Assembly (NCBI GenBank): GCA_024742875.1
Contig: JANSXP010000051.1
Location: 1-55,175 of the forward strand
Length of the DNA: 55,175 nucleotides
Direction: 5' to 3'
DNA from: Planctomycetaceae bacterium
GTDB taxonomy: Bacteria; Planctomycetota; Planctomycetia; Planctomycetales; Planctomycetaceae
The notes below the pieces were generated by a model. It saw nothing but the letters and a program-made list of their open reading frames with translations, had not been told where the DNA came from and searched no databases. Shown in pieces: positions 1 through 55,175 of the stretch. Made by a program: the position numbers and the translations under genes. Numbering within the stretch: the stretch's first letter is position 1; every line of letters starts with the position of its first letter.

Positions 1-71
1 ATGGTCTCCGCATCGCGAAGCTTCTTCACAATCTGCTCCGCTGAATGACGCTTTCGTCGTTTCGTTGACAT
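1..71 (-). mobile_element. IS3-family transposase OrfA, N-terminal fragment at window edge
   Basis: The minus strand starts an ORF at an ATG at 71 that runs off the window. It encodes MSTKRRKRHSAEQIVKKLRD and a few more residues, the lysine/arginine-rich start and helix of the first (HTH) transposase ORF of IS3-family elements. A GGAG ribosome-binding site lies about 5 bases upstream. Only 23 residues are visible, so OrfB and the far inverted repeat lie outside. The near end of the element should fall somewhere in 72-170, but I could not define an inverted repeat or target duplication from one end. Family call from memory of the OrfA N-terminus. Confidence 0.72.
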
Positions 72-167
72 CGAATCTCCTTGCCTATCTCGGCTCCGAG
101 ACTCTCATAACTGCTGGACCAATTCAACAATGGCAGACCACCCGGACAGCCGTATCAACCAACGCAG

Positions 168-455
168 TTGACAAATGGTCACATATCGTGGTTTTGGTAC
201 AACGCACTTGGGCGGCTTGTCGATACAAACTGGACAAGCCTGCCACAAAATCAGTATGACCTTTTGCAGACCATGAGTGACGGTGATGTGATTGCCAAAA
301 AGCATCACATTTACCATGTGCGAACGGCAAAGTGCTGGTCCAACGAAAAGGATCAGATTGATTACTTCGGCATCTTTAAGCTGGTTGTTCGTATTGCCGA
401 TGATGGCACCAAACGTCTCAACTGGGAACTTTTTGAGGAGGACGTGTTTCAATGA
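168..455 (+). CDS. Hypothetical protein, possibly 5'-truncated by the IS
   Basis: Unrecognised protein of up to 95 residues from a TTG at 168. The frame is open back to 111 with no better start, so the real gene may have begun further left and been cut by the IS insertion. A shorter ATG start at 273 gives 60 residues (MSDGDVIAKKHH...). The C-terminal half, with aromatic and acidic residues, looks like genuine protein. Its stop overlaps the ATG of the next gene (ATGA at 452-455), so the two are probably translationally coupled and of related function. Function unknown. Confidence 0.5.
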   Translation: MTNGHISWFWYNALGRLVDTNWTSLPQNQYDLLQTMSDGDVIAKKHHIYHVRTAKCWSNEKDQIDYFGIFKLVVRIADDGTKRLNWELFEEDVFQ

Positions 456-1105
456 AAGCGATTACAGCGTTCGGTTTTTTGGCATTGTTGAGTGTGGGAG
501 CGGCGGCAATTGCGTGGCAATCACAGCCGCCACAGAACGATGAACCGGGGTGTTGTGGCGAGGATTCAGGTGAGTACGAATTGACAGCTGAGGAAACGGC
601 AGCGGTCGAACAAATTTTTGCGGACGCCGACGCAAACGGCGTGGTTGCTCCAGGTACGGTCGTACCTGGAGGAATCGTGTTGCAGCCTCCCTCCGATGAT
701 GTCAGATACACCTTTGCCATCCCAGAGGAAAAGCAATCATGGGGCGCGGCCGACAAAATTGGCGTATCTCAGGATTTGGTTGATCAGTTTGGTGACATGA
801 CAACAGAGCTGGATGCGATCGAAGCTGTTCACATTGAGCGTGAGCAGTTTGTCATGGACGACAAGCGAATTGACATCCCATCCAATGCTGTCTGGGAAAT
901 CAGGGTGACAAAGGTTGTCGATTACGAAGGGCAGCCCGCCTACGAAGTATTCGCCAACGCTGGAGTTGCTGGTATCGCCACGTATGAATGGAATGGTGGC
1001 GTGTGCTGGCTGAAAGAAATGTGGAGTGTTGAAGACGATGGCGTACCGCAATTGCTGAATCGTCAAACGTGGGACTTTACTGAACAGTTCGTGCTGCCAG
1101 AGTAA
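452..1105 (+). CDS. Secreted hypothetical protein
   Basis: A 217-residue protein with a clear N-terminal signal sequence: MKAITAFGFLALLSVGAAAIA, then a polar, acidic mature part. A CCGEDSGE stretch follows at about residues 33-40. No known domain recognised. The mature region alternates strands and loops and has few lysines, as expected for an exported beta-rich protein. It overlaps the preceding ORF by 4 bases and is followed 24 bases later by a strong terminator, so the two genes form a closed transcription unit. Start chosen for the signal peptide and the ATGA coupling. Function unknown. Confidence 0.8.
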   Translation: MKAITAFGFLALLSVGAAAIAWQSQPPQNDEPGCCGEDSGEYELTAEETAAVEQIFADADANGVVAPGTVVPGGIVLQPPSDDVRYTFAIPEEKQSWGAADKIGVSQDLVDQFGDMTTELDAIEAVHIEREQFVMDDKRIDIPSNAVWEIRVTKVVDYEGQPAYEVFANAGVAGIATYEWNGGVCWLKEMWSVEDDGVPQLLNRQTWDFTEQFVLPE

Positions 1106-1128
1106 CACGACCTCACGCATCCGGCAGG

Positions 1129-1161
1129 GGATCAGGATTAGCCGGGCCTGATCCTTTTTTT
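1129..1161 (+). terminator. Rho-independent terminator after the secreted protein gene
   Basis: Perfect 8-bp stem GGATCAGG (1129-1136) and CCTGATCC (1147-1154), a 10-base loop and seven T at 1155-1161. It lies just downstream of the gene ending at 1105. Confidence 0.9.
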
Positions 1162-1241
1162 ATGCGCTTTGCCGGAACTCCGCACCCGCCACTGACGTCA
1201 CAAATCAGTTGGCAACCCTAACCCAAACGGAGCAGTATGTG

Positions 1242-1613
1242 ATGAAACGAAAGTCAATTCTGTGGGCAATCTTTGCGGTGACGTCACTCATAGCTGTGCA
1301 GCAGAACATGCCGGACAGTCGGCCGTGATTGGAACAGCCAGACGATCCAATTGTTGCCCGACAGCAGGTGGTGCTGTCGGACGACGAGACGATGTCGTTT
1401 AATGACTATTCAGACGTCAGTGAGCAGCGGATGCGGCCGAAGCAGGAAAACGAATGGCAGCAATTCGTTGACGAGCAATATCGGCGTTCTTCGGCAATGC
1501 AAGCGAGCAGCATGTCATGGGAAAACGATCGGGACGTGAAGCGATTAAAGCACAATCTCCCCGGTTTTGGAGACGAGTTGGCAATTCCCGGTGAGGAAGG
1601 CAGCAAGCAGTGA
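1242..1613 (+). pseudogene. Exported hypothetical protein split by an in-frame TGA
   Basis: From ATG 1242, with GGAG upstream, the frame encodes a signal-like sequence (MKRKSILWAIFAVTSLIAV...), then meets TGA at 1326-1328. Without a shift it continues as 94 more residues of polar, charged protein to 1613. The split leaves the signal peptide on one side and the mature protein on the other, which suggests one gene with a nonsense mutation. A TTG directly after the TGA (1329) could allow re-initiation. Selenocysteine is unlikely: there is no redox motif, and the nearest hairpin is too close to the TGA. Function unknown. Its stop overlaps the GTG of the next gene. Confidence 0.55.
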
Positions 1614-2211
1614 CGTCACGTAAACGCAACTGGATCATTGTCTGGGAATCGCAATCATCAGCATCGGTAGTGTCGGCCGTATCTGGTACGCATGGGAATA
1701 CGAATATTTGTACATGCGTTTTTCGTCGGTCGATCCGAATGCATTCGACGATTTAAGGGAACCGTATTTTCTGCTTCCCGGCCGGGCGGATCAATGCCAT
1801 ATTAACGACGTGGACGCAACCAGTGACGACCGTCCTGTCGTCCACATGTATCGATCGAACGACATCGATTTTGAATTATGGTGCAGCGATCTGATGGGCG
1901 AAAAATGTAAGCAGTTCGGTGACTTTGAAATGAGCATCGACGTCATGGCGGAATGGGCATTTCTAAATAAGAAACACTGTTACAGCGCTGGGCATAACCA
2001 GCCTGAATGGATTAACGGCGACTTTTGTTGTGGCAGGCTTTGGGCGGCGATGGATTGGCAGCCAGATAACGTTTTTGATCGTTTCTTTGAGGATAAGCCG
2101 CAGGTTGCTTACATGTCAGTCAGCATTGTCTTCGAGCGCCGAAGCAAGGGTCGTCGCACATGCTTGTCTGTTTGGCGGGGTGTTGTCGATTTGGACTGGT
2201 CACAAAACTGA
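1610..2211 (+). pseudogene. Single-TM hypothetical protein with a frameshift near 1642
   Basis: A GTG at 1610 overlaps the previous stop (GTGA) and reads MTSRKRNWIIV. Shifting by one base near 1640-1644 gives LGIAIISIGSVGRIWYAWEY and then the long open frame to 2211. Together the two frames make a basic N-terminus followed by one continuous membrane helix, the expected layout of a small anchored protein. In the shifted frame alone there is no good start before a TTG at 1708. The soluble part is about 165 residues, rich in aromatics and Cys, and matches no family I know. Either the gene is decayed or one base is missing in the assembly. Confidence 0.55.
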
Positions 2212-2263
2212 CCCCTTGCGCGCGTGACAGCGGCGCGTTAGCCTGTGGCCAAAGGAGATCGCC

Positions 2264-2740
2264 ATGGGTAACCCCCGAAAAAGCAACGCACAACATGTTG
2301 CTAATGGCACGTTCCGAAAAGATCGGCACGGTTCACCAGTCACCGCACGAGCTATTGATCTCGTCACAGAGCTGCCACCGGCACCCGATTATTTTTGCGA
2401 ATATGCCGTTGAACACTGGTCAGCTCTGGGTAATGAGCTGGTACGCGAAAAGAAGCTGACCCGCAGCGAGCTGCACCTGCTCGCATCCGCCTGCACCCTG
2501 CATGCACGCATCAGGGATCTGGGTGACGTCATCACACGTCGTCGTGAAACGCTTAACGGCTTTTTCACTGACGACAAAGAAACGATGAACGCGCTCAAAG
2601 AAAGCCGCATGACAATGCCGCCGTACAACAAGTGCCTGACCGATCTGGGTATGGGGGCTGTTGCTCGAAGCCAGGCCACGCAGTCACTGGCCGTGACGTC
2701 ATCCGGTGGACCCAAGCGGAAGCCCGCATTCAGTAAGTAG
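2264..2740 (+). CDS. Phage terminase small subunit, P27 family
   Basis: A 158-residue protein with an AAAGGAGA ribosome-binding site 5-6 bases before its ATG. Residues about 30-115 have the P27-family pattern: a proline-rich LPPAPDYFCEYAVEHWSAL segment, then helices with LTRSELHLLASACTLHARI, then a short Ser/Lys-rich tail. In tailed phages this subunit recognises DNA and loads the large ATPase/nuclease for packaging. No complete large subunit, portal or capsid gene follows; the next frame is only 67 residues. The gene is therefore probably a remnant of a prophage or a gene-transfer-like element. Its stop overlaps the next GTG. Confidence 0.7.
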   Translation: MGNPRKSNAQHVANGTFRKDRHGSPVTARAIDLVTELPPAPDYFCEYAVEHWSALGNELVREKKLTRSELHLLASACTLHARIRDLGDVITRRRETLNGFFTDDKETMNALKESRMTMPPYNKCLTDLGMGAVARSQATQSLAVTSSGGPKRKPAFSK

Positions 2741-2943
2741 TGAGCTGGGTTAACCAGACGCCACTGGCTGACATTCCGACGCATGACGCGAACGGTACGG
2801 ACTGGCTCGATGTGACATTCAATGCACGTAAGGACTTACGACACGGCTTCTTCGGTGCTAAGGAGGATAGCTCGAATAGGACCTCATTGAAGGCGCTGTG
2901 GACAAGAGCCCTGACATCTGAACGACGGTCCGCACATCGGTAG
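2740..2943 (+). CDS. Short ORF coupled to the terminase gene
   Basis: A 67-residue frame starting at a GTG that overlaps the terminase stop codon by one base. The N-terminal part (about 50 residues, with GTDWLDVTFNARKDL) looks like real coding sequence; the last 20 are arginine/serine-rich and less convincing. By position it could be the start of a truncated terminase large subunit, but no ATPase motif is visible, so this is only inference. The stretch from 2944 to 3140 shows no supported gene. Confidence 0.35.
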   Translation: MSWVNQTPLADIPTHDANGTDWLDVTFNARKDLRHGFFGAKEDSSNRTSLKALWTRALTSERRSAHR

Positions 2944-3140
2944 CGATCTGCAAAACCCAAGCAGCCAGCATGTGAACGATCGCTGTGTGCCGCGTCTGGT
3001 GGGCATTGCGGTCACGCACACCCGCTTCTTGCAGCAGTGGTTTTCACACGCGGCGGTGGTCCTGTTCACTACAGAAGTGGCTCAACTTGACGCACTGCGA
3101 ACGTAGAACCGCCGTCATGCTGAACACGTGTTTTTTGATG

Positions 3141-3275
3141 GGGGGATTGAATGGTGAATTGCAATCGCGTGACCGTAATGGGCAGGTGTCAACGTCGGTT
3201 CGCCCTGGTATCATTTCCTGCAGTTCAGCCATCGCTCGCTTCGTTCAGGGCGGTGTCGTAGCACCTTCTGTTGTA
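3141..3275 (+). repeat. Dispersed cassette-leader repeat, copy A
   Basis: One of four related elements, each just upstream of a small plus-strand gene. Copy A aligns with copy B over its whole length, from GGGGGATTGAATGG through a TGGTATCAT box at 3206-3214 (extended -10 pattern) to TTCGTTCAGGGCGGTGTCGT. In RNA, GCCAUCGCUC and GGGCGGUGUC can pair around a GCUUCGUUCA loop, with one mismatch. The downstream GTG start (3291) is about 77 bases after the -10 box. Confidence 0.75.
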
Positions 3276-3290
3276 GGACACTACTTAACT

Positions 3291-3551
3291 GTGATTTCGG
3301 CAATAATTACATTTCTGGCCGTGCTCCTTTTCGCGGCAGCAATCAAGTCGCTCGGCGGCCTCAAAGAGATGTACGACCACACCGACTCTGGTCCCAAAGA
3401 CCCGCTGCATACGTCCTTTAGCGTGCTGTTTTCGACTAATCCACCAAGCCCGGAGTTCCGTTCGCATCAACGCCGAATTATCTGGATGTTCTGTGGCTCC
3501 ATGCTGCTGCTCTACGTCGCTCGCATCGTGTCCGTACAGTCGTCACAGTAG
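3291..3551 (+). CDS. Small two-TM membrane protein (cassette A)
   Basis: An 86-residue protein from GTG 3291. It begins directly with a hydrophobic helix (ISAIITFLAVLLFAAAI), has a polar middle part of about 45 residues with a proline cluster, and ends in a second helix (WMFCGSMLLLYVARIV). The frame is open upstream to 2985, but that part lies in the repeat and reads as non-protein sequence, so I place the start after the repeat. AGGA lies about 13 bases upstream. No family recognised. Its placement behind a leader repeat is shared with three other small genes. Confidence 0.55.
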   Translation: MISAIITFLAVLLFAAAIKSLGGLKEMYDHTDSGPKDPLHTSFSVLFSTNPPSPEFRSHQRRIIWMFCGSMLLLYVARIVSVQSSQ

Positions 3552-3690
3552 CAGGTCTCAGCAACTACAAGGCCCACAAACGTCGCATGATCGAGGAGAC
3601 GTTTTCCACGATGCTATCGGGACATAGTATCCAACCCGGTTCTGGGTATCCGGATATTCCGATCTGACCCGATCAGTCGCAAAACATGAT

Positions 3691-3711
3691 GTTTACACTA
3701 GGCCTTCGGCA
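3691..3711. repeat. Short repeat with palindromic core, copy 1
   Basis: GTTTACACTAGGCCTTCGGCA resembles the sequence at 5807-5829 (TTTTACGCTGAGGCCTTCGGCA). Both contain GCCTTCGGC, and each lies about 105-130 bases beyond the 3' end of a minus-strand gene. Role unknown. The rest of 3552-3837 shows nothing else I can support. Confidence 0.4.
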
Positions 3712-3837
3712 TGGGGAACTGCATAGGGGAGATCGTATGTCGTCTGCGCTCGGCAGGATCATCGGGTAGCACATCCTTAGTCCTGTGCCACGCCATGTTC
3801 GCTACAGGATAAAAACGGCCCCTAGCCTGGCGGCGAC

Positions 3838-4341
3838 TCAGTGGCTCCTCTGCAAACAGCGACGCAGTGGTCGGCCGGCGATGAGAATCAACAGGCAGGA
3901 GGAGAGTGCTGCCGACGCAAACCAGAATTCGATGGCCACGTACCATCTTCCACCGGGCAAGTAGAGGGTGAATGGCCCGGAGTACCACACCTCAGACTTC
4001 GGCGAGACGTGTTGCACGCTGTACCAGTACCGGTCGAGCGAAGACTGTGCATATGCCCCGGTGTCTCGATTGTACGGACCGCGGAAAGGGGCAATCACGA
4101 CGTCAACGTCGAACGGCACTCTAACCACCTCGGGGTCAAAGCCGAAATGGACAATCGTTCTGTCCGAACTAAAACGGGCCATCCCCCATTGGCAGAACAA
4201 CTTCAAATCGAACATCTTGCCGTTCAGCGTGGCCGCATAAAGAGTTACCCCGAGGACACAGAGACATGCAAGTGTTGCAAACGGTCGTATGATCCTAAAC
4301 GTAACGCGCCTTGCTTCGGTCAGTGACACTCGGTTGAGCAT
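3838..4341 (-). CDS. Membrane protein with two TM helices, unknown function
   Basis: A 167-residue protein. The frame extends further upstream, but the ATG at 4341 has a strong GGAGG ribosome-binding site 7 bases before it, so I start there. A basic N-terminus (MLNRVSLTEARRVTFRI) leads into TM1 (PFATLACLCVLGVTLYAA). A polar external region of about 90 residues follows, then a C-terminal helix (FWFASAALSSCLLILIAG) and an Arg-rich tail. The arrangement resembles a family of small planctomycete membrane proteins with a periplasmic loop, but I cannot name one. Monocistronic in appearance and opposite to its neighbours. Confidence 0.7.
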   Translation of the reverse strand: MLNRVSLTEARRVTFRIIRPFATLACLCVLGVTLYAATLNGKMFDLKLFCQWGMARFSSDRTIVHFGFDPEVVRVPFDVDVVIAPFRGPYNRDTGAYAQSSLDRYWYSVQHVSPKSEVWYSGPFTLYLPGGRWYVAIEFWFASAALSSCLLILIAGRPLRRCLQRSH

Positions 4342-4457
4342 GGTGGAGCCTCCGCTGGGACCGTAACCGAAACTCATAACAGATGACACGGCAAATGGGT
4401 CGACTCTATGCACGGCAAACCTGGAATCGCGGGCATAGGGAATACGACTTTCCTGGG

Positions 4458-4619
4458 ATGGAATTGACGGCTGTGATTTGGTTTCTCTGCAAACTGGCTG
4501 CCCGGTCGGCGTTGGTAACTGCCATTGCGATGACGGTCCTCTGCCAGTTTCAATACGTCGTTGCGTGGTGGTCGTATTTCGCTGCGTACTCCACGCCTGA
4601 GGGGTGGGCTGTTGAGTAG
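4458..4619 (+). CDS. Possible small membrane protein
   Basis: A 53-residue frame from ATG 4458 (MELTAVIWFLCKLAARSALV...) that is strongly hydrophobic through its middle and ends in a polar tail. The frame is open from 4383, but the upstream residues look non-coding. The ribosome-binding site is poor (CCTGGG). The stretch 4620-4837 after it has only short, unconvincing frames. Could be a pseudogene remnant. Low confidence. Confidence 0.3.
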   Translation: MELTAVIWFLCKLAARSALVTAIAMTVLCQFQYVVAWWSYFAAYSTPEGWAVE

Positions 4620-4837
4620 CCCCCGTGATTGTTCAGATGTCGCGTTCTTTAGGATTCTCGCACCTGGTTTTGATAAACCGATCCCCAGGCTCGCCTACTT
4701 CGTACCAATCGAACACCGTGTGTTCATCGACCACGGATATCTGGTCACCTCTGCTTGTGCTCAACGCGCAGCTCTGGGGGATTGACCGCCGCAGAAAACG
4801 AACGGGCAGCGGCGAAGACTCTTAGCACATCTTTCCA

Positions 4838-4967
4838 GGGGGATTCGATGGCGAATTACAACCGCGTGCCCTGATGGGGAGGACCTCAACTTAGGCCGGC
4901 TGTGGTACAATTTCGCATGGTTCAAATATCGTCCGCTTCATTCAAGGCGGTGTTGTGAAAACCTTCC
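4838..4967 (+). repeat. Dispersed cassette-leader repeat, copy B
   Basis: It has the same layout as copy A: GGGGGATTCGATGG start, TGGTACAAT extended -10 box at 4903-4911, then an RNA hairpin AAUAUCGUC / GGCGGUGUU (nine pairs counting G-U) around a GCUUCAUUCA-type loop, ending in GTGAAAACCTTCC. The gene start (GTG 4969) comes directly after it. Confidence 0.78.
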
Positions 4968-4968
4968 A

Positions 4969-5319
4969 GTGTTGGAGCGAGCTATTCGTACGTCAGACCA
5001 AATCGCAGTTGAACTCGCTGAGACGATTCGGAACATTTACAGACGTCCCTCAATGTACTCGCGCCCAGCCAATATCGAATGCACGCTCTGGGACTTTCAC
5101 TGGGCGTGGGGGATTGTCCATGAATCCGAGAGAGAATTTCAGAGACTCCGCTGCGACATTCTGTCACGGCACCAAGCTACGAGCGGGCTGTTTTCGCGAT
5201 TCAAACACGACAATCCCGACGCGACGGATGAAGATGCTCTTGCATTTACACTCAACGAATGGCGATCGATTTCACTCGCTCTTGGTGTTCCGCTCGATCC
5301 TGATGCGTCTTGCACCTAG
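4969..5319 (+). CDS. Small acidic hypothetical protein (cassette B)
   Basis: A 116-residue soluble protein starting at GTG 4969 (next codon TTG). Predicted mostly helical, with a central stretch IRNIYRRPSMYSRPANIECTL, then WDFHWAWGIVHESEREF and a C-terminal NEWRSISLALGVPLDP. The RPxMY motif and the length suggest a small single-domain cytosolic protein, possibly immunity-like, but I cannot assign a family. It lies directly behind leader repeat B. No toxin gene is next to it. Confidence 0.62.
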   Translation: MLERAIRTSDQIAVELAETIRNIYRRPSMYSRPANIECTLWDFHWAWGIVHESEREFQRLRCDILSRHQATSGLFSRFKHDNPDATDEDALAFTLNEWRSISLALGVPLDPDASCT

Positions 5320-5342
5320 ATCGGCCCAATCCTGAGTCACAT

Positions 5343-5460
5343 CTGGCAGGTGTTGCTCTGATGGATGTCAACGCTCGCTGGCCTTGGTACAATTAGGCGT
5401 AGCTCAAACACCGTCCGCTTCGTTTAGGGCGGTTTCGTAAAAACCTTCCGGTCTGCGGAC
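5343..5460 (+). repeat. Dispersed cassette-leader repeat, copy C
   Basis: Contains GATGTCAACGCTCGCTGGCC, the extended -10 TGGTACAAT at 5385-5393, and ACACCGUCC / GGGCGGUUU arms (one mismatch) around a GCUUCGUUUA loop, then CGTAAAAACCTTCCGG. It shares the core of copies A and B but lacks their GGGGGATT start. It ends 12 bases before ATG 5473. Confidence 0.75.
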
Positions 5461-5472
5461 AAGATCAAACCA

Positions 5473-5781
5473 ATGGCAACTGACTGGCGTCCCGACTTTG
5501 AGCAGGCTCTTGGCGAGACCTTTGGCGAATTCGTCTCGCCACCTGTGCCGTTAGAGGATGCGTCCGCGCACGAATGCTGCGAAGTTGTTTGGCACGTGGT
5601 TGGCGAGGGCGTGACTCCGGCAATGCTCGCAGCGCTCGATGAAGCTGGAATCACCGAACTGGCGAAATCCTTCGGCGAGGACTTCGAATGCGATCCACCA
5701 ACCTTCAAACAAATCCGTGACGCAATCTCCCACACGTTGGCACGCTGGCCTGTGGGGTCTTTGGGTGAATCAACGTCTTAA
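5473..5781 (+). CDS. Small acidic hypothetical protein (cassette C)
   Basis: A 102-residue soluble protein from ATG 5473. It has a Trp at residue 5, a helical segment FEQALGETFGEFV, the pattern EVVWHVVGEGVTPAMLAALDEAG, and a C-terminal amphipathic helix ending in a Ser/Glu tail. It is strongly acidic and has no signal peptide. No family recognised. Size, solubility and position behind leader repeat C match the cassette B gene. After its stop the sequence runs into the second copy of a short repeat at 5807. Confidence 0.62.
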   Translation: MATDWRPDFEQALGETFGEFVSPPVPLEDASAHECCEVVWHVVGEGVTPAMLAALDEAGITELAKSFGEDFECDPPTFKQIRDAISHTLARWPVGSLGESTS

Positions 5782-5806
5782 CTCGCTTCGTCGTCGGACA
5801 ACTTGG

Positions 5807-5829
5807 TTTTTACGCTGAGGCCTTCGGCA
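5807..5829. repeat. Short repeat with palindromic core, copy 2
   Basis: TTTTACGCTGAGGCCTTCGGCA matches 3691-3711. It lies downstream of the end of the minus-strand gene at 5934. Confidence 0.4.
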
Positions 5830-5933
5830 CAGGCCCTTGATGAGGGCCACCCGCAGCTCGATTAGTGGGAGGATCGGGAAACCGGAGAGAAGCGATCGAA
5901 GCTCCGCGTGCTTGGCGAGTCGTTTCAGGTCGT

Positions 5934-6343
5934 TCAGACGCGATTCTGATAGCGTTCGTTGAACTCCCGGTTCTTCTTCAGCTTCATCATCTGTCGAAAC
6001 GCAGCCACAAAGAACTGCCAGTTCCCCAGCCGGAACGTGTCGCCTGAATGCACAACACCCTTGTGGCAGGTGAAGCAAAGGCTCACACCGTTCCGTAGCT
6101 CATACGCTTTTTTCGGGTAGAGCGATTTCGGGTAAACGAAGGTCTTCCCGAGTCGCGAGGCCCACTGCATGACATCTCACGAATGTAGAGGCTGTCAAAG
6201 GAGTCCATCGGGCCTCCGCACGCTACCATGTGTGGAAACGCGAGGAAGTCGAAAGGGCGACCTTCTTCGTTGAAGATTTTTCGAACGCTGTACTCAGCCA
6301 GACCGATGTCTGCCGAGGGTTCGAATGCAGACCAAACTCTCAT
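5934..6343 (-). pseudogene. HNH-nuclease-like protein split by a frameshift
   Basis: Two overlapping minus-strand frames make one sensible protein. The first runs from ATG 6343 and carries FPHMVACGGPMDSFDSLYIRE. The second, from about 6180, carries QWASRLGKTFVYPKSLYPKK, then NGVSLCFTCHKGVVHSGD, and ends at 5934. The NGVSLCxxCH pattern preceded by a CGG is typical of the C-terminal zinc and catalytic part of HNH endonucleases. The shift near 6180 separates the halves, so the gene is probably inactive unless the base call is wrong. HNH genes are common in phages and next to terminases. Family call is moderate. Confidence 0.45.
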
Positions 6344-6406
6344 TGCGAATACTAATCAGAACGGTGAACGCCTAGGCTTCGAATTATCCGGCGCGTTGCA
6401 GTGTCA

Positions 6407-6844
6407 TCAACTGCCCTTTAAGACAACAAACATTTTGAACACGCTTACAATGTCTTTGGCCATGAACAACTCTGGATTGCTTTCCTCGTCGCCCCACAAT
6501 TCTGGATACAGTTCCATATCCGTGGAGATCAGGCACTTTAGCTCTTCAAGTTTTAGTGAAGACGAACTCATACATTCCCAATTGACGGGATGCATTCTTG
6601 GGCGGAAACGATCAACAATCGCTGACGACAAAGTCGCCGGACGTTGCATCGTTGGGTTAGCAAGGTCAAAACGTCGCCCTTCGCTGTCCACTAAAATCAA
6701 GAACTCAAGCAGACAATGGGCCTTGAAGATCTTCCGAGTTTGCAGTGTTAGCTGATATGAAGAAGCGATTAGTGTCAGTGCATAGTTCGGATATCCGAAT
6801 CTCAACGCTGGCCACACAACTTGGTCGAAACAGAACGCTCGCAT
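6407..6844 (-). CDS. Hypothetical protein
   Basis: A 145-residue minus-strand frame. The C-terminal 60 residues (SSLKLEELKCLISTDMELYP..., ending VFKMFVVLKGS) have the composition of real protein. The N-terminal part (MRAFCFDQVVWPALRFGYPNYALT...) is Arg/Phe-rich and less certain, so the true start may be internal. No family recognised. The opposite strand carries a long competing frame without protein-like composition. The 6845-7050 interval holds a 48-residue plus frame (6757-6903) that I do not trust. Confidence 0.45.
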   Translation of the reverse strand: MRAFCFDQVVWPALRFGYPNYALTLIASSYQLTLQTRKIFKAHCLLEFLILVDSEGRRFDLANPTMQRPATLSSAIVDRFRPRMHPVNWECMSSSSLKLEELKCLISTDMELYPELWGDEESNPELFMAKDIVSVFKMFVVLKGS

Positions 6845-7060
6845 TTCTCAGGTTCCCAGACTTTGTCTTCGATCGCTTGGCAAGCAAGAGCCACTCACAG
6901 TGACAGACCTAAACGTGGTGGACTTCAATCGGCCCGCCAACCCGGCCGCACATCTGGCACGTGTTCCCGTCGCGCAGGCGGCAGGACGCCGTACTAGACC
7001 GCATAGAGACGGATCGCCAAGCCGCCCCAGAGGTTCATCTGCGGCAGGAGAATGCACAAC

Positions 7061-7681
7061 ATGTCGACGATTATAGACTCCCTCGCGTTCCCCAATTTGG
7101 TGGATTCGCTTCGTGAGTTTGGTTGGGCGGAAACACGTAGTGTGGGAGATCATTTTGACTTTGATGCAATCATCAGTCACGGATACGCATGCTGTCCGTT
7201 TTCACGTCGGATTCTATCGGAATTTGGAGGACTTACGCTGGAAGACGAACGGATCAATCACGGATACCGGCCGCCGCAACCCAGTTTTTGGGAGCGGTGG
7301 ACTTTGGGAAGCCCAAGCTTTAAGAAACACCAGCTGACTCGGTGCATTTCGTTTACTTCCGCCAGCATCTTGAATGCAGCGTCTCCCAGTAACGTACTGT
7401 ATGCCGCTTCATATGCTGTTGGTTCTGTATTGTGCCCTGTTGCAACGTTTTGCGGAGTAGATATTCTGATTTGCACCGATATGGCTTCTCGGTTGTACAT
7501 GCATGACTCGCAAACTGACTCGGTTCTGCGTTTCAGTGGATTCAATGAGCTGCTGCATGGTTTTTTTTCTAAGAGCCTTCGGGACGAAGTTGTTGAAGAG
7601 TTCAAAAGTTCATTGGCGCCCGAAGAGTTTGAATGGAATTCTGACGAACTACGAAGAGACGGGTTGGAGATACGATCCTAA
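7061..7681 (+). CDS. SUKH-3-like immunity protein
   Basis: A 206-residue cytosolic protein. Two ATGs are close; AGGAG at 7046-7050 is well spaced for 7061 and too close for 7052. The first 60 residues follow the SUKH-3 pattern: an LVDSLREFGW opening, a SHGYACCPFSRRILSEFGGL segment (the FxxEFGGL hallmark), then a long variable loop. The second half has YAVGSVLCPVATFCGVDILICTD and FSGFNELLHGFF, matching the usual PIG/D-G-vY-d and l-g-al-ll blocks. SUKH proteins bind and neutralise nuclease or other toxins of polymorphic and contact-dependent systems. No toxin gene is adjacent, so it may be an orphan immunity gene. Assignment by motif pattern only. Confidence 0.68.
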   Translation: MSTIIDSLAFPNLVDSLREFGWAETRSVGDHFDFDAIISHGYACCPFSRRILSEFGGLTLEDERINHGYRPPQPSFWERWTLGSPSFKKHQLTRCISFTSASILNAASPSNVLYAASYAVGSVLCPVATFCGVDILICTDMASRLYMHDSQTDSVLRFSGFNELLHGFFSKSLRDEVVEEFKSSLAPEEFEWNSDELRRDGLEIRS

Positions 7682-7792
7682 AGTGCAACACGGTTATGTG
7701 TAGTGGTGCCCACAGTACCTCCGGCATTCGTCCCCGGGAAGCAACACCCGTCCCGCAGTCGACAGGCCGTTGCCCACTTGCGGAGCCGGTAG

Positions 7793-8143
7793 CTACTGAG
7801 TATGCTCATCAGTGCCACTCTCCTTTTCGCTCTGAAAACTGCACTGCAGTGGGTCTATGCCCACAATTGATTCGGGCTTTTTTCCTCTGAGCGACTCGAC
7901 AGCGGCTATCCGCTTCACTTCCGCAAGCAATTTATCGCGATCCAGCGTCGCACATTTTCGAACATGGCGCAGAAGCCACTCATCAATAGCGGAGTCGTAG
8001 GTTGGGAAGGTTGCTGCCTTGACTCGATAATTCGATGGGTCGATTGGGATGTGATATACCTTTGCGGCACCCTCGTAGAAGTCTACTTTGTTTCGATCAG
8101 CGTACATCTTCGGTAATAGCTCGTCACGCATTTCGTATCTCAC
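7793..8143 (-). CDS. Small hypothetical protein in a phage-like trio
   Basis: A 116-residue soluble, charged protein starting at a GTG (8143), 4 bases after the stop of the upstream membrane gene. Residues 1-60 contain LLPKMYADRNKVDFYEGAAK and PIDPSNYRVKAATFPTYDSA; the C-terminal half is helical (RDKLLAEVKRIAAVESLRGK). No family recognised. Tight spacing puts it at the end of a three-gene operon with a methyltransferase-like protein and a small membrane protein. Size, order and spacing are phage-like, but nothing proves it. Confidence 0.6.
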   Translation of the reverse strand: MRYEMRDELLPKMYADRNKVDFYEGAAKVYHIPIDPSNYRVKAATFPTYDSAIDEWLLRHVRKCATLDRDKLLAEVKRIAAVESLRGKKPESIVGIDPLQCSFQSEKESGTDEHTQ

Positions 8144-8147
8144 TCGC

Positions 8148-8405
8148 TCATTCTCGATTGATAAGTTTACCCAAAAGCTGGTTCATTGCCGTGTTCTGCT
8201 TTCGAATTTCCTCCGCGATCGTCTCGCCCATCTGTTCGTGAGCCTGTGACATTGCGGAGATCACCTTCCAGTGGAGCACGCCAAAGCCAACACACAGCGC
8301 ACCGAGGATCGCGATCGCGCTCATATCGCCCCACGAGTCAAGCTGCTCGGAGCTGACGACGTAAGCGAGCGTGAGACCGCATGTGATTGAGCCGAAGACA
8401 TACAT
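8148..8405 (-). CDS. Small membrane protein with coiled C-terminus
   Basis: An 85-residue protein from ATG 8405, which has AAGGA nine bases upstream (a TTG at 8414 is the alternative). Two hydrophobic segments (GSITCGLTLAYVV and MSAIAILGALCVGFGVLHW) are followed by a charged amphipathic helix (QAHEQMGETIAEEIRKQNTA). The pattern of two TM helices plus a cytoplasmic coil occurs in phage holin-like and other small accessory proteins. It sits 12 bases after the methyltransferase stop and 4 bases before the next gene. Function not assigned. Confidence 0.6.
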   Translation of the reverse strand: MYVFGSITCGLTLAYVVSSEQLDSWGDMSAIAILGALCVGFGVLHWKVISAMSQAHEQMGETIAEEIRKQNTAMNQLLGKLINRE

Positions 8406-8417
8406 GGCATCCAATCC

Positions 8418-9092
8418 TTAACTTGCCTTGTTTCGAATAACTGCGAACTGACGGCCATCTCCAAAGATCACAAGCTGCTTCTCGAGGCGATCGGCGACTG
8501 CCGTTGCGAGTTGCAGTTCGTCCCTTCGGTCCACGTCGTCAACGAAAATCACTGCGTCGTGTGACGCATGGTCGCAAACCCAATCGAGCCCACGAGAACG
8601 CGGAGAGCCGTAGGGACCATCAATCAGCATCACGCGGAACTGCCGGTCGATGGGAAAGTCGTACCAACCGTCCCGCACAGGCCGATAGACGCCCGATCGG
8701 AACCGGGCGGCCTGGCGTTTGTCGGACTCCACCGCATAGTGCCTTGTGGCCGCCTGAAAGGCCGACGTGGACACGCCGCAGCCGAACTCGACCGTCACGT
8801 CGTCCGGACGGACCTCGGCCTCTATGGCCTCCCATAGCTCCTGGGAGCATGTCATGGACAGGCTGTAGCCCAGACGGTGCCACCGGGCCCGGGCCGCGTC
8901 AAAGAGCGACCGTCCGGTCTGCCGGGGACCATCGCCCAGATTGAACAGCGTTTTTGGCGGCGGGACCTGATCGGCCAGCGGCGAATCGTGATCAGCACAC
9001 CGGTAGCAGTTTCGGCGGCCTTTGTTGCCGCCGTGGCCAATCGTCGAATGGACGGCCACGTGCGACACGGGCGAGGGATCCACGAAATACAT
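8418..9092 (-). CDS. Class I SAM-dependent methyltransferase-like protein
   Basis: A 224-residue protein. The Rossmann motif I is at residues 101-109 (VEFGCGVST). An acidic residue follows motif I by about 18 residues (YAVESDK), and a motif-IV-like RVMLIDGPYGSPRSRGLDWV lies at about 153-172, then AVIFVDDVDRRDE. This is the fold used by small-molecule, sugar or nucleic-acid methyltransferases, and the substrate cannot be read from sequence. The first 50 residues contain a CYRC pair and are poorly conserved in character. The frame stays open upstream without a start codon, so the N-terminus is uncertain. First gene of the 9092-7793 trio. Confidence 0.6.
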   Translation of the reverse strand: MYFVDPSPVSHVAVHSTIGHGGNKGRRNCYRCADHDSPLADQVPPPKTLFNLGDGPRQTGRSLFDAARARWHRLGYSLSMTCSQELWEAIEAEVRPDDVTVEFGCGVSTSAFQAATRHYAVESDKRQAARFRSGVYRPVRDGWYDFPIDRQFRVMLIDGPYGSPRSRGLDWVCDHASHDAVIFVDDVDRRDELQLATAVADRLEKQLVIFGDGRQFAVIRNKAS

Positions 9093-9387
9093 TGGGCGGC
9101 GCAGGCTGTTGCAGATCTTCCCGATCGCGGTGTCTGAGTTGGCGATCGTCCACGGTTCTGCCCGCCGGCGATGATGCTCTGACTTGTGTATATGGTTGCC
9201 GATGTCTTTGTCACGATGCGTTCAGCGTCCCAGTCTCGGTGGGCCGTCTGTTTCGCTCGCATCCTCTTTGCTGGCGTCGGCGTTTACGTGAATTTGTCCG
9301 TGGCTGCTCAGATCTCGTACGTCTCGTAGTCTGCTGGTGGCCGAACCAGGTTTCTGCGCCAGGCCTCGGCACATCCGGGCTGTGTGT

Positions 9388-9450
9388 CAGCGGACCATGG
9401 CTGTTACGATTTCGGTAGTTCAGGGCGGTGTTGTCAAAACAGTCCGTTCT
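9388..9450 (+). repeat. Dispersed cassette-leader repeat, copy D (deleted form)
   Basis: Contains the extended -10 TGTTACGAT at 9402-9410, then TTTCGGTAGTTCAGGGCGGTG and TTGTCAAAACAGTCCG. Compared with A-C it lacks the 5' hairpin arm. The deletion falls between two TTCA motifs present in the other copies, consistent with slippage. ATG 9490 follows 79 bases after the box, the same distance as in copy C. The 9093-9387 stretch holds no supported gene. Confidence 0.65.
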
Positions 9451-9489
9451 GCGCCTGGTCCAGATCTATCAACTGACAGGAAGGTGCTT

Positions 9490-9698
9490 ATGTCCGACGC
9501 ACAGAATGAGATTGCCCAGCTAAGGAAGAACCGCAATTTGTTGCTTGTTGGAGCCCTGCTGTTGGCAGCAGTACGGCAATGAAGTTTGCTGGGCTGTTTT
9601 CTGTTGGCGTAATCCCTCCGTGGGCCAGCGCTGTACTGGTTGTCTATTTGATTGGTGCAGCCGTTTACATGTCAATAAAGCTTTCGAGACTGCAATAG
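9490..9698 (+). CDS. Small two-TM membrane protein, split or two coupled mini-ORFs (cassette D)
   Basis: ATG 9490 reads MSDAQNEIAQLRKNRNLLLV and a hydrophobic helix, and stops at 9582. An ATG at 9579 overlaps that stop (ATGA) and reads 39 residues with a second helix (ASAVLVVYLIGAAVYMSIKL) to 9698. The joined product would be a polar coil plus two TM helices, so this is either one gene with a frameshift near 9575 or two translationally coupled short proteins. It lies behind leader repeat D, like the membrane protein behind copy A. Confidence 0.4.
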
Positions 9699-9832
9699 TG
9701 TGCAGCAGTTGCCTGCCGCATACCGTATCGCCGTCCGCGGACGGCACGAGGAAGGGGGGGGGCCAACGATTACCCCACCGATGGCGTATGTTGAAGAGCC
9801 GTTGAGACCGTTTCACGCAGTAGGAAGTTGTC

Positions 9833-10351
9833 GTGCCGAATGCTGGAATGAACACCGGAACCGTGCAACTGCTTTCGCTTGTCGTCGTTCTGTCATTTTC
9901 CGGCTGTGGAGGTCACCAACCAGTGGCAAAGGATCGGGGGGCAGTAAAAATGAAGTCCCCGATCTATCTTCATCCAGAAGACGACCCGAAACTGGCGTCT
10001 GCGCCCGGGCAGGATGGGCCAGTGCCCATTCCCGAGTTGACCTGCGCAGCCTGTGAGTTTGACTTTGGTCAAATGACGGTCGGCGAGACGGGTGAGCACA
10101 CATTTGTGGTGACAAACACTGGGCAGGCCGCAGCGATACTGCATTCAGGGGCAACAATGATGGTGACTCGGGTGACATTGTCCAGCAACGTACTGGCCCC
10201 GGGCGAGTCTGTGGACGTCTCTATTCGGTGGGGCGCGGGCCGGGCTGCGAACCCCGGGTTTCTGCAGGGTGCCTGGCTCTACTGTGAAGGATATTCATCC
10301 AGTCAGCAGGAATTCGTCATCCGTGGCGAGGTGGTGGCTGCGCCGAAGTGA
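9833..10351 (+). CDS. DUF1573-domain lipoprotein
   Basis: A 172-residue exported lipoprotein. GTG 9833 has AGGAAG five bases upstream. The signal sequence VQLLSLVVVLSFSGCGG ends in a lipobox with Cys at about residue 25. The mature part contains the DUF1573 beta-sandwich (CEFDFGQMTVGETGEHTFVV), an Ig-like fold common in Planctomycetota and Bacteroidota exported proteins, with unknown ligands. DUF1573 proteins often sit near secreted enzymes, here a metallophosphoesterase 200 bases downstream. The gap 10352-10559 shows no gene. Function beyond surface or periplasmic binding not inferred. Confidence 0.78.
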   Translation: MPNAGMNTGTVQLLSLVVVLSFSGCGGHQPVAKDRGAVKMKSPIYLHPEDDPKLASAPGQDGPVPIPELTCAACEFDFGQMTVGETGEHTFVVTNTGQAAAILHSGATMMVTRVTLSSNVLAPGESVDVSIRWGAGRAANPGFLQGAWLYCEGYSSSQQEFVIRGEVVAAPK

Positions 10352-10559
10352 TCGCGAATGGACAACGTGTTTTGTTCTGTGGTTGGGCGTTGGGCGTATA
10401 GATCGAACTGGCAAAAGTGCTGTGGCGATTAACCGCCTGCGGCATTCCATTTGTTCGTGGTGAACCACAAGGTATCTGTGGCTCGTTGGTGTCTGTTCCG
10501 GCTGGGCGTTACATTTGCGTTTCACGAGCCAGTGTTTCGTTTTGCGAGGGGACAGTCAG

Positions 10560-11477
10560 ATGCATTCGCCAGAGCAGCAGCAGCAGCAGAATTCACGTCG
10601 TCTGTTCCTGAAAAATGGCACGTTGATTCTGGCTTCATCGCTGGCTCGACCATTGCCTGCGGCCATCGGCCAGCCAGCTATGGCCGTCATTAAAAAAAAG
10701 CCCGCAGTGACGCTGGGCCTCATGACCGATATGCACTACGCCGATAAGCCAGCGGCCGGCAGTCGCCACTACCGTGAGACGCCACAGAAGCTGGAAGAGG
10801 CCGGACGTTTTCTGGAGCAGGAACGCCCTGACTTCCTGGTGGAACTGGGCGACTTCATTGATGCGGCATCATCTGTCAATACGGAGCTGCGGTATTTGAA
10901 GAGCATCAACAAACAGTTTGCTCAGCTTTGTCCCAACCGGCATTATGTGCTCGGCAACCACTGCGTGGACACGCTGAAGAAACGTGAGTTTCTGGATGTT
11001 GTCGAGCAGCCGAAATCGTATTACTCGTTTGATCAGGGCGGAATACATTTTGTGGTGCTTGATGCCTGCTTTCGCTCTGACGGGACGCCGTACGAACGGA
11101 AGAATTTCCAATGGACAGACGCCAATATCCCTCTGCAGGAACTGGAGTGGCTAAAGGCCGATCTCGAGGCAACCTCCCATCCGGTCGTGGTGTTTGCCCA
11201 CCAGCGGCTGGATCCCAGCGGTAATCATGGCGTTCGCAACAACGCGAGTGTTCGTGCCATCCTGGAGCAGTCCGGACGTGTTGTGGCCGTGTTTCAGGGA
11301 CACAGTCATAAAAACGATCTGCAGACGATCAACGGGATTCACTATTGCACGGCGGTGGCGATGGTGGAGGGTTCCGGACTGGAAAGCAGTGGATGTTCTT
11401 TGCTGAAAATTGAAGCGGACGGGACCATTGCCCTCACTGGATTCCGGCGCCAGCAAAGCTACACCTGGTCGCCGTGA
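10560..11477 (+). CDS. Tat-exported calcineurin-type metallophosphoesterase
   Basis: A 305-residue exported phosphoesterase. I start at ATG 10560, which has GAGGGG nine bases upstream and a twin-arginine signal (NSRRLFLKNG, then a hydrophobic stretch). The metal-site motifs of the calcineurin-like fold are in order: D57-x-H59 (TDMHY), GD98 (ELGDFID), GN133-H134 (LGNHC), H214 (VFAHQ) and GH248-x-H250 (GHSHK). It should hydrolyse phosphomonoesters or diesters in the periplasm using two metals. Tat export fits cofactor loading before transport. It converges with a PhoD-like gene, so two unrelated extracytoplasmic phosphatases lie side by side. Confidence 0.85.
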   Translation: MHSPEQQQQQNSRRLFLKNGTLILASSLARPLPAAIGQPAMAVIKKKPAVTLGLMTDMHYADKPAAGSRHYRETPQKLEEAGRFLEQERPDFLVELGDFIDAASSVNTELRYLKSINKQFAQLCPNRHYVLGNHCVDTLKKREFLDVVEQPKSYYSFDQGGIHFVVLDACFRSDGTPYERKNFQWTDANIPLQELEWLKADLEATSHPVVVFAHQRLDPSGNHGVRNNASVRAILEQSGRVVAVFQGHSHKNDLQTINGIHYCTAVAMVEGSGLESSGCSLLKIEADGTIALTGFRRQQSYTWSP

Positions 11478-11493
11478 CAGGCGGCAATGCAAA

Positions 11494-11528
11494 GTCAGGA
11501 CGGGGGCGAAAGCGGCCTTTGTCCTGAC
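11494..11528. terminator. Inverted repeat between convergent phosphatase genes
   Basis: GTCAGGAC (11494-11501) and GTCCTGAC (11521-11528) form a perfect 8-bp stem, 17 bases after the metallophosphoesterase stop. No T-tract follows on either strand, so termination is plausible but not typical. Confidence 0.45.
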
Positions 11529-11621
11529 GATCAACTTGCCTGGCAACAGGGATTCGGCGGCTGTCGAGGGGCCAACAAGTCACTGTTGATCTTAGCCTGC
11601 GCTGAGGGGCCACAGGGATAA

Positions 11622-13184
11622 TCAGAACTGCACCGTATGCGGCCAGCCGGGAACCGGCACCCTGATGGGACGGCGGGCTTCGTTCATCGGATGAAATTCC
11701 AGCCGCGTCTCACGTTTGATGGTGTCAAATTCCACAATGCCGTAGCCATTCAGCCCGTTCCCGGCGCCATACATGGTCACCTTGTTGCCAAAGCGATCAT
11801 GAAACTCGCCCGTGTTTTTGGGTGCGTTTGGTTTCCGGTTGCCGCCGTCTTCCAGCGGTTCCCAGCGGCGACTTGCGCGGGACGAGAACGAGGGAATGGA
11901 ATAGGCCACGGGACCGTCATTGAACCGCTGTACTCCGTGGCGGCACAGCGTGCCCAGATGGACATCGCCGTGCAGCAACACCACGGGAGCATCTCCGATG
12001 GCAGACAGGGCCCGATTGCGACCGGACTGCGGCCAGGCGTTGGAGTCCGTATCCGCCGACGTGGGTGAATACATGGCGACGTGCGCCCACGGACTTTGGG
12101 ACAGCACCGCCCCGATGGAGCCGGACTGTTTGAGGGAGTCTGACCAACTCTTAAGAAATGCTTCCTGCCGCTGCCCCAGTAGCTGCAGGTCCGGGCGATC
12201 CAGTTTGGTGCAGTCAAAATCGGGGTCGAGGACCACCTCAATTTCAAAGTCAGTTTTGCGTTCTTTGGGGAACGTGAACCCGGGAGGAGCAATCAGACGG
12301 TCAATGACCTCAGACGGCGCACTTTTGAATTTGCGATCTTCCAGAATGGCAAAGTGAACACCGCCGTATTCCAGCTGCGTGTAGTAGGCGCGAACGCCGG
12401 CGCCGTGCGGTCCGGGATCAACCGGGTCGGGCAGGCTGCCCGTTTGTGTGAACTCGGCCGCGTTGACCCAGTCCGGATGAGTGGGATAGCCGCCCGTGGT
12501 GCGTTTGCCCTTCATGCGGGCACCGCCACGTCCCCACAGATCGTTGGCGAACACGTCGTGATCATCGGTGATCATGATCGTGGGGCGATCGCGCATCAGC
12601 TCACGAAAGGCCTCTCCAAACTTGCGGTATTTGGCCAGGTAGTTCTGCATGCCCTGCGGAACTTCTGCCTGGGTTTGTGCCCGAAACATGGGACTGCCGT
12701 AGTCGTTTTCGTAGATCTGGTCGCCGGAGAAAAACACCAGGTCCGGATCGTGGGAGATGACTTCTGCGATGGCTTCCTGCCACGGCCAGCCGATGTCTTT
12801 GTGGCAGGATAACGCCGCCATTTTCAGCCGACCGCGAGGCTCTGCCCGAAAAACGCCCTCCCAGTTTGACGTGCCGCAGGTGACTCTGAACTGTTTCCGT
12901 TGATCGGCAGGCCAGTTTTTCAGTCTGAACAGCGCAGTGGCCGTAAGCCTGTCGATTCGGGCAGTCCCGGCAGGTGTCCACGAGTCTTCCGGGCGGTCGC
13001 GCAGCCACAGTTCCACCTGACCGGGATCTGATTCGGCAGTCGGGTCTGTGTCGACATGCACCAACAGCTTCATGGTGCCTTTGTGCTGGCAGTATTGCGT
13101 CCACAGCACGTTTGCAGCGGCCGCGTCAGAGAGGGAGACACAGCACAGGAACACGCCGATCAGCGTCAGCGACCATGGTTTCAT
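11622..13184 (-). CDS. PhoD-like alkaline phosphatase
   Basis: About 520 residues. I choose ATG 13184 (MKPWSLTLIGVFLCCVSLSD), which starts a clean signal peptide; in-frame ATGs at 13196 and 13211 are possible. After an N-terminal beta-domain (to about 125) comes the PhoD catalytic domain: ALSCHKDIGWPW, FFSGDQIYEND, MITDDHDVFANDLWG and a late LLHGDVHLG, the usual metal-binding Asp/His set of this family. PhoD enzymes are exported, iron/calcium-dependent phosphodiesterase/monoesterases used for phosphate scavenging. Forty-two bases separate it from the DUF1552 gene, suggesting co-transcription. Confidence 0.85.
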   Translation of the reverse strand: MKPWSLTLIGVFLCCVSLSDAAAANVLWTQYCQHKGTMKLLVHVDTDPTAESDPGQVELWLRDRPEDSWTPAGTARIDRLTATALFRLKNWPADQRKQFRVTCGTSNWEGVFRAEPRGRLKMAALSCHKDIGWPWQEAIAEVISHDPDLVFFSGDQIYENDYGSPMFRAQTQAEVPQGMQNYLAKYRKFGEAFRELMRDRPTIMITDDHDVFANDLWGRGGARMKGKRTTGGYPTHPDWVNAAEFTQTGSLPDPVDPGPHGAGVRAYYTQLEYGGVHFAILEDRKFKSAPSEVIDRLIAPPGFTFPKERKTDFEIEVVLDPDFDCTKLDRPDLQLLGQRQEAFLKSWSDSLKQSGSIGAVLSQSPWAHVAMYSPTSADTDSNAWPQSGRNRALSAIGDAPVVLLHGDVHLGTLCRHGVQRFNDGPVAYSIPSFSSRASRRWEPLEDGGNRKPNAPKNTGEFHDRFGNKVTMYGAGNGLNGYGIVEFDTIKRETRLEFHPMNEARRPIRVPVPGWPHTVQF

Positions 13185-13226
13185 ATCGTCATCCATTCGC
13201 GCTATCAGCACGCAAAGAGCATGGGA

Positions 13227-14570
13227 TCACGTAAACAGTTCGCTCATGGAAACCCCCGTACTGTCCCCAAAGGACTCAATCGGGACGTCCATAGCGTTGG
13301 CCATCCGCACAAACAGGTTGGCCAGATTGTTGTTCTGTTCATCGTATTTGATGAACTGTCCCGCTTTGTGACCGATCTGTTTTCCACCGGCCAAAATCAG
13401 TGGGAAGTTCGTATTGTCGTGAACGCGAGAGGTCGCCGCCCCCTGAAACACCAGGCTGCGATCCAGCATCGTGCCGTCACCCTCTTTGGTGTCTTTGAGC
13501 CGGCCAATAAAATAGGCCAGCTGGCGAGCAACGAACTGGTCCCACAAGCCCCAGTCTTTAAAGCCATCGTCTGTTTTGGCTGCAGAGTGGCTCAGCTGAT
13601 GCAGATCTTTGCTCATGCCGAGGCGTTTGGACAGATTGTTGGTTGGCGCTGTGCCGCCTTCCGAGGCGATCTGGTAGGTGGCCACGCGGGTGATGTCCGC
13701 CTTGAATGCCAGATACATCAGGTCATACATAGAGCGGATGTAGTTTTCGACGTCCGTGAATTCAATCTCCAGATTCATTTCCGGAGGGGCGGCGACAGCT
13801 CCCTGCTCTGCCCAGAGACGGTCGTTTTCGATCTTCTTCTCCAGATCGGAAATGGCCGACAGATATTCATCCAGCGTGGCCCGATCTTCTTTTCCCAGGC
13901 GGCGGCTGAAGTCCCGCGCGTCAGCGTGGATTTCGTTCAGCAGGTTTTGTTTCTCTTTGAGACGCGCGCGGGCGGCCGGGCTGCTGGCGCCGTACATCTG
14001 TTCATAAATCTGTTTCAGACTGGACCACGCCGGAATGCCCTTGCCGTCTTTGTCAAACGACAGTGTGTACGTGCGGCTGATATTGCCAACGCCTCCCACC
14101 GTCGACAGCGGCATCGACGCCAGCTGCGTCTGACCACGATGAGCATTGCTGATGAGCTGGTCAATGGAAATGGAATTGGACGTCGTTTTGCCCTTGATCA
14201 TTTCTTTTGACGTCAGGAATCCGGTCGGGTTCACGTGCGCATCACCGCTGTTGCGATTGAGCGGATGCGACAGCCCGGAAACCACAGAGATGTCCTCTCG
14301 AAAGGGATTCAACGCCTGTTGACTGGTGCGGAACTCGTAATCCCGCCCTTCGCCTTTGGGGAACCAGTGCCAGTCTTCAAACTGAGGATCTCTTTCCGGC
14401 GGCAGGCTGACCCCGTTGGGGAAGAAGATAAACGCGGAGCGTTTCGGCAGTGATTTCAATGCCTGCTCTTCGCGGCCGACCGCCATAGCGTTAAGAAATG
14501 GCAGTGCCAGTGATACGCCGGTGCCTCGAAGAAACGTCTTGCGTGGTAAGTGCCAGGATTTTAATGCCAT
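13227..14570 (-). CDS. DUF1552 secreted protein
   Basis: A 447-residue protein of the DUF1552 family, expanded in Planctomycetota and almost always next to a DUF1592-type cytochrome. It has a Tat-like N-terminus (PRKTFLRGTGVSLALPFLN). The family hallmark near the start, RSAFIFFPNGV, is present, with ISVVSGLSH, a NSISIDQLI segment, LSHSAAKTD and a C-terminal NLFVRMANAMDVP. The fold is believed to be related to sulfatase/DUF1501-like alkaline-phosphatase superfamily proteins, but the reaction is unknown. It lies 3 bases after the cytochrome stop, so the two form one operon and probably one periplasmic complex. Confidence 0.88.
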   Translation of the reverse strand: MALKSWHLPRKTFLRGTGVSLALPFLNAMAVGREEQALKSLPKRSAFIFFPNGVSLPPERDPQFEDWHWFPKGEGRDYEFRTSQQALNPFREDISVVSGLSHPLNRNSGDAHVNPTGFLTSKEMIKGKTTSNSISIDQLISNAHRGQTQLASMPLSTVGGVGNISRTYTLSFDKDGKGIPAWSSLKQIYEQMYGASSPAARARLKEKQNLLNEIHADARDFSRRLGKEDRATLDEYLSAISDLEKKIENDRLWAEQGAVAAPPEMNLEIEFTDVENYIRSMYDLMYLAFKADITRVATYQIASEGGTAPTNNLSKRLGMSKDLHQLSHSAAKTDDGFKDWGLWDQFVARQLAYFIGRLKDTKEGDGTMLDRSLVFQGAATSRVHDNTNFPLILAGGKQIGHKAGQFIKYDEQNNNLANLFVRMANAMDVPIESFGDSTGVSMSELFT

Positions 14571-14573
14571 CGA

Positions 14574-16997
14574 TCAATATCCTCTCTGAAACTGTTCGCT
14601 GCTGACGATCGCCCGCATCAGATCGGGCACTCGATAGTTGCTGTTTTTGAAGTGTTCGGCGAGCTGGTCGACCAGCTGAGTATCGTGATATTCCAGGTCG
14701 CGTGACAGGGCAGATGCCAGCAGGCGTTCCGTCAGCCCTCTGGCAAAATCGTCTCGCCGAGCGGTCATCAGGTGGGTTTTCAGACTGTCGATGCCGTCGA
14801 CCGCCACGCCATCTGGCAGTGTGGCTTCACGTGCGACCGGGAGGAATGACTTTTCGAACGCTGGGGCGCGCTTCTTCCCCTTCACTTTGGGCCGCTTCCC
14901 TGTGATTTTGGAGACCACCAGCACCTGCTCTCGCCATGCGCCACTGGCATCATAGTTTTCAAACGCGATGCCCCAGGGATCAATCCGGCGATGACAGCTG
15001 TTGCAGGCGGCATTGTTCCTATGGGCAAACAGCTTCTCATTCAGCGTCATCTTCTCAAAGCCCGGGATCGTCTCATCGAGGGGCGGTACGTTGGCCGGCG
15101 GATCCGGTGGCGGGTCGTTCAGCAGAATCGAAGTCAGCCAGACACCACGCAGGATCGCATGCGAATTCATGCCGTCCGAATTGCCCACAAGGAACGTGCC
15201 CTGAGTCAGCAGGCCGCCGCGGTGATTTCTGTCTGTCACCGAGACCTTGCGGAATTCGCTGCCTCGCACTCCCCGGAGCTGATAGAAGCCGGCCAGCGTT
15301 TGATTCACAAAGACATGATCACAATCCAGAAAGTCGAGTGCTGTCGCTCCGTTGCGAAACACATCGTTTACGGCCTCTACCGTTTCCCGTCGCATCAGTT
15401 CCTTCAGGCTGTCCCGAAAACGCGGGTAGTAGGTGCGGTCGACCGCCACATTGAACAGCAGGGAGGTCTGCAGCCACTGATCCGTGAAGTGCTCGACAAA
15501 GCGACGCGCCTTCTCATCGGCCAGCATTCGGTCGACCTGAGCCGACAGGACGTCAGGCTGGGAGAGTGTTCCCGCTTCAGCCAGTCGCAGCAGTTCTTCA
15601 TCCGGCACAGAACACCACAGGCAGAACGCCAGCCGTTCGGCGAGTCGGAAGCTGGTTGCTGTGTCGTCCGGTTGCTCGGCCGGCAGGCCCAGATAGAAAA
15701 AACCGGGGGAACAAAGGATGGCCTGATATGTGCTCAGCAGTGCGGACATCGGCGGCTCGGAACGTGCGTGCTGCTGATAGATGGCCGTATACTTGTGCAG
15801 CTCGCGTTGCGTTGGAGGTCGGCGGAGCGCCCGACGAAGAAATTCGGCAATCCTGTTTTTTGCGTGAGCAGGGATGTCAGCGGGCGGGATTGTTTCCGGC
15901 AACAGCGATGAGGTCAGGGCGATGTTGTTGTTGCTCAGATACTCGAAGGCCTCCACGACCACAGGCCGCTTGGAGGCATTGGCCACACGAATGAAAAATC
16001 GGCGATCGATGGCACGGGACATTTCTGTTGGCAGTTCGGCGGGCCACGACTGAATCGTGTGGGTGGCAAAGTCCGGTGACGGAGCGAGCGGAACCGTGGC
16101 CAGCGTGTGCACGACCTGGCGGGGATCCACGTCCGATCGCTGGAACCCAATCGACAGGCGAACGGCCGCCTCGCCTTCGGCCTTCACGCGGACCGTCGTG
16201 TCAAAGGCGTAGCGGGAAATGCCGGGGATTTGCAGGTCAATATAACCGCCCGGCTGCAGGCGTATGGTTTTGCCAGATCGTTCGGCCTTTGCGACTGGTG
16301 GTTTGTTGGGCCTGCCCTTGTCGGCAAATGTCTGCGGCGGATGAACGTCGAGGTGTTCGATGTCGGCGACGACCCGTTGAGGCGTCCACGTTGTCACCTG
16401 TTTCAATTCGTCGATCACGGACAGAATGACATTCAAATACGACTCAAGGTGTGGTCCGCTGATCATCAGCAGCTGGGCGTTGTTCTTCAGGCCCGTTTCG
16501 ATGCTGGTCGCTTCTTCCGGCAATGCGTTCACGTGTTCTTTGACGGACGACTGCAGCAGGTCTTCCAGAGCGTACTGCAACTCGTAGCGAGTCAGGCGTC
16601 GGACTCGGCCACGTTCTTTTGTCGCGCCGTGTTGTAACGCTTTGCGAAACTCCGCGTCCAGCCAGTCGGTCATCAGGTTTCGTTCGGCTTCGGTGGGCTG
16701 GGGTTCGTCTTCGGGTGGCATTTCTCCGCTGTTGAAGGCTTCACGAATGTCTTCCCAGAGGTCAAAGTCGGCCCCGGTCACGATGTCGGGGTCGATCATC
16801 TGCAGGCCAATGCCAGCTTTGGGCTGTTCGCCTGAATGACATTTCACACAGTATGTGTTCAGGAAAGGACGCACGCGCTCGTTGTAAGTCTGAGTATCCG
16901 GCGGATCACCAGCAGTGCACACTGGAGCGGCGCACAACAGAAGGCTGACCACAAAGAACGTCATTCGCAGCGCTGAGGTCGGGCGGGACACGTGCAT
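14574..16997 (-). CDS. Planctomycete DUF1587/1595/1592/1588/1585 c-type cytochrome
   Basis: About 807 residues. The frame extends further, but ATG 16997 has GAGAAG upstream and begins the signal sequence (ALRMTFFVVSLLLCAAPVCT); the longer forms would overlap the preceding gene. Domains in order: N-terminal haem site NTYCVKCHSGE, DUF1587 (RRLTRYELQYALEDLL), a carbohydrate-binding-like beta module with GGYIDLQIPGI, DUF1595 (FLRRALRRPPTQREL), DUF1592 (LAERLAFCLWCSVPDEELLRL), DUF1588 (second CxxCH in AACNSCHRRIDPWG) and C-terminal DUF1585. Thought to be an exported electron-transfer or oxidative enzyme for complex organic matter. Substrate unknown. Confidence 0.9.
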   Translation of the reverse strand: MHVSRPTSALRMTFFVVSLLLCAAPVCTAGDPPDTQTYNERVRPFLNTYCVKCHSGEQPKAGIGLQMIDPDIVTGADFDLWEDIREAFNSGEMPPEDEPQPTEAERNLMTDWLDAEFRKALQHGATKERGRVRRLTRYELQYALEDLLQSSVKEHVNALPEEATSIETGLKNNAQLLMISGPHLESYLNVILSVIDELKQVTTWTPQRVVADIEHLDVHPPQTFADKGRPNKPPVAKAERSGKTIRLQPGGYIDLQIPGISRYAFDTTVRVKAEGEAAVRLSIGFQRSDVDPRQVVHTLATVPLAPSPDFATHTIQSWPAELPTEMSRAIDRRFFIRVANASKRPVVVEAFEYLSNNNIALTSSLLPETIPPADIPAHAKNRIAEFLRRALRRPPTQRELHKYTAIYQQHARSEPPMSALLSTYQAILCSPGFFYLGLPAEQPDDTATSFRLAERLAFCLWCSVPDEELLRLAEAGTLSQPDVLSAQVDRMLADEKARRFVEHFTDQWLQTSLLFNVAVDRTYYPRFRDSLKELMRRETVEAVNDVFRNGATALDFLDCDHVFVNQTLAGFYQLRGVRGSEFRKVSVTDRNHRGGLLTQGTFLVGNSDGMNSHAILRGVWLTSILLNDPPPDPPANVPPLDETIPGFEKMTLNEKLFAHRNNAACNSCHRRIDPWGIAFENYDASGAWREQVLVVSKITGKRPKVKGKKRAPAFEKSFLPVAREATLPDGVAVDGIDSLKTHLMTARRDDFARGLTERLLASALSRDLEYHDTQLVDQLAEHFKNSNYRVPDLMRAIVSSEQFQRGY

Positions 16998-17136
16998 CTG
17001 GCTTCTCGTAAGAACATTCAGCGGGAGATCTGCGTCTGTCGTCATTATTCGATTTGCCACGCTCTGTGCAAAGGGCGTCATCGAAATTCGTGAATGAATC
17101 CGCCATGTGCGGACGCGGCGATCTGGCGGCATCACG

Positions 17137-17817
17137 TCAGGGGATGGTGGGGCAAAGCTCGAGCCGCGGGCGCACGGGCGTCTTGCGGGGCCGTGGATGC
17201 AGCACGGTGTACTCATCCTCATCCCGGGGTGCCCAGCCGATCACTGCCTCTTTCAGCAGACCCACTTTTCGCAGCAGCGGCTTGATGCTGGCGACCGCGT
17301 CATCGACGTGGTCTGTGCGAAAGTAAAACACGTCCTCGCCCGCTCCGCGTGGGTGGTAGACCAACTGATGCTCCTGCGATAGCGATTCCTCCAGCAGTTT
17401 CACAAACGGTTCGTCGTAAATGTACTTGCGAAAAAGGATCATCAGCACGAAACGCTGTGCGGTTTTTGTCGTGGGCTCCGAGTCCTCGGCCGATGCGGAA
17501 AGACGAACGGCGGCCCGCAGGCGTGTTCTGCTGCGAAACGTGTGACACAACAGCGTCTGCAGTTTTTCCAGTGCAGCTTTCCGGTCGCTCCACGCACAGA
17601 ACATGCTCGCTTCACTGTCAAAGGAGACCTGCTTTGCCTGTCGTTTGGCCTGACTTTGCATCAGGTGCTCGGCAACTGTCTCCCAGTCGTAGCCACCGCC
17701 ATCCCGTCCACATGACTCAAAGACGGCCGCGTATTCATCGAAATCATCGGATGTCAGGCAATATCGTGGACTGTCTTCCGGATCATCGTTCAGCGACAGG
17801 TGAGGAAATCTGGCCAA
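17137..17817 (-). CDS. Imm51-like immunity protein
   Basis: A 226-residue cytosolic protein. Residues about 15-110 match the Imm51 pattern: RYCLTSDDFDEYAAVFESCG, then the near-invariant GNGYDWE-like block (DGGGYDWETVAEHLMQ) and SFDSEASMFCAWSDRKAALEKL. The C-terminal half (FYFRTDHVDDAVASIKPLL and a proline/arginine tail) looks like a second small alpha/beta domain. Imm51 proteins neutralise toxins of polymorphic systems, but the neighbours are a cytochrome gene and a hypothetical protein, with no toxin in view. The gene may instead use the fold for another purpose. Assigned from memory of the motif only. Confidence 0.6.
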   Translation of the reverse strand: MARFPHLSLNDDPEDSPRYCLTSDDFDEYAAVFESCGRDGGGYDWETVAEHLMQSQAKRQAKQVSFDSEASMFCAWSDRKAALEKLQTLLCHTFRSRTRLRAAVRLSASAEDSEPTTKTAQRFVLMILFRKYIYDEPFVKLLEESLSQEHQLVYHPRGAGEDVFYFRTDHVDDAVASIKPLLRKVGLLKEAVIGWAPRDEDEYTVLHPRPRKTPVRPRLELCPTIP

Positions 17818-17868
17818 CGGGCGTCCTTTCTGTGGTCGTGCGGCGAAGGTCGGAAACTGCGATCAACC

Positions 17869-18384
17869 CTACATGTTCTCAACATCACCGGTGAACTCGA
17901 CCGGGTTGGCAAAGCACTCTGCATACATCCGGTGACTGTCGGCGATCGATTCGCCCATCTCAGCCGCGACGCCCAGCGTCTTCTCGTAGCTGTCGCCATC
18001 ATCAATCAGAAAGTACTCGATGAAAAACTTGAGCATGCGCCCCAGCTGGATGACACCGGCTTTTGGCGGCAGAGACATCGGTCGCATCTGAATATCGTGC
18101 CCGCTGCGGCCCCAGTCCCGGACCCACCAGGCGAGAAACTCCAGTGAAAGCCAGGCTTCTGCTGATCGATCGAAAATCACTTCGACCTGAATCATGACTT
18201 CGTCTTTACGACCGCCATCGGTCCGCCGGATGATTGCCTGTGGCAGGTCGCCAAATTCACCAGGCAGTGACAGCTGATCGACTTCCACGTTTTCCAGTGG
18301 CTTCGGGCCGCAAAAGCAGCCGGCGATGCCAGGCAGCGCGTTGACAGCATCAATGAGTGTCTGAACCTGTGGGGGATACTGCAT
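17869..18384 (-). CDS. Hypothetical cytosolic protein
   Basis: About 171 residues from ATG 18384 (MQYPPQVQTLIDAVNALPGI), which has AGG upstream; the frame is open further but reads poorly. The sequence has a beta-rich N-terminal half with LPQAIIRRTDGG and VMIQVEVIFDRSAEAWLSLEFLAWW, then helices (LGRMLKFFIEYFLID, KTLGVAAEMGESIADSH). No family recognised. The size, cytosolic nature and position 51 bases upstream of the Imm51-like gene (same strand) suggest it may be another immunity-type or partner protein, which is inference. It begins 84 bases after the large heparinase-like gene. Confidence 0.6.
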   Translation of the reverse strand: MQYPPQVQTLIDAVNALPGIAGCFCGPKPLENVEVDQLSLPGEFGDLPQAIIRRTDGGRKDEVMIQVEVIFDRSAEAWLSLEFLAWWVRDWGRSGHDIQMRPMSLPPKAGVIQLGRMLKFFIEYFLIDDGDSYEKTLGVAAEMGESIADSHRMYAECFANPVEFTGDVENM

Positions 18385-18467
18385 TTCAGCCTGGCCTCTC
18401 GAACACGACGCGATCGTACTGACCCATTGTACCAGTCTCAGGATTGGTATGGCAGCCGAAGATGTTG

Positions 18468-21400
18468 TCATCCTCGTGGAGCCGCATCGTCCCAGATCCA
18501 GCCTTCAGAGTCTTTCCTGATCGTGAATCGAAGTCCGTCGGAAAACACTCCTGCGATTTTATCATTCCCAACTTCGATCTTTAGGGGCGCTTCAGCAAGA
18601 CTGAGCGTCCAGACCGAAGGGGAGCCACTGGGCTGGCGTCGAGAAAGTTTTACGGAATGCCACGATAATGTTCCTGCTTCTGCAAACTTCCTGAACTCCC
18701 AGGAGCCGTCGAAGTCGCGTGGTCCGTCGATGGTCACGCTCCATTGTCGGCCAGCGACACTGAGGGTTGCCGGCACGCCTTTTCGCTGAGGAACCGAGAG
18801 ATCCACACTGTTGCTGTTTCGGGAATACTCGACGGGACACGCGAACTGAAACTGCTGCTGCAGGTCAAATGAACCTGATTCGGTGACAACTTCATCAACG
18901 ATCACAAACTCGCCGGAATGAAACAGAATATGTCGAACAACCGACTGCACATCCTGCGATGTGGGGTGGGCGGCGTAGGCGTCGGAAAGGTCCATTCTGA
19001 GAAAACTGCAGTTGTCGTGTGATGCAAAGGCCGTGAAGCGACTACTAATTCCTGCCGTTGGGCCTGCCCCGTTGATCAGCGGGATGGAATGGTGCTTCGC
19101 CTCCGGGAGAAAATAACCCGGGTCAATGAGTAACCAGTCACCGTTCACCGAATAGAAGACGCTTCCCTGGTCCTGCTGTCGATGGTGAGACATCGGAGCG
19201 GACCCACCATAGATTGCGAGGGTGCTCTGCGGTTGCGCGGGCGTCTGGGAGCGGAATGTTGCCAGCTGGGTTTGGGGAAGCAGGATCACGCCCGGTGCTT
19301 CGGGGAGGTTGTTGTTGACCGGGCTCGAATCCCTGACAAGAAACGTCAGCGCGGAATTCGGATAGCCCTGATTGATATAATGATCGGCCAGGCGACCCAT
19401 CCGCCGGTGTCCGTATCGCCTGCTGAGATAGGCGACCACCGGCAAGCCGGTTTTCAGGGGTTGCGAGTCGTTGAATGCGAGGACATATCCGTCATTGTCG
19501 AACACGGCATTCACGTAATCGGGCATACTTCTCAGCGCGGGGACGACGGGAGACGTCGATGGCAGTCTCGAGTTCTCCCAGGCAAGCATGAACCGGACGT
19601 ATTCTGCCATGGCGAAATTCCAGTACAACGTTCCTTCGATGTATCCACCGTCCGGACGGATTGTCGCCTGAGCAAATTCGCGAAGTTTGCGTCGTGCCCG
19701 TTCGGCAAGTCGCCTTGCCTGCGGGTGCGTGTCGAGAAGAACAAGGGCCACCAGTCCGCCCCCGGAGTTCGAAATGGCGACTGTATTGCTGGGATTGCCC
19801 TGGGTGTTAAAGAACCAGTCTGCGTCGGTCCTGCGATAACACTCCAAAGTGAATTCGAGGTACCCAAGTAAAAGATCGCGATCTTCTGCTGACAGAGAAT
19901 CAAACAGGCAGTCATAGACAGCAGCGACCATGCCCCATGTGATGGCATCAAATTCTATTGCTTTGCGCTGTCGGCAGATGGAGCGCACGCTGGCGAGAAG
20001 CGTCTTCCGAAATCCTTCATCCTGCTGTACAGCCGTCAAAACCGTCTGTGCAAGCAGGTTGCCACCACGAGCTTCTTTGTAGATAGCCGCCCTGTAGCCA
20101 TCAAACTCAGCAGACTGCAGTCGACGCCTGCGATCGATCAGACTGGTATCTGTCCAGAACAGCCTCGGGTGTCTTCCGACGAGCAGGTCGAGGCCACGCA
20201 CAGTCGCACCGTTATCGGTGGTCAGTGTGACGGCATGACGCCCCGGTTTGAGCTTCGGAGCCCTGAAGGTGATTGCTTGCTCGTCACGGGAGACAATTGC
20301 TACACGGCTGCCACCGATCGTGACTATGTTGACTTTGTGGAGCTGACTTCCCTTAAGCCGGACGAGCTCCCCATGGCGACTGATTTCACGCGGGGTCAAA
20401 GAGCCAATTCGAACCGCTGATGGGGACGGTAGCTGCTCTGTCCAGGTCATGTTGTCGGAGGCAAAGCGGAGCATCAGCGGTGAGTCTGAATCAGTCAGTT
20501 GCGCCTCTATCGATGTTGGTGATGATGATCTGATCACCGGAGTGTCAGTGCCGTGGCGAATGTGGTCCAGCATCTGCAGCCCACTGCCGGCAATTTGTAT
20601 TGATGAGTGATCTCTGCTCCTGACGTCTGTGATTCTCGGAGGTGGAGAGTCTTTGCAGTAGCCTTCAAACCCGGTGACCCTGCCGTCAAAATTGAAGTTC
20701 GGATAGCCCACATGCTTCTGTTTGACTGGCACACGCTGGACAACGATATGCCTGACGTGGAGATTCTCGTCACTGCTGAGCTGGTACTGTTCTGAGTGCC
20801 AGAGCGAAAGTTCAGGGAGACTGCTGCTTGAAACATCAAAGCGAATCACATCGTTGTCGCGCGCTATGTTGAAGCTCAACCTGGGGTCGCTAATAAACTG
20901 CATGTGCCACGGCACGGACTCAAGACCATCAACGTCGTGTGTCGTTTGCGATATCTGAGTCGCTTCCGGCGAGAGGAACCACCCTCGCCAAACGGCCATC
21001 CCAATCCCCGCGTAGCTGACCTGCACGACGACACACAGATCATCAGCCTCCATCAGCGAAGGAGGTTGACTGCAAAGGGCAACGGCCAGCCCCGCTTCGA
21101 AGTATTTTTGAAGCTCCGTCTTTACAGTGACGTCAAATTTGAGATTGAAGGAGCGATCATCGACCGGCCAGTCGGCTACGGCAAAGTCGTTCGGAGACTG
21201 ACACGACGACGTGGTCCGTGCACGCACATGGATACCTGGTCGTTCTCCCGATGTTTCGAGGGAGATCCCGCGGGTCCTCCAGTCGCGTGTGATCTGCCAT
21301 CGGCAGCGACTCGCTGGCTGGGAGAAGTTCTCCTGCAGCCAATGCGGATACGCAACTGTGGGGGCTTGTTCGACGTTGCACCAGACGACCAGCAATAGCA

Positions 21401-21575
21401 AAAGCAGGGCGAAGCTGACGGCACGCAGCACCCAGCGATGCTTTCCCGGACTTTCGTTCTCTTTCTCCAAAGTCCGTTTTCCCTGCTCTTCGTATGTGGG
21501 GCTGCCTGTAGCGGGGCCTGCGTGAAGCCGATTTCCGTCACCTGATGAGGATAGCACACCGTCAGACGACGGCAC
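18468..21575 (-). CDS. Heparinase II/III-like polysaccharide lyase with TIG-type domains
   Basis: A 1035-residue membrane-anchored or exported protein. A charged N-terminus is followed by one TM helix (residues about 48-66, LRAVSFALLLLLLVVW). A beta-rich region follows (about 100-310) and one or two IPT/TIG-like repeats (PPRITDVRSRDHSSIQIAGSGL; EISRHGELVRLKGSQL). An alpha-helical toroid comes next (ITWGMVAAVYDCLFDSLSAED; NPSNTVAISNSGGGL; DGGYIEGTLYWNFAMAEYVRF) and a C-terminal beta-sandwich (GDWLLIDPGYFLPEAKHHSI), the layout of heparinase II/III lyases. Likely degrades uronate-containing glycans. It starts 23 bases after the RND pump stop, so it may belong to the same transcript. Confidence 0.72.
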   Translation of the reverse strand: MPSSDGVLSSSGDGNRLHAGPATGSPTYEEQGKRTLEKENESPGKHRWVLRAVSFALLLLLLVVWCNVEQAPTVAYPHWLQENFSQPASRCRWQITRDWRTRGISLETSGERPGIHVRARTTSSCQSPNDFAVADWPVDDRSFNLKFDVTVKTELQKYFEAGLAVALCSQPPSLMEADDLCVVVQVSYAGIGMAVWRGWFLSPEATQISQTTHDVDGLESVPWHMQFISDPRLSFNIARDNDVIRFDVSSSSLPELSLWHSEQYQLSSDENLHVRHIVVQRVPVKQKHVGYPNFNFDGRVTGFEGYCKDSPPPRITDVRSRDHSSIQIAGSGLQMLDHIRHGTDTPVIRSSSPTSIEAQLTDSDSPLMLRFASDNMTWTEQLPSPSAVRIGSLTPREISRHGELVRLKGSQLHKVNIVTIGGSRVAIVSRDEQAITFRAPKLKPGRHAVTLTTDNGATVRGLDLLVGRHPRLFWTDTSLIDRRRRLQSAEFDGYRAAIYKEARGGNLLAQTVLTAVQQDEGFRKTLLASVRSICRQRKAIEFDAITWGMVAAVYDCLFDSLSAEDRDLLLGYLEFTLECYRRTDADWFFNTQGNPSNTVAISNSGGGLVALVLLDTHPQARRLAERARRKLREFAQATIRPDGGYIEGTLYWNFAMAEYVRFMLAWENSRLPSTSPVVPALRSMPDYVNAVFDNDGYVLAFNDSQPLKTGLPVVAYLSRRYGHRRMGRLADHYINQGYPNSALTFLVRDSSPVNNNLPEAPGVILLPQTQLATFRSQTPAQPQSTLAIYGGSAPMSHHRQQDQGSVFYSVNGDWLLIDPGYFLPEAKHHSIPLINGAGPTAGISSRFTAFASHDNCSFLRMDLSDAYAAHPTSQDVQSVVRHILFHSGEFVIVDEVVTESGSFDLQQQFQFACPVEYSRNSNSVDLSVPQRKGVPATLSVAGRQWSVTIDGPRDFDGSWEFRKFAEAGTLSWHSVKLSRRQPSGSPSVWTLSLAEAPLKIEVGNDKIAGVFSDGLRFTIRKDSEGWIWDDAAPRG

Positions 21576-21598
21576 GCTGCATCTTTGGTTTCAGGCGA

Positions 21599-24500
21599 TC
21601 AGACACCTGACTGTGGTACTTTTGCGACTGGGGATTTGAACAGTCTGATGCTGTCTTCCAGCATGAGATACAGGCAGGGGACGAGTACCAGGATGATGGC
21701 TGTGGAGAACAGGATTCCGAAGCCCAGAGAGATGGCCATGGGGATGATGTACTGCGCCTGCAGTGATTTCTCAAAGATCAGTGGCATCAGTCCACCAAAC
21801 GTCGTCAGGGTGGTCAGCAGAATGGGGCGGAAGCGTCGTACTCCGGCCTGCGAGATGGCTTCAAACGCACTGGCTCCCGCCTCGCGGCGGCGATTGGCAT
21901 AGTCAATCATGATCAATGAGTCGTTGATCACAACGCCTGACAGCGCCACAACACCCATCACGCTGACGATGGAAATGTCATAACCCAGCCAGATGTGTCC
22001 CAGCGCTGCGCCCACAATGCCGAACGGAATGGCCACCAGGACAATGATGGGCTGTACGTAGCCGCGAAATGCGACCGCCAGCAGTGAATAAATGACGGCC
22101 AGTGCCAGCAGAAAGTAGCCCCAGAGGGCGCTGGTGGCTTTGCGCATTTCTGCATCGCTGCCCTCAAAACGCCACGTGATGCCGGGAAAGTCCTGGCGGA
22201 GTTCCGGCAGCGCCTCTGCCTTAATCGCCGAGATCACCTGTGTGATGGCTCGCTTGGGCTCGATGTCCATGGAAACGCGAATCGCGCGGCGACCGTCGCG
22301 TCGATTGATGCGCGAGAAGGAGACGTCCTTTTTCAGCTCGGCAACTTCGAGCAGAGGAACCTGCGTGCCATCCGGCGTCTGGATGACCAGATCCTCCAGA
22401 TGGTGGATGTCTTCCCTCTGATCTTCCGGGAGCTTCACTCGCACTTCCACCTCATTGGTGCCGCGAAGCAGACGCAGCGCCAGCGAACCAAAAAACGCGC
22501 CCCGCAGCTGATTGCCCAGCGAAGTGCCCGTCAGTCCCAGCACGCGTCCTTCCGGCTTCAGTTCGAAATCGTACTGAGCCTTGCCCTTGTTGTAGTTGTC
22601 GCTGATATCCCGCACATTGGCGTATTGACTGGCTTTTTCGATGAAAGACTGGGCGGCCATCTCCAGCGTGCCAATGTCCGTATGACTTAAGGCGATGCTG
22701 ATGTCCCGGCGATAGCCGCCGGGACCGCGTTCGGCCTCAAAGGTGACTTGATCGACGCCCGGCAAATCACCGATGGAGTCCCGCCAGAGTTCGATGACTT
22801 CGTTGGCCGACATGTCGCGCTCGTCCGGAGGACGCATCACAATTTCCACATCAACGAAGCTCTGGCCGCGGACGTTGGTCTTGATGCCTTCGGCCACTTC
22901 GTAAAGGTTGTGTTCTTCGAACATGCGGATGCTGGCTTCGGTGACCACGCGGGCGATTTCCGCCGATTGATCCGCCGTGGTGCCGACCGGCATGCGTACA
23001 CCCGCTTCAATTTCGTCTGCCGAAACTTCGGGCATCAGAATCATGCCCATGTGGGTACTCGTGGCGTAGACACCCACGAGCAAAAAGATGGACAGCGCCG
23101 CACAGGCGGTCACATACCGATACCGCAGGCAGACACGCAGAACGGGGGAGTACAGCAATTCAACCAGGCGGTTGAAGCTCCTGCCAAACGTCTGCTGCGC
23201 GGCATGCAGAAATCGCGTGATCCACAAACGCCCTGGCCGCTTTGGGGCGTGTGCCAGGTGAGACGGCAGGATAAACAGCGATTCAATCAGCGACAGTGAC
23301 AGCACCACGATCACAACAACCGGCAGTGGTCCCCAGAACTTGCCCATTTCTCCCGGGATAAACATCAGCGGGATGAAGGCCACGATATTGGTCAAAATGC
23401 TGAAGACCACCGGCGAGGATACTTCCCGAGTGCCGCTGATGGCCGCGTTTTCGAAGTTCTGTTCGGACTGTCGTTTCTCGTAGACGTTCTCTCCCACCAC
23501 AACGGCGTCGTCAACCACGATGCCCAGAACGACAAGGAAGCCAAACAGGGAAATCATATTGATGCTGATTCCGACCAGAGGCAGAAACAGCAGGCCGCCG
23601 ACAAACGAAACGACCATGCCCATCATGACCCAGAAGGCCAGTCGGAATTCCAGAAACAGGGCGAGAATCACCAGCACAATGATGACAGCCATGACGGCGT
23701 TTTCGCTGACCAGCTGCAGTCTGCTGCGAAACTCCTCGGCGTTGTTGCGGTCAATCCGCCAGGTCACGCCAGGTGGCAGAACGGATTCGAAATCCGACAT
23801 GGTTTGCTCGACCACGCTGGCGATTTCAATGGGCGACTGTTTCCCGACGCGATAAATGTCCAGTTCAACAGATGGCGTTTGACTGAACTGCGAGTGAAAG
23901 CCGGCGTCTTCAAAGCCGTCGCGAATGGTGGCGATGTCTCCCAGTGTCACCACCGGACCGTCATCACTGGCGACGATTTCAATGCTGGCGAACTCATCGG
24001 CCCACTGTTTTCTGTTTTTGACCCGCAGCAGTATCTCGCCCGCACTGGTCTGTACGCTTCCGGCCGCCACATCCTGACTGGAATTGCGAATAATGCCGGC
24101 CACTTCCGGCAGTGTCAGACCGTATTCTCGCAGCTTTTGACGGGGGATTTCGATATGAGTGACGTACTGCGGCGCGCGACTGAGCTCGACCTGCGTGATT
24201 TCTTCTTTTGACAGCAGTGTGTCCCGCAGTTGCTCGGCCAGTTGCCGCAGTGCCCAGACATCGATGGGACCGTACAGGACGACCTCCATCACCTCACGCT
24301 GTTCTGTCTGCAGGCTGACTTCCGGCTGTTCAATCTGATCGGGAAACGTGCGAATGCGGCTGACGGCCTGATCAACATCCTGAAAGGCCTTCATGCGATC
24401 CTGACCGGCGACCAGTTCGATCTGCACATAACCCCGGCCTTCCCGCGCTTCGCTGTCGATCCTGAGGATGCCGTTGACCCCGCGTACGGCCCCTTCAATC

Positions 24501-24727
24501 GGACGGAGAATGCCCTGTTCCACCTCAGCCGGTGACGCGCCTGGGTAGCCCACAAAGATTTCCACAATGTCCAGCTGAGACGGCGGAAACACTTCTTTCT
24601 GCATGGTGACGGCCGACCACACACCACCGCCCAGCAGCAGGAACATCAGCAGGTTGGCGGCCACCGCATTGCGGGCCATCCACGCCACTGGTCCGGCTTG
24701 CGGTGTCTGTTGATCGCCGGCACTCAT
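21599..24727 (-). CDS. RND efflux pump inner-membrane transporter
   Basis: A 1042-residue AcrB/HAE1-type pump, usual length for the family. TM1 is near the N-terminus ([18 protein letters not shown]), followed by the first porter domain ([20 protein letters not shown]). The proton-relay aspartates are in [15 protein letters not shown] second periplasmic half and TM block follow, ending [20 protein letters not shown] and a Pro-rich loop. It takes substrates from the periplasm and hands them to the outer-membrane channel. It overlaps the adaptor gene by 4 bases (ATGA), so the three genes 27682-21599 form an operon. Substrate not predictable; no cation-binding signature of CusA type seen. Confidence 0.93.
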
Positions 24728-26061
24728 GGAGTCGTCTCCGGCACAACGATCGCCGGTGAAGACGACTCAGATCCTGAGCGGTCGCCGGACGGCAAAACTT
24801 CCGACCTGTCGCTGTCCGTCGTGTCAGCGTCGTCGGCGGGATCATCCTCGCGGACGTCTGTCGGCTGTGCCGGCTGTTCCGGCGCGATTTTTCGCAGCAG
24901 GACTCCGTTGGCAACGGTGGCCAGTGTGGTGGTGACGACTTCATCGCCGTCCTCCACCCCACTTTCGATGTAGGCATACTCGGCATCACGAAAAGCGATT
25001 TCGGTCTCTCGAATATCCAGCTTTCCGTCCGCCATCACCCAAACGGTGTCGCGATCATGCACATACTCGCGCGGAATGCGGACCACGTCGGGGATGGGGC
25101 TGCCTTTGATACGCACTTCGATGATGCTGTTGAGAATCAGCGGGGCCTGTCTTGATTTCAATCCCAGCGGGTCCGGCACGGTCACCAGTACGCGGGCCAG
25201 CCGCGTCTGCTCGTCAAGTGACCCCAGCATGCGACTGACACGGGCCGTGCGTGAGACGTCCGGACCCCAGCTTTCGGGGTCATGCAGGGTGACTTCCGAT
25301 CCGGACTGACCGTCCTGTTCAAACTCAATCCGCCGCAGATTGCGAGCGGGGACGGCCGCCATCACCCAGTATTCTTCCACGCCAACCAGTTGGGCCAGGT
25401 CATCGCCGGACTGCACCTGAGAGCCAACATTGACGTTGCGACGCAGCACCTGAGCGTGAAACGGGGCGACGATTTCCGTCCGGGCCAGATCCAGTTGCGC
25501 CCGCTCGACGGCTGCCTGGGCGGCGGACAACTGCGACTTCAGGGAGTTCGCCTGAGGCTTGCGAAGAACCAGGTCCACATCGACGTTGGCAATCGTTTTG
25601 CTCAGCAGTGCCAGTTCCTGTTCCGCCAGTTTCTCCCGGCCTTTCTCGATTTGCAGCGAGGCCTCCACCTGCTTCAGTTCACTTTGCCGAATGGAAACCA
25701 CATTCTCAAAGTCGGCAGGGTCAATCCGCAGCAGCAATTCGCTGGGCGTGACAATCTGCCCCGGGGCGAAGGAGTCTGTCAGCTCCAGCACCTGTCCACG
25801 CACACGTGAGCTGAGGACAATGTCCTGTGCCGGTCGCACCGTTCCCAAAACAGTCAGACGTGGTGACCATGTGCGACGTTCGGCGCGAATGGTCTCCACC
25901 AGTGCGGCTGATTTTCGTTTGAAATTCTGCTGCTGGGCAGTGGGCTGACTGTCGTAGATCCAGCGAATTCCGGCGTAGGTGCCAGCGATAACAGCAGCGC
26001 AGCCCACGACGTTAATCAGGGCGCTCAGCCAGCGGTTGGGAGGTGAACCGGCGTCACTCAT
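24724..26061 (-). CDS. RND periplasmic adaptor (membrane fusion protein)
   Basis: A 445-residue HlyD/AcrA-type adaptor. It has an N-terminal TM anchor ([21 protein letters not shown]), a lipoyl/barrel half ([19 protein letters not shown] and [16 protein letters not shown]), and a long coiled hairpin from about residue 110 to 190 ([40 protein letters not shown]). The returning lipoyl half ([20 protein letters not shown]) and beta-barrel and membrane-proximal domains follow, then an acidic Asp/Ser-rich tail. It joins pump and channel. Start overlaps the channel gene by 8 bases and its stop overlaps the pump start. Confidence 0.92.
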
Positions 26062-27682
26062 GGGGCCAGTCAGTTTCCGTCAGGAAGGAGGGATCGGCAG
26101 GGATCTCATCATTACAGAGTCGGATGGCCGATCGGCAATCGTCTTCCTGAAATTTTACCGGACGGATCAGAGAGATCTCACCAAATGCGGACTGTAGCTG
26201 CAGTGGCACGGTTTCGACCTGCGGAGCGCGCGGCTCCGGCAGGGCCTCCAAAGGTTTTGCCGCTTCGCCAGGCCGCGTGGAGTCGCCGCGGACGGGGATC
26301 ACGGGCAGATCCTCCGGGAGTTCCAGCGGAATCTCCGGACGCGTATCAAAATCTCCCGCCAAAGCCAGATACAGCCCGATGCGAATCAGAATCTGATCGA
26401 GACGTGCTGCCAGCAGGCTTCGCTGCAGCCGCTGCTCCGACTGATTGGCGCTCAGAATATCCAGATAACTGGCTTCACCGGTGATGTACCGCTGTGCCAG
26501 CTGGCTGGAGGCATCGGCTGCCAGCCGCTGCTGGTCTTCCAGCCGAGCGATTCGCTGCTGCTGCCAGTATTCCAGGGCCAGTCCGTCCTCGACTTCCTGC
26601 AGAGCGATGAGCACCGTCTGCCGGTACTCGCTAAACCGCTGGCAGCGGACCGCTTTCGTGCGTTCCACCTCAGCGCGTCGCTGTCCGCCGTCCAGCAACG
26701 GACCGATCAATTGTCCGCCGATCGACAGGAACCAGTCACGAAACACGGCTTCCGGGTTTTCGGCCGAGTTGATCAGCGAAGCGGTCAAATCCAGCCGCGG
26801 ATACTGATCCGTCACGGCCACTTCCACATCACGATCAGAGGCGGCAAATGCCAGATAGTCGGCGCGGACATCCGGACGACGCGACAGCAGATCCGACGGC
26901 AGGCCAACAAAGGGGGCCTCAGGCAGCCCGGGAAAACGTGTTCCCGTTCTGTACTGCGCGTCCTGCGGAGGCTGTCCGGTGAGAATGGCCAGCTGGTGTT
27001 CCAGGACTTCGATGTCGGCCTCGACCACGGTGATCTGTTCCCGCGTGGATTCGACCAGTTGCTCCTGACGCAGGACGTCCGGGCTGCCCCCCTGCCCTTT
27101 GGCAAACCGCTGCCGCACCACTTCGAGGCCTTCCTGGTTCGTGGCCAGCTGATCGTCCAGCAGCCGCCGCTGCGCTCGGGATTCCACCAGCGCGTACCAT
27201 GTGCGTGCGACTTCAGCGGCCACCGTCAGCGCGATTGTCTGATAGTCATTCTGTGTGGCGTCCGCCCGCAGGCGTTCCGCATCAATGCGAGACTGGATGC
27301 GGCCCCACAGATCGACCTGATACGAGGCATTCAGCCCCCAGTTGGATCGGGTTCGATTGGTCTGCGGCCGAAACGTGTGACCCAGGTCGGCAAAGCCATT
27401 CAGGTCGGGAAACAGATCGGATGCCTCGCGTCGCGTGACTGCCCGTGCGGCCCGCAATCGCTGGACGGCAGCCGCCAAATCGAAGTTCCCTCCCAGCGCG
27501 CGTTCCACCTGCAGGTTGAGCGCAGGATCTTCAAATTCCTGCCACCAGCGATCGGGGACAATGGCACTGCCACTTTGTGAAAAATCGGGCAAAGAATGGG
27601 GCGAAAACGCGGGCCGCGCTCCGGTTGTTGCGCAGCCGGCCACGGTGAGTACGATCAGGCAGCAGCACAGCCGGTGCAGCAT
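26054..27682 (-). CDS. Outer-membrane efflux lipoprotein, NodT/OprM family
   Basis: About 542 residues from ATG 27682, which has AGGTGAT spaced 8 bases upstream and starts a lipoprotein signal (LCCCLIVLTVAGCATTG, lipobox Cys). Two OEP repeats follow: DRWWQEFEDPALNLQVERAL and SYQVDLWGRIQSRIDAERLR in the first, and PDVRADYLAFAASDRDVEVA in the second, with long helices forming the trimeric tunnel. The C-terminal extension after about residue 460 is proline/glutamate-rich and longer than usual. First gene of the RND operon; the gap 27683-27893 may contain its promoter, but I see no clear boxes. Confidence 0.92.
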   Translation of the reverse strand: MLHRLCCCLIVLTVAGCATTGARPAFSPHSLPDFSQSGSAIVPDRWWQEFEDPALNLQVERALGGNFDLAAAVQRLRAARAVTRREASDLFPDLNGFADLGHTFRPQTNRTRSNWGLNASYQVDLWGRIQSRIDAERLRADATQNDYQTIALTVAAEVARTWYALVESRAQRRLLDDQLATNQEGLEVVRQRFAKGQGGSPDVLRQEQLVESTREQITVVEADIEVLEHQLAILTGQPPQDAQYRTGTRFPGLPEAPFVGLPSDLLSRRPDVRADYLAFAASDRDVEVAVTDQYPRLDLTASLINSAENPEAVFRDWFLSIGGQLIGPLLDGGQRRAEVERTKAVRCQRFSEYRQTVLIALQEVEDGLALEYWQQQRIARLEDQQRLAADASSQLAQRYITGEASYLDILSANQSEQRLQRSLLAARLDQILIRIGLYLALAGDFDTRPEIPLELPEDLPVIPVRGDSTRPGEAAKPLEALPEPRAPQVETVPLQLQSAFGEISLIRPVKFQEDDCRSAIRLCNDEIPADPSFLTETDWPHE

Positions 27683-27893
27683 AGGAAATCGATCACCTGC
27701 CAGCGGCCGCGCACCGTCCATGAGATCACGTCGTCCGTTGTGTCAGGCAAAAACTGCGGGTTCGATCAGTGCTTTCGAAGAATGGGACCAGCCCTGTTCT
27801 GCTAGATCGATCAGTTGTGCGCGTGCACTTGCCTGGATCCCACCGCATGCTCACAGGTTACCCAGTCTGCCTGACGGGAATGCCTGCTGCGGA

Positions 27894-28397
27894 TCACTCT
27901 CCTGCGTGGGCGGCGATCACCGGACACTGACGCGAAAAACGGTGAGGGAATCTCTGTCCGGAGGCGGAGATGAAATGCACCAGCACGTGAAAATCGTCCG
28001 GCACTTCAAAGTCTTTGGGAACGTCAAAAAAGCACGCCAGCCCCATGGCGATGGTGGAATCCGGGCCAATGTTCCATGGCGGACGATCGTCTCCCACGGT
28101 CCCCCAGTCCCCGTTAATGGTGGTGCCATCCGGTAACTGCAGCTGGCACTCAAAAATCACAATCGAGTTTTGCCGACTGCTGTTATTGGCGACCAGGACT
28201 CCCGAACTGTCAATCTGCTGCACGCCCAGCCGCAGTGATTCGTCTAAATCGGGATGCCGTCTGGTGACCGCGCGAAACGGGGCGATCTGGTAAATTCGCA
28301 GATCAGCGCGTTCTCTTCTGGCCTGAATAAACCAGAAATAGCACGTCACACAGAAGGAGGCGACACTAAGAATCAATTCGATCGGTGCATCGGGCAT
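27894..28397 (-). CDS. Membrane-anchored hypothetical protein
   Basis: A 167-residue protein from ATG 28397 (AGGA upstream); the frame is open further but the extra N-terminus reads as non-protein. One N-terminal TM helix (ELILSVASFCVTCYFWFI) leads into a cytoplasmic or periplasmic beta-rich domain with VLVANNSSRQNSIVIFECQL and GPDSTIAMGLACFFDVP. The alternating pattern resembles small Ig-like sandwich domains, but I cannot assign a family. It stands alone between the RND operon and a plus-oriented terminator. Confidence 0.62.
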   Translation of the reverse strand: MPDAPIELILSVASFCVTCYFWFIQARRERADLRIYQIAPFRAVTRRHPDLDESLRLGVQQIDSSGVLVANNSSRQNSIVIFECQLQLPDGTTINGDWGTVGDDRPPWNIGPDSTIAMGLACFFDVPKDFEVPDDFHVLVHFISASGQRFPHRFSRQCPVIAAHAGE

Positions 28398-28706
28398 CTC
28401 GGCGTTCCTGCATGATGTGGCGGGAAAACGAACGCTATGGCAATTGGCGGCTGACTCCCAGATCAGTTTCCGGTCCGTGATCAGCGGCCCGGCACTGGCG
28501 GGGTTATGTCCGGTCCCCCGCTCCCCGGACGGCATCTGGCGAATTCTGAAAAAGTTGCCGCGATTGCTGAGCCATTCCGGTGCCGATTGCTGCATGTCCT
28601 GTTGGCGGCCAGACGTCACCTCCTCGACCGGTGATGATCGGCCGCCGGAATTCAGGATGACTCTGTCATTTCTGCATTCGCTGGCCGGACGATATCAGGA
28701 GGCGAA

Positions 28707-28742
28707 ATGCGTTCATCGCCATGTTCTTGTGTGGGGCAATAA
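28707..28742 (+). CDS. Possible 11-residue ORF with consensus ribosome-binding site
   Basis: AGGAGG at 28697-28702 lies 4 bases before ATG 28707, opening MRSSPCSCVGQ and TAA at 28740. A strong plus-strand terminator follows 44 bases later. There is no other plus-strand gene between 28398 and 28843, so this may mark a short transcript (small protein or sRNA). Very short, so speculative. Confidence 0.25.
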   Translation: MRSSPCSCVGQ

Positions 28743-28786
28743 CAGAAAACGTTTGATCGTGTTTCAACTCCCGATGCGATCCGGAT

Positions 28787-28817
28787 GGCCGCGGGCTTTT
28801 TGCCCGCGGCCTTTTTT
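28787..28817 (+). terminator. Strong rho-independent terminator, plus orientation
   Basis: Ten-base-pair perfect stem GGCCGCGGGC (28787-28796) and GCCCGCGGCC (28802-28811), loop of five T, then six T. The T-tract is on the plus strand, while both flanking genes are on the minus strand. Confidence 0.85.
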
Positions 28818-28843
28818 CTGTCCCGAACCGACACGACTTTGCT

Positions 28844-30073
28844 TTACTGCAGCTGCATGTCGATCTGCAGACGTCTGCCGCTGCGAATGATGTCGATCGG
28901 TACGGTCTCAGAGCGGACATAGTGAGATTCGACGTAGTAATGCAGGCCCAGCGAATCGGTTTCCAGGTCAACTCCCGGAATCCCGAGAATGATGTCGCCC
29001 GCCTGAATGCCGGCTGCAGTTGCCTGACGTGAGACCGACTCACCCTGACGAAACGCCAGCTGGTCGCGCTTCAATCCGAGTCCTTTTTTCTCGCCCGCTG
29101 AGAGATCATCACCACTCAGGCGGGACGACGCCCTCATGTGCTGCATTGACGCCCGCCAGCTGATGTCACCGCGTTTCCAGCCGTCCTGCAATTCGATGCG
29201 GGACGACATCACTCGGCTGTCGCGTTTCCAGCCCACGGTCACTGTGCCCTTTTGTCGCGCCTTGTCCAGGGCAAACTGGGCGTCGCCAAACGAGTGCATC
29301 GGAATTTCATTCAGCCGCTGCAGGATATCGCCGGCCTGCAATCCGGCTTTGGCGGCTGCAGAATCCGGCTCGACCGTTTCCACCACGTTGCCACGGTCCA
29401 CTTCCAGGCGAAAGCCGAGGTTCTCCGGCAGGGGGTAGCGAAACGCCATCGACGTGTCCCAGATGCCCAGATCCTCCAGTTCTCTGTTGAGAATCTCCCG
29501 CGCCTGATGACAGTGAATGCAGCGGCCACGAGCGGTGCCGATTTCCCGAATGTAAAACGGAGACTTCGTTTCCGCAGGGGCAAACTCGGGCTGTGCTGCC
29601 GCGTGCTGTTTTAAGACAGACTGCATGGTGTAACGCAGCCCGGCCGTACTCTGGCGCGTGTCCGGACTTTCCGCGTCGCGTCCGCCGTACCGCGCGTAGA
29701 TCTGCTCCTGACTGTCCAGAAAGAAGACCATGAATGTGAGGTCGTAGTCAAACTGGAATTTGTTCAGATCCGAGTCTTCGATTTGTGGCAGTCGGACGCG
29801 GACAAACTGATCAGCGATGTCTTTGATGGCTTCGAGACGAACAACCTGCTCGTCAAATTCTCGACAGTCTGTTCAGGGGACGCAGCGAAACACGAGCATC
29901 AGGGGTTTACGGGTGCGGGCGGCCTCGTCCAGCGCGTCGTCGTAGCTGGTCTTCCAGCCGTTGGCGGCGAGAGCCGGATCGTTGAATCGTCCGCGACCCC
30001 GCTGGGCAAAACTGTGGCTGCTGCCAGCAACCACGATGGTCAACAGGCCGATGGCGGCCGTCATGCGGTTCAT
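28844..30073 (-). CDS. Candidate exported selenoprotein: thioredoxin-like (CxxU) + CxxCH + two PDZ domains
   Basis: Read through one TGA (29875-29873), the frame from ATG 30073 (AGGGAAAG upstream) encodes 409 residues. Domains: signal peptide (1-24, to SHSFAQ); thioredoxin-like region with KPLMLVFRC64-V-P-U67-T-D-C70, then FDEQVVRLEAIKDIADQFV and FQFDYDLTFMVFFLDSQEQI; a c-type haem motif CIHCH at 185-189; PDZ at about 212-282 (SAAAKAGLQAGDILQRLNEI); PDZ at about 331-409 (TAAGIQAGDIILGI). The TGA replaces the second Cys of a CxxC, the classic site for selenocysteine. No SelA, SelB or tRNA-Sec gene is visible here. A Cys-to-stop mutation is the alternative; then 28844-29731 alone would be a PDZ fragment without signal peptide. 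Last gene of the cbb3 operon. Confidence 0.7.
29836..29875 (-). promoter_or_regulatory. UGA codon with candidate bacterial SECIS hairpin
   Basis: Reading the minus strand, UGA is at 29875-29873. Eighteen bases later GACGA (29854-29850) pairs perfectly with UCGUC (29840-29836) around the 9-base loop GCAGGUUGU. The loop begins 23 bases after UGA and has G at its first position. The published bacterial SECIS rules require a loop 16-37 bases after UGA with a G in the first two loop positions; this hairpin meets both. An alternative CGAGA/UCUCG pairing exists nearby. Confidence 0.5.
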
Positions 30074-30201
30074 AGAACTTTCCCTGAGCAATACTGGTTT
30101 CAGGCGTAAACGTACGAACGCCCGGATATTGCTCGCGGGAAATCGTCTTTTTTTCGTTATTCCCACAAAGGCACACAGCCTGCGCCCACGGCGCGGGCAG
30201 C

Positions 30202-30675
30202 TTACGGCAGGCGGCAGCACCGCCGCGACTGCAGTTGACCGCCCAGAAAATGGCATTCGACCCACGACTGAGTGCTGTTTTCCCAGCGATAGACGTCCAC
30301 TGCAGGGGCGCGATCCGATGGCAATGGCTGCGACCGGTGCGCTGGCTGCTGCCATTCTGCCGCGCTGGTGCGTCGTCCGGCGAATCCGAGTCGATCGTTG
30401 ACCTGTGCCAGTGTGAGGCCTGGTTGCAGTGTGTCAAATTCTGCCTGCGTCACGAGGCCCCAGGCATAGGTGCGATAGGCGAAGAACAGGCCCACGAAGA
30501 ACAGCAGTCCGCACGTTAAGCCCAGCCACTCGACGCTCCACCACCGCTGATCGGCGTTAGGGTGTGCGGTACCTGAATCAGCCGGCGGTTCGGGCGGTCC
30601 GGATTCGTGTGTGTGCGGCGGCGACACATTTGTGCCATCACGAACCACTGCGGGGTCGGTCAGTCGCGTACTCAT
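30202..30675 (-). CDS. Membrane-anchored protein with SmpA/OmlA-like domain
   Basis: A 157-residue protein from ATG 30675, which overlaps the previous stop (ATGA). A proline/histidine-rich N-terminus of 40 residues precedes one TM helix (LGLTCGLLFFVGLFFAYRTYAW). The rest (FDTLQPGLTLAQVNDRLGFAG, then VDVYRWENSTQSWVECHFLG) has the GMT-x-xxV-xxxLG start and following strands of the small BLIP-like/SmpA fold. Such domains bind partner proteins in the envelope. Located in the oxidase operon, so it may help assemble or tether the complex. Function inferred only from context. Confidence 0.62.
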   Translation of the reverse strand: MSTRLTDPAVVRDGTNVSPPHTHESGPPEPPADSGTAHPNADQRWWSVEWLGLTCGLLFFVGLFFAYRTYAWGLVTQAEFDTLQPGLTLAQVNDRLGFAGRRTSAAEWQQPAHRSQPLPSDRAPAVDVYRWENSTQSWVECHFLGGQLQSRRCCRLP

Positions 30676-31199
30676 GGCAGTACGATCATCCATTGTGCGA
30701 TGCCAATCACGGTCGCTCCGCCGAGCAGCAATCCGATCAGAAGCCCCACCCCGTAAATCGTACGCAGGCCATCATCCAGTACCGCGTCTGTTCGCAGAAT
30801 GCGTCGCGTGAGCACGCTGCACACCCATGACCAGTGGAGCATCACGTGGACCAGAACGCCCAGGCCCAGTATAGCAATCAGCGTGAACTGCAGACTGCAC
30901 CAATGCCCGTAGCTTCCGCCCCAAAGTGTCACGCCGCGGGCTGCAACCCCCGGCGGAAAGACAAACTGCACTATGACGGCCGTCAGGCACAGCAGAACAA
31001 ACAGTATGCCCAGGACAGCGTCCAGCCAGAAGTTGATCAGCGTTCGTGAGACGCGTTTGCGGACAGTGCCGGAACGGGACGATGGGCGGGCGACGGAAAG
31101 CTCGTCTGCGCGATCCGGCGGATGCGGCAGGGCCACCCGGGAGTTGTCGGCGTGCGGGTCTTCGTGTCCTGACCTGTCGGCGGAGCCTGCGGCAATCAT
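30672..31199 (-). CDS. DUF4405-type membrane protein
   Basis: A 175-residue protein with four TM helices: INFWLDAVLGILFVLLCLTAVIV, CSLQFTLIAILGLGVLVHVMLHWSWV, and a final pair (GVGLLIGLLLGGATVIGI...). The HVMLHW histidines in the second helix match DUF4405, a family resembling the cytochrome b561/FdnI haem-binding bundle, so it may carry haem b and take part in quinone-linked electron transfer. The first 50 residues are soluble and low complexity. It overlaps both neighbours by 4 bases, placing it inside the cbb3 operon. Confidence 0.7.
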   Translation of the reverse strand: MIAAGSADRSGHEDPHADNSRVALPHPPDRADELSVARPSSRSGTVRKRVSRTLINFWLDAVLGILFVLLCLTAVIVQFVFPPGVAARGVTLWGGSYGHWCSLQFTLIAILGLGVLVHVMLHWSWVCSVLTRRILRTDAVLDDGLRTIYGVGLLIGLLLGGATVIGIAQWMIVLP

Positions 31200-31954
31200 G
31201 GCGCTGTCTCAGTTGTTTCAGCAGAGGTGGAGCAAAACGGACAGCTGTCCTGAACAGACTGTCCGTCGGTGCGATCAGGAAATGCAAATGCGATGCCACG
31301 GCCGGCGGTCAGCAATCCTGTGATCACAACACAAACCGCGGCCACCCTCATCAGCCGCTGACGCAGCGACAGCGAAGCCAGGGAAAAACCGGCGCCCGTC
31401 AGCAGCATGACGGGCATTGTTCCCAGGCCGAATGTGGTCATGATCAGAGGGCCCTGCCACACGCTCCCTGATGCGGCGGCCAGCGCCAGAAACGTGTAGA
31501 CCAGACCGCAGGGCAGAAAGCCCGTGGCGATGCCGGCGATGAATGTGCCTGTGGCCGAACCACCCTGCACAAATCGTCCCAGAACGCTGGCCGTCAGACA
31601 GCCCTGCTGTGGCCTGACGGAACGTCGGAACACTCCGGCCGAAATCAGTCCCTGAATGATCAGCGCCAGCCCGGCCACAATGGCGAAAACGGCCTGGATG
31701 CTGACCACCTCGGCCTGCGAACGGGCAAACGCGGACTCCGACAGCCGCTCGCCAGCGAAGGCCGCCAGCATCCCCAGAAACGCATAGGTAAATGTGCGAC
31801 CCGTGCTCCAGATCAGCTGTCGCGCGCAGGCAGAACGCAGCCGACTGGTGCCCAGGTTCATCGTGGCAGAGATTGCTCCACACATGCCGATGCAGTGTGC
31901 GGATCCCAGCACGCCGCTGACAAACACAAGTGGCAGCTCGTAGCCATTCATCAT
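31196..31954 (-). CDS. TauE/SafE (DsbD_2/UreH-like) membrane protein of cbb3 assembly locus
   Basis: A 252-residue protein from ATG 31954, overlapping the copper-ATPase stop. Six hydrophobic segments are visible; the family signature GSAHCIGMCGA lies in the first and GFLPCGLVYTFLALA in the middle, each with paired Cys/Pro as in the sulfite exporter TauE/SafE group linked to cytochrome-oxidase maturation. In many genomes this protein follows CcoI and precedes or replaces CcoS. It probably moves copper or reducing equivalents across the membrane during oxidase assembly. The soluble C-terminus has SCPFC, a possible metal or thiol site. Confidence 0.82.
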   Translation of the reverse strand: MMNGYELPLVFVSGVLGSAHCIGMCGAISATMNLGTSRLRSACARQLIWSTGRTFTYAFLGMLAAFAGERLSESAFARSQAEVVSIQAVFAIVAGLALIIQGLISAGVFRRSVRPQQGCLTASVLGRFVQGGSATGTFIAGIATGFLPCGLVYTFLALAAASGSVWQGPLIMTTFGLGTMPVMLLTGAGFSLASLSLRQRLMRVAAVCVVITGLLTAGRGIAFAFPDRTDGQSVQDSCPFCSTSAETTETAP

Positions 31955-34251
31955 GACAGACACTCCCGGGGCTGTGCCTTCAACATTGTCTGTTCTGTCG
32001 GTGGCGTTTGTTGTGAGATCGACTGGCCGGATGCATACGCAGGCCACTCATCCCGCAGCAGTCGCAGGGAGTTGGAGATCACCACCAGACTACTGAAGAT
32101 CATCAAAGCGGCGGCAAACGCGGGATTCAGCGACCCGCTGGCGGCGGCGACGATTCCCGCCGCATTGTAGGAAAAGGCCCACCACAGATTCTGTCGGATG
32201 ATGTGACGCGTCCGTCTGGCATGCCGAATGGCCCAGGGGATGTGAGTCAGGTTGTCACTGAGGATGCACACCTGCGCGGCGTCACGCGAGATGTCCGCAC
32301 CACAACCTGGTGCGATACCCACGTGGCTGGTGGCCAGCGCAGGCGCATCGTTAATGCCATCTCCCACCATGACAGTCCTGAGCCCCTGTGCCTGCAGCCG
32401 ACGGACGTGTTCCACCTTCTGTTGCGGTGACAGCTGGCTGTGTATGACGGTGCCTGTCCGTGGCAGCTGCTCACGCAGGAATTGGCCGCGCGCCTCGCGA
32501 TCTCCCGTGAGAATCCGGACGTGACCGACCAGAGATTCGGTCTGGGCGATGGCGTCAGCCGCTTCGGGTCGCAGTGTCTCAGACACCAGAAAGCCGCACA
32601 GCGGTCGGCCATTCACAGAGTACAGAACAATGCTCGCCGCCTGCTCATCGGCCGCCATCCGCAGCCGATCCAGCGGCACGCGTGTCGACAGCGGAACGTG
32701 TGTGCTGTTCTGCGATGCCGGGCCATTCGCTGCACGCGTGGGACAGTGCACACACAGGTTCGGTTCCCGGCACTCACTCGCGGCATTCTGACTGCAGCAG
32801 GCAAACGCCAGACTGCCCAGGCGAAACGTTTTTTCGCCGTGGTTGAGCTCAATGCCCCCTCCGGCGACGGTCGCCGGTCGGACACTGGTCTCCACGGTGG
32901 TCGCGTGGGACGCTTCAAACTCAACCTCGTCGAAGTAGGCGACGATGGCTCGGGAGAATGGGTGGCTGGAAGAATCCGCCAGCAGATGGATCGTGGCCAG
33001 ATCTGTTTCGGACAGTTCGTCAAACGTGGCCAGTTGCAGGATTTGGGGAGAGCCAGTGGTCAGTGTGCCTGTCTTGTCAAAGCACACAGCGCCTGCGTCG
33101 GCCAGCTTTTCGATGGCCTCTGCGCTGCGAAACAGCACCTGGTGTCGCGCCGCCGTGGACAGTGACGTCCAGACGGCCAGAGGTGTCGCCAGTCCCAAAG
33201 CGCACGGGCAGGCGATTAGCAATACCGCCAAAGCGGCGTGAATGGCGTTCGGCAGTCCGCCGGACAGGTGGATCAGGAACGTCAGGATCGAAATGGCGGC
33301 CACCAGCGGCAGAAACCAGCGCGTGATGCGTTCGGTCAGTCGCTGGTAGTGCCCCTGGGAATCGCGGGCATCCTGCAGTGTCTGCAGCAACTTACCAAAT
33401 GTGCCTTCCCGATACTTTGCCGTCGCACGAAGCTGAATGTCGCCTTCAATATTGACGGTGCCGGCCAGCAGGCGATCGCCCGGCTGTTTTTCGCACGGCA
33501 CACTCTCTCCGGTAAAAACCTGCTCGTCCACACACGTGCGGCCACCCAGCAGAATTCCATCGACCGGCAGGCGTGCACCAGCACGAACCCGCAGCAGATC
33601 ACCGTTTTGGATGTGCTGCGAGGAAATGGTTTGTTCTATCGTGTGATTGCCATTCGCCGTCAGTCTTATCGCTTCGGTCGGCAGCAGATCGTCCAGCTGA
33701 TCCAGAGCACGCGTGGCCTGCTGACGTCCGGCCGCTTCGATCCATCGGCCCAGAGTCATCATCACCAGCACCATAGCGCCGACTTCAAAATAGATCGGGC
33801 CGGCGTCGGCCAGCAGACTGACGGTGGACGTGACAAATGCGGCGGCCACGGCCAGCAGAATCAGGGCGTCGGTCGAAAACCGCCGCTGCCGAATGCTGTC
33901 GGCGCAGTTCTGCACAAGCGGCGTTCCGAGAAGCAGCAGCACGGGTATTGCCAGCAGCAAGCTCAGCCAGCGGAAGACGGCGTACAGCGTCAGCTGAAAT
34001 GGGTCAGGATTGACATCGTAGACGTCCAGTGACCACATCGTCATGGTGAACGCCATCAGGTTCATCGTGAAGAAGACGGCCAGCCCCAGGCGAATCACAG
34101 TCCACTGTACGCCACCGTCGTCGTGCCGCTCGCGGACAACGGCATGCGCAAACCGGCAGCCGTAGCAGCAATACGCTTCTGCCTGATCACTTGCGGTCAC
34201 CGGCAGGTCGCAGTACAGGCAGCGTGCCTGAGAGCTGTGTGGGCTGTCCAT
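31951..34251 (-). CDS. ccoI: CcoI/FixI-type copper P1B-ATPase
   Basis: A 766-residue heavy-metal ATPase. The N-terminus has CxxC (C11, C14) and a YCCYGC cluster, typical of the CcoI subgroup and unlike plain CopA. Catalytic motifs are in order: CPCALGLATP in the metal-transport helix, DKTGTLTTG (phosphorylated Asp) and MVGDGINDAPAL. An extra Cys-rich insertion (CREPNLCVHC) lies in the nucleotide-binding part. CcoI supplies copper for the CuB centre of cbb3 oxidase. It is 48 bases after the small protein gene and overlaps the next gene by 4 bases. Confidence 0.92.
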   Translation of the reverse strand: MDSPHSSQARCLYCDLPVTASDQAEAYCCYGCRFAHAVVRERHDDGGVQWTVIRLGLAVFFTMNLMAFTMTMWSLDVYDVNPDPFQLTLYAVFRWLSLLLAIPVLLLLGTPLVQNCADSIRQRRFSTDALILLAVAAAFVTSTVSLLADAGPIYFEVGAMVLVMMTLGRWIEAAGRQQATRALDQLDDLLPTEAIRLTANGNHTIEQTISSQHIQNGDLLRVRAGARLPVDGILLGGRTCVDEQVFTGESVPCEKQPGDRLLAGTVNIEGDIQLRATAKYREGTFGKLLQTLQDARDSQGHYQRLTERITRWFLPLVAAISILTFLIHLSGGLPNAIHAALAVLLIACPCALGLATPLAVWTSLSTAARHQVLFRSAEAIEKLADAGAVCFDKTGTLTTGSPQILQLATFDELSETDLATIHLLADSSSHPFSRAIVAYFDEVEFEASHATTVETSVRPATVAGGGIELNHGEKTFRLGSLAFACCSQNAASECREPNLCVHCPTRAANGPASQNSTHVPLSTRVPLDRLRMAADEQAASIVLYSVNGRPLCGFLVSETLRPEAADAIAQTESLVGHVRILTGDREARGQFLREQLPRTGTVIHSQLSPQQKVEHVRRLQAQGLRTVMVGDGINDAPALATSHVGIAPGCGADISRDAAQVCILSDNLTHIPWAIRHARRTRHIIRQNLWWAFSYNAAGIVAAASGSLNPAFAAALMIFSSLVVISNSLRLLRDEWPAYASGQSISQQTPPTEQTMLKAQPRECLS

Positions 34252-34299
34252 AATCTTTCAACTCGAAGTATGAATCACAGCGGGCCTCAGGCCACGTGT

Positions 34300-34494
34300 T
34301 CAGGGAGGGGAAATCAACTCAATCTGCATTGCGGGGAAGAAGTACGTGATGATGTAGTAAACCGTGAATATCCAGAAGCCGATCCAGATCAGGCGGATGT
34401 ACCACGGGATCACATTGCCGCGATAATGGTGAAAGTGGTGCTCTGTTTCCGGAGATGGCTGCTCCACAGAGTCTTCATTGGTGACTTCAATCAT
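34300..34494 (-). CDS. Small single-TM protein of the cbb3 operon
   Basis: A 64-residue protein: acidic N-terminus, HHFHHYRGNVIPW, then one TM helix (LIWIGFWIFTVYYIITYFF) and a short polar end. The His-rich segment followed by P-W-Y at the membrane border resembles the small subunit positions (CcoQ or the N-terminus of CcoP) in other cbb3 operons, but the sequence is not diagnostic. Overlaps the preceding gene by 4 bases. Probably a small oxidase subunit or assembly factor. Confidence 0.65.
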   Translation of the reverse strand: MIEVTNEDSVEQPSPETEHHFHHYRGNVIPWYIRLIWIGFWIFTVYYIITYFFPAMQIELISPP

Positions 34495-34889
34495 GACTTT
34501 CCTTTACCGCACAGCTCGTCGAGCGCTGCTTCGTTTTCCAGCATCGTGTGTTTGGGGAGTTCGAGGTCGGCAAACATGCCGTTGACAGCAGCCCACAGCA
34601 GGAGAAAGAAAAATCCGAGACTGGCGAACAGATAGTTCACGACCGGCGTGATGGCGAAGCCACCGTCAGGGTCTCCCTGTGTGAGGTGAATGAGCTCCAG
34701 AAACTTCATGACAAAACCAGCCATGCTGGGGATCAGAATGACCACGCCAAACACGATAGTGACGATCCATGCCACGCTGCGCTGCCGGATTTGCTGCGGT
34801 GATCGCGGCGGCGGGGCGGATGCGTGGGCGTGGGCGTGGGCCGCGGGGTTTGCGGCGGACTCTGAAGGATCACGAAGGGGCTCGCTCAT
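34491..34889 (-). CDS. Membrane protein of the cbb3 operon, two TM helices
   Basis: A 132-residue protein with a low-complexity His/Ala/Pro N-terminus (PAAHAHAHASAPPP), TM1 (SVAWIVTIVFGVVILIPSMAG), and TM2 (VNYLFASLGFFFLLLWAAVNG), ending in a charged tail with ELPKHTMLENEAALDELCGK. No named family. It overlaps CcoO by 4 bases and the following small protein by 4 bases, so translation is tightly coupled. The HAHAHAH stretch could bind copper transiently, which is speculation. Confidence 0.72.
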   Translation of the reverse strand: MSEPLRDPSESAANPAAHAHAHASAPPPRSPQQIRQRSVAWIVTIVFGVVILIPSMAGFVMKFLELIHLTQGDPDGGFAITPVVNYLFASLGFFFLLLWAAVNGMFADLELPKHTMLENEAALDELCGKGKS

Positions 34890-35593
34890 GGCTGTGACTC
34901 CTGACGGTCGACTTCGCTTTTCTGCGCAGGTGCGAAGGAAGGTTCGTACTGTTCATACCACGGATAACTTTCCTGCCATGAGCCGAGCCACTGCACGTAT
35001 GTGATGATGGCCAGTCCGCGGCGGTTTGGCTGATCGGGCGATCCTTCAAAAAACCACGGGTATTCGGGCATGGGGGAGTCCTGCGAGAGTGTCTTGGGGC
35101 GGAAAAAGTGCACGGCGTGCCAGTCGTTGCTGCGACGTCCGCCTTCCCGGCTCAGGTCCGGGCCCACCCGACGAGTGCCAAACATCACCGGGCGGTTCAG
35201 TTCGTTCTGGTATTCCCATGACTCGGCGACCGGTCCCCATCGCTGTTCTTCGTTGGACACCGGTCGGACGAACTGACTGTGGCAGTGCCAGCAGCCTTCG
35301 CCGACATAGATTTTGTGGCCTTCCCGCAGCGCCGTGGCGGTGGTCTCGTTCCACCATGCGTCGTCTTCGGCCGTTCCCCCGGGCGGTTCTCCGTACGCCG
35401 AGTTGAACGAGTCCGGATACCGTCTGGCCAGATCCTCAAACTGAAACCGCAGGTTGGCGTTGACCAGTTCTTCCACCGTCTGTTCGGGCAGATCGTCGTA
35501 CATCAGGGCAGGCACGACAGCGTTGGAAACGAAGGCCAGCGCGAAAAAACCGATGCCGGCGATCCAGAGAATTCCTGCTTTGCTTTCAAACAT
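34886..35593 (-). CDS. ccoO: cbb3-type cytochrome c oxidase monohaem subunit
   Basis: A 235-residue subunit II of cbb3 oxidase. An N-terminal TM anchor (ILWIAGIGFFALAFVSNAVV) is followed by the haem c site C101-W-H-C104-H105 in YVGEGCWHCHSQFVRP, a family signature. The segment RRVGPDLSREGGRRSNDWH and the distal Met in QDSPMPEYPW complete the CcoO pattern. It passes electrons to the haem b/CuB site in CcoN. Lies 54 bases downstream of ccoN. A standard-length CcoP is not seen; the separate dihaem lipoprotein at 37911 may replace it. Confidence 0.92.
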   Translation of the reverse strand: MFESKAGILWIAGIGFFALAFVSNAVVPALMYDDLPEQTVEELVNANLRFQFEDLARRYPDSFNSAYGEPPGGTAEDDAWWNETTATALREGHKIYVGEGCWHCHSQFVRPVSNEEQRWGPVAESWEYQNELNRPVMFGTRRVGPDLSREGGRRSNDWHAVHFFRPKTLSQDSPMPEYPWFFEGSPDQPNRRGLAIITYVQWLGSWQESYPWYEQYEPSFAPAQKSEVDRQESQP

Positions 35594-35647
35594 TGGGGCA
35601 CAGCTTTACTGAGAAAGATTTGAGAATGTGCGACAGCAGGTGCTGCA

Positions 35648-37087
35648 TCAGGCTGTTGTCGGAGAGGGGCCCGCCGCTGCAGCCTCTGGCTGTTCCGGCA
35701 CACAGGTCCACGTCTTGTAAATGTTCCAGATGAAGGCGAGCAGACCGCCAAACATGCTCAGGCCGGCGATGACGCGAATGACCCAGAACGGATGGGAAAT
35801 TTCCACGGAGGCATCCCAGGGTTCGAGTGCGGCCCACGACCAGCCCTGAAACAGCCCCAGCAAAATCAGGTCGGCCGCCATCACGGCAATGCCCACCGTT
35901 GAGAGCCAGTAGTGCCATTCACAGGCCTTCAGGCTGTACCAGGGACGATTCAGAAGCCGTGGGAACAGATAGGTCATCGCGCCCATGATCCACACGGTGA
36001 ACACCCCAAACATGACCATGTGCGCATGTCCCACCACCCAGTCCGTAAAGTGAATGATCTTCTGGAACGTCAGCGTCACCTGAAACGAGCACTGCAGGCA
36101 CGTGAGGAAGTAGAAGATCATGCCCGTGTAGAACCAGCGGATGGGCAGGTTTGTTTTCACTGCCTGACCGTCCCCCCAGATCGTGCCAAAGAAGTTGACA
36201 ACCACCGTCGTGACAACAAGTTCCACGGCGATGGTGGACACGATGGCTCCGTACTGCAGAAACATGGGAATCGGCGTATACAGAAAATGGTGGATGCCCT
36301 GCAGCGGATAAAAGAAGGCCAGCCCCCAGAATCCGACGAGCGACAGTCCGTGACTCCAGATCGGTTTTTTCAGGATGATGGGCACAAAGTAGTACATCAT
36401 TCCCCAGCCGAGCGGCGTCACAAACAGGCCGACCAGGTCATGGATAAACAGGCCCCCCACAGCACCAGCGCTGGTGCCTGTGACAAAATACTCCGGCACA
36501 AAGTTGCCCATCGCATACGTCAGGAATGTCCAGACAAACATGGCCATGAAGTACCACAGCGTGACATAGATCGGCCCCTTCATTCGGGCAATCGGAGGCA
36601 TGAAGTTGACCGCCAGCAGCAGCAGTCCCAGCTGAGCGATGGGGTCGATCCAGACGGGCGTCTCGCCCCATTCCAGTCCCTGCGCTTCTCCCAGCAGCAG
36701 GCCGATGGCGGTGGCCAGAACGACGCCCTGCCAGGCAATATAGATGACCCACGACAGCCGCTTGTCCAAAACGGGATTGAGTGTCAGACGCGGGACAATC
36801 CAGTGCAGCGCGCCCAGAAATCCGTTGGCCAGAAAGCCGTAGGCAATGGCATTGGTGTGGAGCATTCGCCAGCGGCCCGGCGAAAACAGCTCGATGCCGC
36901 GCATGGGATTGTGGTCAATCAGCTGCAGTGCCATCAGGATGCCGGCGAGCATCGAGATCAGCAGAAACGTCAGCGCCGTGACGAAGTACAGCTTCACCAG
37001 CTTCAGGTCGACCAGTTCGTGCAGCGGCAGGATGGCCGTCTGAGCGGGCGGTGCAGGCGGTTCAGAAGAAACGATGGCTTCAGACAT
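35648..37087 (-). CDS. ccoN: cbb3-type cytochrome c oxidase catalytic subunit
   Basis: A 479-residue, 12-helix catalytic subunit. Ligands can be placed: low-spin haem His H77 (WRMLHTNAIAYG) and H356, high-spin haem His H354 (VVGHAHMVMFG), CuB His H216 (FIHDLVGLF) and H266/H267 (GIHHFLY). Tyr at 232-233 (GMMYYF) corresponds to the helix position of the cross-linked tyrosine in other cbb3 enzymes. It reduces oxygen at high affinity and pumps protons, so the operon serves low-oxygen respiration. A short linker of 66 bases separates it from the upstream membrane protein. Confidence 0.95.
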   Translation of the reverse strand: MSEAIVSSEPPAPPAQTAILPLHELVDLKLVKLYFVTALTFLLISMLAGILMALQLIDHNPMRGIELFSPGRWRMLHTNAIAYGFLANGFLGALHWIVPRLTLNPVLDKRLSWVIYIAWQGVVLATAIGLLLGEAQGLEWGETPVWIDPIAQLGLLLLAVNFMPPIARMKGPIYVTLWYFMAMFVWTFLTYAMGNFVPEYFVTGTSAGAVGGLFIHDLVGLFVTPLGWGMMYYFVPIILKKPIWSHGLSLVGFWGLAFFYPLQGIHHFLYTPIPMFLQYGAIVSTIAVELVVTTVVVNFFGTIWGDGQAVKTNLPIRWFYTGMIFYFLTCLQCSFQVTLTFQKIIHFTDWVVGHAHMVMFGVFTVWIMGAMTYLFPRLLNRPWYSLKACEWHYWLSTVGIAVMAADLILLGLFQGWSWAALEPWDASVEISHPFWVIRVIAGLSMFGGLLAFIWNIYKTWTCVPEQPEAAAAGPSPTTA

Positions 37088-37153
37088 GAGTCGATGGACT
37101 TTTCCAACAGGAGTTTGAGACGTGATACATCAGGCGGTGCGTCTGCGCTGGTG

Positions 37154-37813
37154 TCAGGAGGTCGCTTCCGTGGGCCGTCGGTACAGCTGAAACGCACCCA
37201 GCGGTGCCATCAGGGCCATCGTCCAGCCAAAGACCAGGTGAGTGGCCAGTGCGACCCACCACGGCATGTGTTCGCCGCTGGTGATCCAGCGTCCGCCAAA
37301 CAGCGCGGGCTGCAGCCAGGCAAGGATGCCGTAGAAATTGATGATCCAGACGGCCGTGGCCAGAGCGGACGCCCAGAGCAGACGCGTGGCGACCGACGTC
37401 TCAAGGGCGAAGCGACCAATGACCCAGTGGAACAGTACGCCCAGCACCATGCCGGTGCCGATATACAGGCAGCATCCCAGTGACAGGATCATGCCGTCGT
37501 CAATCACGAAACCGGTACCTTCCGCTGTCGACAGCGCGAGCGCTTTTTCTCCCAGCGGAAAAGTGAGATACACGCGGATGATTTCGAGCGGATGTTTGCC
37601 GGCCAGGGTGGCGCCCACAATGTTGAACAGCAGACTGGCCATCGCTGCGATGCCGCCAAACACAAATCCTACGGTGCCGTACCAGGTACCGTAGAAATTG
37701 TCGAGGTTCCACTGATCAGCCTCAGTGGCCCGCGACATCTCTGATTCCAGCGTGGCCACTTTCTGTTTGAGCGTGGCCAGTTCCAGCTTTTGTTCATCGA
37801 ATTCGGACGTCAT
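37154..37813 (-). CDS. Four-TM membrane protein upstream of ccoN
   Basis: A 219-residue protein with an N-terminal coiled coil (FDEQKLELATLKQKVATLES) and four to five hydrophobic helices (VGFVFGGIAAMASLLFNIVGA; MILSLGCCLYIGTGMVLGVLF; LLWASALATAVWIINFYGIL; ALATHLVFGWTMALMAPLGAF). Polar spots and His residues lie at helix borders, which could hold haem or contact CcoN, but no family motif is visible. Its strict position between the dihaem cytochrome and ccoN suggests a subunit or assembly factor of this oxidase type. Confidence 0.75.
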   Translation of the reverse strand: MTSEFDEQKLELATLKQKVATLESEMSRATEADQWNLDNFYGTWYGTVGFVFGGIAAMASLLFNIVGATLAGKHPLEIIRVYLTFPLGEKALALSTAEGTGFVIDDGMILSLGCCLYIGTGMVLGVLFHWVIGRFALETSVATRLLWASALATAVWIINFYGILAWLQPALFGGRWITSGEHMPWWVALATHLVFGWTMALMAPLGAFQLYRRPTEATS

Positions 37814-37910
37814 TTCAAATCACTCGTTGGTAGGATCCGGGAAGAACGACTCCGCCTGGCGGCGGCTGTTGGCAGCCCCTCTGGCGGTGGCGGGGATGCC
37901 TGCCTGTCTG

Positions 37911-39011
37911 TCATCCTTCGGGGGCTGCACCGCCCTCGCTGCCGGCGTTTGCTTTCTGCGCCCGTGCTGTATTGGCAAGCGTGTCGTAAGGTTTCATCAG
38001 TCCGGCCGGAATCTCTTCCTGATAGCGCCGCCGATTGGAGGTTTGCAGGACGAAGGCGACGAGGTTCCAGATGGTGTCTGGCTCACTGGCAAAGGCCGCT
38101 TTGAAACCCGGCATCGGCGTGCCGTTGATGCCGTTCATGATGCGGCGGTAAACGTCGATTGGCTGCTGTCCGCCCCGCAGCATGCCGGACGTGAGGTCGG
38201 CCGCCCGGGTCGGATAGCCCCAGGAGTCACTGCCGATATTGTCTTTGGTGTGCCCGCGGCCGTCGTCTCCATGACACTTGCTGCAGCCTTTGCTCAGGAA
38301 CGCTTCGCGGCCCAGCGCGGCCCGCTGTGCGGTCAGTTCCGGCTGTGGAGTCAGCGGCTGTGTGAGCGATGAGCCGGCCTGCTGCCACCGATTGACGACA
38401 TCCTCGATGAACTCCGGCACGTATTCGGGGTCGAGCTCTTCGGCCGCATCGGCCTCCATCGCCAGTTGAAACTGCAGTTCACCTCGCTGCGACAGCACCA
38501 TGACGTAATCGACCACCGCTTTGATGTCCTTCTCCGGCAGTCGATTGAAACGCGGCATGGAGGTACCCGTCACGCCAGTGTGAACCACGCGGATCAGGTC
38601 TTCCCGTCGAGGTCGGGCGCCGTAGGGGGTGGATGTAAATTTGAAAATCCCGCGTGTGTAGTCTCGGGGTCTGGGGTACAGGTGATCGGCCGCTTCCCCG
38701 TTGCCGTCACCATTCTCACCATGGCACTGCACACAGCGTTTCCTGTAGACGGCCTGTCCGTGTTTCAGGTGCAGTTGCTGTTTGAACGTGGGGTTTGGCT
38801 GCGTGACCAGTTGAGGCGTACTGGCAGTGCCGCTGTTTTCTGTAACCAGTTTGTTCAGTTCGTCCTGCAGCGCCGGATCCGGCAGCTCGGTAACCAGCTC
38901 ACTGGGCGTCCAGCGGGCTGGTTCACTGCGCTCACAGCCGGTGAGAGTCAGGCTGCTCATCAGCATGCAGGCACACATGAGCAACCCAGCCGTTTTTTCG
39001 TTGCCAGTCAT
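37911..39011 (-). CDS. Dihaem c-type cytochrome lipoprotein
   Basis: A 366-residue lipoprotein with signal peptide and lipobox (MSSLTLTGC26). Two class I cytochrome c domains: haem 1 at C93-V-Q-C96-H97 with distal region GTSMPRFN, and haem 2 at C243-S-K-C246-H247 with GTPMPGFKAAF. A Pro/Arg-rich stretch links them. Probably delivers electrons to the cbb3 oxidase and takes the place of CcoP, which also has two c-type haems. Lies 97 bases upstream of the membrane protein gene in the same direction. Confidence 0.9.
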   Translation of the reverse strand: MTGNEKTAGLLMCACMLMSSLTLTGCERSEPARWTPSELVTELPDPALQDELNKLVTENSGTASTPQLVTQPNPTFKQQLHLKHGQAVYRKRCVQCHGENGDGNGEAADHLYPRPRDYTRGIFKFTSTPYGARPRREDLIRVVHTGVTGTSMPRFNRLPEKDIKAVVDYVMVLSQRGELQFQLAMEADAAEELDPEYVPEFIEDVVNRWQQAGSSLTQPLTPQPELTAQRAALGREAFLSKGCSKCHGDDGRGHTKDNIGSDSWGYPTRAADLTSGMLRGGQQPIDVYRRIMNGINGTPMPGFKAAFASEPDTIWNLVAFVLQTSNRRRYQEEIPAGLMKPYDTLANTARAQKANAGSEGGAAPEG

Positions 39012-39123
39012 TAATCCTGTCGTCCCGGGGCTGAAGGGTGTGGTGGGTGGTGCGGCGTTGGGTGACGTGTCCTGCCGTGTCTCGCGTGCGACAAACGGAG
39101 CGGCAGGAGAACGTCCTGGTGAG

Positions 39124-40125
39124 TTATTTCGTGAACTGATCCACGGCGTAGGTCAGTTCGACGGGGGTGTCGCTGCCTGTGACGGATACGGCCAGTTCCC
39201 GCTCCAGAAGCCCCGCTCGTTCGTGCCACACGCGGAATTCGTAATCGCCCACTGGCAGTCCTTCGATGCGAAAGGCGCCCGCTTCGTCAGTGACGGCCAT
39301 GAAGGGGTGATCGAGAACGAGGTGATAAGAGGCCATCCACGCATGAATGTCACACTTGACCTGAATCGGCTCACTTTCAGCTCGAGCGTATTCCAGCGGT
39401 ATGCCTGCCTGGTCGTTGGGCTTAATCAGAATGTTCACGCCCTGATTGCGTGCGGGGAACGTGTGGACGTTGTGCTGCACCGCATCACTGCTTTTGACCA
39501 TCACTGGCTGGCCCGTCTGAATCAGGGCGGTATGCGGCGTGAAGACGCAGCCTTTTTGGTCGAGCACGACTGGCTCGGTGGGCGTTTCCTGCTTAAACCC
39601 TTTGGGGGCCCGACGCAGATACAGGAACACGCTGGCAATGCCGCTGTCTGCGCCGACGAGCAGGCTGTCATCGGGCACGTCCGCCATGCCGCACACCTCT
39701 TTGTCTTTCAGGTTTTCGTCATCCGCGCGGGCCAGTACCGGCAGATCAGGGGGCGTGCCCTTCAGGATGACTCGGCCCGAGAAGCTGCCCGTAGTTGCCG
39801 CGGGTTGGGCAGGTTTCGCGTTGTCTTTCGCGTTTGATTCCGGGATGTCCGTGCCAACTCTGCTGTCAGTGGCCGCTGTTTCCGAAGATTCGGTGGTCGC
39901 TGCTGCGTTGCTGTTTTCGGACGGCTCCTGCCGGGACGCGGTGTCGGATGTGTCTGGTGCCGACGAGTCCGTGTCTGGTGCTGTGGCCGGGGCGGGTTTC
40001 GTCTCGGCCGAATCACCGCAGCCAGTCATCAGGCAGGCCAGAACAGACAGTGCTGTCATGGCAGTCAGGCGGCGTGCACAGATGACGCGTCGAAGGGATT
40101 GCGAAGAGCGAGTGTTCTGGAGCAT
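39124..40125 (-). CDS. Cupredoxin-like lipoprotein with carboxypeptidase-regulatory-like domain
   Basis: About 333 residues from ATG 40125 (AGGA just upstream); ATG 40059 is possible. Lipobox MTGCG, then a low-complexity Thr/Ser/Asp/Ala linker of about 85 residues. The folded part starts with GSFSGRVILKGTPPDLPVLA, followed by a copper-site-like set: AVQHNVHTFPAR and a later C-D-I-H-A-W-M, the C-x2-H-x3-M order of type 1 copper proteins. The C-terminus (GAFRIEGLPVGDYEFRVWHE) is a carboxypeptidase-regulatory-like Ig domain. Likely a periplasmic electron carrier or copper donor for the oxidase. First gene of the minus-strand operon. Confidence 0.75.
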   Translation of the reverse strand: MLQNTRSSQSLRRVICARRLTAMTALSVLACLMTGCGDSAETKPAPATAPDTDSSAPDTSDTASRQEPSENSNAAATTESSETAATDSRVGTDIPESNAKDNAKPAQPAATTGSFSGRVILKGTPPDLPVLARADDENLKDKEVCGMADVPDDSLLVGADSGIASVFLYLRRAPKGFKQETPTEPVVLDQKGCVFTPHTALIQTGQPVMVKSSDAVQHNVHTFPARNQGVNILIKPNDQAGIPLEYARAESEPIQVKCDIHAWMASYHLVLDHPFMAVTDEAGAFRIEGLPVGDYEFRVWHERAGLLERELAVSVTGSDTPVELTYAVDQFTK

Positions 40126-40594
40126 GAGTCCTGCTTTCAGGGAGACATCAGGCAGCTGGTCTGCCCGTTGCGAAAACGGTTTGGCAGTCCGCAAAGCAAC
40201 GGTCGTGCCAATGGCGAAGGGATGACGCTGCGGTCGCAGTACGCCATTGTTCCGCGGCGTTCTGCAGTGGATTTTCGTGCTCTGTCGCGCCTGTCCGCCC
40301 GTTGCTGAGCTGTCTGCCGGCGTCAGTGGAGGAGGTTCTGCAGTTGTCCTGGCTGCAGGAATCTTCTGTTCGCGTGAACGGGGAACAGTTCAAACGTGCA
40401 GATCAGCACACGGTGTGCGCCACCGCACGTGCGTTCTGTGCGTGGACGACTTCAATAGCGGGACCAGCGGCATTGCCGACACGGAGTGTGGTTGGCATCG
40501 CGTTTGCCAGACACAATCGTGCGTGCCGGGTGGCGCTCAGCAGAGCGTGCCGGGTGGCACGTCATACAGGGACGTTTTTTCAGGAAAAGTGACA
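40126..40594. other. Divergent intergenic region with exact 14-bp direct repeat
   Basis: No gene I can support. GCGTGCCGGGTGGC occurs exactly twice, near 40521-40534 and 40545-40558, 24 bases apart and about 40-75 bases before the next start, a typical place for an operator. Elsewhere there are GC-rich stretches (ACGGTGTGCGCC) but no clear FNR box. Confidence 0.45.
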
Positions 40595-41041
40595 ATGTCA
40601 AAGACAGGAACAGCCATCTTGTGTGGCGCCGCATCGCTGCTGGCATGTGCTGCCGGATCCGGATGGGGACAGGTCAGTCAGATTCCCACGACGGTTGAGC
40701 AGCAGGATGAGTCTCCGCAAACGCGCACGACGATGCACTCCAAGCTGCTGCAGTCTCAGCGTGTCATGGAAGGCCTCGTACGCCGTGACTTCGAGGCCAT
40801 CGAGGAAGCAGCCAGCATCCTCAAGCGGATCAGTTTGTCACCCCCGCCGAAACTCAGCTCAGCGGGCGACAAATCGGATGAGCAGGTGTACGAGCACTTT
40901 CGCCTGGAATTTGCTCGACTGGCAGGGCAGCTGGAACGTCAGGCGCGGAGACGGGAACCGGAGGCCACTGCCTGGGTACAACAGAATCTGACAGCCACCT
41001 GCATCGCCTGTCATGACTATATTCGTGACTTTCCGCAATAG
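40595..41041 (+). CDS. Small exported protein with C-terminal CxxCH (cytochrome c'-like)
   Basis: A 148-residue protein from ATG 40595 with AGGAAAAG upstream. A signal peptide (ILCGAASLLACAAGSGWG) precedes a helical region (SKLLQSQRVMEGLVRRDFEAIEEAA; VYEHFRLEFARLAGQLERQA), and the haem motif CIACHDYIRDF lies within ten residues of the C-terminus. This architecture, four helices with the CxxCH at the end, is that of cytochrome c'-type proteins, which bind NO or transfer electrons. The protein at 44469 has the same build and the same end motif (CIRCHSWVRD), so the two look like paralogues. Confidence 0.75.
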   Translation: MSKTGTAILCGAASLLACAAGSGWGQVSQIPTTVEQQDESPQTRTTMHSKLLQSQRVMEGLVRRDFEAIEEAASILKRISLSPPPKLSSAGDKSDEQVYEHFRLEFARLAGQLERQARRREPEATAWVQQNLTATCIACHDYIRDFPQ

Positions 41042-41052
41042 GCGGCGGTCGG

Positions 41053-41355
41053 TCACTCAACGCGGCGGTCGTGGCCGTCTGGACGGTCGGCCGACGAATA
41101 CACGCCTGATGGCGGATCACTCGGGGGCGGGCCGTCTGCTGGCGGCTCACAGCTTTCTTCCACAACCAGCCAGACCTGCTCCCAGTCAAAATGAAACACG
41201 CGTTCTGTCTGCGCCTGGACCTGCCGCATGGCGTCCGCTGGTGTGAGGTCTTCGCTGGCATGCAGTGTGCGGCAGATGAAGGCGGACAGCATTTCGCAGT
41301 CGGCAAGCAGCGAGTCAGAGGGCTCAGTGCTTCTGGGTTTCAGATAGACTCTCAA
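41053..41355 (-). CDS. Hypothetical small protein
   Basis: A 100-residue cytosolic protein that converges on the cytochrome c'-like gene with 11 bases between stops. The core (LTPADAMRQVQAQTERVFHF, then DWEQVWLVVEESCEPPADG) looks like real protein; the tail is Pro/Asp-rich. The TTG start (41355) and the upstream residues are uncertain; ATG 41292 is an alternative. No family recognised. Confidence 0.45.
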   Translation of the reverse strand: MRVYLKPRSTEPSDSLLADCEMLSAFICRTLHASEDLTPADAMRQVQAQTERVFHFDWEQVWLVVEESCEPPADGPPPSDPPSGVYSSADRPDGHDRRVE

Positions 41356-41460
41356 GATCAGACCTTCGATACGTGTTTCGTAGCGCTTGGGTCAATCGTT
41401 TTCCCGGTGGAAAGTCGGACGCGGATTTTTCAGAATTACTCAAATGCCGGGGAATTGGCC

Positions 41461-41600
41461 GTTTTGCCCCCGTTTTGCCCCCGTTTTGCCCCCGTTTTGC
41501 CCCCGATCTGGCCCCGATCTGGCCCCGATCTGGCCCCGATCTGGCCCCAATTTGGCCCCAATTTGGCCCCAATCTGGCCCCAATCTGGCCCCAATCTGGG
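41461..41600. repeat. 11-bp minisatellite in three sequence blocks
   Basis: Twelve complete 11-base units plus a partial one: GTTTTGCCCCC four times (41461-41504), GATCTGGCCCC four times (41505-41548), AATTTGGCCCC twice (41549-41570), AATCTGGCCCC twice (41571-41592), then AATCTGGG. Units are perfect within blocks and differ by a few bases between blocks, so blocks have been duplicated separately. The array ends about 205 bases before the S51 peptidase gene. The rest of 41356-41805 shows no gene. All frames across it are open because 11 is not a multiple of three, so long ORFs here are artefacts. Confidence 0.95.
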
Positions 41601-41805
41601 TTTCGCATTTGTCCAGTTCACGTCCGAGTCAGGCCTGTTTCCTGACTGTCTTCCTCACGCCTCACCACGAAAACGGGGACACGCTGGGCACCTGATTGTG
41701 GCTGGCTCAGGAGAATTTGTCTGGTTGGTGGTCCGCTTTCGATCAGTCGATGCGCTCGTTATCGTTTTTCGGGGACGAAGTCTGGCTCTCTGGAAGGTTG
41801 GCACT

Positions 41806-42591
41806 GTGAATATCTGCTGTTGGTCGCTCTTCTGTTTGCTCGCACAGGGCGGCATCGTTGACGAACGTGTCCAGATCGCAAACACAGGTTGTCTGATGAT
41901 CTGTGGCGGAGGACGTCTGCCAGTTTCAGTGACTTCCGAATTTGTGCAGCGGGCGGGAGGTGAATCAGGGCACCTTGTGGTGATTCCCACTGCCAGTACC
42001 CGCACGTCTTCCACAGAGCTAAAGTCACTGCAGTCACTGTGGCGCGACCGCGGTCTGGGGCGTGTGTCCATTCTGCATACGACGGAGCGGAACGCAGCCG
42101 ACACGTCGGCATTTAGCGCCGTCCTTGATGACGCCACGGCGGTCTGGATCGGAGGCGGTCAGCAATCACGCCTGGCGAGCGTTTACCAGGGGACGGCAAC
42201 GGAGCGTCGGCTCCGCGAGTTTGTGCACGCCGGCGGCGTGCTGGGAGGAACGTCTGCGGGAGCCGCCATCATGTCGCGCGTGATGATTGCTTCCGGCAAC
42301 CCGAAACCTCAGATCAGCGAGGGGTTCGATCTGCTGCCTGATGCCATCATCGATCAGCATTTTCTCAGACGCAACCGCTTCAATCGACTGCTGGCTGCCG
42401 TGAGACAGCATCCGAACAGAATGGGTGTGGGAATTGATGAAGGCACCGCGGTGGTGTTCCAGGCTGGCCAGTGTCGTGTGATGGGCGAATCCTTTGTGGT
42501 GGTGATTCGTGCGGGCGATTCACTGCAGCCTTTTTCGGTCTCAACCCTGCGGCAGGGCGATTCCTTTGAGGTCACCGCACCGCCGCGTTAG
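41806..42591 (+). CDS. Cyanophycinase-like peptidase, family S51
   Basis: A 261-residue protein. GTG 41806 has GGAAGG upstream and begins a short hydrophobic signal (NICCWSLFCLLAQGG). The S51 core is clear: LMICGGGRLPVS at about 30-41, GHLVVIPTAS, AVWIGGGQQSRL and the nucleophile elbow GGTSAGAA with Ser150, then DQHFLRRNRFNRLLAAV and GVGIDEGTAVVF. Members cleave cyanophycin or Asp/Arg dipeptides; some are exported. The 3' end overlaps the convergent universal stress protein gene by 20 bases. The frame is open upstream through the minisatellite, but that is not coding. Confidence 0.85.
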   Translation: MNICCWSLFCLLAQGGIVDERVQIANTGCLMICGGGRLPVSVTSEFVQRAGGESGHLVVIPTASTRTSSTELKSLQSLWRDRGLGRVSILHTTERNAADTSAFSAVLDDATAVWIGGGQQSRLASVYQGTATERRLREFVHAGGVLGGTSAGAAIMSRVMIASGNPKPQISEGFDLLPDAIIDQHFLRRNRFNRLLAAVRQHPNRMGVGIDEGTAVVFQAGQCRVMGESFVVVIRAGDSLQPFSVSTLRQGDSFEVTAPPR

Positions 42592-43042
42592 TGGCTGGCG
42601 GGGAGCACAGCAAGGCGTCCGGGATTGTCATTACGGGACAGTTGGCATGTGCAACCACGAATGAGGTCACGCTGGGCGAGAGTGTACGTGCCAGCAGACC
42701 GGCGTCGTGCCCGTCAAGAATGATCAGCGGGGACGTCATCTGCTGCGCCGACTGCACAATCACCTCCCCTGGTCGACCGAAGCGGTGCTCCGTTGTAACT
42801 TCCACGCCCTGCGTCTGGAGGCCGTCGATGGTGGCCTCAAGGAACGCTGTGGCTGCGGCCGCGTATTCGTCCTGGGAGGGGCTGTAGCCGCCGAACGCCG
42901 GCATATAAAAAAACATTTCCCGGGTGACATGCAGCACGTGCAGTCGAGCCTGAAAACGCCGCGCAACAGCGAGTCCGTATCGGACCGCATGGAACGAGGA
43001 TTCAGAAAAGTCGGTCGGCACGAGCACGGTGGAAATCTTCAT
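42572..43042 (-). CDS. Universal stress protein, atypical nucleotide site
   Basis: A 156-residue UspA-family protein (STVLVPTDFSESSFHAVRYG start, ARLHVLHVTREM). The usual C-terminal ATP motif G-x2-G-x9-G-S/T is replaced by DGHDAGLLARTLSPSVTSFV, lacking the second and third glycines, so ATP binding is doubtful. One of five Usp genes between 42.5 and 46.6 kb. Its end overlaps the S51 gene on the other strand. Start has no strong ribosome-binding site; GAGGATTG is nearby. Confidence 0.85.
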   Translation of the reverse strand: MKISTVLVPTDFSESSFHAVRYGLAVARRFQARLHVLHVTREMFFYMPAFGGYSPSQDEYAAAATAFLEATIDGLQTQGVEVTTEHRFGRPGEVIVQSAQQMTSPLIILDGHDAGLLARTLSPSVTSFVVAHANCPVMTIPDALLCSPPATNAAVR

Positions 43043-43071
43043 CGAGCAATCCTCAGCAGGACCGGAAAAGA

Positions 43072-43968
43072 CTATTCTGCGTCATGGCGACGCAGGACCA
43101 GCACGGGAGCGCTGCTTTGTCGCACGACACGTTCGGCGGTGGAGCCGAGCACCAGTCGGTGCAGACCGTGGTACCCGTGCGAGGCAATCACGACGGTATC
43201 CGCGTCGACCTGACTGGCGTACTGGCAGATGGTCGTTCCGGGATCGCCCGTGACTGCGTGGGCCCTCATGCCATCAAAGTCATGTTCTGCCAGATAGCGT
43301 TCCAGCGACTCCTGGCGATTCTCCCGCCGGGTCTGCTCATCCAGAATCGTGTCACCGATCAGTACGTCTTCCACGTGCGGCATCACGTTAATCACGTCAA
43401 TCTGTTCGCGGCCGTCCACCAGTTCTTTGGCGACTTGCAGGGTGTCGTCTGTCGAGGCGGAAAAATCGATGGGGACCACAACGCGTTTGCGCGGACACCA
43501 GCTACCGGTCGCAGACAGATCTGCGCGATGGTCCTGTCCGCGACGCAGAACGAGCACGGAACAGTGGCAATGGCGGATGATCCGTTCCGCGACAGAACCG
43601 AGCAGCACGCGTTCCAGTCCGCTGCGACCATGCGAGGCCACCACAATCAGCGTACTGTTCATCTCGCGAGCCAGGTCGCAGACTTCCATACCGGCATTGC
43701 CCATTCTGGCAACATAGTTCACGCCGCCCAGGTCATGTGCTTTGATCCACGTCTGAAGCTTCTGCTGACAGCGTTCGAGGGTGACGGGGGCCGTTTCGGG
43801 GGCCGCCCAGCCGTACGGTGTGGTGATCGCGTCCATGCCTGCGGTCACATAGACCAGCGTGACGTCCCTGTCATCTTCGGCAATGGATCGGGCGACGCGT
43901 GCCGAATGCAGTGAGGAGTCAGAGAAGTCAACGGGAACCACAATTGGTCGTCGGTGAAAGTGTGACAT
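43072..43968 (-). CDS. Tandem-domain universal stress protein
   Basis: A 298-residue protein made of two Usp domains (about 1-142 and 158-298). Both have the phosphate-binding signature: ASHGRSGLERVLLGSVAERI in the first and ASHGYHGLHRLVLGSTAERV in the second. Each begins with VPVDFSDSS or VPIDFSAST. Tandem Usp proteins act in oxygen, redox or starvation responses. It lies 29 bases upstream of the single-domain gene at 42572 and 33 bases after the next gene in the same direction, forming an operon. Confidence 0.92.
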   Translation of the reverse strand: MSHFHRRPIVVPVDFSDSSLHSARVARSIAEDDRDVTLVYVTAGMDAITTPYGWAAPETAPVTLERCQQKLQTWIKAHDLGGVNYVARMGNAGMEVCDLAREMNSTLIVVASHGRSGLERVLLGSVAERIIRHCHCSVLVLRRGQDHRADLSATGSWCPRKRVVVPIDFSASTDDTLQVAKELVDGREQIDVINVMPHVEDVLIGDTILDEQTRRENRQESLERYLAEHDFDGMRAHAVTGDPGTTICQYASQVDADTVVIASHGYHGLHRLVLGSTAERVVRQSSAPVLVLRRHDAE

Positions 43969-44001
43969 AGTGATGCTCGGTCAAAACAGTTGAGTGGACA
44001 G

Positions 44002-44472
44002 TCAGGCCGCCTGTTCGGTTGTGCTGTCTTCGTGTCGAATCGTGAGAACCGGGCAGCGGGCCTCGCGGACCAGCCGCTCTGCCGTACTGCCAAGCAGGGC
44101 GTGTCGCAGCCCGCTGTAGCCGTGAGTTCCCAGGACAAGCAGGTCGGCCGAGTGAGATGTGGCGTACTTCAGCAGCTGCTCCACCGGGATCCCCTGCAGC
44201 ACCTCACGCGTGACTCGGTCCGGAGGCATGGGCGCGGTGTCCAGACTCTGCAGCTGTCTGCGGGAGGCGTCCACATGCTGGCGTTCGCAATCATCGATGG
44301 ACTGGCTGAAGTCAGTCTGAACCTGCTCCATGTATTCAACAAAGGGCAGCATGGCCACGTGGACGATGTGCAGCTGGGCGTCAAACTGCTTCGCAAGCTG
44401 ACAGGCATGGCGGACGGCTGACATGCTGGCCGGGCTCAGATCGGTGCCCGTGACGATGGTCTGAAAGTTCAT
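44002..44472 (-). CDS. Universal stress protein
   Basis: A 156-residue Usp with a standard ATP-site end (LGTHGYSGLRHALLGSTAER) and the VTGTDLSPASMSAVRHACQL start. The central coil (EYMEQVQTDFSQSIDDCERQ) is normal for the family. It overlaps the cytochrome c'-like gene by 4 bases (ATGA at 44469-44472), so haem protein and Usp are translationally coupled. Confidence 0.9.
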   Translation of the reverse strand: MNFQTIVTGTDLSPASMSAVRHACQLAKQFDAQLHIVHVAMLPFVEYMEQVQTDFSQSIDDCERQHVDASRRQLQSLDTAPMPPDRVTREVLQGIPVEQLLKYATSHSADLLVLGTHGYSGLRHALLGSTAERLVREARCPVLTIRHEDSTTEQAA

Positions 44473-44975
44473 GGTTGCAGCCTTTCTGCAGACAGCGGCG
44501 GTAAGGGGCGTTCGTCCTGTCCAACGATGATGGTGTCACGCACCCAGGAGTGGCAGCGGATGCAGTTCATGGTCACATCAATCCACGCCAGGGCGACGCC
44601 ATCACTGCTGGATGCGGCCGCTTTCTCTTTCAGGTTGAGTACTGCACGGCGAAACTCGCGACTGTGATTCAGATAGAGCACATCATTGGAGACCCGCCAG
44701 CGTTCTTCGTCGCTCATGTCGAGCAGTTGGCCCACTCCCTTTTCAATCTTCGCCATGTTGTCCACGCACAGGCCTTCAAGAATCAGATTGGACGCCCCCA
44801 GTTTCTTTCTCATGAAGCGAGCCAGCGGAGACGGAGGCACTTTTTCTTCATCGCTGAGTGACGGGGCCGCAGGTTTCGCCGGGGAAGTCTGTGGCTGTCG
44901 GTGAATGGGGGGCTGGGTCCGTGATACCGCGGCCATCATTCCCAGCAGCAGCAGGACAGTGAGTGCAGGTTTCAT
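44469..44975 (-). CDS. Small exported protein with C-terminal CxxCH (cytochrome c'-like)
   Basis: A 168-residue protein from ATG 44975 (AAGGAA upstream). Signal sequence ALTVLLLLGMMAAVSRT, a Pro-rich linker, then helices (ARFMRKKLGASNLILEGLCV; NMAKIEKGVGQLLDMSDEER; SREFRRAVLNLKEKAAASSS) and the haem motif CIRCHSWVRD about 30 residues from the end. Same plan as the protein at 40595. Cytochrome c'-like NO or O2 sensing or electron transfer is plausible, given coupling to a Usp gene. No close family name. Confidence 0.75.
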   Translation of the reverse strand: MKPALTVLLLLGMMAAVSRTQPPIHRQPQTSPAKPAAPSLSDEEKVPPSPLARFMRKKLGASNLILEGLCVDNMAKIEKGVGQLLDMSDEERWRVSNDVLYLNHSREFRRAVLNLKEKAAASSSDGVALAWIDVTMNCIRCHSWVRDTIIVGQDERPLPPLSAERLQP

Positions 44976-44997
44976 GTGGGGTTCCTTGCTTGAAAGG

Positions 44998-45285
44998 CTA
45001 TGCAGGCGAAATCGCATACAGGAATGTCCAGGTGATGACACCGGTGGCCAGCAGCACACACACTGTGAACAGCGTGGTCAGGATGGTGCAGATCGTGCGA
45101 CCGGCAGCCGCGTCGTCGGCACGAAATTGCTCCAGTTCGGAAGGCGAGAACGGACCATCGTGTGGAGCCGACTCCGTTTTGGCGGCCTGGCTGTGCCGGT
45201 GGGGCGAGCCTGCCATCGCGGTCTTTGGAGCGGACAGGTTGCCGGACGGAAGTCCCGACAGACGGGCAGGAATCGTTGCTGACAT
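44998..45285 (-). CDS. Small single-TM protein
   Basis: A 95-residue protein from ATG 45285, which has AGGGAGA about 6 bases upstream. A Ser/Pro/His-rich N-terminal half precedes SELEQFRADDAAAGRTICTI and one TM helix at the very end (LFTVCVLLATGVITWTFLYA). Tail-anchored layout. It precedes the cytochrome c'-like gene by 22 bases and is probably co-transcribed; it may anchor or regulate that protein. No family recognised. The intergenic stretch 45286-45581 holds no supported gene. Confidence 0.65.
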   Translation of the reverse strand: MSATIPARLSGLPSGNLSAPKTAMAGSPHRHSQAAKTESAPHDGPFSPSELEQFRADDAAAGRTICTILTTLFTVCVLLATGVITWTFLYAISPA

Positions 45286-45581
45286 AAAAGGATCTCCCTG
45301 ACTGTGAGTGTTTATCAGCAGCAAAGGCAATCCGCGTGCCGAGATCGGAATGTTTCGGATCGCGACAAAATCACAGTCTCGCTGCGGCGCGGACGCACAC
45401 CAGTGAGCGGGATGGCCCACTGTGTGCTGCTTTGTCACACGTCGGCCTGTCCGGGAAAGACGCTGCGTCAGGGCCCTGTGCGAACTGGCAGCGGTATTCG
45501 TGCACAGCGGTCACGGATGCGGCGCGGCTGGCACGTTGAATGCATAGCAGATTGTGGAAATTCACCTCTTAGGAGCACGCC

Positions 45582-46073
45582 ATGATCTGCATGCGGAAGA
45601 TTCTTGCCCCCACCGACTTCAGTGAAAATTCCACCCCGGCTCTGGAAACGGCCGTCGAGCTGGCGCGTCAGTTTGATGCCCAGTTGCTGTTGCTGCATGT
45701 CGTGGATGACATTGGTGTGCACGCGATGGAGATGGAAATGGGGGCCTACAGTGACGGAGGATATGACCTGCTGGAGGCGGAAAAGCGTGCCGCCGAGCGT
45801 CTGGAAAAAATCGCACTTCCCGGGGACGTCTCGGGCAGAGCCTCGCGGCACACGATGATTGCGGGGCCGTCAGAAGGCATCTGCCGGTTTGCCAGTGAGC
45901 AGGCGGCCGACGTCATCGTGCTGAGCACTCATGGGCGCACGGGGCTGGCCCGCTGGGTCATGGGTAGTGTGGCGGAACATGTTGTCCGCAAATCGCCCTG
46001 CCCTGTTCTGACTGTACATCCTGAAGGGCGCCCGGTGGTGGCCGACACAGCCGTCACAGCGGCAGAATGCTAA
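45582..46073 (+). CDS. Universal stress protein
   Basis: A 163-residue Usp (MRKILAPTDFSENSTPALET; end LSTHGRTGLARWVMGSVAEH) with a complete ATP motif and a TTAGGAG ribosome-binding site. A short insertion (MEMEMGAYSDGGYDLLEAEK) lies after strand 2, common in some Usp subgroups. Divergent from the minus-strand genes, 296 bases away, and followed 41 bases later by a second Usp gene. Confidence 0.92.
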   Translation: MICMRKILAPTDFSENSTPALETAVELARQFDAQLLLLHVVDDIGVHAMEMEMGAYSDGGYDLLEAEKRAAERLEKIALPGDVSGRASRHTMIAGPSEGICRFASEQAADVIVLSTHGRTGLARWVMGSVAEHVVRKSPCPVLTVHPEGRPVVADTAVTAAEC

Positions 46074-46114
46074 ACTCATTCCCGTACTCACCTGAGAACC
46101 CGAAAGGAAACGTC

Positions 46115-46549
46115 ATGTCATTTTTGCCACGTCGAAAAATTCTGGTCCCCGTGGATTTCTCTGACTGCTCCGCGCCCGCCGTCCGGGTGGCGCTGGAACT
46201 GGCCAGTGCTCCCTCTGATGTGCATGTCGTGCACGTCATTCCGGAACTGAATCCTGTGAGTCCGGTTGCCGTCTGGGGAGAAGGCGATGTGCAGCAGCGA
46301 TTGGTCGATAAGGCGAAAGAGTATCTGACCACGTGGCTGCACAGTCACGAGTACGCAGGCGTGCACGCGGACATTGCCGTGGGCAGCGAGGCCACGAAAA
46401 TTGTCCAGCTGGCCGAAACTCAGGAGGTGGACCTGATCGTGATTCCCTCTCACGGCAGGACCGGGCTGACGCGGGTGGTGATGGGGTCGGTGGCCGAGCA
46501 GGTGACGCGCTACGCTACGTGCCCCACTCTGGTGCTGCGGTCCCGTTAG
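46115..46549 (+). CDS. Universal stress protein
   Basis: A 144-residue Usp (RKILVPVDFSDCSAPAVRVA; end PSHGRTGLTRVVMGSVAEQV). ATG 46115 has AAAGGAAA upstream; the frame starts further left but overlaps the previous gene. Complete nucleotide motif. Second gene of a two-Usp transcription unit, convergent with the haemoglobin gene. Confidence 0.92.
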   Translation: MSFLPRRKILVPVDFSDCSAPAVRVALELASAPSDVHVVHVIPELNPVSPVAVWGEGDVQQRLVDKAKEYLTTWLHSHEYAGVHADIAVGSEATKIVQLAETQEVDLIVIPSHGRTGLTRVVMGSVAEQVTRYATCPTLVLRSR

Positions 46550-46639
46550 TCGCTCCAGGGCGTCTGAGCGGCTGCCGCACGTGATTCACACCGCACTGCC
46601 ATGTGCCGTGTTCCGTTCAGCTTTGCAGCGCAATAGCAA

Positions 46640-46669
46640 AGGGCCAGGGACGACACCGTCCCTGACCCT
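46640..46669. terminator. Hairpin between convergent Usp and haemoglobin genes
   Basis: AGGGCCAGGGACG and CGTCCCTGACCCT form 12 pairs plus one C-A mismatch around the loop ACAC. On the minus strand TTTGCTATT follows, so it may end the haemoglobin transcript; on the plus strand no T-tract follows. Confidence 0.55.
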
Positions 46670-46740
46670 GCGCACGAGTTTCGGGGCACTCGAACCCGCC
46701 CGCTTCCGGAAGTTCGGTGGTTTATCATTTGGCGGTCCAC

Positions 46741-47124
46741 CTAGCCGTCCGTTCCGCCGGCACCGCCCAGCACTTCATCTGAGTAGGTGGCGATTCGAAA
46801 TGTGATGTCGACGGCGTCCGACTGGGCGATGCCAGTTTCGCTGTTGAGAACGTCCACCAGGCAGTTGACGAAACGGGTCAGGTGGTCCCGCGTGATGCCC
46901 ATGTTGTGGTGGATACTGGCCAGATCAAACGGGGACGTTTGCACGGGGCCATCCAGGGCGGCCGCGAAGAACTCTTTCTGCATGGCGACGAGTCGTTCAA
47001 CGGCAACACCCTCAAAGAACGGCCTGAGTTTCTCGTCGGCCAGGACTTTCTGGTAGAAGGCATCGACCAGACGATCGACAGTCGTCGCGCCGCCAATTCG
47101 TTCGTACAAAGTTGTGGCTGACAT
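46741..47124 (-). CDS. Group I truncated haemoglobin
   Basis: A 127-residue globin from ATG 47124. The short trHb1 pattern is complete: LYERIGGATTVDRLVDAFYQ, FFEGVAVERLVAMQKEFFAA, and the proximal histidine in LASIHHNMGI (H72), followed by FVNCLVDVL. Tyr24 occupies the B10-type position. Such globins bind O2 or NO and protect respiration, which fits the neighbouring cbb3 and Usp genes. The frame extends upstream without protein-like sequence. The 47125-47533 interval upstream shows no supported gene or clear operator. Confidence 0.9.
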   Translation of the reverse strand: MSATTLYERIGGATTVDRLVDAFYQKVLADEKLRPFFEGVAVERLVAMQKEFFAAALDGPVQTSPFDLASIHHNMGITRDHLTRFVNCLVDVLNSETGIAQSDAVDITFRIATYSDEVLGGAGGTDG

Positions 47125-47533
47125 TATTGCGGCCTGGATACAGGGGCTTCGTGGGGGATAGTCCGGACGTCTGTCGATGGCTGCGGCCGCCTCATCAGGT
47201 CGTAGTGGTCCCACGAAAGAGATGGGCAGGAGTCGGTCTCGTGACAGTGACAACAGACGACTCGGAGAAGGTCCTGTCGGCTGATGGTCTGGGGAGTCGC
47301 ACGGTTGAGTGTTCGAAGTTTGCTGCAGATCATCGTGTGTTTCCGTCTTCTGAGATGAATGCCGGGCCAGTCCCGGCCGTCGACTTCAGATTGCAAAGGC
47401 GGTGCCAGGTCTGCAGTGATGGCAAACAGAGGGAAAACGGTGCCGTCGTGACCTGTGTCAGTGCGAACTGTCACACTGTGAGCGAAAACGCACACCTGCG
47501 GGACGATCTGTCACGGAACACCTGTCGGACGGG

Positions 47534-49237
47534 CTAGCCCAGCATGCGGCCCAGGTTCCACCAGTGTGAAAACAGCGACATCGCCATCAGCCCCAGGCTC
47601 ACCAGCACAAAGTGCAGACGCGCGGCCCGCGACCACCATGAGCGGCGGTTCATCATCATGCACAGGAAGATGGGCGCCATCAGGCACAGCAGTTCCAGCA
47701 CTGTCATCGCCGGATTCTGAGCCAGAGCCGAGCTCTTCGGCACTGACCAGTCACGAATCCTGAGTATCTGCAGCACAATCACTGACAGGATCACCACCGA
47801 CAGCAGACTGATCACAGTCCAGGGGGCGAAAGGCGTCAGCACACGTTGCTGCGTGGCCTGAGACGAACGCGTCAGGGACCACAGTCGGCGACCCACGGGG
47901 ATCACCAGGCTGAAGATGATCAGCAGCGGCAGAACGATCAGTCCGACCTGCTGCAGCATCCCACGCCTGAATGCATTCTCAAACCCCTTCAGTTCGCGGG
48001 ATGTGTCCCGACCGGCCTGATCGATCAGCAGAACCGCATCGTATTGAAGTATGTCCCTGCGAATGCCCGCGACGGCGGCGTCCGTTGCGGCATCTGCGGT
48101 GATCTCGTCCACGTTCTCACGGAGTGGGTGGGTGTCGATCACCACCATCGTACGCCCCTGAAAAACGTCGCCGGGCCACGCGGAGTCGTCGGCATAGCCG
48201 CGAATGGCGATATGCAGCGCGTCGCTGCCCTGTGACTCGGCCACCTGTTGAATGTGATCGCCCAGTGTCCGCACGCCGTTGGGGCCTGTGCCCTCCATGA
48301 TGTGCGCTCCGCCCATCTTGACAATGGCTTTGGGCGGATCACTGCCCTGCGTGTTGGCCGCCTGCAGGTAATCGTCGAACTGGTCGATCATGTATTGTTC
48401 CCGCACGATGTCACTGACGCCAATCCGTCGCTCATCGCGTTCATTGTTGTGATACGCGACGAAAATGGTCTGGCTTTTGGCGAGGGCATCCAGAATGAGA
48501 ATCGCCTCGTCATCAAGGTCTGCTCCCGCCAGTGTTCGCAGCGTTTCCAGATCGGCCGAATTATCCCGACTGAGGAATCGGCCGCCCTGCAGGGCGTCTT
48601 TGAGGAACAGTCCCTGAGCGGCGCGGCGGGAGTTGTGGCTGGGCAGGATTTCTGCCAGACGCTGCAATCCGTGAATGGCCGTGAGCGACTGATCCACCCC
48701 CCAAAATGCATCGCCCCGCCCGGCAAACTGAGATTCCACGAGTTTCAGCAGCCTGACTTCACCGTCGTAATCAAATGCCACGGCGTGTGGAAACCGCTGC
48801 AGCGTCGTGTCGACTGAGTCTCGGGACAGCCTCCGGGAAATCCATGGCCCGCGCTCCGTCACGAGATATTGGTAACCCTGCGGCTGGACAACGCGATAGG
48901 TGGCCCCCACCACATCCGGCAGACCGGCAACACCGTGCTGCTCGCCAAACAGCAGAAACTGACACTCGGCGGCACGCCCCTGAATCCAGTCCGCTCCCGG
49001 GCCATTGATGCGGTTGTCCTCGATGATCAGCGGGTAGACGCACCGTGTCCAGTCGATATCTGCCGCGCGAGGTGAAGGTGCGGTGAGCACTTCATCCGCA
49101 CAGCGCACGGTTCCAGGCAGCTGGACGAAAAACAGCGTCACCAGAGCCCACATTCGCAGCATGGAAGTGCGTGAACTCTGGCTGGTGTGTGTGTCCTTGC
49201 CGACTTCAGTTGCCGATGTCCTGGAACGGGCGTGCAT
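47534..49237 (-). CDS. Membrane protein with EreA/ChaN/TIKI-like domain
   Basis: About 567 residues from ATG 49237, which has AGGTGA six bases upstream. Signal or anchor segment (LRMWALVTLFFVQLPGTV), then a domain of about 350 residues with LLFGEQHGVAGLPDVV, LVTERGPWISRRL, IFVAYHNNERDER and IVKMGGAHIMEG. The Glu-His early motif and the late GxxH recall the erythromycin esterase/ChaN/TIKI fold, whose members are metal-dependent hydrolases or haem-uptake proteins. Four TM helices form the C-terminal part (VGLIVLPLLIIFSLVIP onward). Divergent from a MarR gene, so it is probably the regulator's target. Reaction unknown. Confidence 0.6.
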   Translation of the reverse strand: MHARSRTSATEVGKDTHTSQSSRTSMLRMWALVTLFFVQLPGTVRCADEVLTAPSPRAADIDWTRCVYPLIIEDNRINGPGADWIQGRAAECQFLLFGEQHGVAGLPDVVGATYRVVQPQGYQYLVTERGPWISRRLSRDSVDTTLQRFPHAVAFDYDGEVRLLKLVESQFAGRGDAFWGVDQSLTAIHGLQRLAEILPSHNSRRAAQGLFLKDALQGGRFLSRDNSADLETLRTLAGADLDDEAILILDALAKSQTIFVAYHNNERDERRIGVSDIVREQYMIDQFDDYLQAANTQGSDPPKAIVKMGGAHIMEGTGPNGVRTLGDHIQQVAESQGSDALHIAIRGYADDSAWPGDVFQGRTMVVIDTHPLRENVDEITADAATDAAVAGIRRDILQYDAVLLIDQAGRDTSRELKGFENAFRRGMLQQVGLIVLPLLIIFSLVIPVGRRLWSLTRSSQATQQRVLTPFAPWTVISLLSVVILSVIVLQILRIRDWSVPKSSALAQNPAMTVLELLCLMAPIFLCMMMNRRSWWSRAARLHFVLVSLGLMAMSLFSHWWNLGRMLG

Positions 49238-49309
49238 GAAAGTCACCTGATGGTGCAAAATGGCGAAGGCCTGGTCGCTCTTGCAGGCCGCCGCATTCTC
49301 TGGGAAAAT

Positions 49310-49341
49310 ATCTTTAAGTCAAGAATCTTTATTTAAAGATA
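49310..49341. promoter_or_regulatory. Palindromic operator candidate for MarR
   Basis: AATCTTTATTTAAAGATA at 49324-49341 is an imperfect palindrome (ATCTTTA...TAAAGAT), with a further ATCTTTA half-site at 49310-49316. It sits between the divergent MarR and EreA/TIKI-like genes, AT-rich in an otherwise GC-rich stretch. Confidence 0.6.
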
Positions 49342-49376
49342 AATGAGGCCACTCTCTGGAGTGGTGGAGCAGTCAG

Positions 49377-49916
49377 TTGGAGGCACGCAGCATTGTGGAT
49401 GATCTGACGCTGGTTGATGAAGTGGTGACGGATCTGCGGCGAGAGGCTCCGCATCTGGATGCGCTGGCTGTGGAGACGGTTTGTCGACTCATTTACGCGG
49501 GCCGCAAAATGGAGCAGCGGGCCGGGCGGGTACTCAAGCCGTTTGGACTCAATTACACAGATCTGGACGTGCTTGGCACTTTGCATCAGGTTGGCAAACC
49601 GCACGAACAGACTCCCGCACAGCTCCTGCGGTCGGTCATGATCACATCGGGAGCCATGACCACGTGTCTGAATCGTCTGGAAAAAGCGGGCATGATCAGT
49701 CGACGGATTGACCAGGCCGACCGTCGCGTGCGTCACGTCAGGCTCAGTCGCCGCGGTTTGACGCTGATAAAACGCGTGCTTGATGTTCGCTTTGGCGATG
49801 CCAGACAGTTCCTGCAGCAGCTGCCCCGGGCCGACGTGCGCCAGCTGAACAAGCTACTGAAGGATGTCGTGCAGGCCGACCACGATGTGCCGGCAAACAA
49901 CAGCGGTAAGCCATAG
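49377..49916 (+). CDS. MarR-family transcriptional regulator
   Basis: A 179-residue winged-helix regulator from TTG 49377 (GGAG about 13 bases upstream). N-terminal dimerisation helix (LDALAVETVCRLIYAGRKME), recognition region (YTDLDVLGTLHQVGKPHEQT; LLRSVMITSGAMTTCLNRLE), wing with DRRVRHVRLSRRGLTLIKRV, and a C-terminal helix. The GAMTTCLNRLEKAGMI segment is typical. Likely autoregulates and represses the divergent gene via the palindrome at 49324. Ligand not predictable. Confidence 0.88.
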   Translation: MEARSIVDDLTLVDEVVTDLRREAPHLDALAVETVCRLIYAGRKMEQRAGRVLKPFGLNYTDLDVLGTLHQVGKPHEQTPAQLLRSVMITSGAMTTCLNRLEKAGMISRRIDQADRRVRHVRLSRRGLTLIKRVLDVRFGDARQFLQQLPRADVRQLNKLLKDVVQADHDVPANNSGKP

Positions 49917-50003
49917 CCCAAAGAAGGTGGCAGACCGTCCGACCTGTTCATTTTCCTCCCGTGGGCCGGCCGCGGATGCCCGCAGTCTGATTGAGGCCCC
50001 TGC

Positions 50004-50168
50004 TCAGGCCGGGCGATCCGGTGATGCGTCGGGCGGACACTCCGGGGATGGATCGCGGGCGGCACAGCGGTCGCAACGCCCCTGCACGTAATGGCCCACG
50101 CGGAAACCGGTGCGCTGCTCGGCCGCCAGGCGTTCCAGTCGCCTGCGACACTCCAGGCAGGGTTTCAT
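50004..50168 (-). CDS. Small zinc-ribbon-like protein
   Basis: A 54-residue frame from ATG 50168: MKPCLECRRRLERLAAEQRT, then VGHYVQGRCDRCAARDPSPE. Two CxxC pairs about 32 residues apart suggest a zinc ribbon. The frame is open to 50204. The ribosome-binding site is weak. A plausible small gene opposite to its neighbours, but short. Confidence 0.4.
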   Translation of the reverse strand: MKPCLECRRRLERLAAEQRTGFRVGHYVQGRCDRCAARDPSPECPPDASPDRPA

Positions 50169-50425
50169 GATTTCGGTCGAATCCGGGTCGTCAGGGCTGG
50201 GCATCGGCGTGTGATAAGAAAAATCGCTGGACAGTCCGCTGAATGCTCGCAGTCACTGATTGTTCCGTCTATCGGGGGACGCCCAGGATTCGCAGTAATT
50301 CACAGATTGAAACTGCACAGCTGTCATCACATCGCGGCCGTCAGCCGACACAGCGTTTTTTGGTATACCTCAGTTGGCTGCGAAGTTATGACGAGATGTC
50401 ACAGTGTTTTTCCACGAGGTTGAAG

Positions 50426-51319
50426 ATGGTCACGATTCCGGATCAGGCAAGTCGACGTGTCACTGGGCGCATTCCGCACATGTCGGAATCTGCGCATGAT
50501 CGGTTGAGCGCTGGATTGCTGGCCGCTGGCCTGACTCTCGCCGCGACCTGCGTTTGGCTGATCGCTTTGTGGTACAGCCGGCGTGTGCCACAGGAAGTCA
50601 GCCGTTTATCGCCAGAGTCGACAGCCGTGCAGCGGGAGGTGGCGTCGGCTCTGCCTTCGACGGAGATCCGCGTGCCGGACACGTCGGACGAGGTTGCCCC
50701 GCCGAATTCCGAGCAGGATCTGCAGCAGATGATCAACTCGGTCACATCGCTGCAGGGGCCCCATCCTCTGCCCGTTCACCTGGACAGTGGTGACACCGAC
50801 GGCGAGGGCGACCGCTCCCGTCTTGCCGAAGGAGCGGGCATCGGCGCAACGGGAAGGCCTGCAGGCTGGTCTGCGGTCGGCACCAACACGGCACAGCGAT
50901 GGCGGATGGAGTATCCTGCAGGTGACCTGTCGACTTACGCGCGGGCTCTGTCGGAGTTTGACATTGAGCCGGCGTGTATCTTCCCCGACGGTCGCATCAT
51001 CTATCTCACGGGACTGGCCGACGAGCCACAGACACGCATCGGCCGAGTCGGCCCGGAAGAAGGGCGACTGTTCATGGTCTGGGATGTGTCCTCGGAACGC
51101 GCGCGCGGCGACCGCGAACTGTTTCGAAAGGCCGGCGTGACCAGTTTCGCTTCGGCCCGGCTGGTCCACTTCTTTTCCCCGGAAACAGAATCGCGGCTGC
51201 AAACGCTCGAGTACGAGTATCGACAGCGCACTGCCGGTGATATTCGGCGTACCGAATTTCGGCTGCAGTTTACTGGCTCGGCGGCAGAGTTTGTCGTTGT
51301 CAGGCAACTGCTCAAATAG
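50426..51319 (+). CDS. Single-TM exported protein with C-terminal alpha/beta domain
   Basis: A 297-residue protein from ATG 50426 (AGG upstream; the longer frame is not protein-like). One TM helix (AGLLAAGLTLAATCVWLIAL) precedes a Ser/Pro-rich linker with about 100 residues of low complexity, then a folded domain (RWRMEYPAGDLSTYARALSE, FDIEPACIFPDGRIIYLTGL, RLFMVWDVSSERARGDRELF, ending EFVVVRQLLK). No recognised family; the layout, TM plus periplasmic alpha/beta domain, is like components exported near surface-modifying systems. The following 51320-51774 has no gene. Confidence 0.68.
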   Translation: MVTIPDQASRRVTGRIPHMSESAHDRLSAGLLAAGLTLAATCVWLIALWYSRRVPQEVSRLSPESTAVQREVASALPSTEIRVPDTSDEVAPPNSEQDLQQMINSVTSLQGPHPLPVHLDSGDTDGEGDRSRLAEGAGIGATGRPAGWSAVGTNTAQRWRMEYPAGDLSTYARALSEFDIEPACIFPDGRIIYLTGLADEPQTRIGRVGPEEGRLFMVWDVSSERARGDRELFRKAGVTSFASARLVHFFSPETESRLQTLEYEYRQRTAGDIRRTEFRLQFTGSAAEFVVVRQLLK

Positions 51320-51452
51320 CCCGCATCTGACCGCACCTGACCGCACTGGGCGCTGGCCCCAATGACGCTCTGACACGCGCGTGACGGCATTGTGACGCGA
51401 AAATTTGCCTGACGACCGTCTCTGGCGGTTTGCCGCCGAAGGTGCGGCACGG

Positions 51453-51485
51453 CCGTTTCGCAAGCCGTTTTGCAAGCCGTTTTGC
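51453..51485. repeat. 12-bp tandem repeat upstream of the chemosensory operon
   Basis: CCGTTTCGCAAG, CCGTTTTGCAAG and CCGTTTTGC follow one another. A further stem GTTGCC-TTTT-GGCAAC lies near 51604-51619. Within the gene-free stretch 51320-51774 in front of the PilZ-like gene; role unknown. Confidence 0.6.
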
Positions 51486-51774
51486 TGTCTCTGGCAGGTG
51501 AGGGGACAGCCAGTGCACCGAGGCATTTTTCCCGCCTGCCGCGGCACGTTTTCGGGACGTTTGTCGCGGTTGCGATGCGGATGCAACTTTACGCAACACC
51601 GCGTGTTGCCTTTTGGCAACAAAAAACGCCGCTTTGATGAACGCTGGCATCATGCGTTCGGCCTGGGGCGGAAAATGTCGTAATGGCGGATCACCCCCTC
51701 GGAAAGCCGACCTATGTTCAAGTCGTTCAGGAACGGCCGGCAGGTCGAGGGCCGCGGGGCGGGAGAATGTCAAC

Positions 51775-52158
51775 ATGATGCAACCTCACGAAGACGAAAC
51801 TGATTTGTCGATGCTGTGTCGTCGTCGGGTGCCACGTGTGGTGATGCCGGTGGAAGTGCGGCTGCACAGCGACACCGGCAGCACACTGGCCATGATTCGC
51901 GATGCTTCGATCGACGTGGACAGACCGCAGGCCGCCATTGGCGTCGGCCTGTATCACAGCGAAGTGCTGCCGCTGGGAGTTCCCATCCGTTGCGAAGTGC
52001 TGTCTGACAGCGAAGAGCTGCCGGCCGAGTCGCGACTGGTCCTGATGTGGACTCGCAATTTTGATGCGGATGGATTCCTCAGTGGAGGTCGCCTGGAACC
52101 GACATCCAGCGGTGGAGCCGGCGAGAGTCTTCATTCCCCGGAAGGAGAAGGCTCATGA
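51775..52158 (+). CDS. PilZ-like domain protein
   Basis: A 127-residue protein from ATG 51775 with GGGAGAA about 8 bases upstream. The core is PilZ-like: RRRVPRVVMPVEVRLHSDTG (the RxxxR end of the c-di-GMP binding loop), then MIRDASIDVDRPQAAIGVGL, where D-x-S and G partly match the second motif, and VLPLGVPIRCEVLSDSEELP, IVLMWTRNF. The second motif carries an insertion, so c-di-GMP binding is uncertain. First gene of the chemosensory operon. Confidence 0.65.
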   Translation: MMQPHEDETDLSMLCRRRVPRVVMPVEVRLHSDTGSTLAMIRDASIDVDRPQAAIGVGLYHSEVLPLGVPIRCEVLSDSEELPAESRLVLMWTRNFDADGFLSGGRLEPTSSGGAGESLHSPEGEGS

Positions 52159-52442
52159 CTGGCAATTCGGATCTGTCGAGTGCGGCTGTGAAGCAGTGGA
52201 AACATTCGGTGGAGACCTTCTTCCGTGACGAGTGGTCGCAGTTGCGACAAATGGTGCTTGAACTGGAAGAACAGGGTTGGGGAGCTGAAGCCGACACCGC
52301 CGGGAACGAATGTTCGCCGCAGGGGTCTGCTGATGCATCTGATGCCAGCCCGACAATATCGCAGCGACCGGACGATCGACTCGCCCAGCTGGCCCAGTCG
52401 ATTGAGCTGCGAATGCAAAACAACAACTGTGGTGAGTTTTAA
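52155..52442 (+). CDS. Small helical protein of the chemosensory operon
   Basis: A 95-residue soluble protein (SAAVKQWKHSVETFFRDEWS, QLRQMVLELEEQGWGAEADT) with an acidic Ser/Ala middle and a final helix (RLAQLAQSIELRMQN). Start overlaps the previous stop (ATGA at 52155-52158). It could be a partner or adaptor for CheW or the MCP; no known domain. Confidence 0.65.
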   Translation: MTGNSDLSSAAVKQWKHSVETFFRDEWSQLRQMVLELEEQGWGAEADTAGNECSPQGSADASDASPTISQRPDDRLAQLAQSIELRMQNNNCGEF

Positions 52443-52444
52443 GC

Positions 52445-52981
52445 GTGCCCGTTACCACCGAACACAATCTGAATCACTCTGTGGAATCGCCGTCCCACTG
52501 CGTCTTTCGCCGCGGCTCGTCCTGGCTCGCGCTGCCGGCTGTGGCCGTGCGTGAAGTGCTGCCGCGGCCACAGACCGTCTTTGTGCCTGGCAGCTCGGCC
52601 ATGTTTGTCGGTCTTTGTCATGTCCGCAGCGAATTCATCCCTGTACTCAGTCTGGACATGATTCCAGGGCAAAGCAGTGATCACAGTGATCCGATCATGC
52701 TGATCCTCGATGACAGCGACGGCCCGTGGGCACTGCTGGTGGATGAGGTTTCTTCACTGCAGACGCTCGAGATTTCCGACGCTCCGGAGCAGTCTGCCTC
52801 GGTCGTCACCGGCTGGGCAACAGTCAACGACACGGTGGTGCAGGTGCTTGACCAGGCGGGAATCAGAATGCTGGCCGAGCGGGAACTGGCCACGCTGTGG
52901 GAAGACGCAACGGCCCCAGGTCGGACGGGGGGACCTGTGCCGGCATCAGCAGGACTCAGTGAACAGCGAGGCATGGTATGA
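52445..52981 (+). CDS. cheW: CheW-like adaptor
   Basis: A 178-residue CheW-domain protein starting at GTG 52445. The two beta-barrel halves are visible: [60 protein letters not shown], then [20 protein letters not shown] and [20 protein letters not shown]. The C-terminus carries an extra Pro/Ala tail. Couples the MCP to CheA. Overlaps the MCP start by 4 bases. Confidence 0.85.
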
Positions 52982-54315
52982 CATATCGCATTCGACTTTT
53001 TCTCAGTCACATCGCGACCGCTCTGGTGGCTGGCTACTGTGTGTGGTACGGACAGCAGGTGCAGGGTTTCAGCAAGCTGGCGTTTATGGTTCTGTTTGGC
53101 GCCAGTGTGGTGGTGCCCAATGCACTGGCCGCCTGGTGGCTGTCTCGCGGGCTGAAGAGCCTGGAGAAATCCCTGCTGGACGTGTCTTTGGAACGCACGT
53201 CGACCGGTCTGGCTGAGCTGGACGAAGTGGGCGACACACTGCGGCAGGCGTTCGAGCGTCAACGCGGGCTGGAGCACGACGTACAGGACTTTATCGGCCG
53301 TCTGGGGCGAGAGCGTGCCGGACGTCGTTTTCGACGAGCGGGAGAAAACACGGAACTGCTCACCGATGCACTGGGTCAGTTGTCCCGTGCAGCGGCACGC
53401 GACATCAGCAGTGTAATGTCCGTTGGTGACGACATTGCCCGCGGGGCCCACGATGTGCATTCGGGCGCTCAGGAACAGTCGCGCACCGTGGAAAATGCCA
53501 TCACGTCGGTCGAACAGCTGTCGACCCGCATCAGCGGCATCAGTGAAAGTTCGGAGGCGACCGGAGCAGCCGTTGAAGAAGCGGCCCTGCGAGCTCAGGC
53601 CGGTCTGGATCTGATCCAGCAGCTGGTGCGGGGGATCGAAGGCGTTCGTACCAATGTCGATTACAGCACTAAGAAGATCGCCTCGCTGGGACAGCAGTCC
53701 GAGCAGATCAGTTCTATCGTCGAAACGATGGGCGCCATTTCCGCCCGCACCGATATGCTGGCGCTGAACGCTTCTATTGAAGCTGTGCGAGCCGGACAGG
53801 AAGGTCGCGGTTTTGCCGTTGTGGCCGAAGAGGTCCGCAGGCTGGCAGAAAGCACGGCATCGGCCTCTCGCGAGATCGCCGCGCTGGTCGACGCAATCCA
53901 GAGTGAAGCCAGCGATACAGTGTCTGTGATGCGGGAAGAACGCCATCAGATGCAGGAGGAACTGCATCGTGCGGCGGAAACTCTCTCAGCGTTCGAACAG
54001 ATTGCTGAATGCAGTGCGCTGGCCGCCGATCGGTCACGACAGGTCACCGACTTTGCCGCTCAGCAGCTGACCCACACTCAGGAAGTGGTCAATGCGATGC
54101 AGCAGGTCTCGAGCATCGCCGAGCGGATTGGTGTTCGCAGCGATTCGATTCGGCACAAGACGACCGACCTGGTTGAAACCGCTCAGGGACTGGAGACCGG
54201 TCTTTCGCCCATGTTCCACTACGGAGACAGTCAGCCTGCTGCGGAACGCCGCGAAGTGTCAGAGCGTCCTGGCGAAGAACTCTATCACGCCGTCGCCGAA
54301 GGAGAGTTTGCCTGA
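52978..54315 (+). CDS. Methyl-accepting chemotaxis protein without periplasmic sensor
   Basis: A 445-residue receptor. Two TM helices at the N-terminus are separated by only about ten residues ([40 protein letters not shown]), so there is no periplasmic ligand-binding domain. A charged linker follows, with no clear HAMP, then the signalling coil. The hairpin tip is well conserved ([40 protein letters not shown]). The signal may come from the membrane, the cytoplasm or the small partner protein. It ends in TGATG, overlapping the CheA start by one base. Confidence 0.9.
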
Positions 54316-55175
54316 TGAGCGACGCTGCCAACCCAAATCAGCTGGATGAGATTCTCGCGCTGCGTGCTCGCTGCGTGGAGTTCTCTGAGCGATCTGTCGA
54401 AATACATGATCCGGATCTGACAGAAGCGTCCTCCACGCTGGTTGATCTGCTGTCCGTCGCCGGCGTGTTTTGCGACGAAGATCCAGCCAGCTCCCGCGCT
54501 CTGGAGATTCTGGAGTTTGTAGAGAACACGGCGCTGCCGGCTTTGATACCGACGGGCCCCGGCCTCCCCGCTGCAGACGTGCAGCGGGAGGTCGAAATCA
54601 CCTGGGGAGAATGTCTGGATCTGCTGGAGCCCACCGAGAAATTTCGCCCCACAGTCACTGATGAATGGGCGGCGGACGAGATCAGTGGCCAGCAGCCGCC
54701 GGAACCTGACATGCCGCTGTCGGCGTTCGACATCGGCGGAATTCTTACGGCGCTGCAGGGGGCACCGGAGGAAGCGGATGGCGAGTCGTCGCCGTCCGTG
54801 CGCGCGTCTGATGAAGCTTCTGCAACTCCGGTGATGGACGTGCAGGCGGCTGTTGCCGCTTTGACGTCGGCCGCTCCGGCGTCCCCGGAGCACAGCCCCG
54901 CGTCCCGTGCCGCCACGGCCCCGTCATTGCCAGCCGGCGGGCTGGAACCGGAGACGATTGACGATCCGGAAATGGTGGCCGCCTACGGAGATGACGCACA
55001 GCTGTGCCTGGCCGAAATGGAGGCCAGTGTGCTGGGGATTGAAAGTGGCAGCGATGTCACGGAAGGTCTGCGAAACTTCTGCCGGCAGCTGCACACGCTC
55101 AAGGGTGCCTCCGGCACGGTGGGCCTGACAAAACTGGCCGCCTATCTGCACGATCTGGAGAGCTTTGTCGAAGCC
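54315..55175 (+). CDS. cheA: CheA-type histidine kinase, N-terminal part (runs off the window)
   Basis: Starts at ATG 54315 and remains open to the window end (287 residues seen). The first 110 residues are helical and not recognised (LDEILALRARCVEFSERSVE). A long acidic/Ala-Pro linker follows, then a typical Hpt domain at about 218-287: DAQLCLAEMEASVLGIESGS, LRNFCRQLHTLKGASGTVGL. The phosphorylated His is in HTLKG. The catalytic HATPase and CheW-like domains lie beyond the window. The N-terminal extension before the Hpt domain is longer than in classical CheA. Confidence 0.82.
   Translation, partial: MSDAANPNQLDEILALRARCVEFSERSVEIHDPDLTEASSTLVDLLSVAGVFCDEDPASSRALEILEFVENTALPALIPTGPGLPAADVQREVEITWGECLDLLEPTEKFRPTVTDEWAADEISGQQPPEPDMPLSAFDIGGILTALQGAPEEADGESSPSVRASDEASATPVMDVQAAVAALTSAAPASPEHSPASRAATAPSLPAGGLEPETIDDPEMVAAYGDDAQLCLAEMEASVLGIESGSDVTEGLRNFCRQLHTLKGASGTVGLTKLAAYLHDLESFVEA

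Follow-up and report, generated by a model that had tools for sequence, protein, structure and literature searches.

The stretch of DNA analyzed here (the window) comprises 55,175 nucleotides from a Planctomycetaceae bacterium (GenBank assembly GCA_024742875.1, contig JANSXP010000051.1, positions 1 to 55,175). A long frame on its reverse strand is crossed by a single TGA, and the question is whether this codon marks a decayed gene or a site of selenocysteine (Sec) insertion and, if the latter, what kind of protein is made. A Sec-blind pipeline would call two fragments at this locus, so the case is one in which a real selenoprotein has to be separated from decay.

Reading frame and gene features

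Translation of positions 30073-28844 on the reverse strand gave one frame of 409 residues, running from an ATG at 30073 to a TAA at 28846-28844, with a sole internal stop. This stop, a TGA at 29875-29873, was embedded in R-C-V-P-(TGA)-T-D-C, and 342 codons were open 3' of it. Frame, coordinates and TGA were all as the initial annotation had given them. The following features were assigned:

28844..30073, reverse strand: coding sequence of a Trx7/PDZ (seleno)protein of family NF041199, 409 aa with the TGA read as Sec67
30005..30073, reverse strand: probable signal peptide, residues 1-23, ending in SHSFA ahead of Q (translation read by eye; low model confidence)
29882..29884, reverse strand: Cys64 codon, first Cys of CxxU; Sec in 41/147 homologues, always alongside Sec67
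29873..29875, reverse strand: TGA, Sec67; U in 101/147 and C in 46/147 non-redundant homologues
29864..29866, reverse strand: Cys70 codon, third position of CxxUxxC; Cys in 142/147
29836..29854, reverse strand: SECIS-like hairpin GACGAGCA-GGU-UGUUCGUC within the coding sequence (comparative pairing)
29714..29956, reverse strand: Thioredoxin_7 domain, residues 40-120 (Pfam PF13899, E 4e-15)
29507..29521, reverse strand: CIHCH, candidate haem c attachment site, residues 185-189 (motif conservation)
29192..29419, reverse strand: PDZ domain 1, residues 219-294 (Pfam PDZ_2, PF13180, E 2e-14)
28853..29077, reverse strand: PDZ domain 2, about residues 333-407 (profile and fold searches; limits by eye)

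Just beyond the gene end, at 28787-28811, lies a G+C-rich inverted repeat of 10 bp, accompanied by a run of T on the forward strand. A sigma-70 promoter scan of 28700-31300 found no promoter, and an Rfam scan of the window returned no family above the gathering score. Scanning the window for a TGA plus a hairpin gave 10 raw hits, including the Sec67 site; the others were unconvincing by eye. Elsewhere in the window, the TGA terminating an RND pump frame is followed by an 11-bp hairpin at about 21555-21585 (reverse strand), its loop about 31 bases away, and the frame stays open for 140 codons past that TGA; this hairpin is probably a terminator or due to chance.

Residue 67 across homologues

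Homologues were sought in 118 related genomes, of which 108 had matches, some of these PDZ-only. From the matches, 29 TGA-bearing rows (E 5e-46 or better, TGA as the only internal stop) and 44 of the stop-free rows were aligned; two weak TGA rows were left out, one at G062:C102 with an additional TAG and one at G026:C523 that covers the PDZ part only. In this 73-row set, the TGA aligned to codon 67 in all 29 TGA rows and residue 67 was Cys in the other 44, and every row had Cys or Sec at residue 64, Cys70 and the CxxCH. Among the matches listed, the closest homologues (42-53% identity) bear TGA. The match at G062:C102:204-1067 is split in two; its second piece is interrupted by a single TGA and a single TAG, and the copy is apparently a decayed family member.

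This set was enlarged with 48 of the 51 loci retrieved from named records (three short ones were omitted) and with a further 40 from a search across the phylum; 36 of these 40 have several TGAs. The resulting 161 rows were reduced to 147 by removal of 14 near-identical ones. The added sets are not random samples, as they were picked mostly for several TGAs or partly by a query with the hairpin-encoded peptide. Across the 147 non-redundant homologues, residue 67 was TGA in 101 and Cys in 46, with no other residue, so that Cys does occur at the position of the TGA. At residue 64, 106 homologues had Cys and 41 had U, the U being found solely where residue 67 was U too. Four loci (L142, L143, L144 and L146) had Cys-x-x-Sec, but their third Cys position was occupied by Glu or Asp. 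Relatives were also seen in records named Kiritimatiellaeota and Verrucomicrobia, in the Cys form (L150, L152) and in the TGA form (L147, L156).

A hairpin downstream of the TGA

The initial annotation saw a hairpin after the TGA, of the kind used in bacterial Sec insertion, with a G-first loop 23 bases away. The hairpin was found but the distance was revised: the A of AGGUU is separated from the TGA by 25 bases, and the GGU loop has its first G at base 27 after the TGA. Folding of the TGA and the following bases was unremarkable (z = -0.96), and the minimum-energy structure was another fold; the 45 bases after the TGA, with the TGA excluded, gave the 8-bp hairpin plus a further short stem (z -0.9). 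As single-sequence folding was unremarkable, the case for the hairpin rests on comparison.

Among the 29 TGA members, in which the hairpin sits at a constant spacing from the TGA, the eight pairs were formed in 93.1% of 232 cells, 23 cells were altered on both sides, and the covariation score was 0.353; each of these three values was reached by 0/500 shuffles, and sliding the hairpin partner dropped pairing to 25-57%. Two other statistics were not distinctive: the number of pairs with double-sided change (2) was equalled or beaten by 117/500 shuffles, and the number of further pair types (7) by 473/500. Two of the eight pairs never varied in these members. At least seven of the eight pairs were formed in 25/29 TGA members vs. 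0/44 Cys members (one Cys member has 6), the Cys members pairing in 79/352 cells at the hairpin positions. The GGU loop was likewise present in 29/29 TGA members vs. 9/44 Cys members, and the hairpin-encoded Gln76 in 29/29 vs. 5/44, a bias that is as expected if the RNA shape constrains the protein. Among the 40 further loci, at least seven of eight pairs were formed in this register in 28 and not in 12, which suggests a different or shifted hairpin in some lineages.

Selenocysteine machinery

All four components of the insertion machinery were present in the source genome: a tRNA-Sec (77.8 bits against a gathering score of 47; tRNA-SeC with anticodon tca in ARAGORN), SelB (334.8 bits), SelA (485.5 bits) and SelD (256.3 bits), the three proteins all being above cut-off. 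For the 118 genomes, split by hand counts into 23 with and 95 without a TGA member among the matches listed, a tRNA-Sec match was found in 20/23 vs. 43/95 (Fisher p 3e-4), or in 35/95 of the latter when hits near 50 bits were left aside (Fisher p 1e-5). Three TGA-bearing genomes (G015, G017 and G061) had no tRNA-Sec above cut-off, yet had SelA and SelD above cut-off; SelB was above cut-off in G017, which is 79% complete, and in G061, while the match in G015 spanned 133/581 positions. In two genomes with no TGA member among the matches listed (G008 and G011), no SelA or SelD match and no tRNA-Sec was found.

The SelD of the source genome (G000:C22:19695-20597) and those of G013, G017, G049 and G057 each lie in an open frame more than double the model length (741-778 codons), which suggests a fusion. 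The SelD match in G061 has an in-frame TGA inside.

Reading of the TGA

The TGA might be the real stop of a pseudogene, or a sequencing error in what is otherwise a normal Cys gene, given that a single base separates TGA from TGC and TGT, the codons for Cys, and that the genome is a draft assembly of 168 contigs. Decay or error of this kind would nevertheless have had to strike the same codon in 101/147 homologues from many genomes and again in a second copy of the gene in the same genome (G000:C152), and it is further opposed by the hairpin that covaries in TGA but not in Cys members, by the Sec machinery and by the 342 open codons after the TGA; we consider it very improbable. Equally little probability is given to readthrough of the UGA as another amino acid, or general suppression, with no part for selenium. 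UGA ends other genes, for example the RND pump frame at 21601-21599, and both the Cys at the aligned position and the presence of SelA, SelB, SelD and tRNA-Sec speak against it. Because the site is occupied by TGA or Cys only, the hairpin is found in TGA members and the Sec machinery is encoded in the genome, the gene was assigned to a selenoprotein, as the initial annotation had done, and Sec at residue 67 is, on the evidence of sequence comparison, almost certain.

Family membership

The protein was scored as a member of NCBIfam NF041199, 'Trx7/PDZ domain-containing (seleno)protein', with 434.1 bits vs. a cut-off of 300 and residues 39-408 aligned to profile positions 2-390 of 390. Members of the family have a Trx7 domain with either CxxU or CxxC ahead of the PDZ part, and the CVPU of the window gene fits this with no difference. 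All 47 aligned sequences, including that from the window, matched NF041199 at E 1e-20 or better. In a sample of the phylum, 124/392 genomes had a match at E 1e-30 or better, 110 of them above the cut-off, vs. 0/14 controls. As the family is already catalogued, the selenoprotein can no longer be called new. At least three other family members are encoded in the source genome: one with a TGA (G000:C152:130479-131687, in L047), and paralogues without an internal stop on C134 (L106) and C149.

In the parts of the literature available, a Trx7/PDZ family with motif CxxU and one Sec is entered in the table of a 2026 review (PMC13188914), and a PDZ protein with Thioredoxin_7 and CxxU in a 2022 review (PMC9312934). 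The corresponding passages of a 2008 and a 2021 paper describe a protein named 'MucD', also with CxxU; a SECIS was predicted for it in 2008, and the 2021 text gives it a PDZ fusion and further conserved Cys, as in the window protein. From the order of the lists and the domain names, we infer that NF041199, this 'MucD' and the review entries are one family.

Domains and fold

Pfam, profile and fold searches together supported a thioredoxin-like domain and two PDZ domains, in line with the architecture first proposed. Pfam called one PDZ domain; the second showed in profile searches, which matched DegP-like proteins in two stretches or in one long stretch, and in matches to tandem-PDZ folds. An AlphaFold model built from the 47 sequences had a mean pLDDT of 90.1 and a pTM of 0.85. 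When the whole model was searched with Foldseek, the top matches were DegP/DegQ and tandem-PDZ fragments; residues 38-213 (mean pLDDT 85.3) matched AGR2, DsbH-type and ER thioredoxin-like structures, and a profile search of the PDB with the thioredoxin part gave AGR2/AGR3/TXNDC12. By sequence and fold, AGR2/AGR3/TXNDC12 and DsbH-type folds are thus the closest solved relatives of the thioredoxin part, and the matches are confined to that part. AGR2/AGR3/TXNDC12 and DsbH-type proteins are not known to have Sec, a CxxCH haem or PDZ domains.

The CxxCH motif

C185, C188 and H189 were found in 147/147 homologues, H187 in 145/147 and His157, which might serve as a distal haem ligand, in 134/147. 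With a profile of the CxxCH region, a PDB search to E 10 gave five sequences; the best three were c-type cytochromes at weak values (E 0.0012, 0.0064 and 0.049), and the fifth was an octahaem cytochrome (E 4.8). These cytochrome matches may be driven by the CxxCH alone. No c-type cytochrome was among the best 50 of 1092 Foldseek matches of the thioredoxin-plus-CxxCH model, and no cytochrome domain was called by Pfam in the 409-residue protein. In c-type cytochromes, a helix begins at the second Cys of CxxCH, and in the structure model a helix starts at the same point. Two cytochrome c assembly proteins (PF01578) were above cut-off in the source genome. Of the haem site proposed at the outset, the motif is invariant (147/147 homologues), and haem attachment is plausible.

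Two known groups offered comparisons. In the passages available on the magnetochrome/PDZ proteins MamP and MamE, a small CxxCH haem site is joined to PDZ domains and no thioredoxin domain, such as the window protein has, is named (PMC3971196). The magnetochrome motif has a PH 5-9 residues ahead of the CxxCH according to the same source (PMC3971196); by eye, none was present at that distance in 27 aligned segments, including that of the window, and a magnetochrome identity was rejected. Sec in c-type cytochrome families is also described, in the part of the 2026 review available, for the ExtKL multihaem cytochrome and the octahaem tetrathionate reductase family; these are multihaem, and a Trx7/PDZ architecture is not stated for them there (PMC13188914).

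A selenoprotein in which the CxxCH holds no haem would use it as a second thiol pair, partner to the CxxU in a relay, or as a metal site of His187, His189 and perhaps His157. Such a role would account for the conservation of H187 (145/147), which haem attachment does not need, and would agree with the additional conserved Cys without clear function in the available text of the 2021 paper and with the lack of a Pfam cytochrome domain. Pulling the other way are the H189 right after the second Cys in 147/147, the c-type cytochromes as the best profile matches of the region and the helix from the second Cys in the model. We regard the non-haem role as a substantial minority possibility, and haem binding at the CxxCH, judged from the sequence, as moderately favored. 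The PDZ domains resemble those of DegP/DegQ, which, with the name MucD in the accessible parts of the 2008 and 2021 papers, would suggest a selenium-containing HtrA/DegP-type protease. A trypsin-like protease domain was sought by Pfam in the 409 residues and was absent, and the N-terminal part is thioredoxin-like; a protease is extremely improbable and, as no protease domain was found, the name MucD does not fit.

Forms with two selenocysteines

Sec at both residues 64 and 67 (UxxU) was found in 41/147 members of a set that was partly selected for multiple TGAs. Among the matches listed for NF041199 in the phylum sample, 150 rows were counted by hand, and 66 had two or more TGAs, 34 had one and 50 had none. 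In the multi-TGA rows that were checked, TGA was at both residues 64 and 67 in 36/36. Two in-frame TGAs nine bases apart were seen in L028 (G021), L083 (G076), L132, L138, L153, L154 and L155, and also in 36/40 of loci L158-L197. One locus (L157) was considered as a three-TGA Sec member and rejected, its second TGA being read from the alignment length as the normal gene end.

On a quick tree of the 147 rows (LG+G4, SH-aLRT only), the distribution of the Cys form required at least 5 changes at residue 67; for UxxU, 10 changes at residue 64 were needed, 8 of which were forced by well-supported branches. The 41/147 with UxxU differ from the one Sec given in the available 2026 table (PMC13188914). 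For the NF041199 family, no statement on haem or on UxxU was found in the literature passages available; from these, the invariant CxxCH and the frequent double-Sec forms look like under-described traits of the family.

Genomic neighborhood

The gene was placed by the initial annotation at the end of a cbb3 operon, and in the window (31196..39011) a DsbD_2 gene, a P-type ATPase gene and cbb3-type oxidase genes do lie upstream of it:

31196-32047, reverse strand: DsbD_2-domain protein (profile match)
31951-34251, reverse strand: heavy-metal P-type ATPase (profile match)
34886-35593, reverse strand: FixO/CcoO-like protein (Pfam above cut-off, NCBIfam ccoO below)
35648-37087, reverse strand: COX1/CcoN-like protein (Pfam above cut-off, NCBIfam ccoN below)
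37911-39011, reverse strand: CcoP-like cytochrome c (Pfam above cut-off, NCBIfam ccoP below)

Eleven window proteins were compared by tblastn with 71 loci around family members in 58 other groups, the flanks covering a few kilobases only and some contigs being short. None of the 71 loci was matched by the three oxidase subunits (CcoN-, CcoO- and CcoP-like), by the DsbD_2 protein or by the two small proteins encoded beside the selenoprotein gene. The P-type ATPase matched two, L107 (32% over 697 residues) and L054 (25% over 211), and TolC-like and RND-adaptor-like genes (names by eye) were found at one locus each. At L107:5129-7075, the ATPase-like gene adjoins a family member that is a close homologue of the window gene. 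The gene therefore follows cbb3-type oxidase genes here, but the link was absent from the 71 other loci and, since tblastn found no oxidase subunit near relatives, is not a family trait.

An earlier clustering of neighbors, which reported only clusters of three or more groups, was an unfair test of this link because the choice of the longest frame can displace true genes; a forward-strand frame at 35912-37483 is longer than the CcoN-like gene beneath it. Recurring neighbors in that clustering were DUF1501-like (9 groups) and sulfatase-like (by eye; 8 groups) genes, as raw counts with no background rate.

Proposed function and significance

The whole is probably best explained as an exported Sec protein of NF041199 with a probable c-haem and two PDZ domains. 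From the comparison and the genome content, the UGA of codon 67 would be decoded as selenocysteine by SelB and tRNA-Sec via the in-frame hairpin just downstream. The N-terminus, read by eye, suggests export. In the thioredoxin-like domain, the C-x-x-U-x-x-C would carry out selenol/thiol redox chemistry on periplasmic substrates, as the fold and the Sec/Cys-only pattern suggest. A c-type haem would most likely be attached covalently at the single CxxCH, where it would relay electrons between periplasmic carriers and the selenol site. The two PDZ domains may bind partner or substrate tails, or drive DegP-type assembly.

Electron exchange between the haem and the Sec site is put forward tentatively, as it appears from sequence to be rather less probable than the binding of haem. 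Still more speculative is the extension to the family, in which NF041199 proteins would be one-protein selenol-to-haem relays that couple disulfide/peroxide chemistry to periplasmic cytochromes, a single hairpin serving both UGAs of the UxxU forms. In the same reading, the relay would combine a mono-haem c site with steering by tandem PDZ domains, and both active-site Cys would have become Sec in many other planctomycetes.

In the parts of the two reviews available, the Trx7/PDZ family is listed in a table and no function is given for it (PMC13188914, PMC9312934). If the haem-type site is real, selenol chemistry would be tied directly to cytochromes beside a Sec thioredoxin fold. The UxxU forms pose the question of how one hairpin serves two close UGAs, and CxxC, CxxU and UxxU form a natural series in one fold in which the value of a second Sec may be asked.
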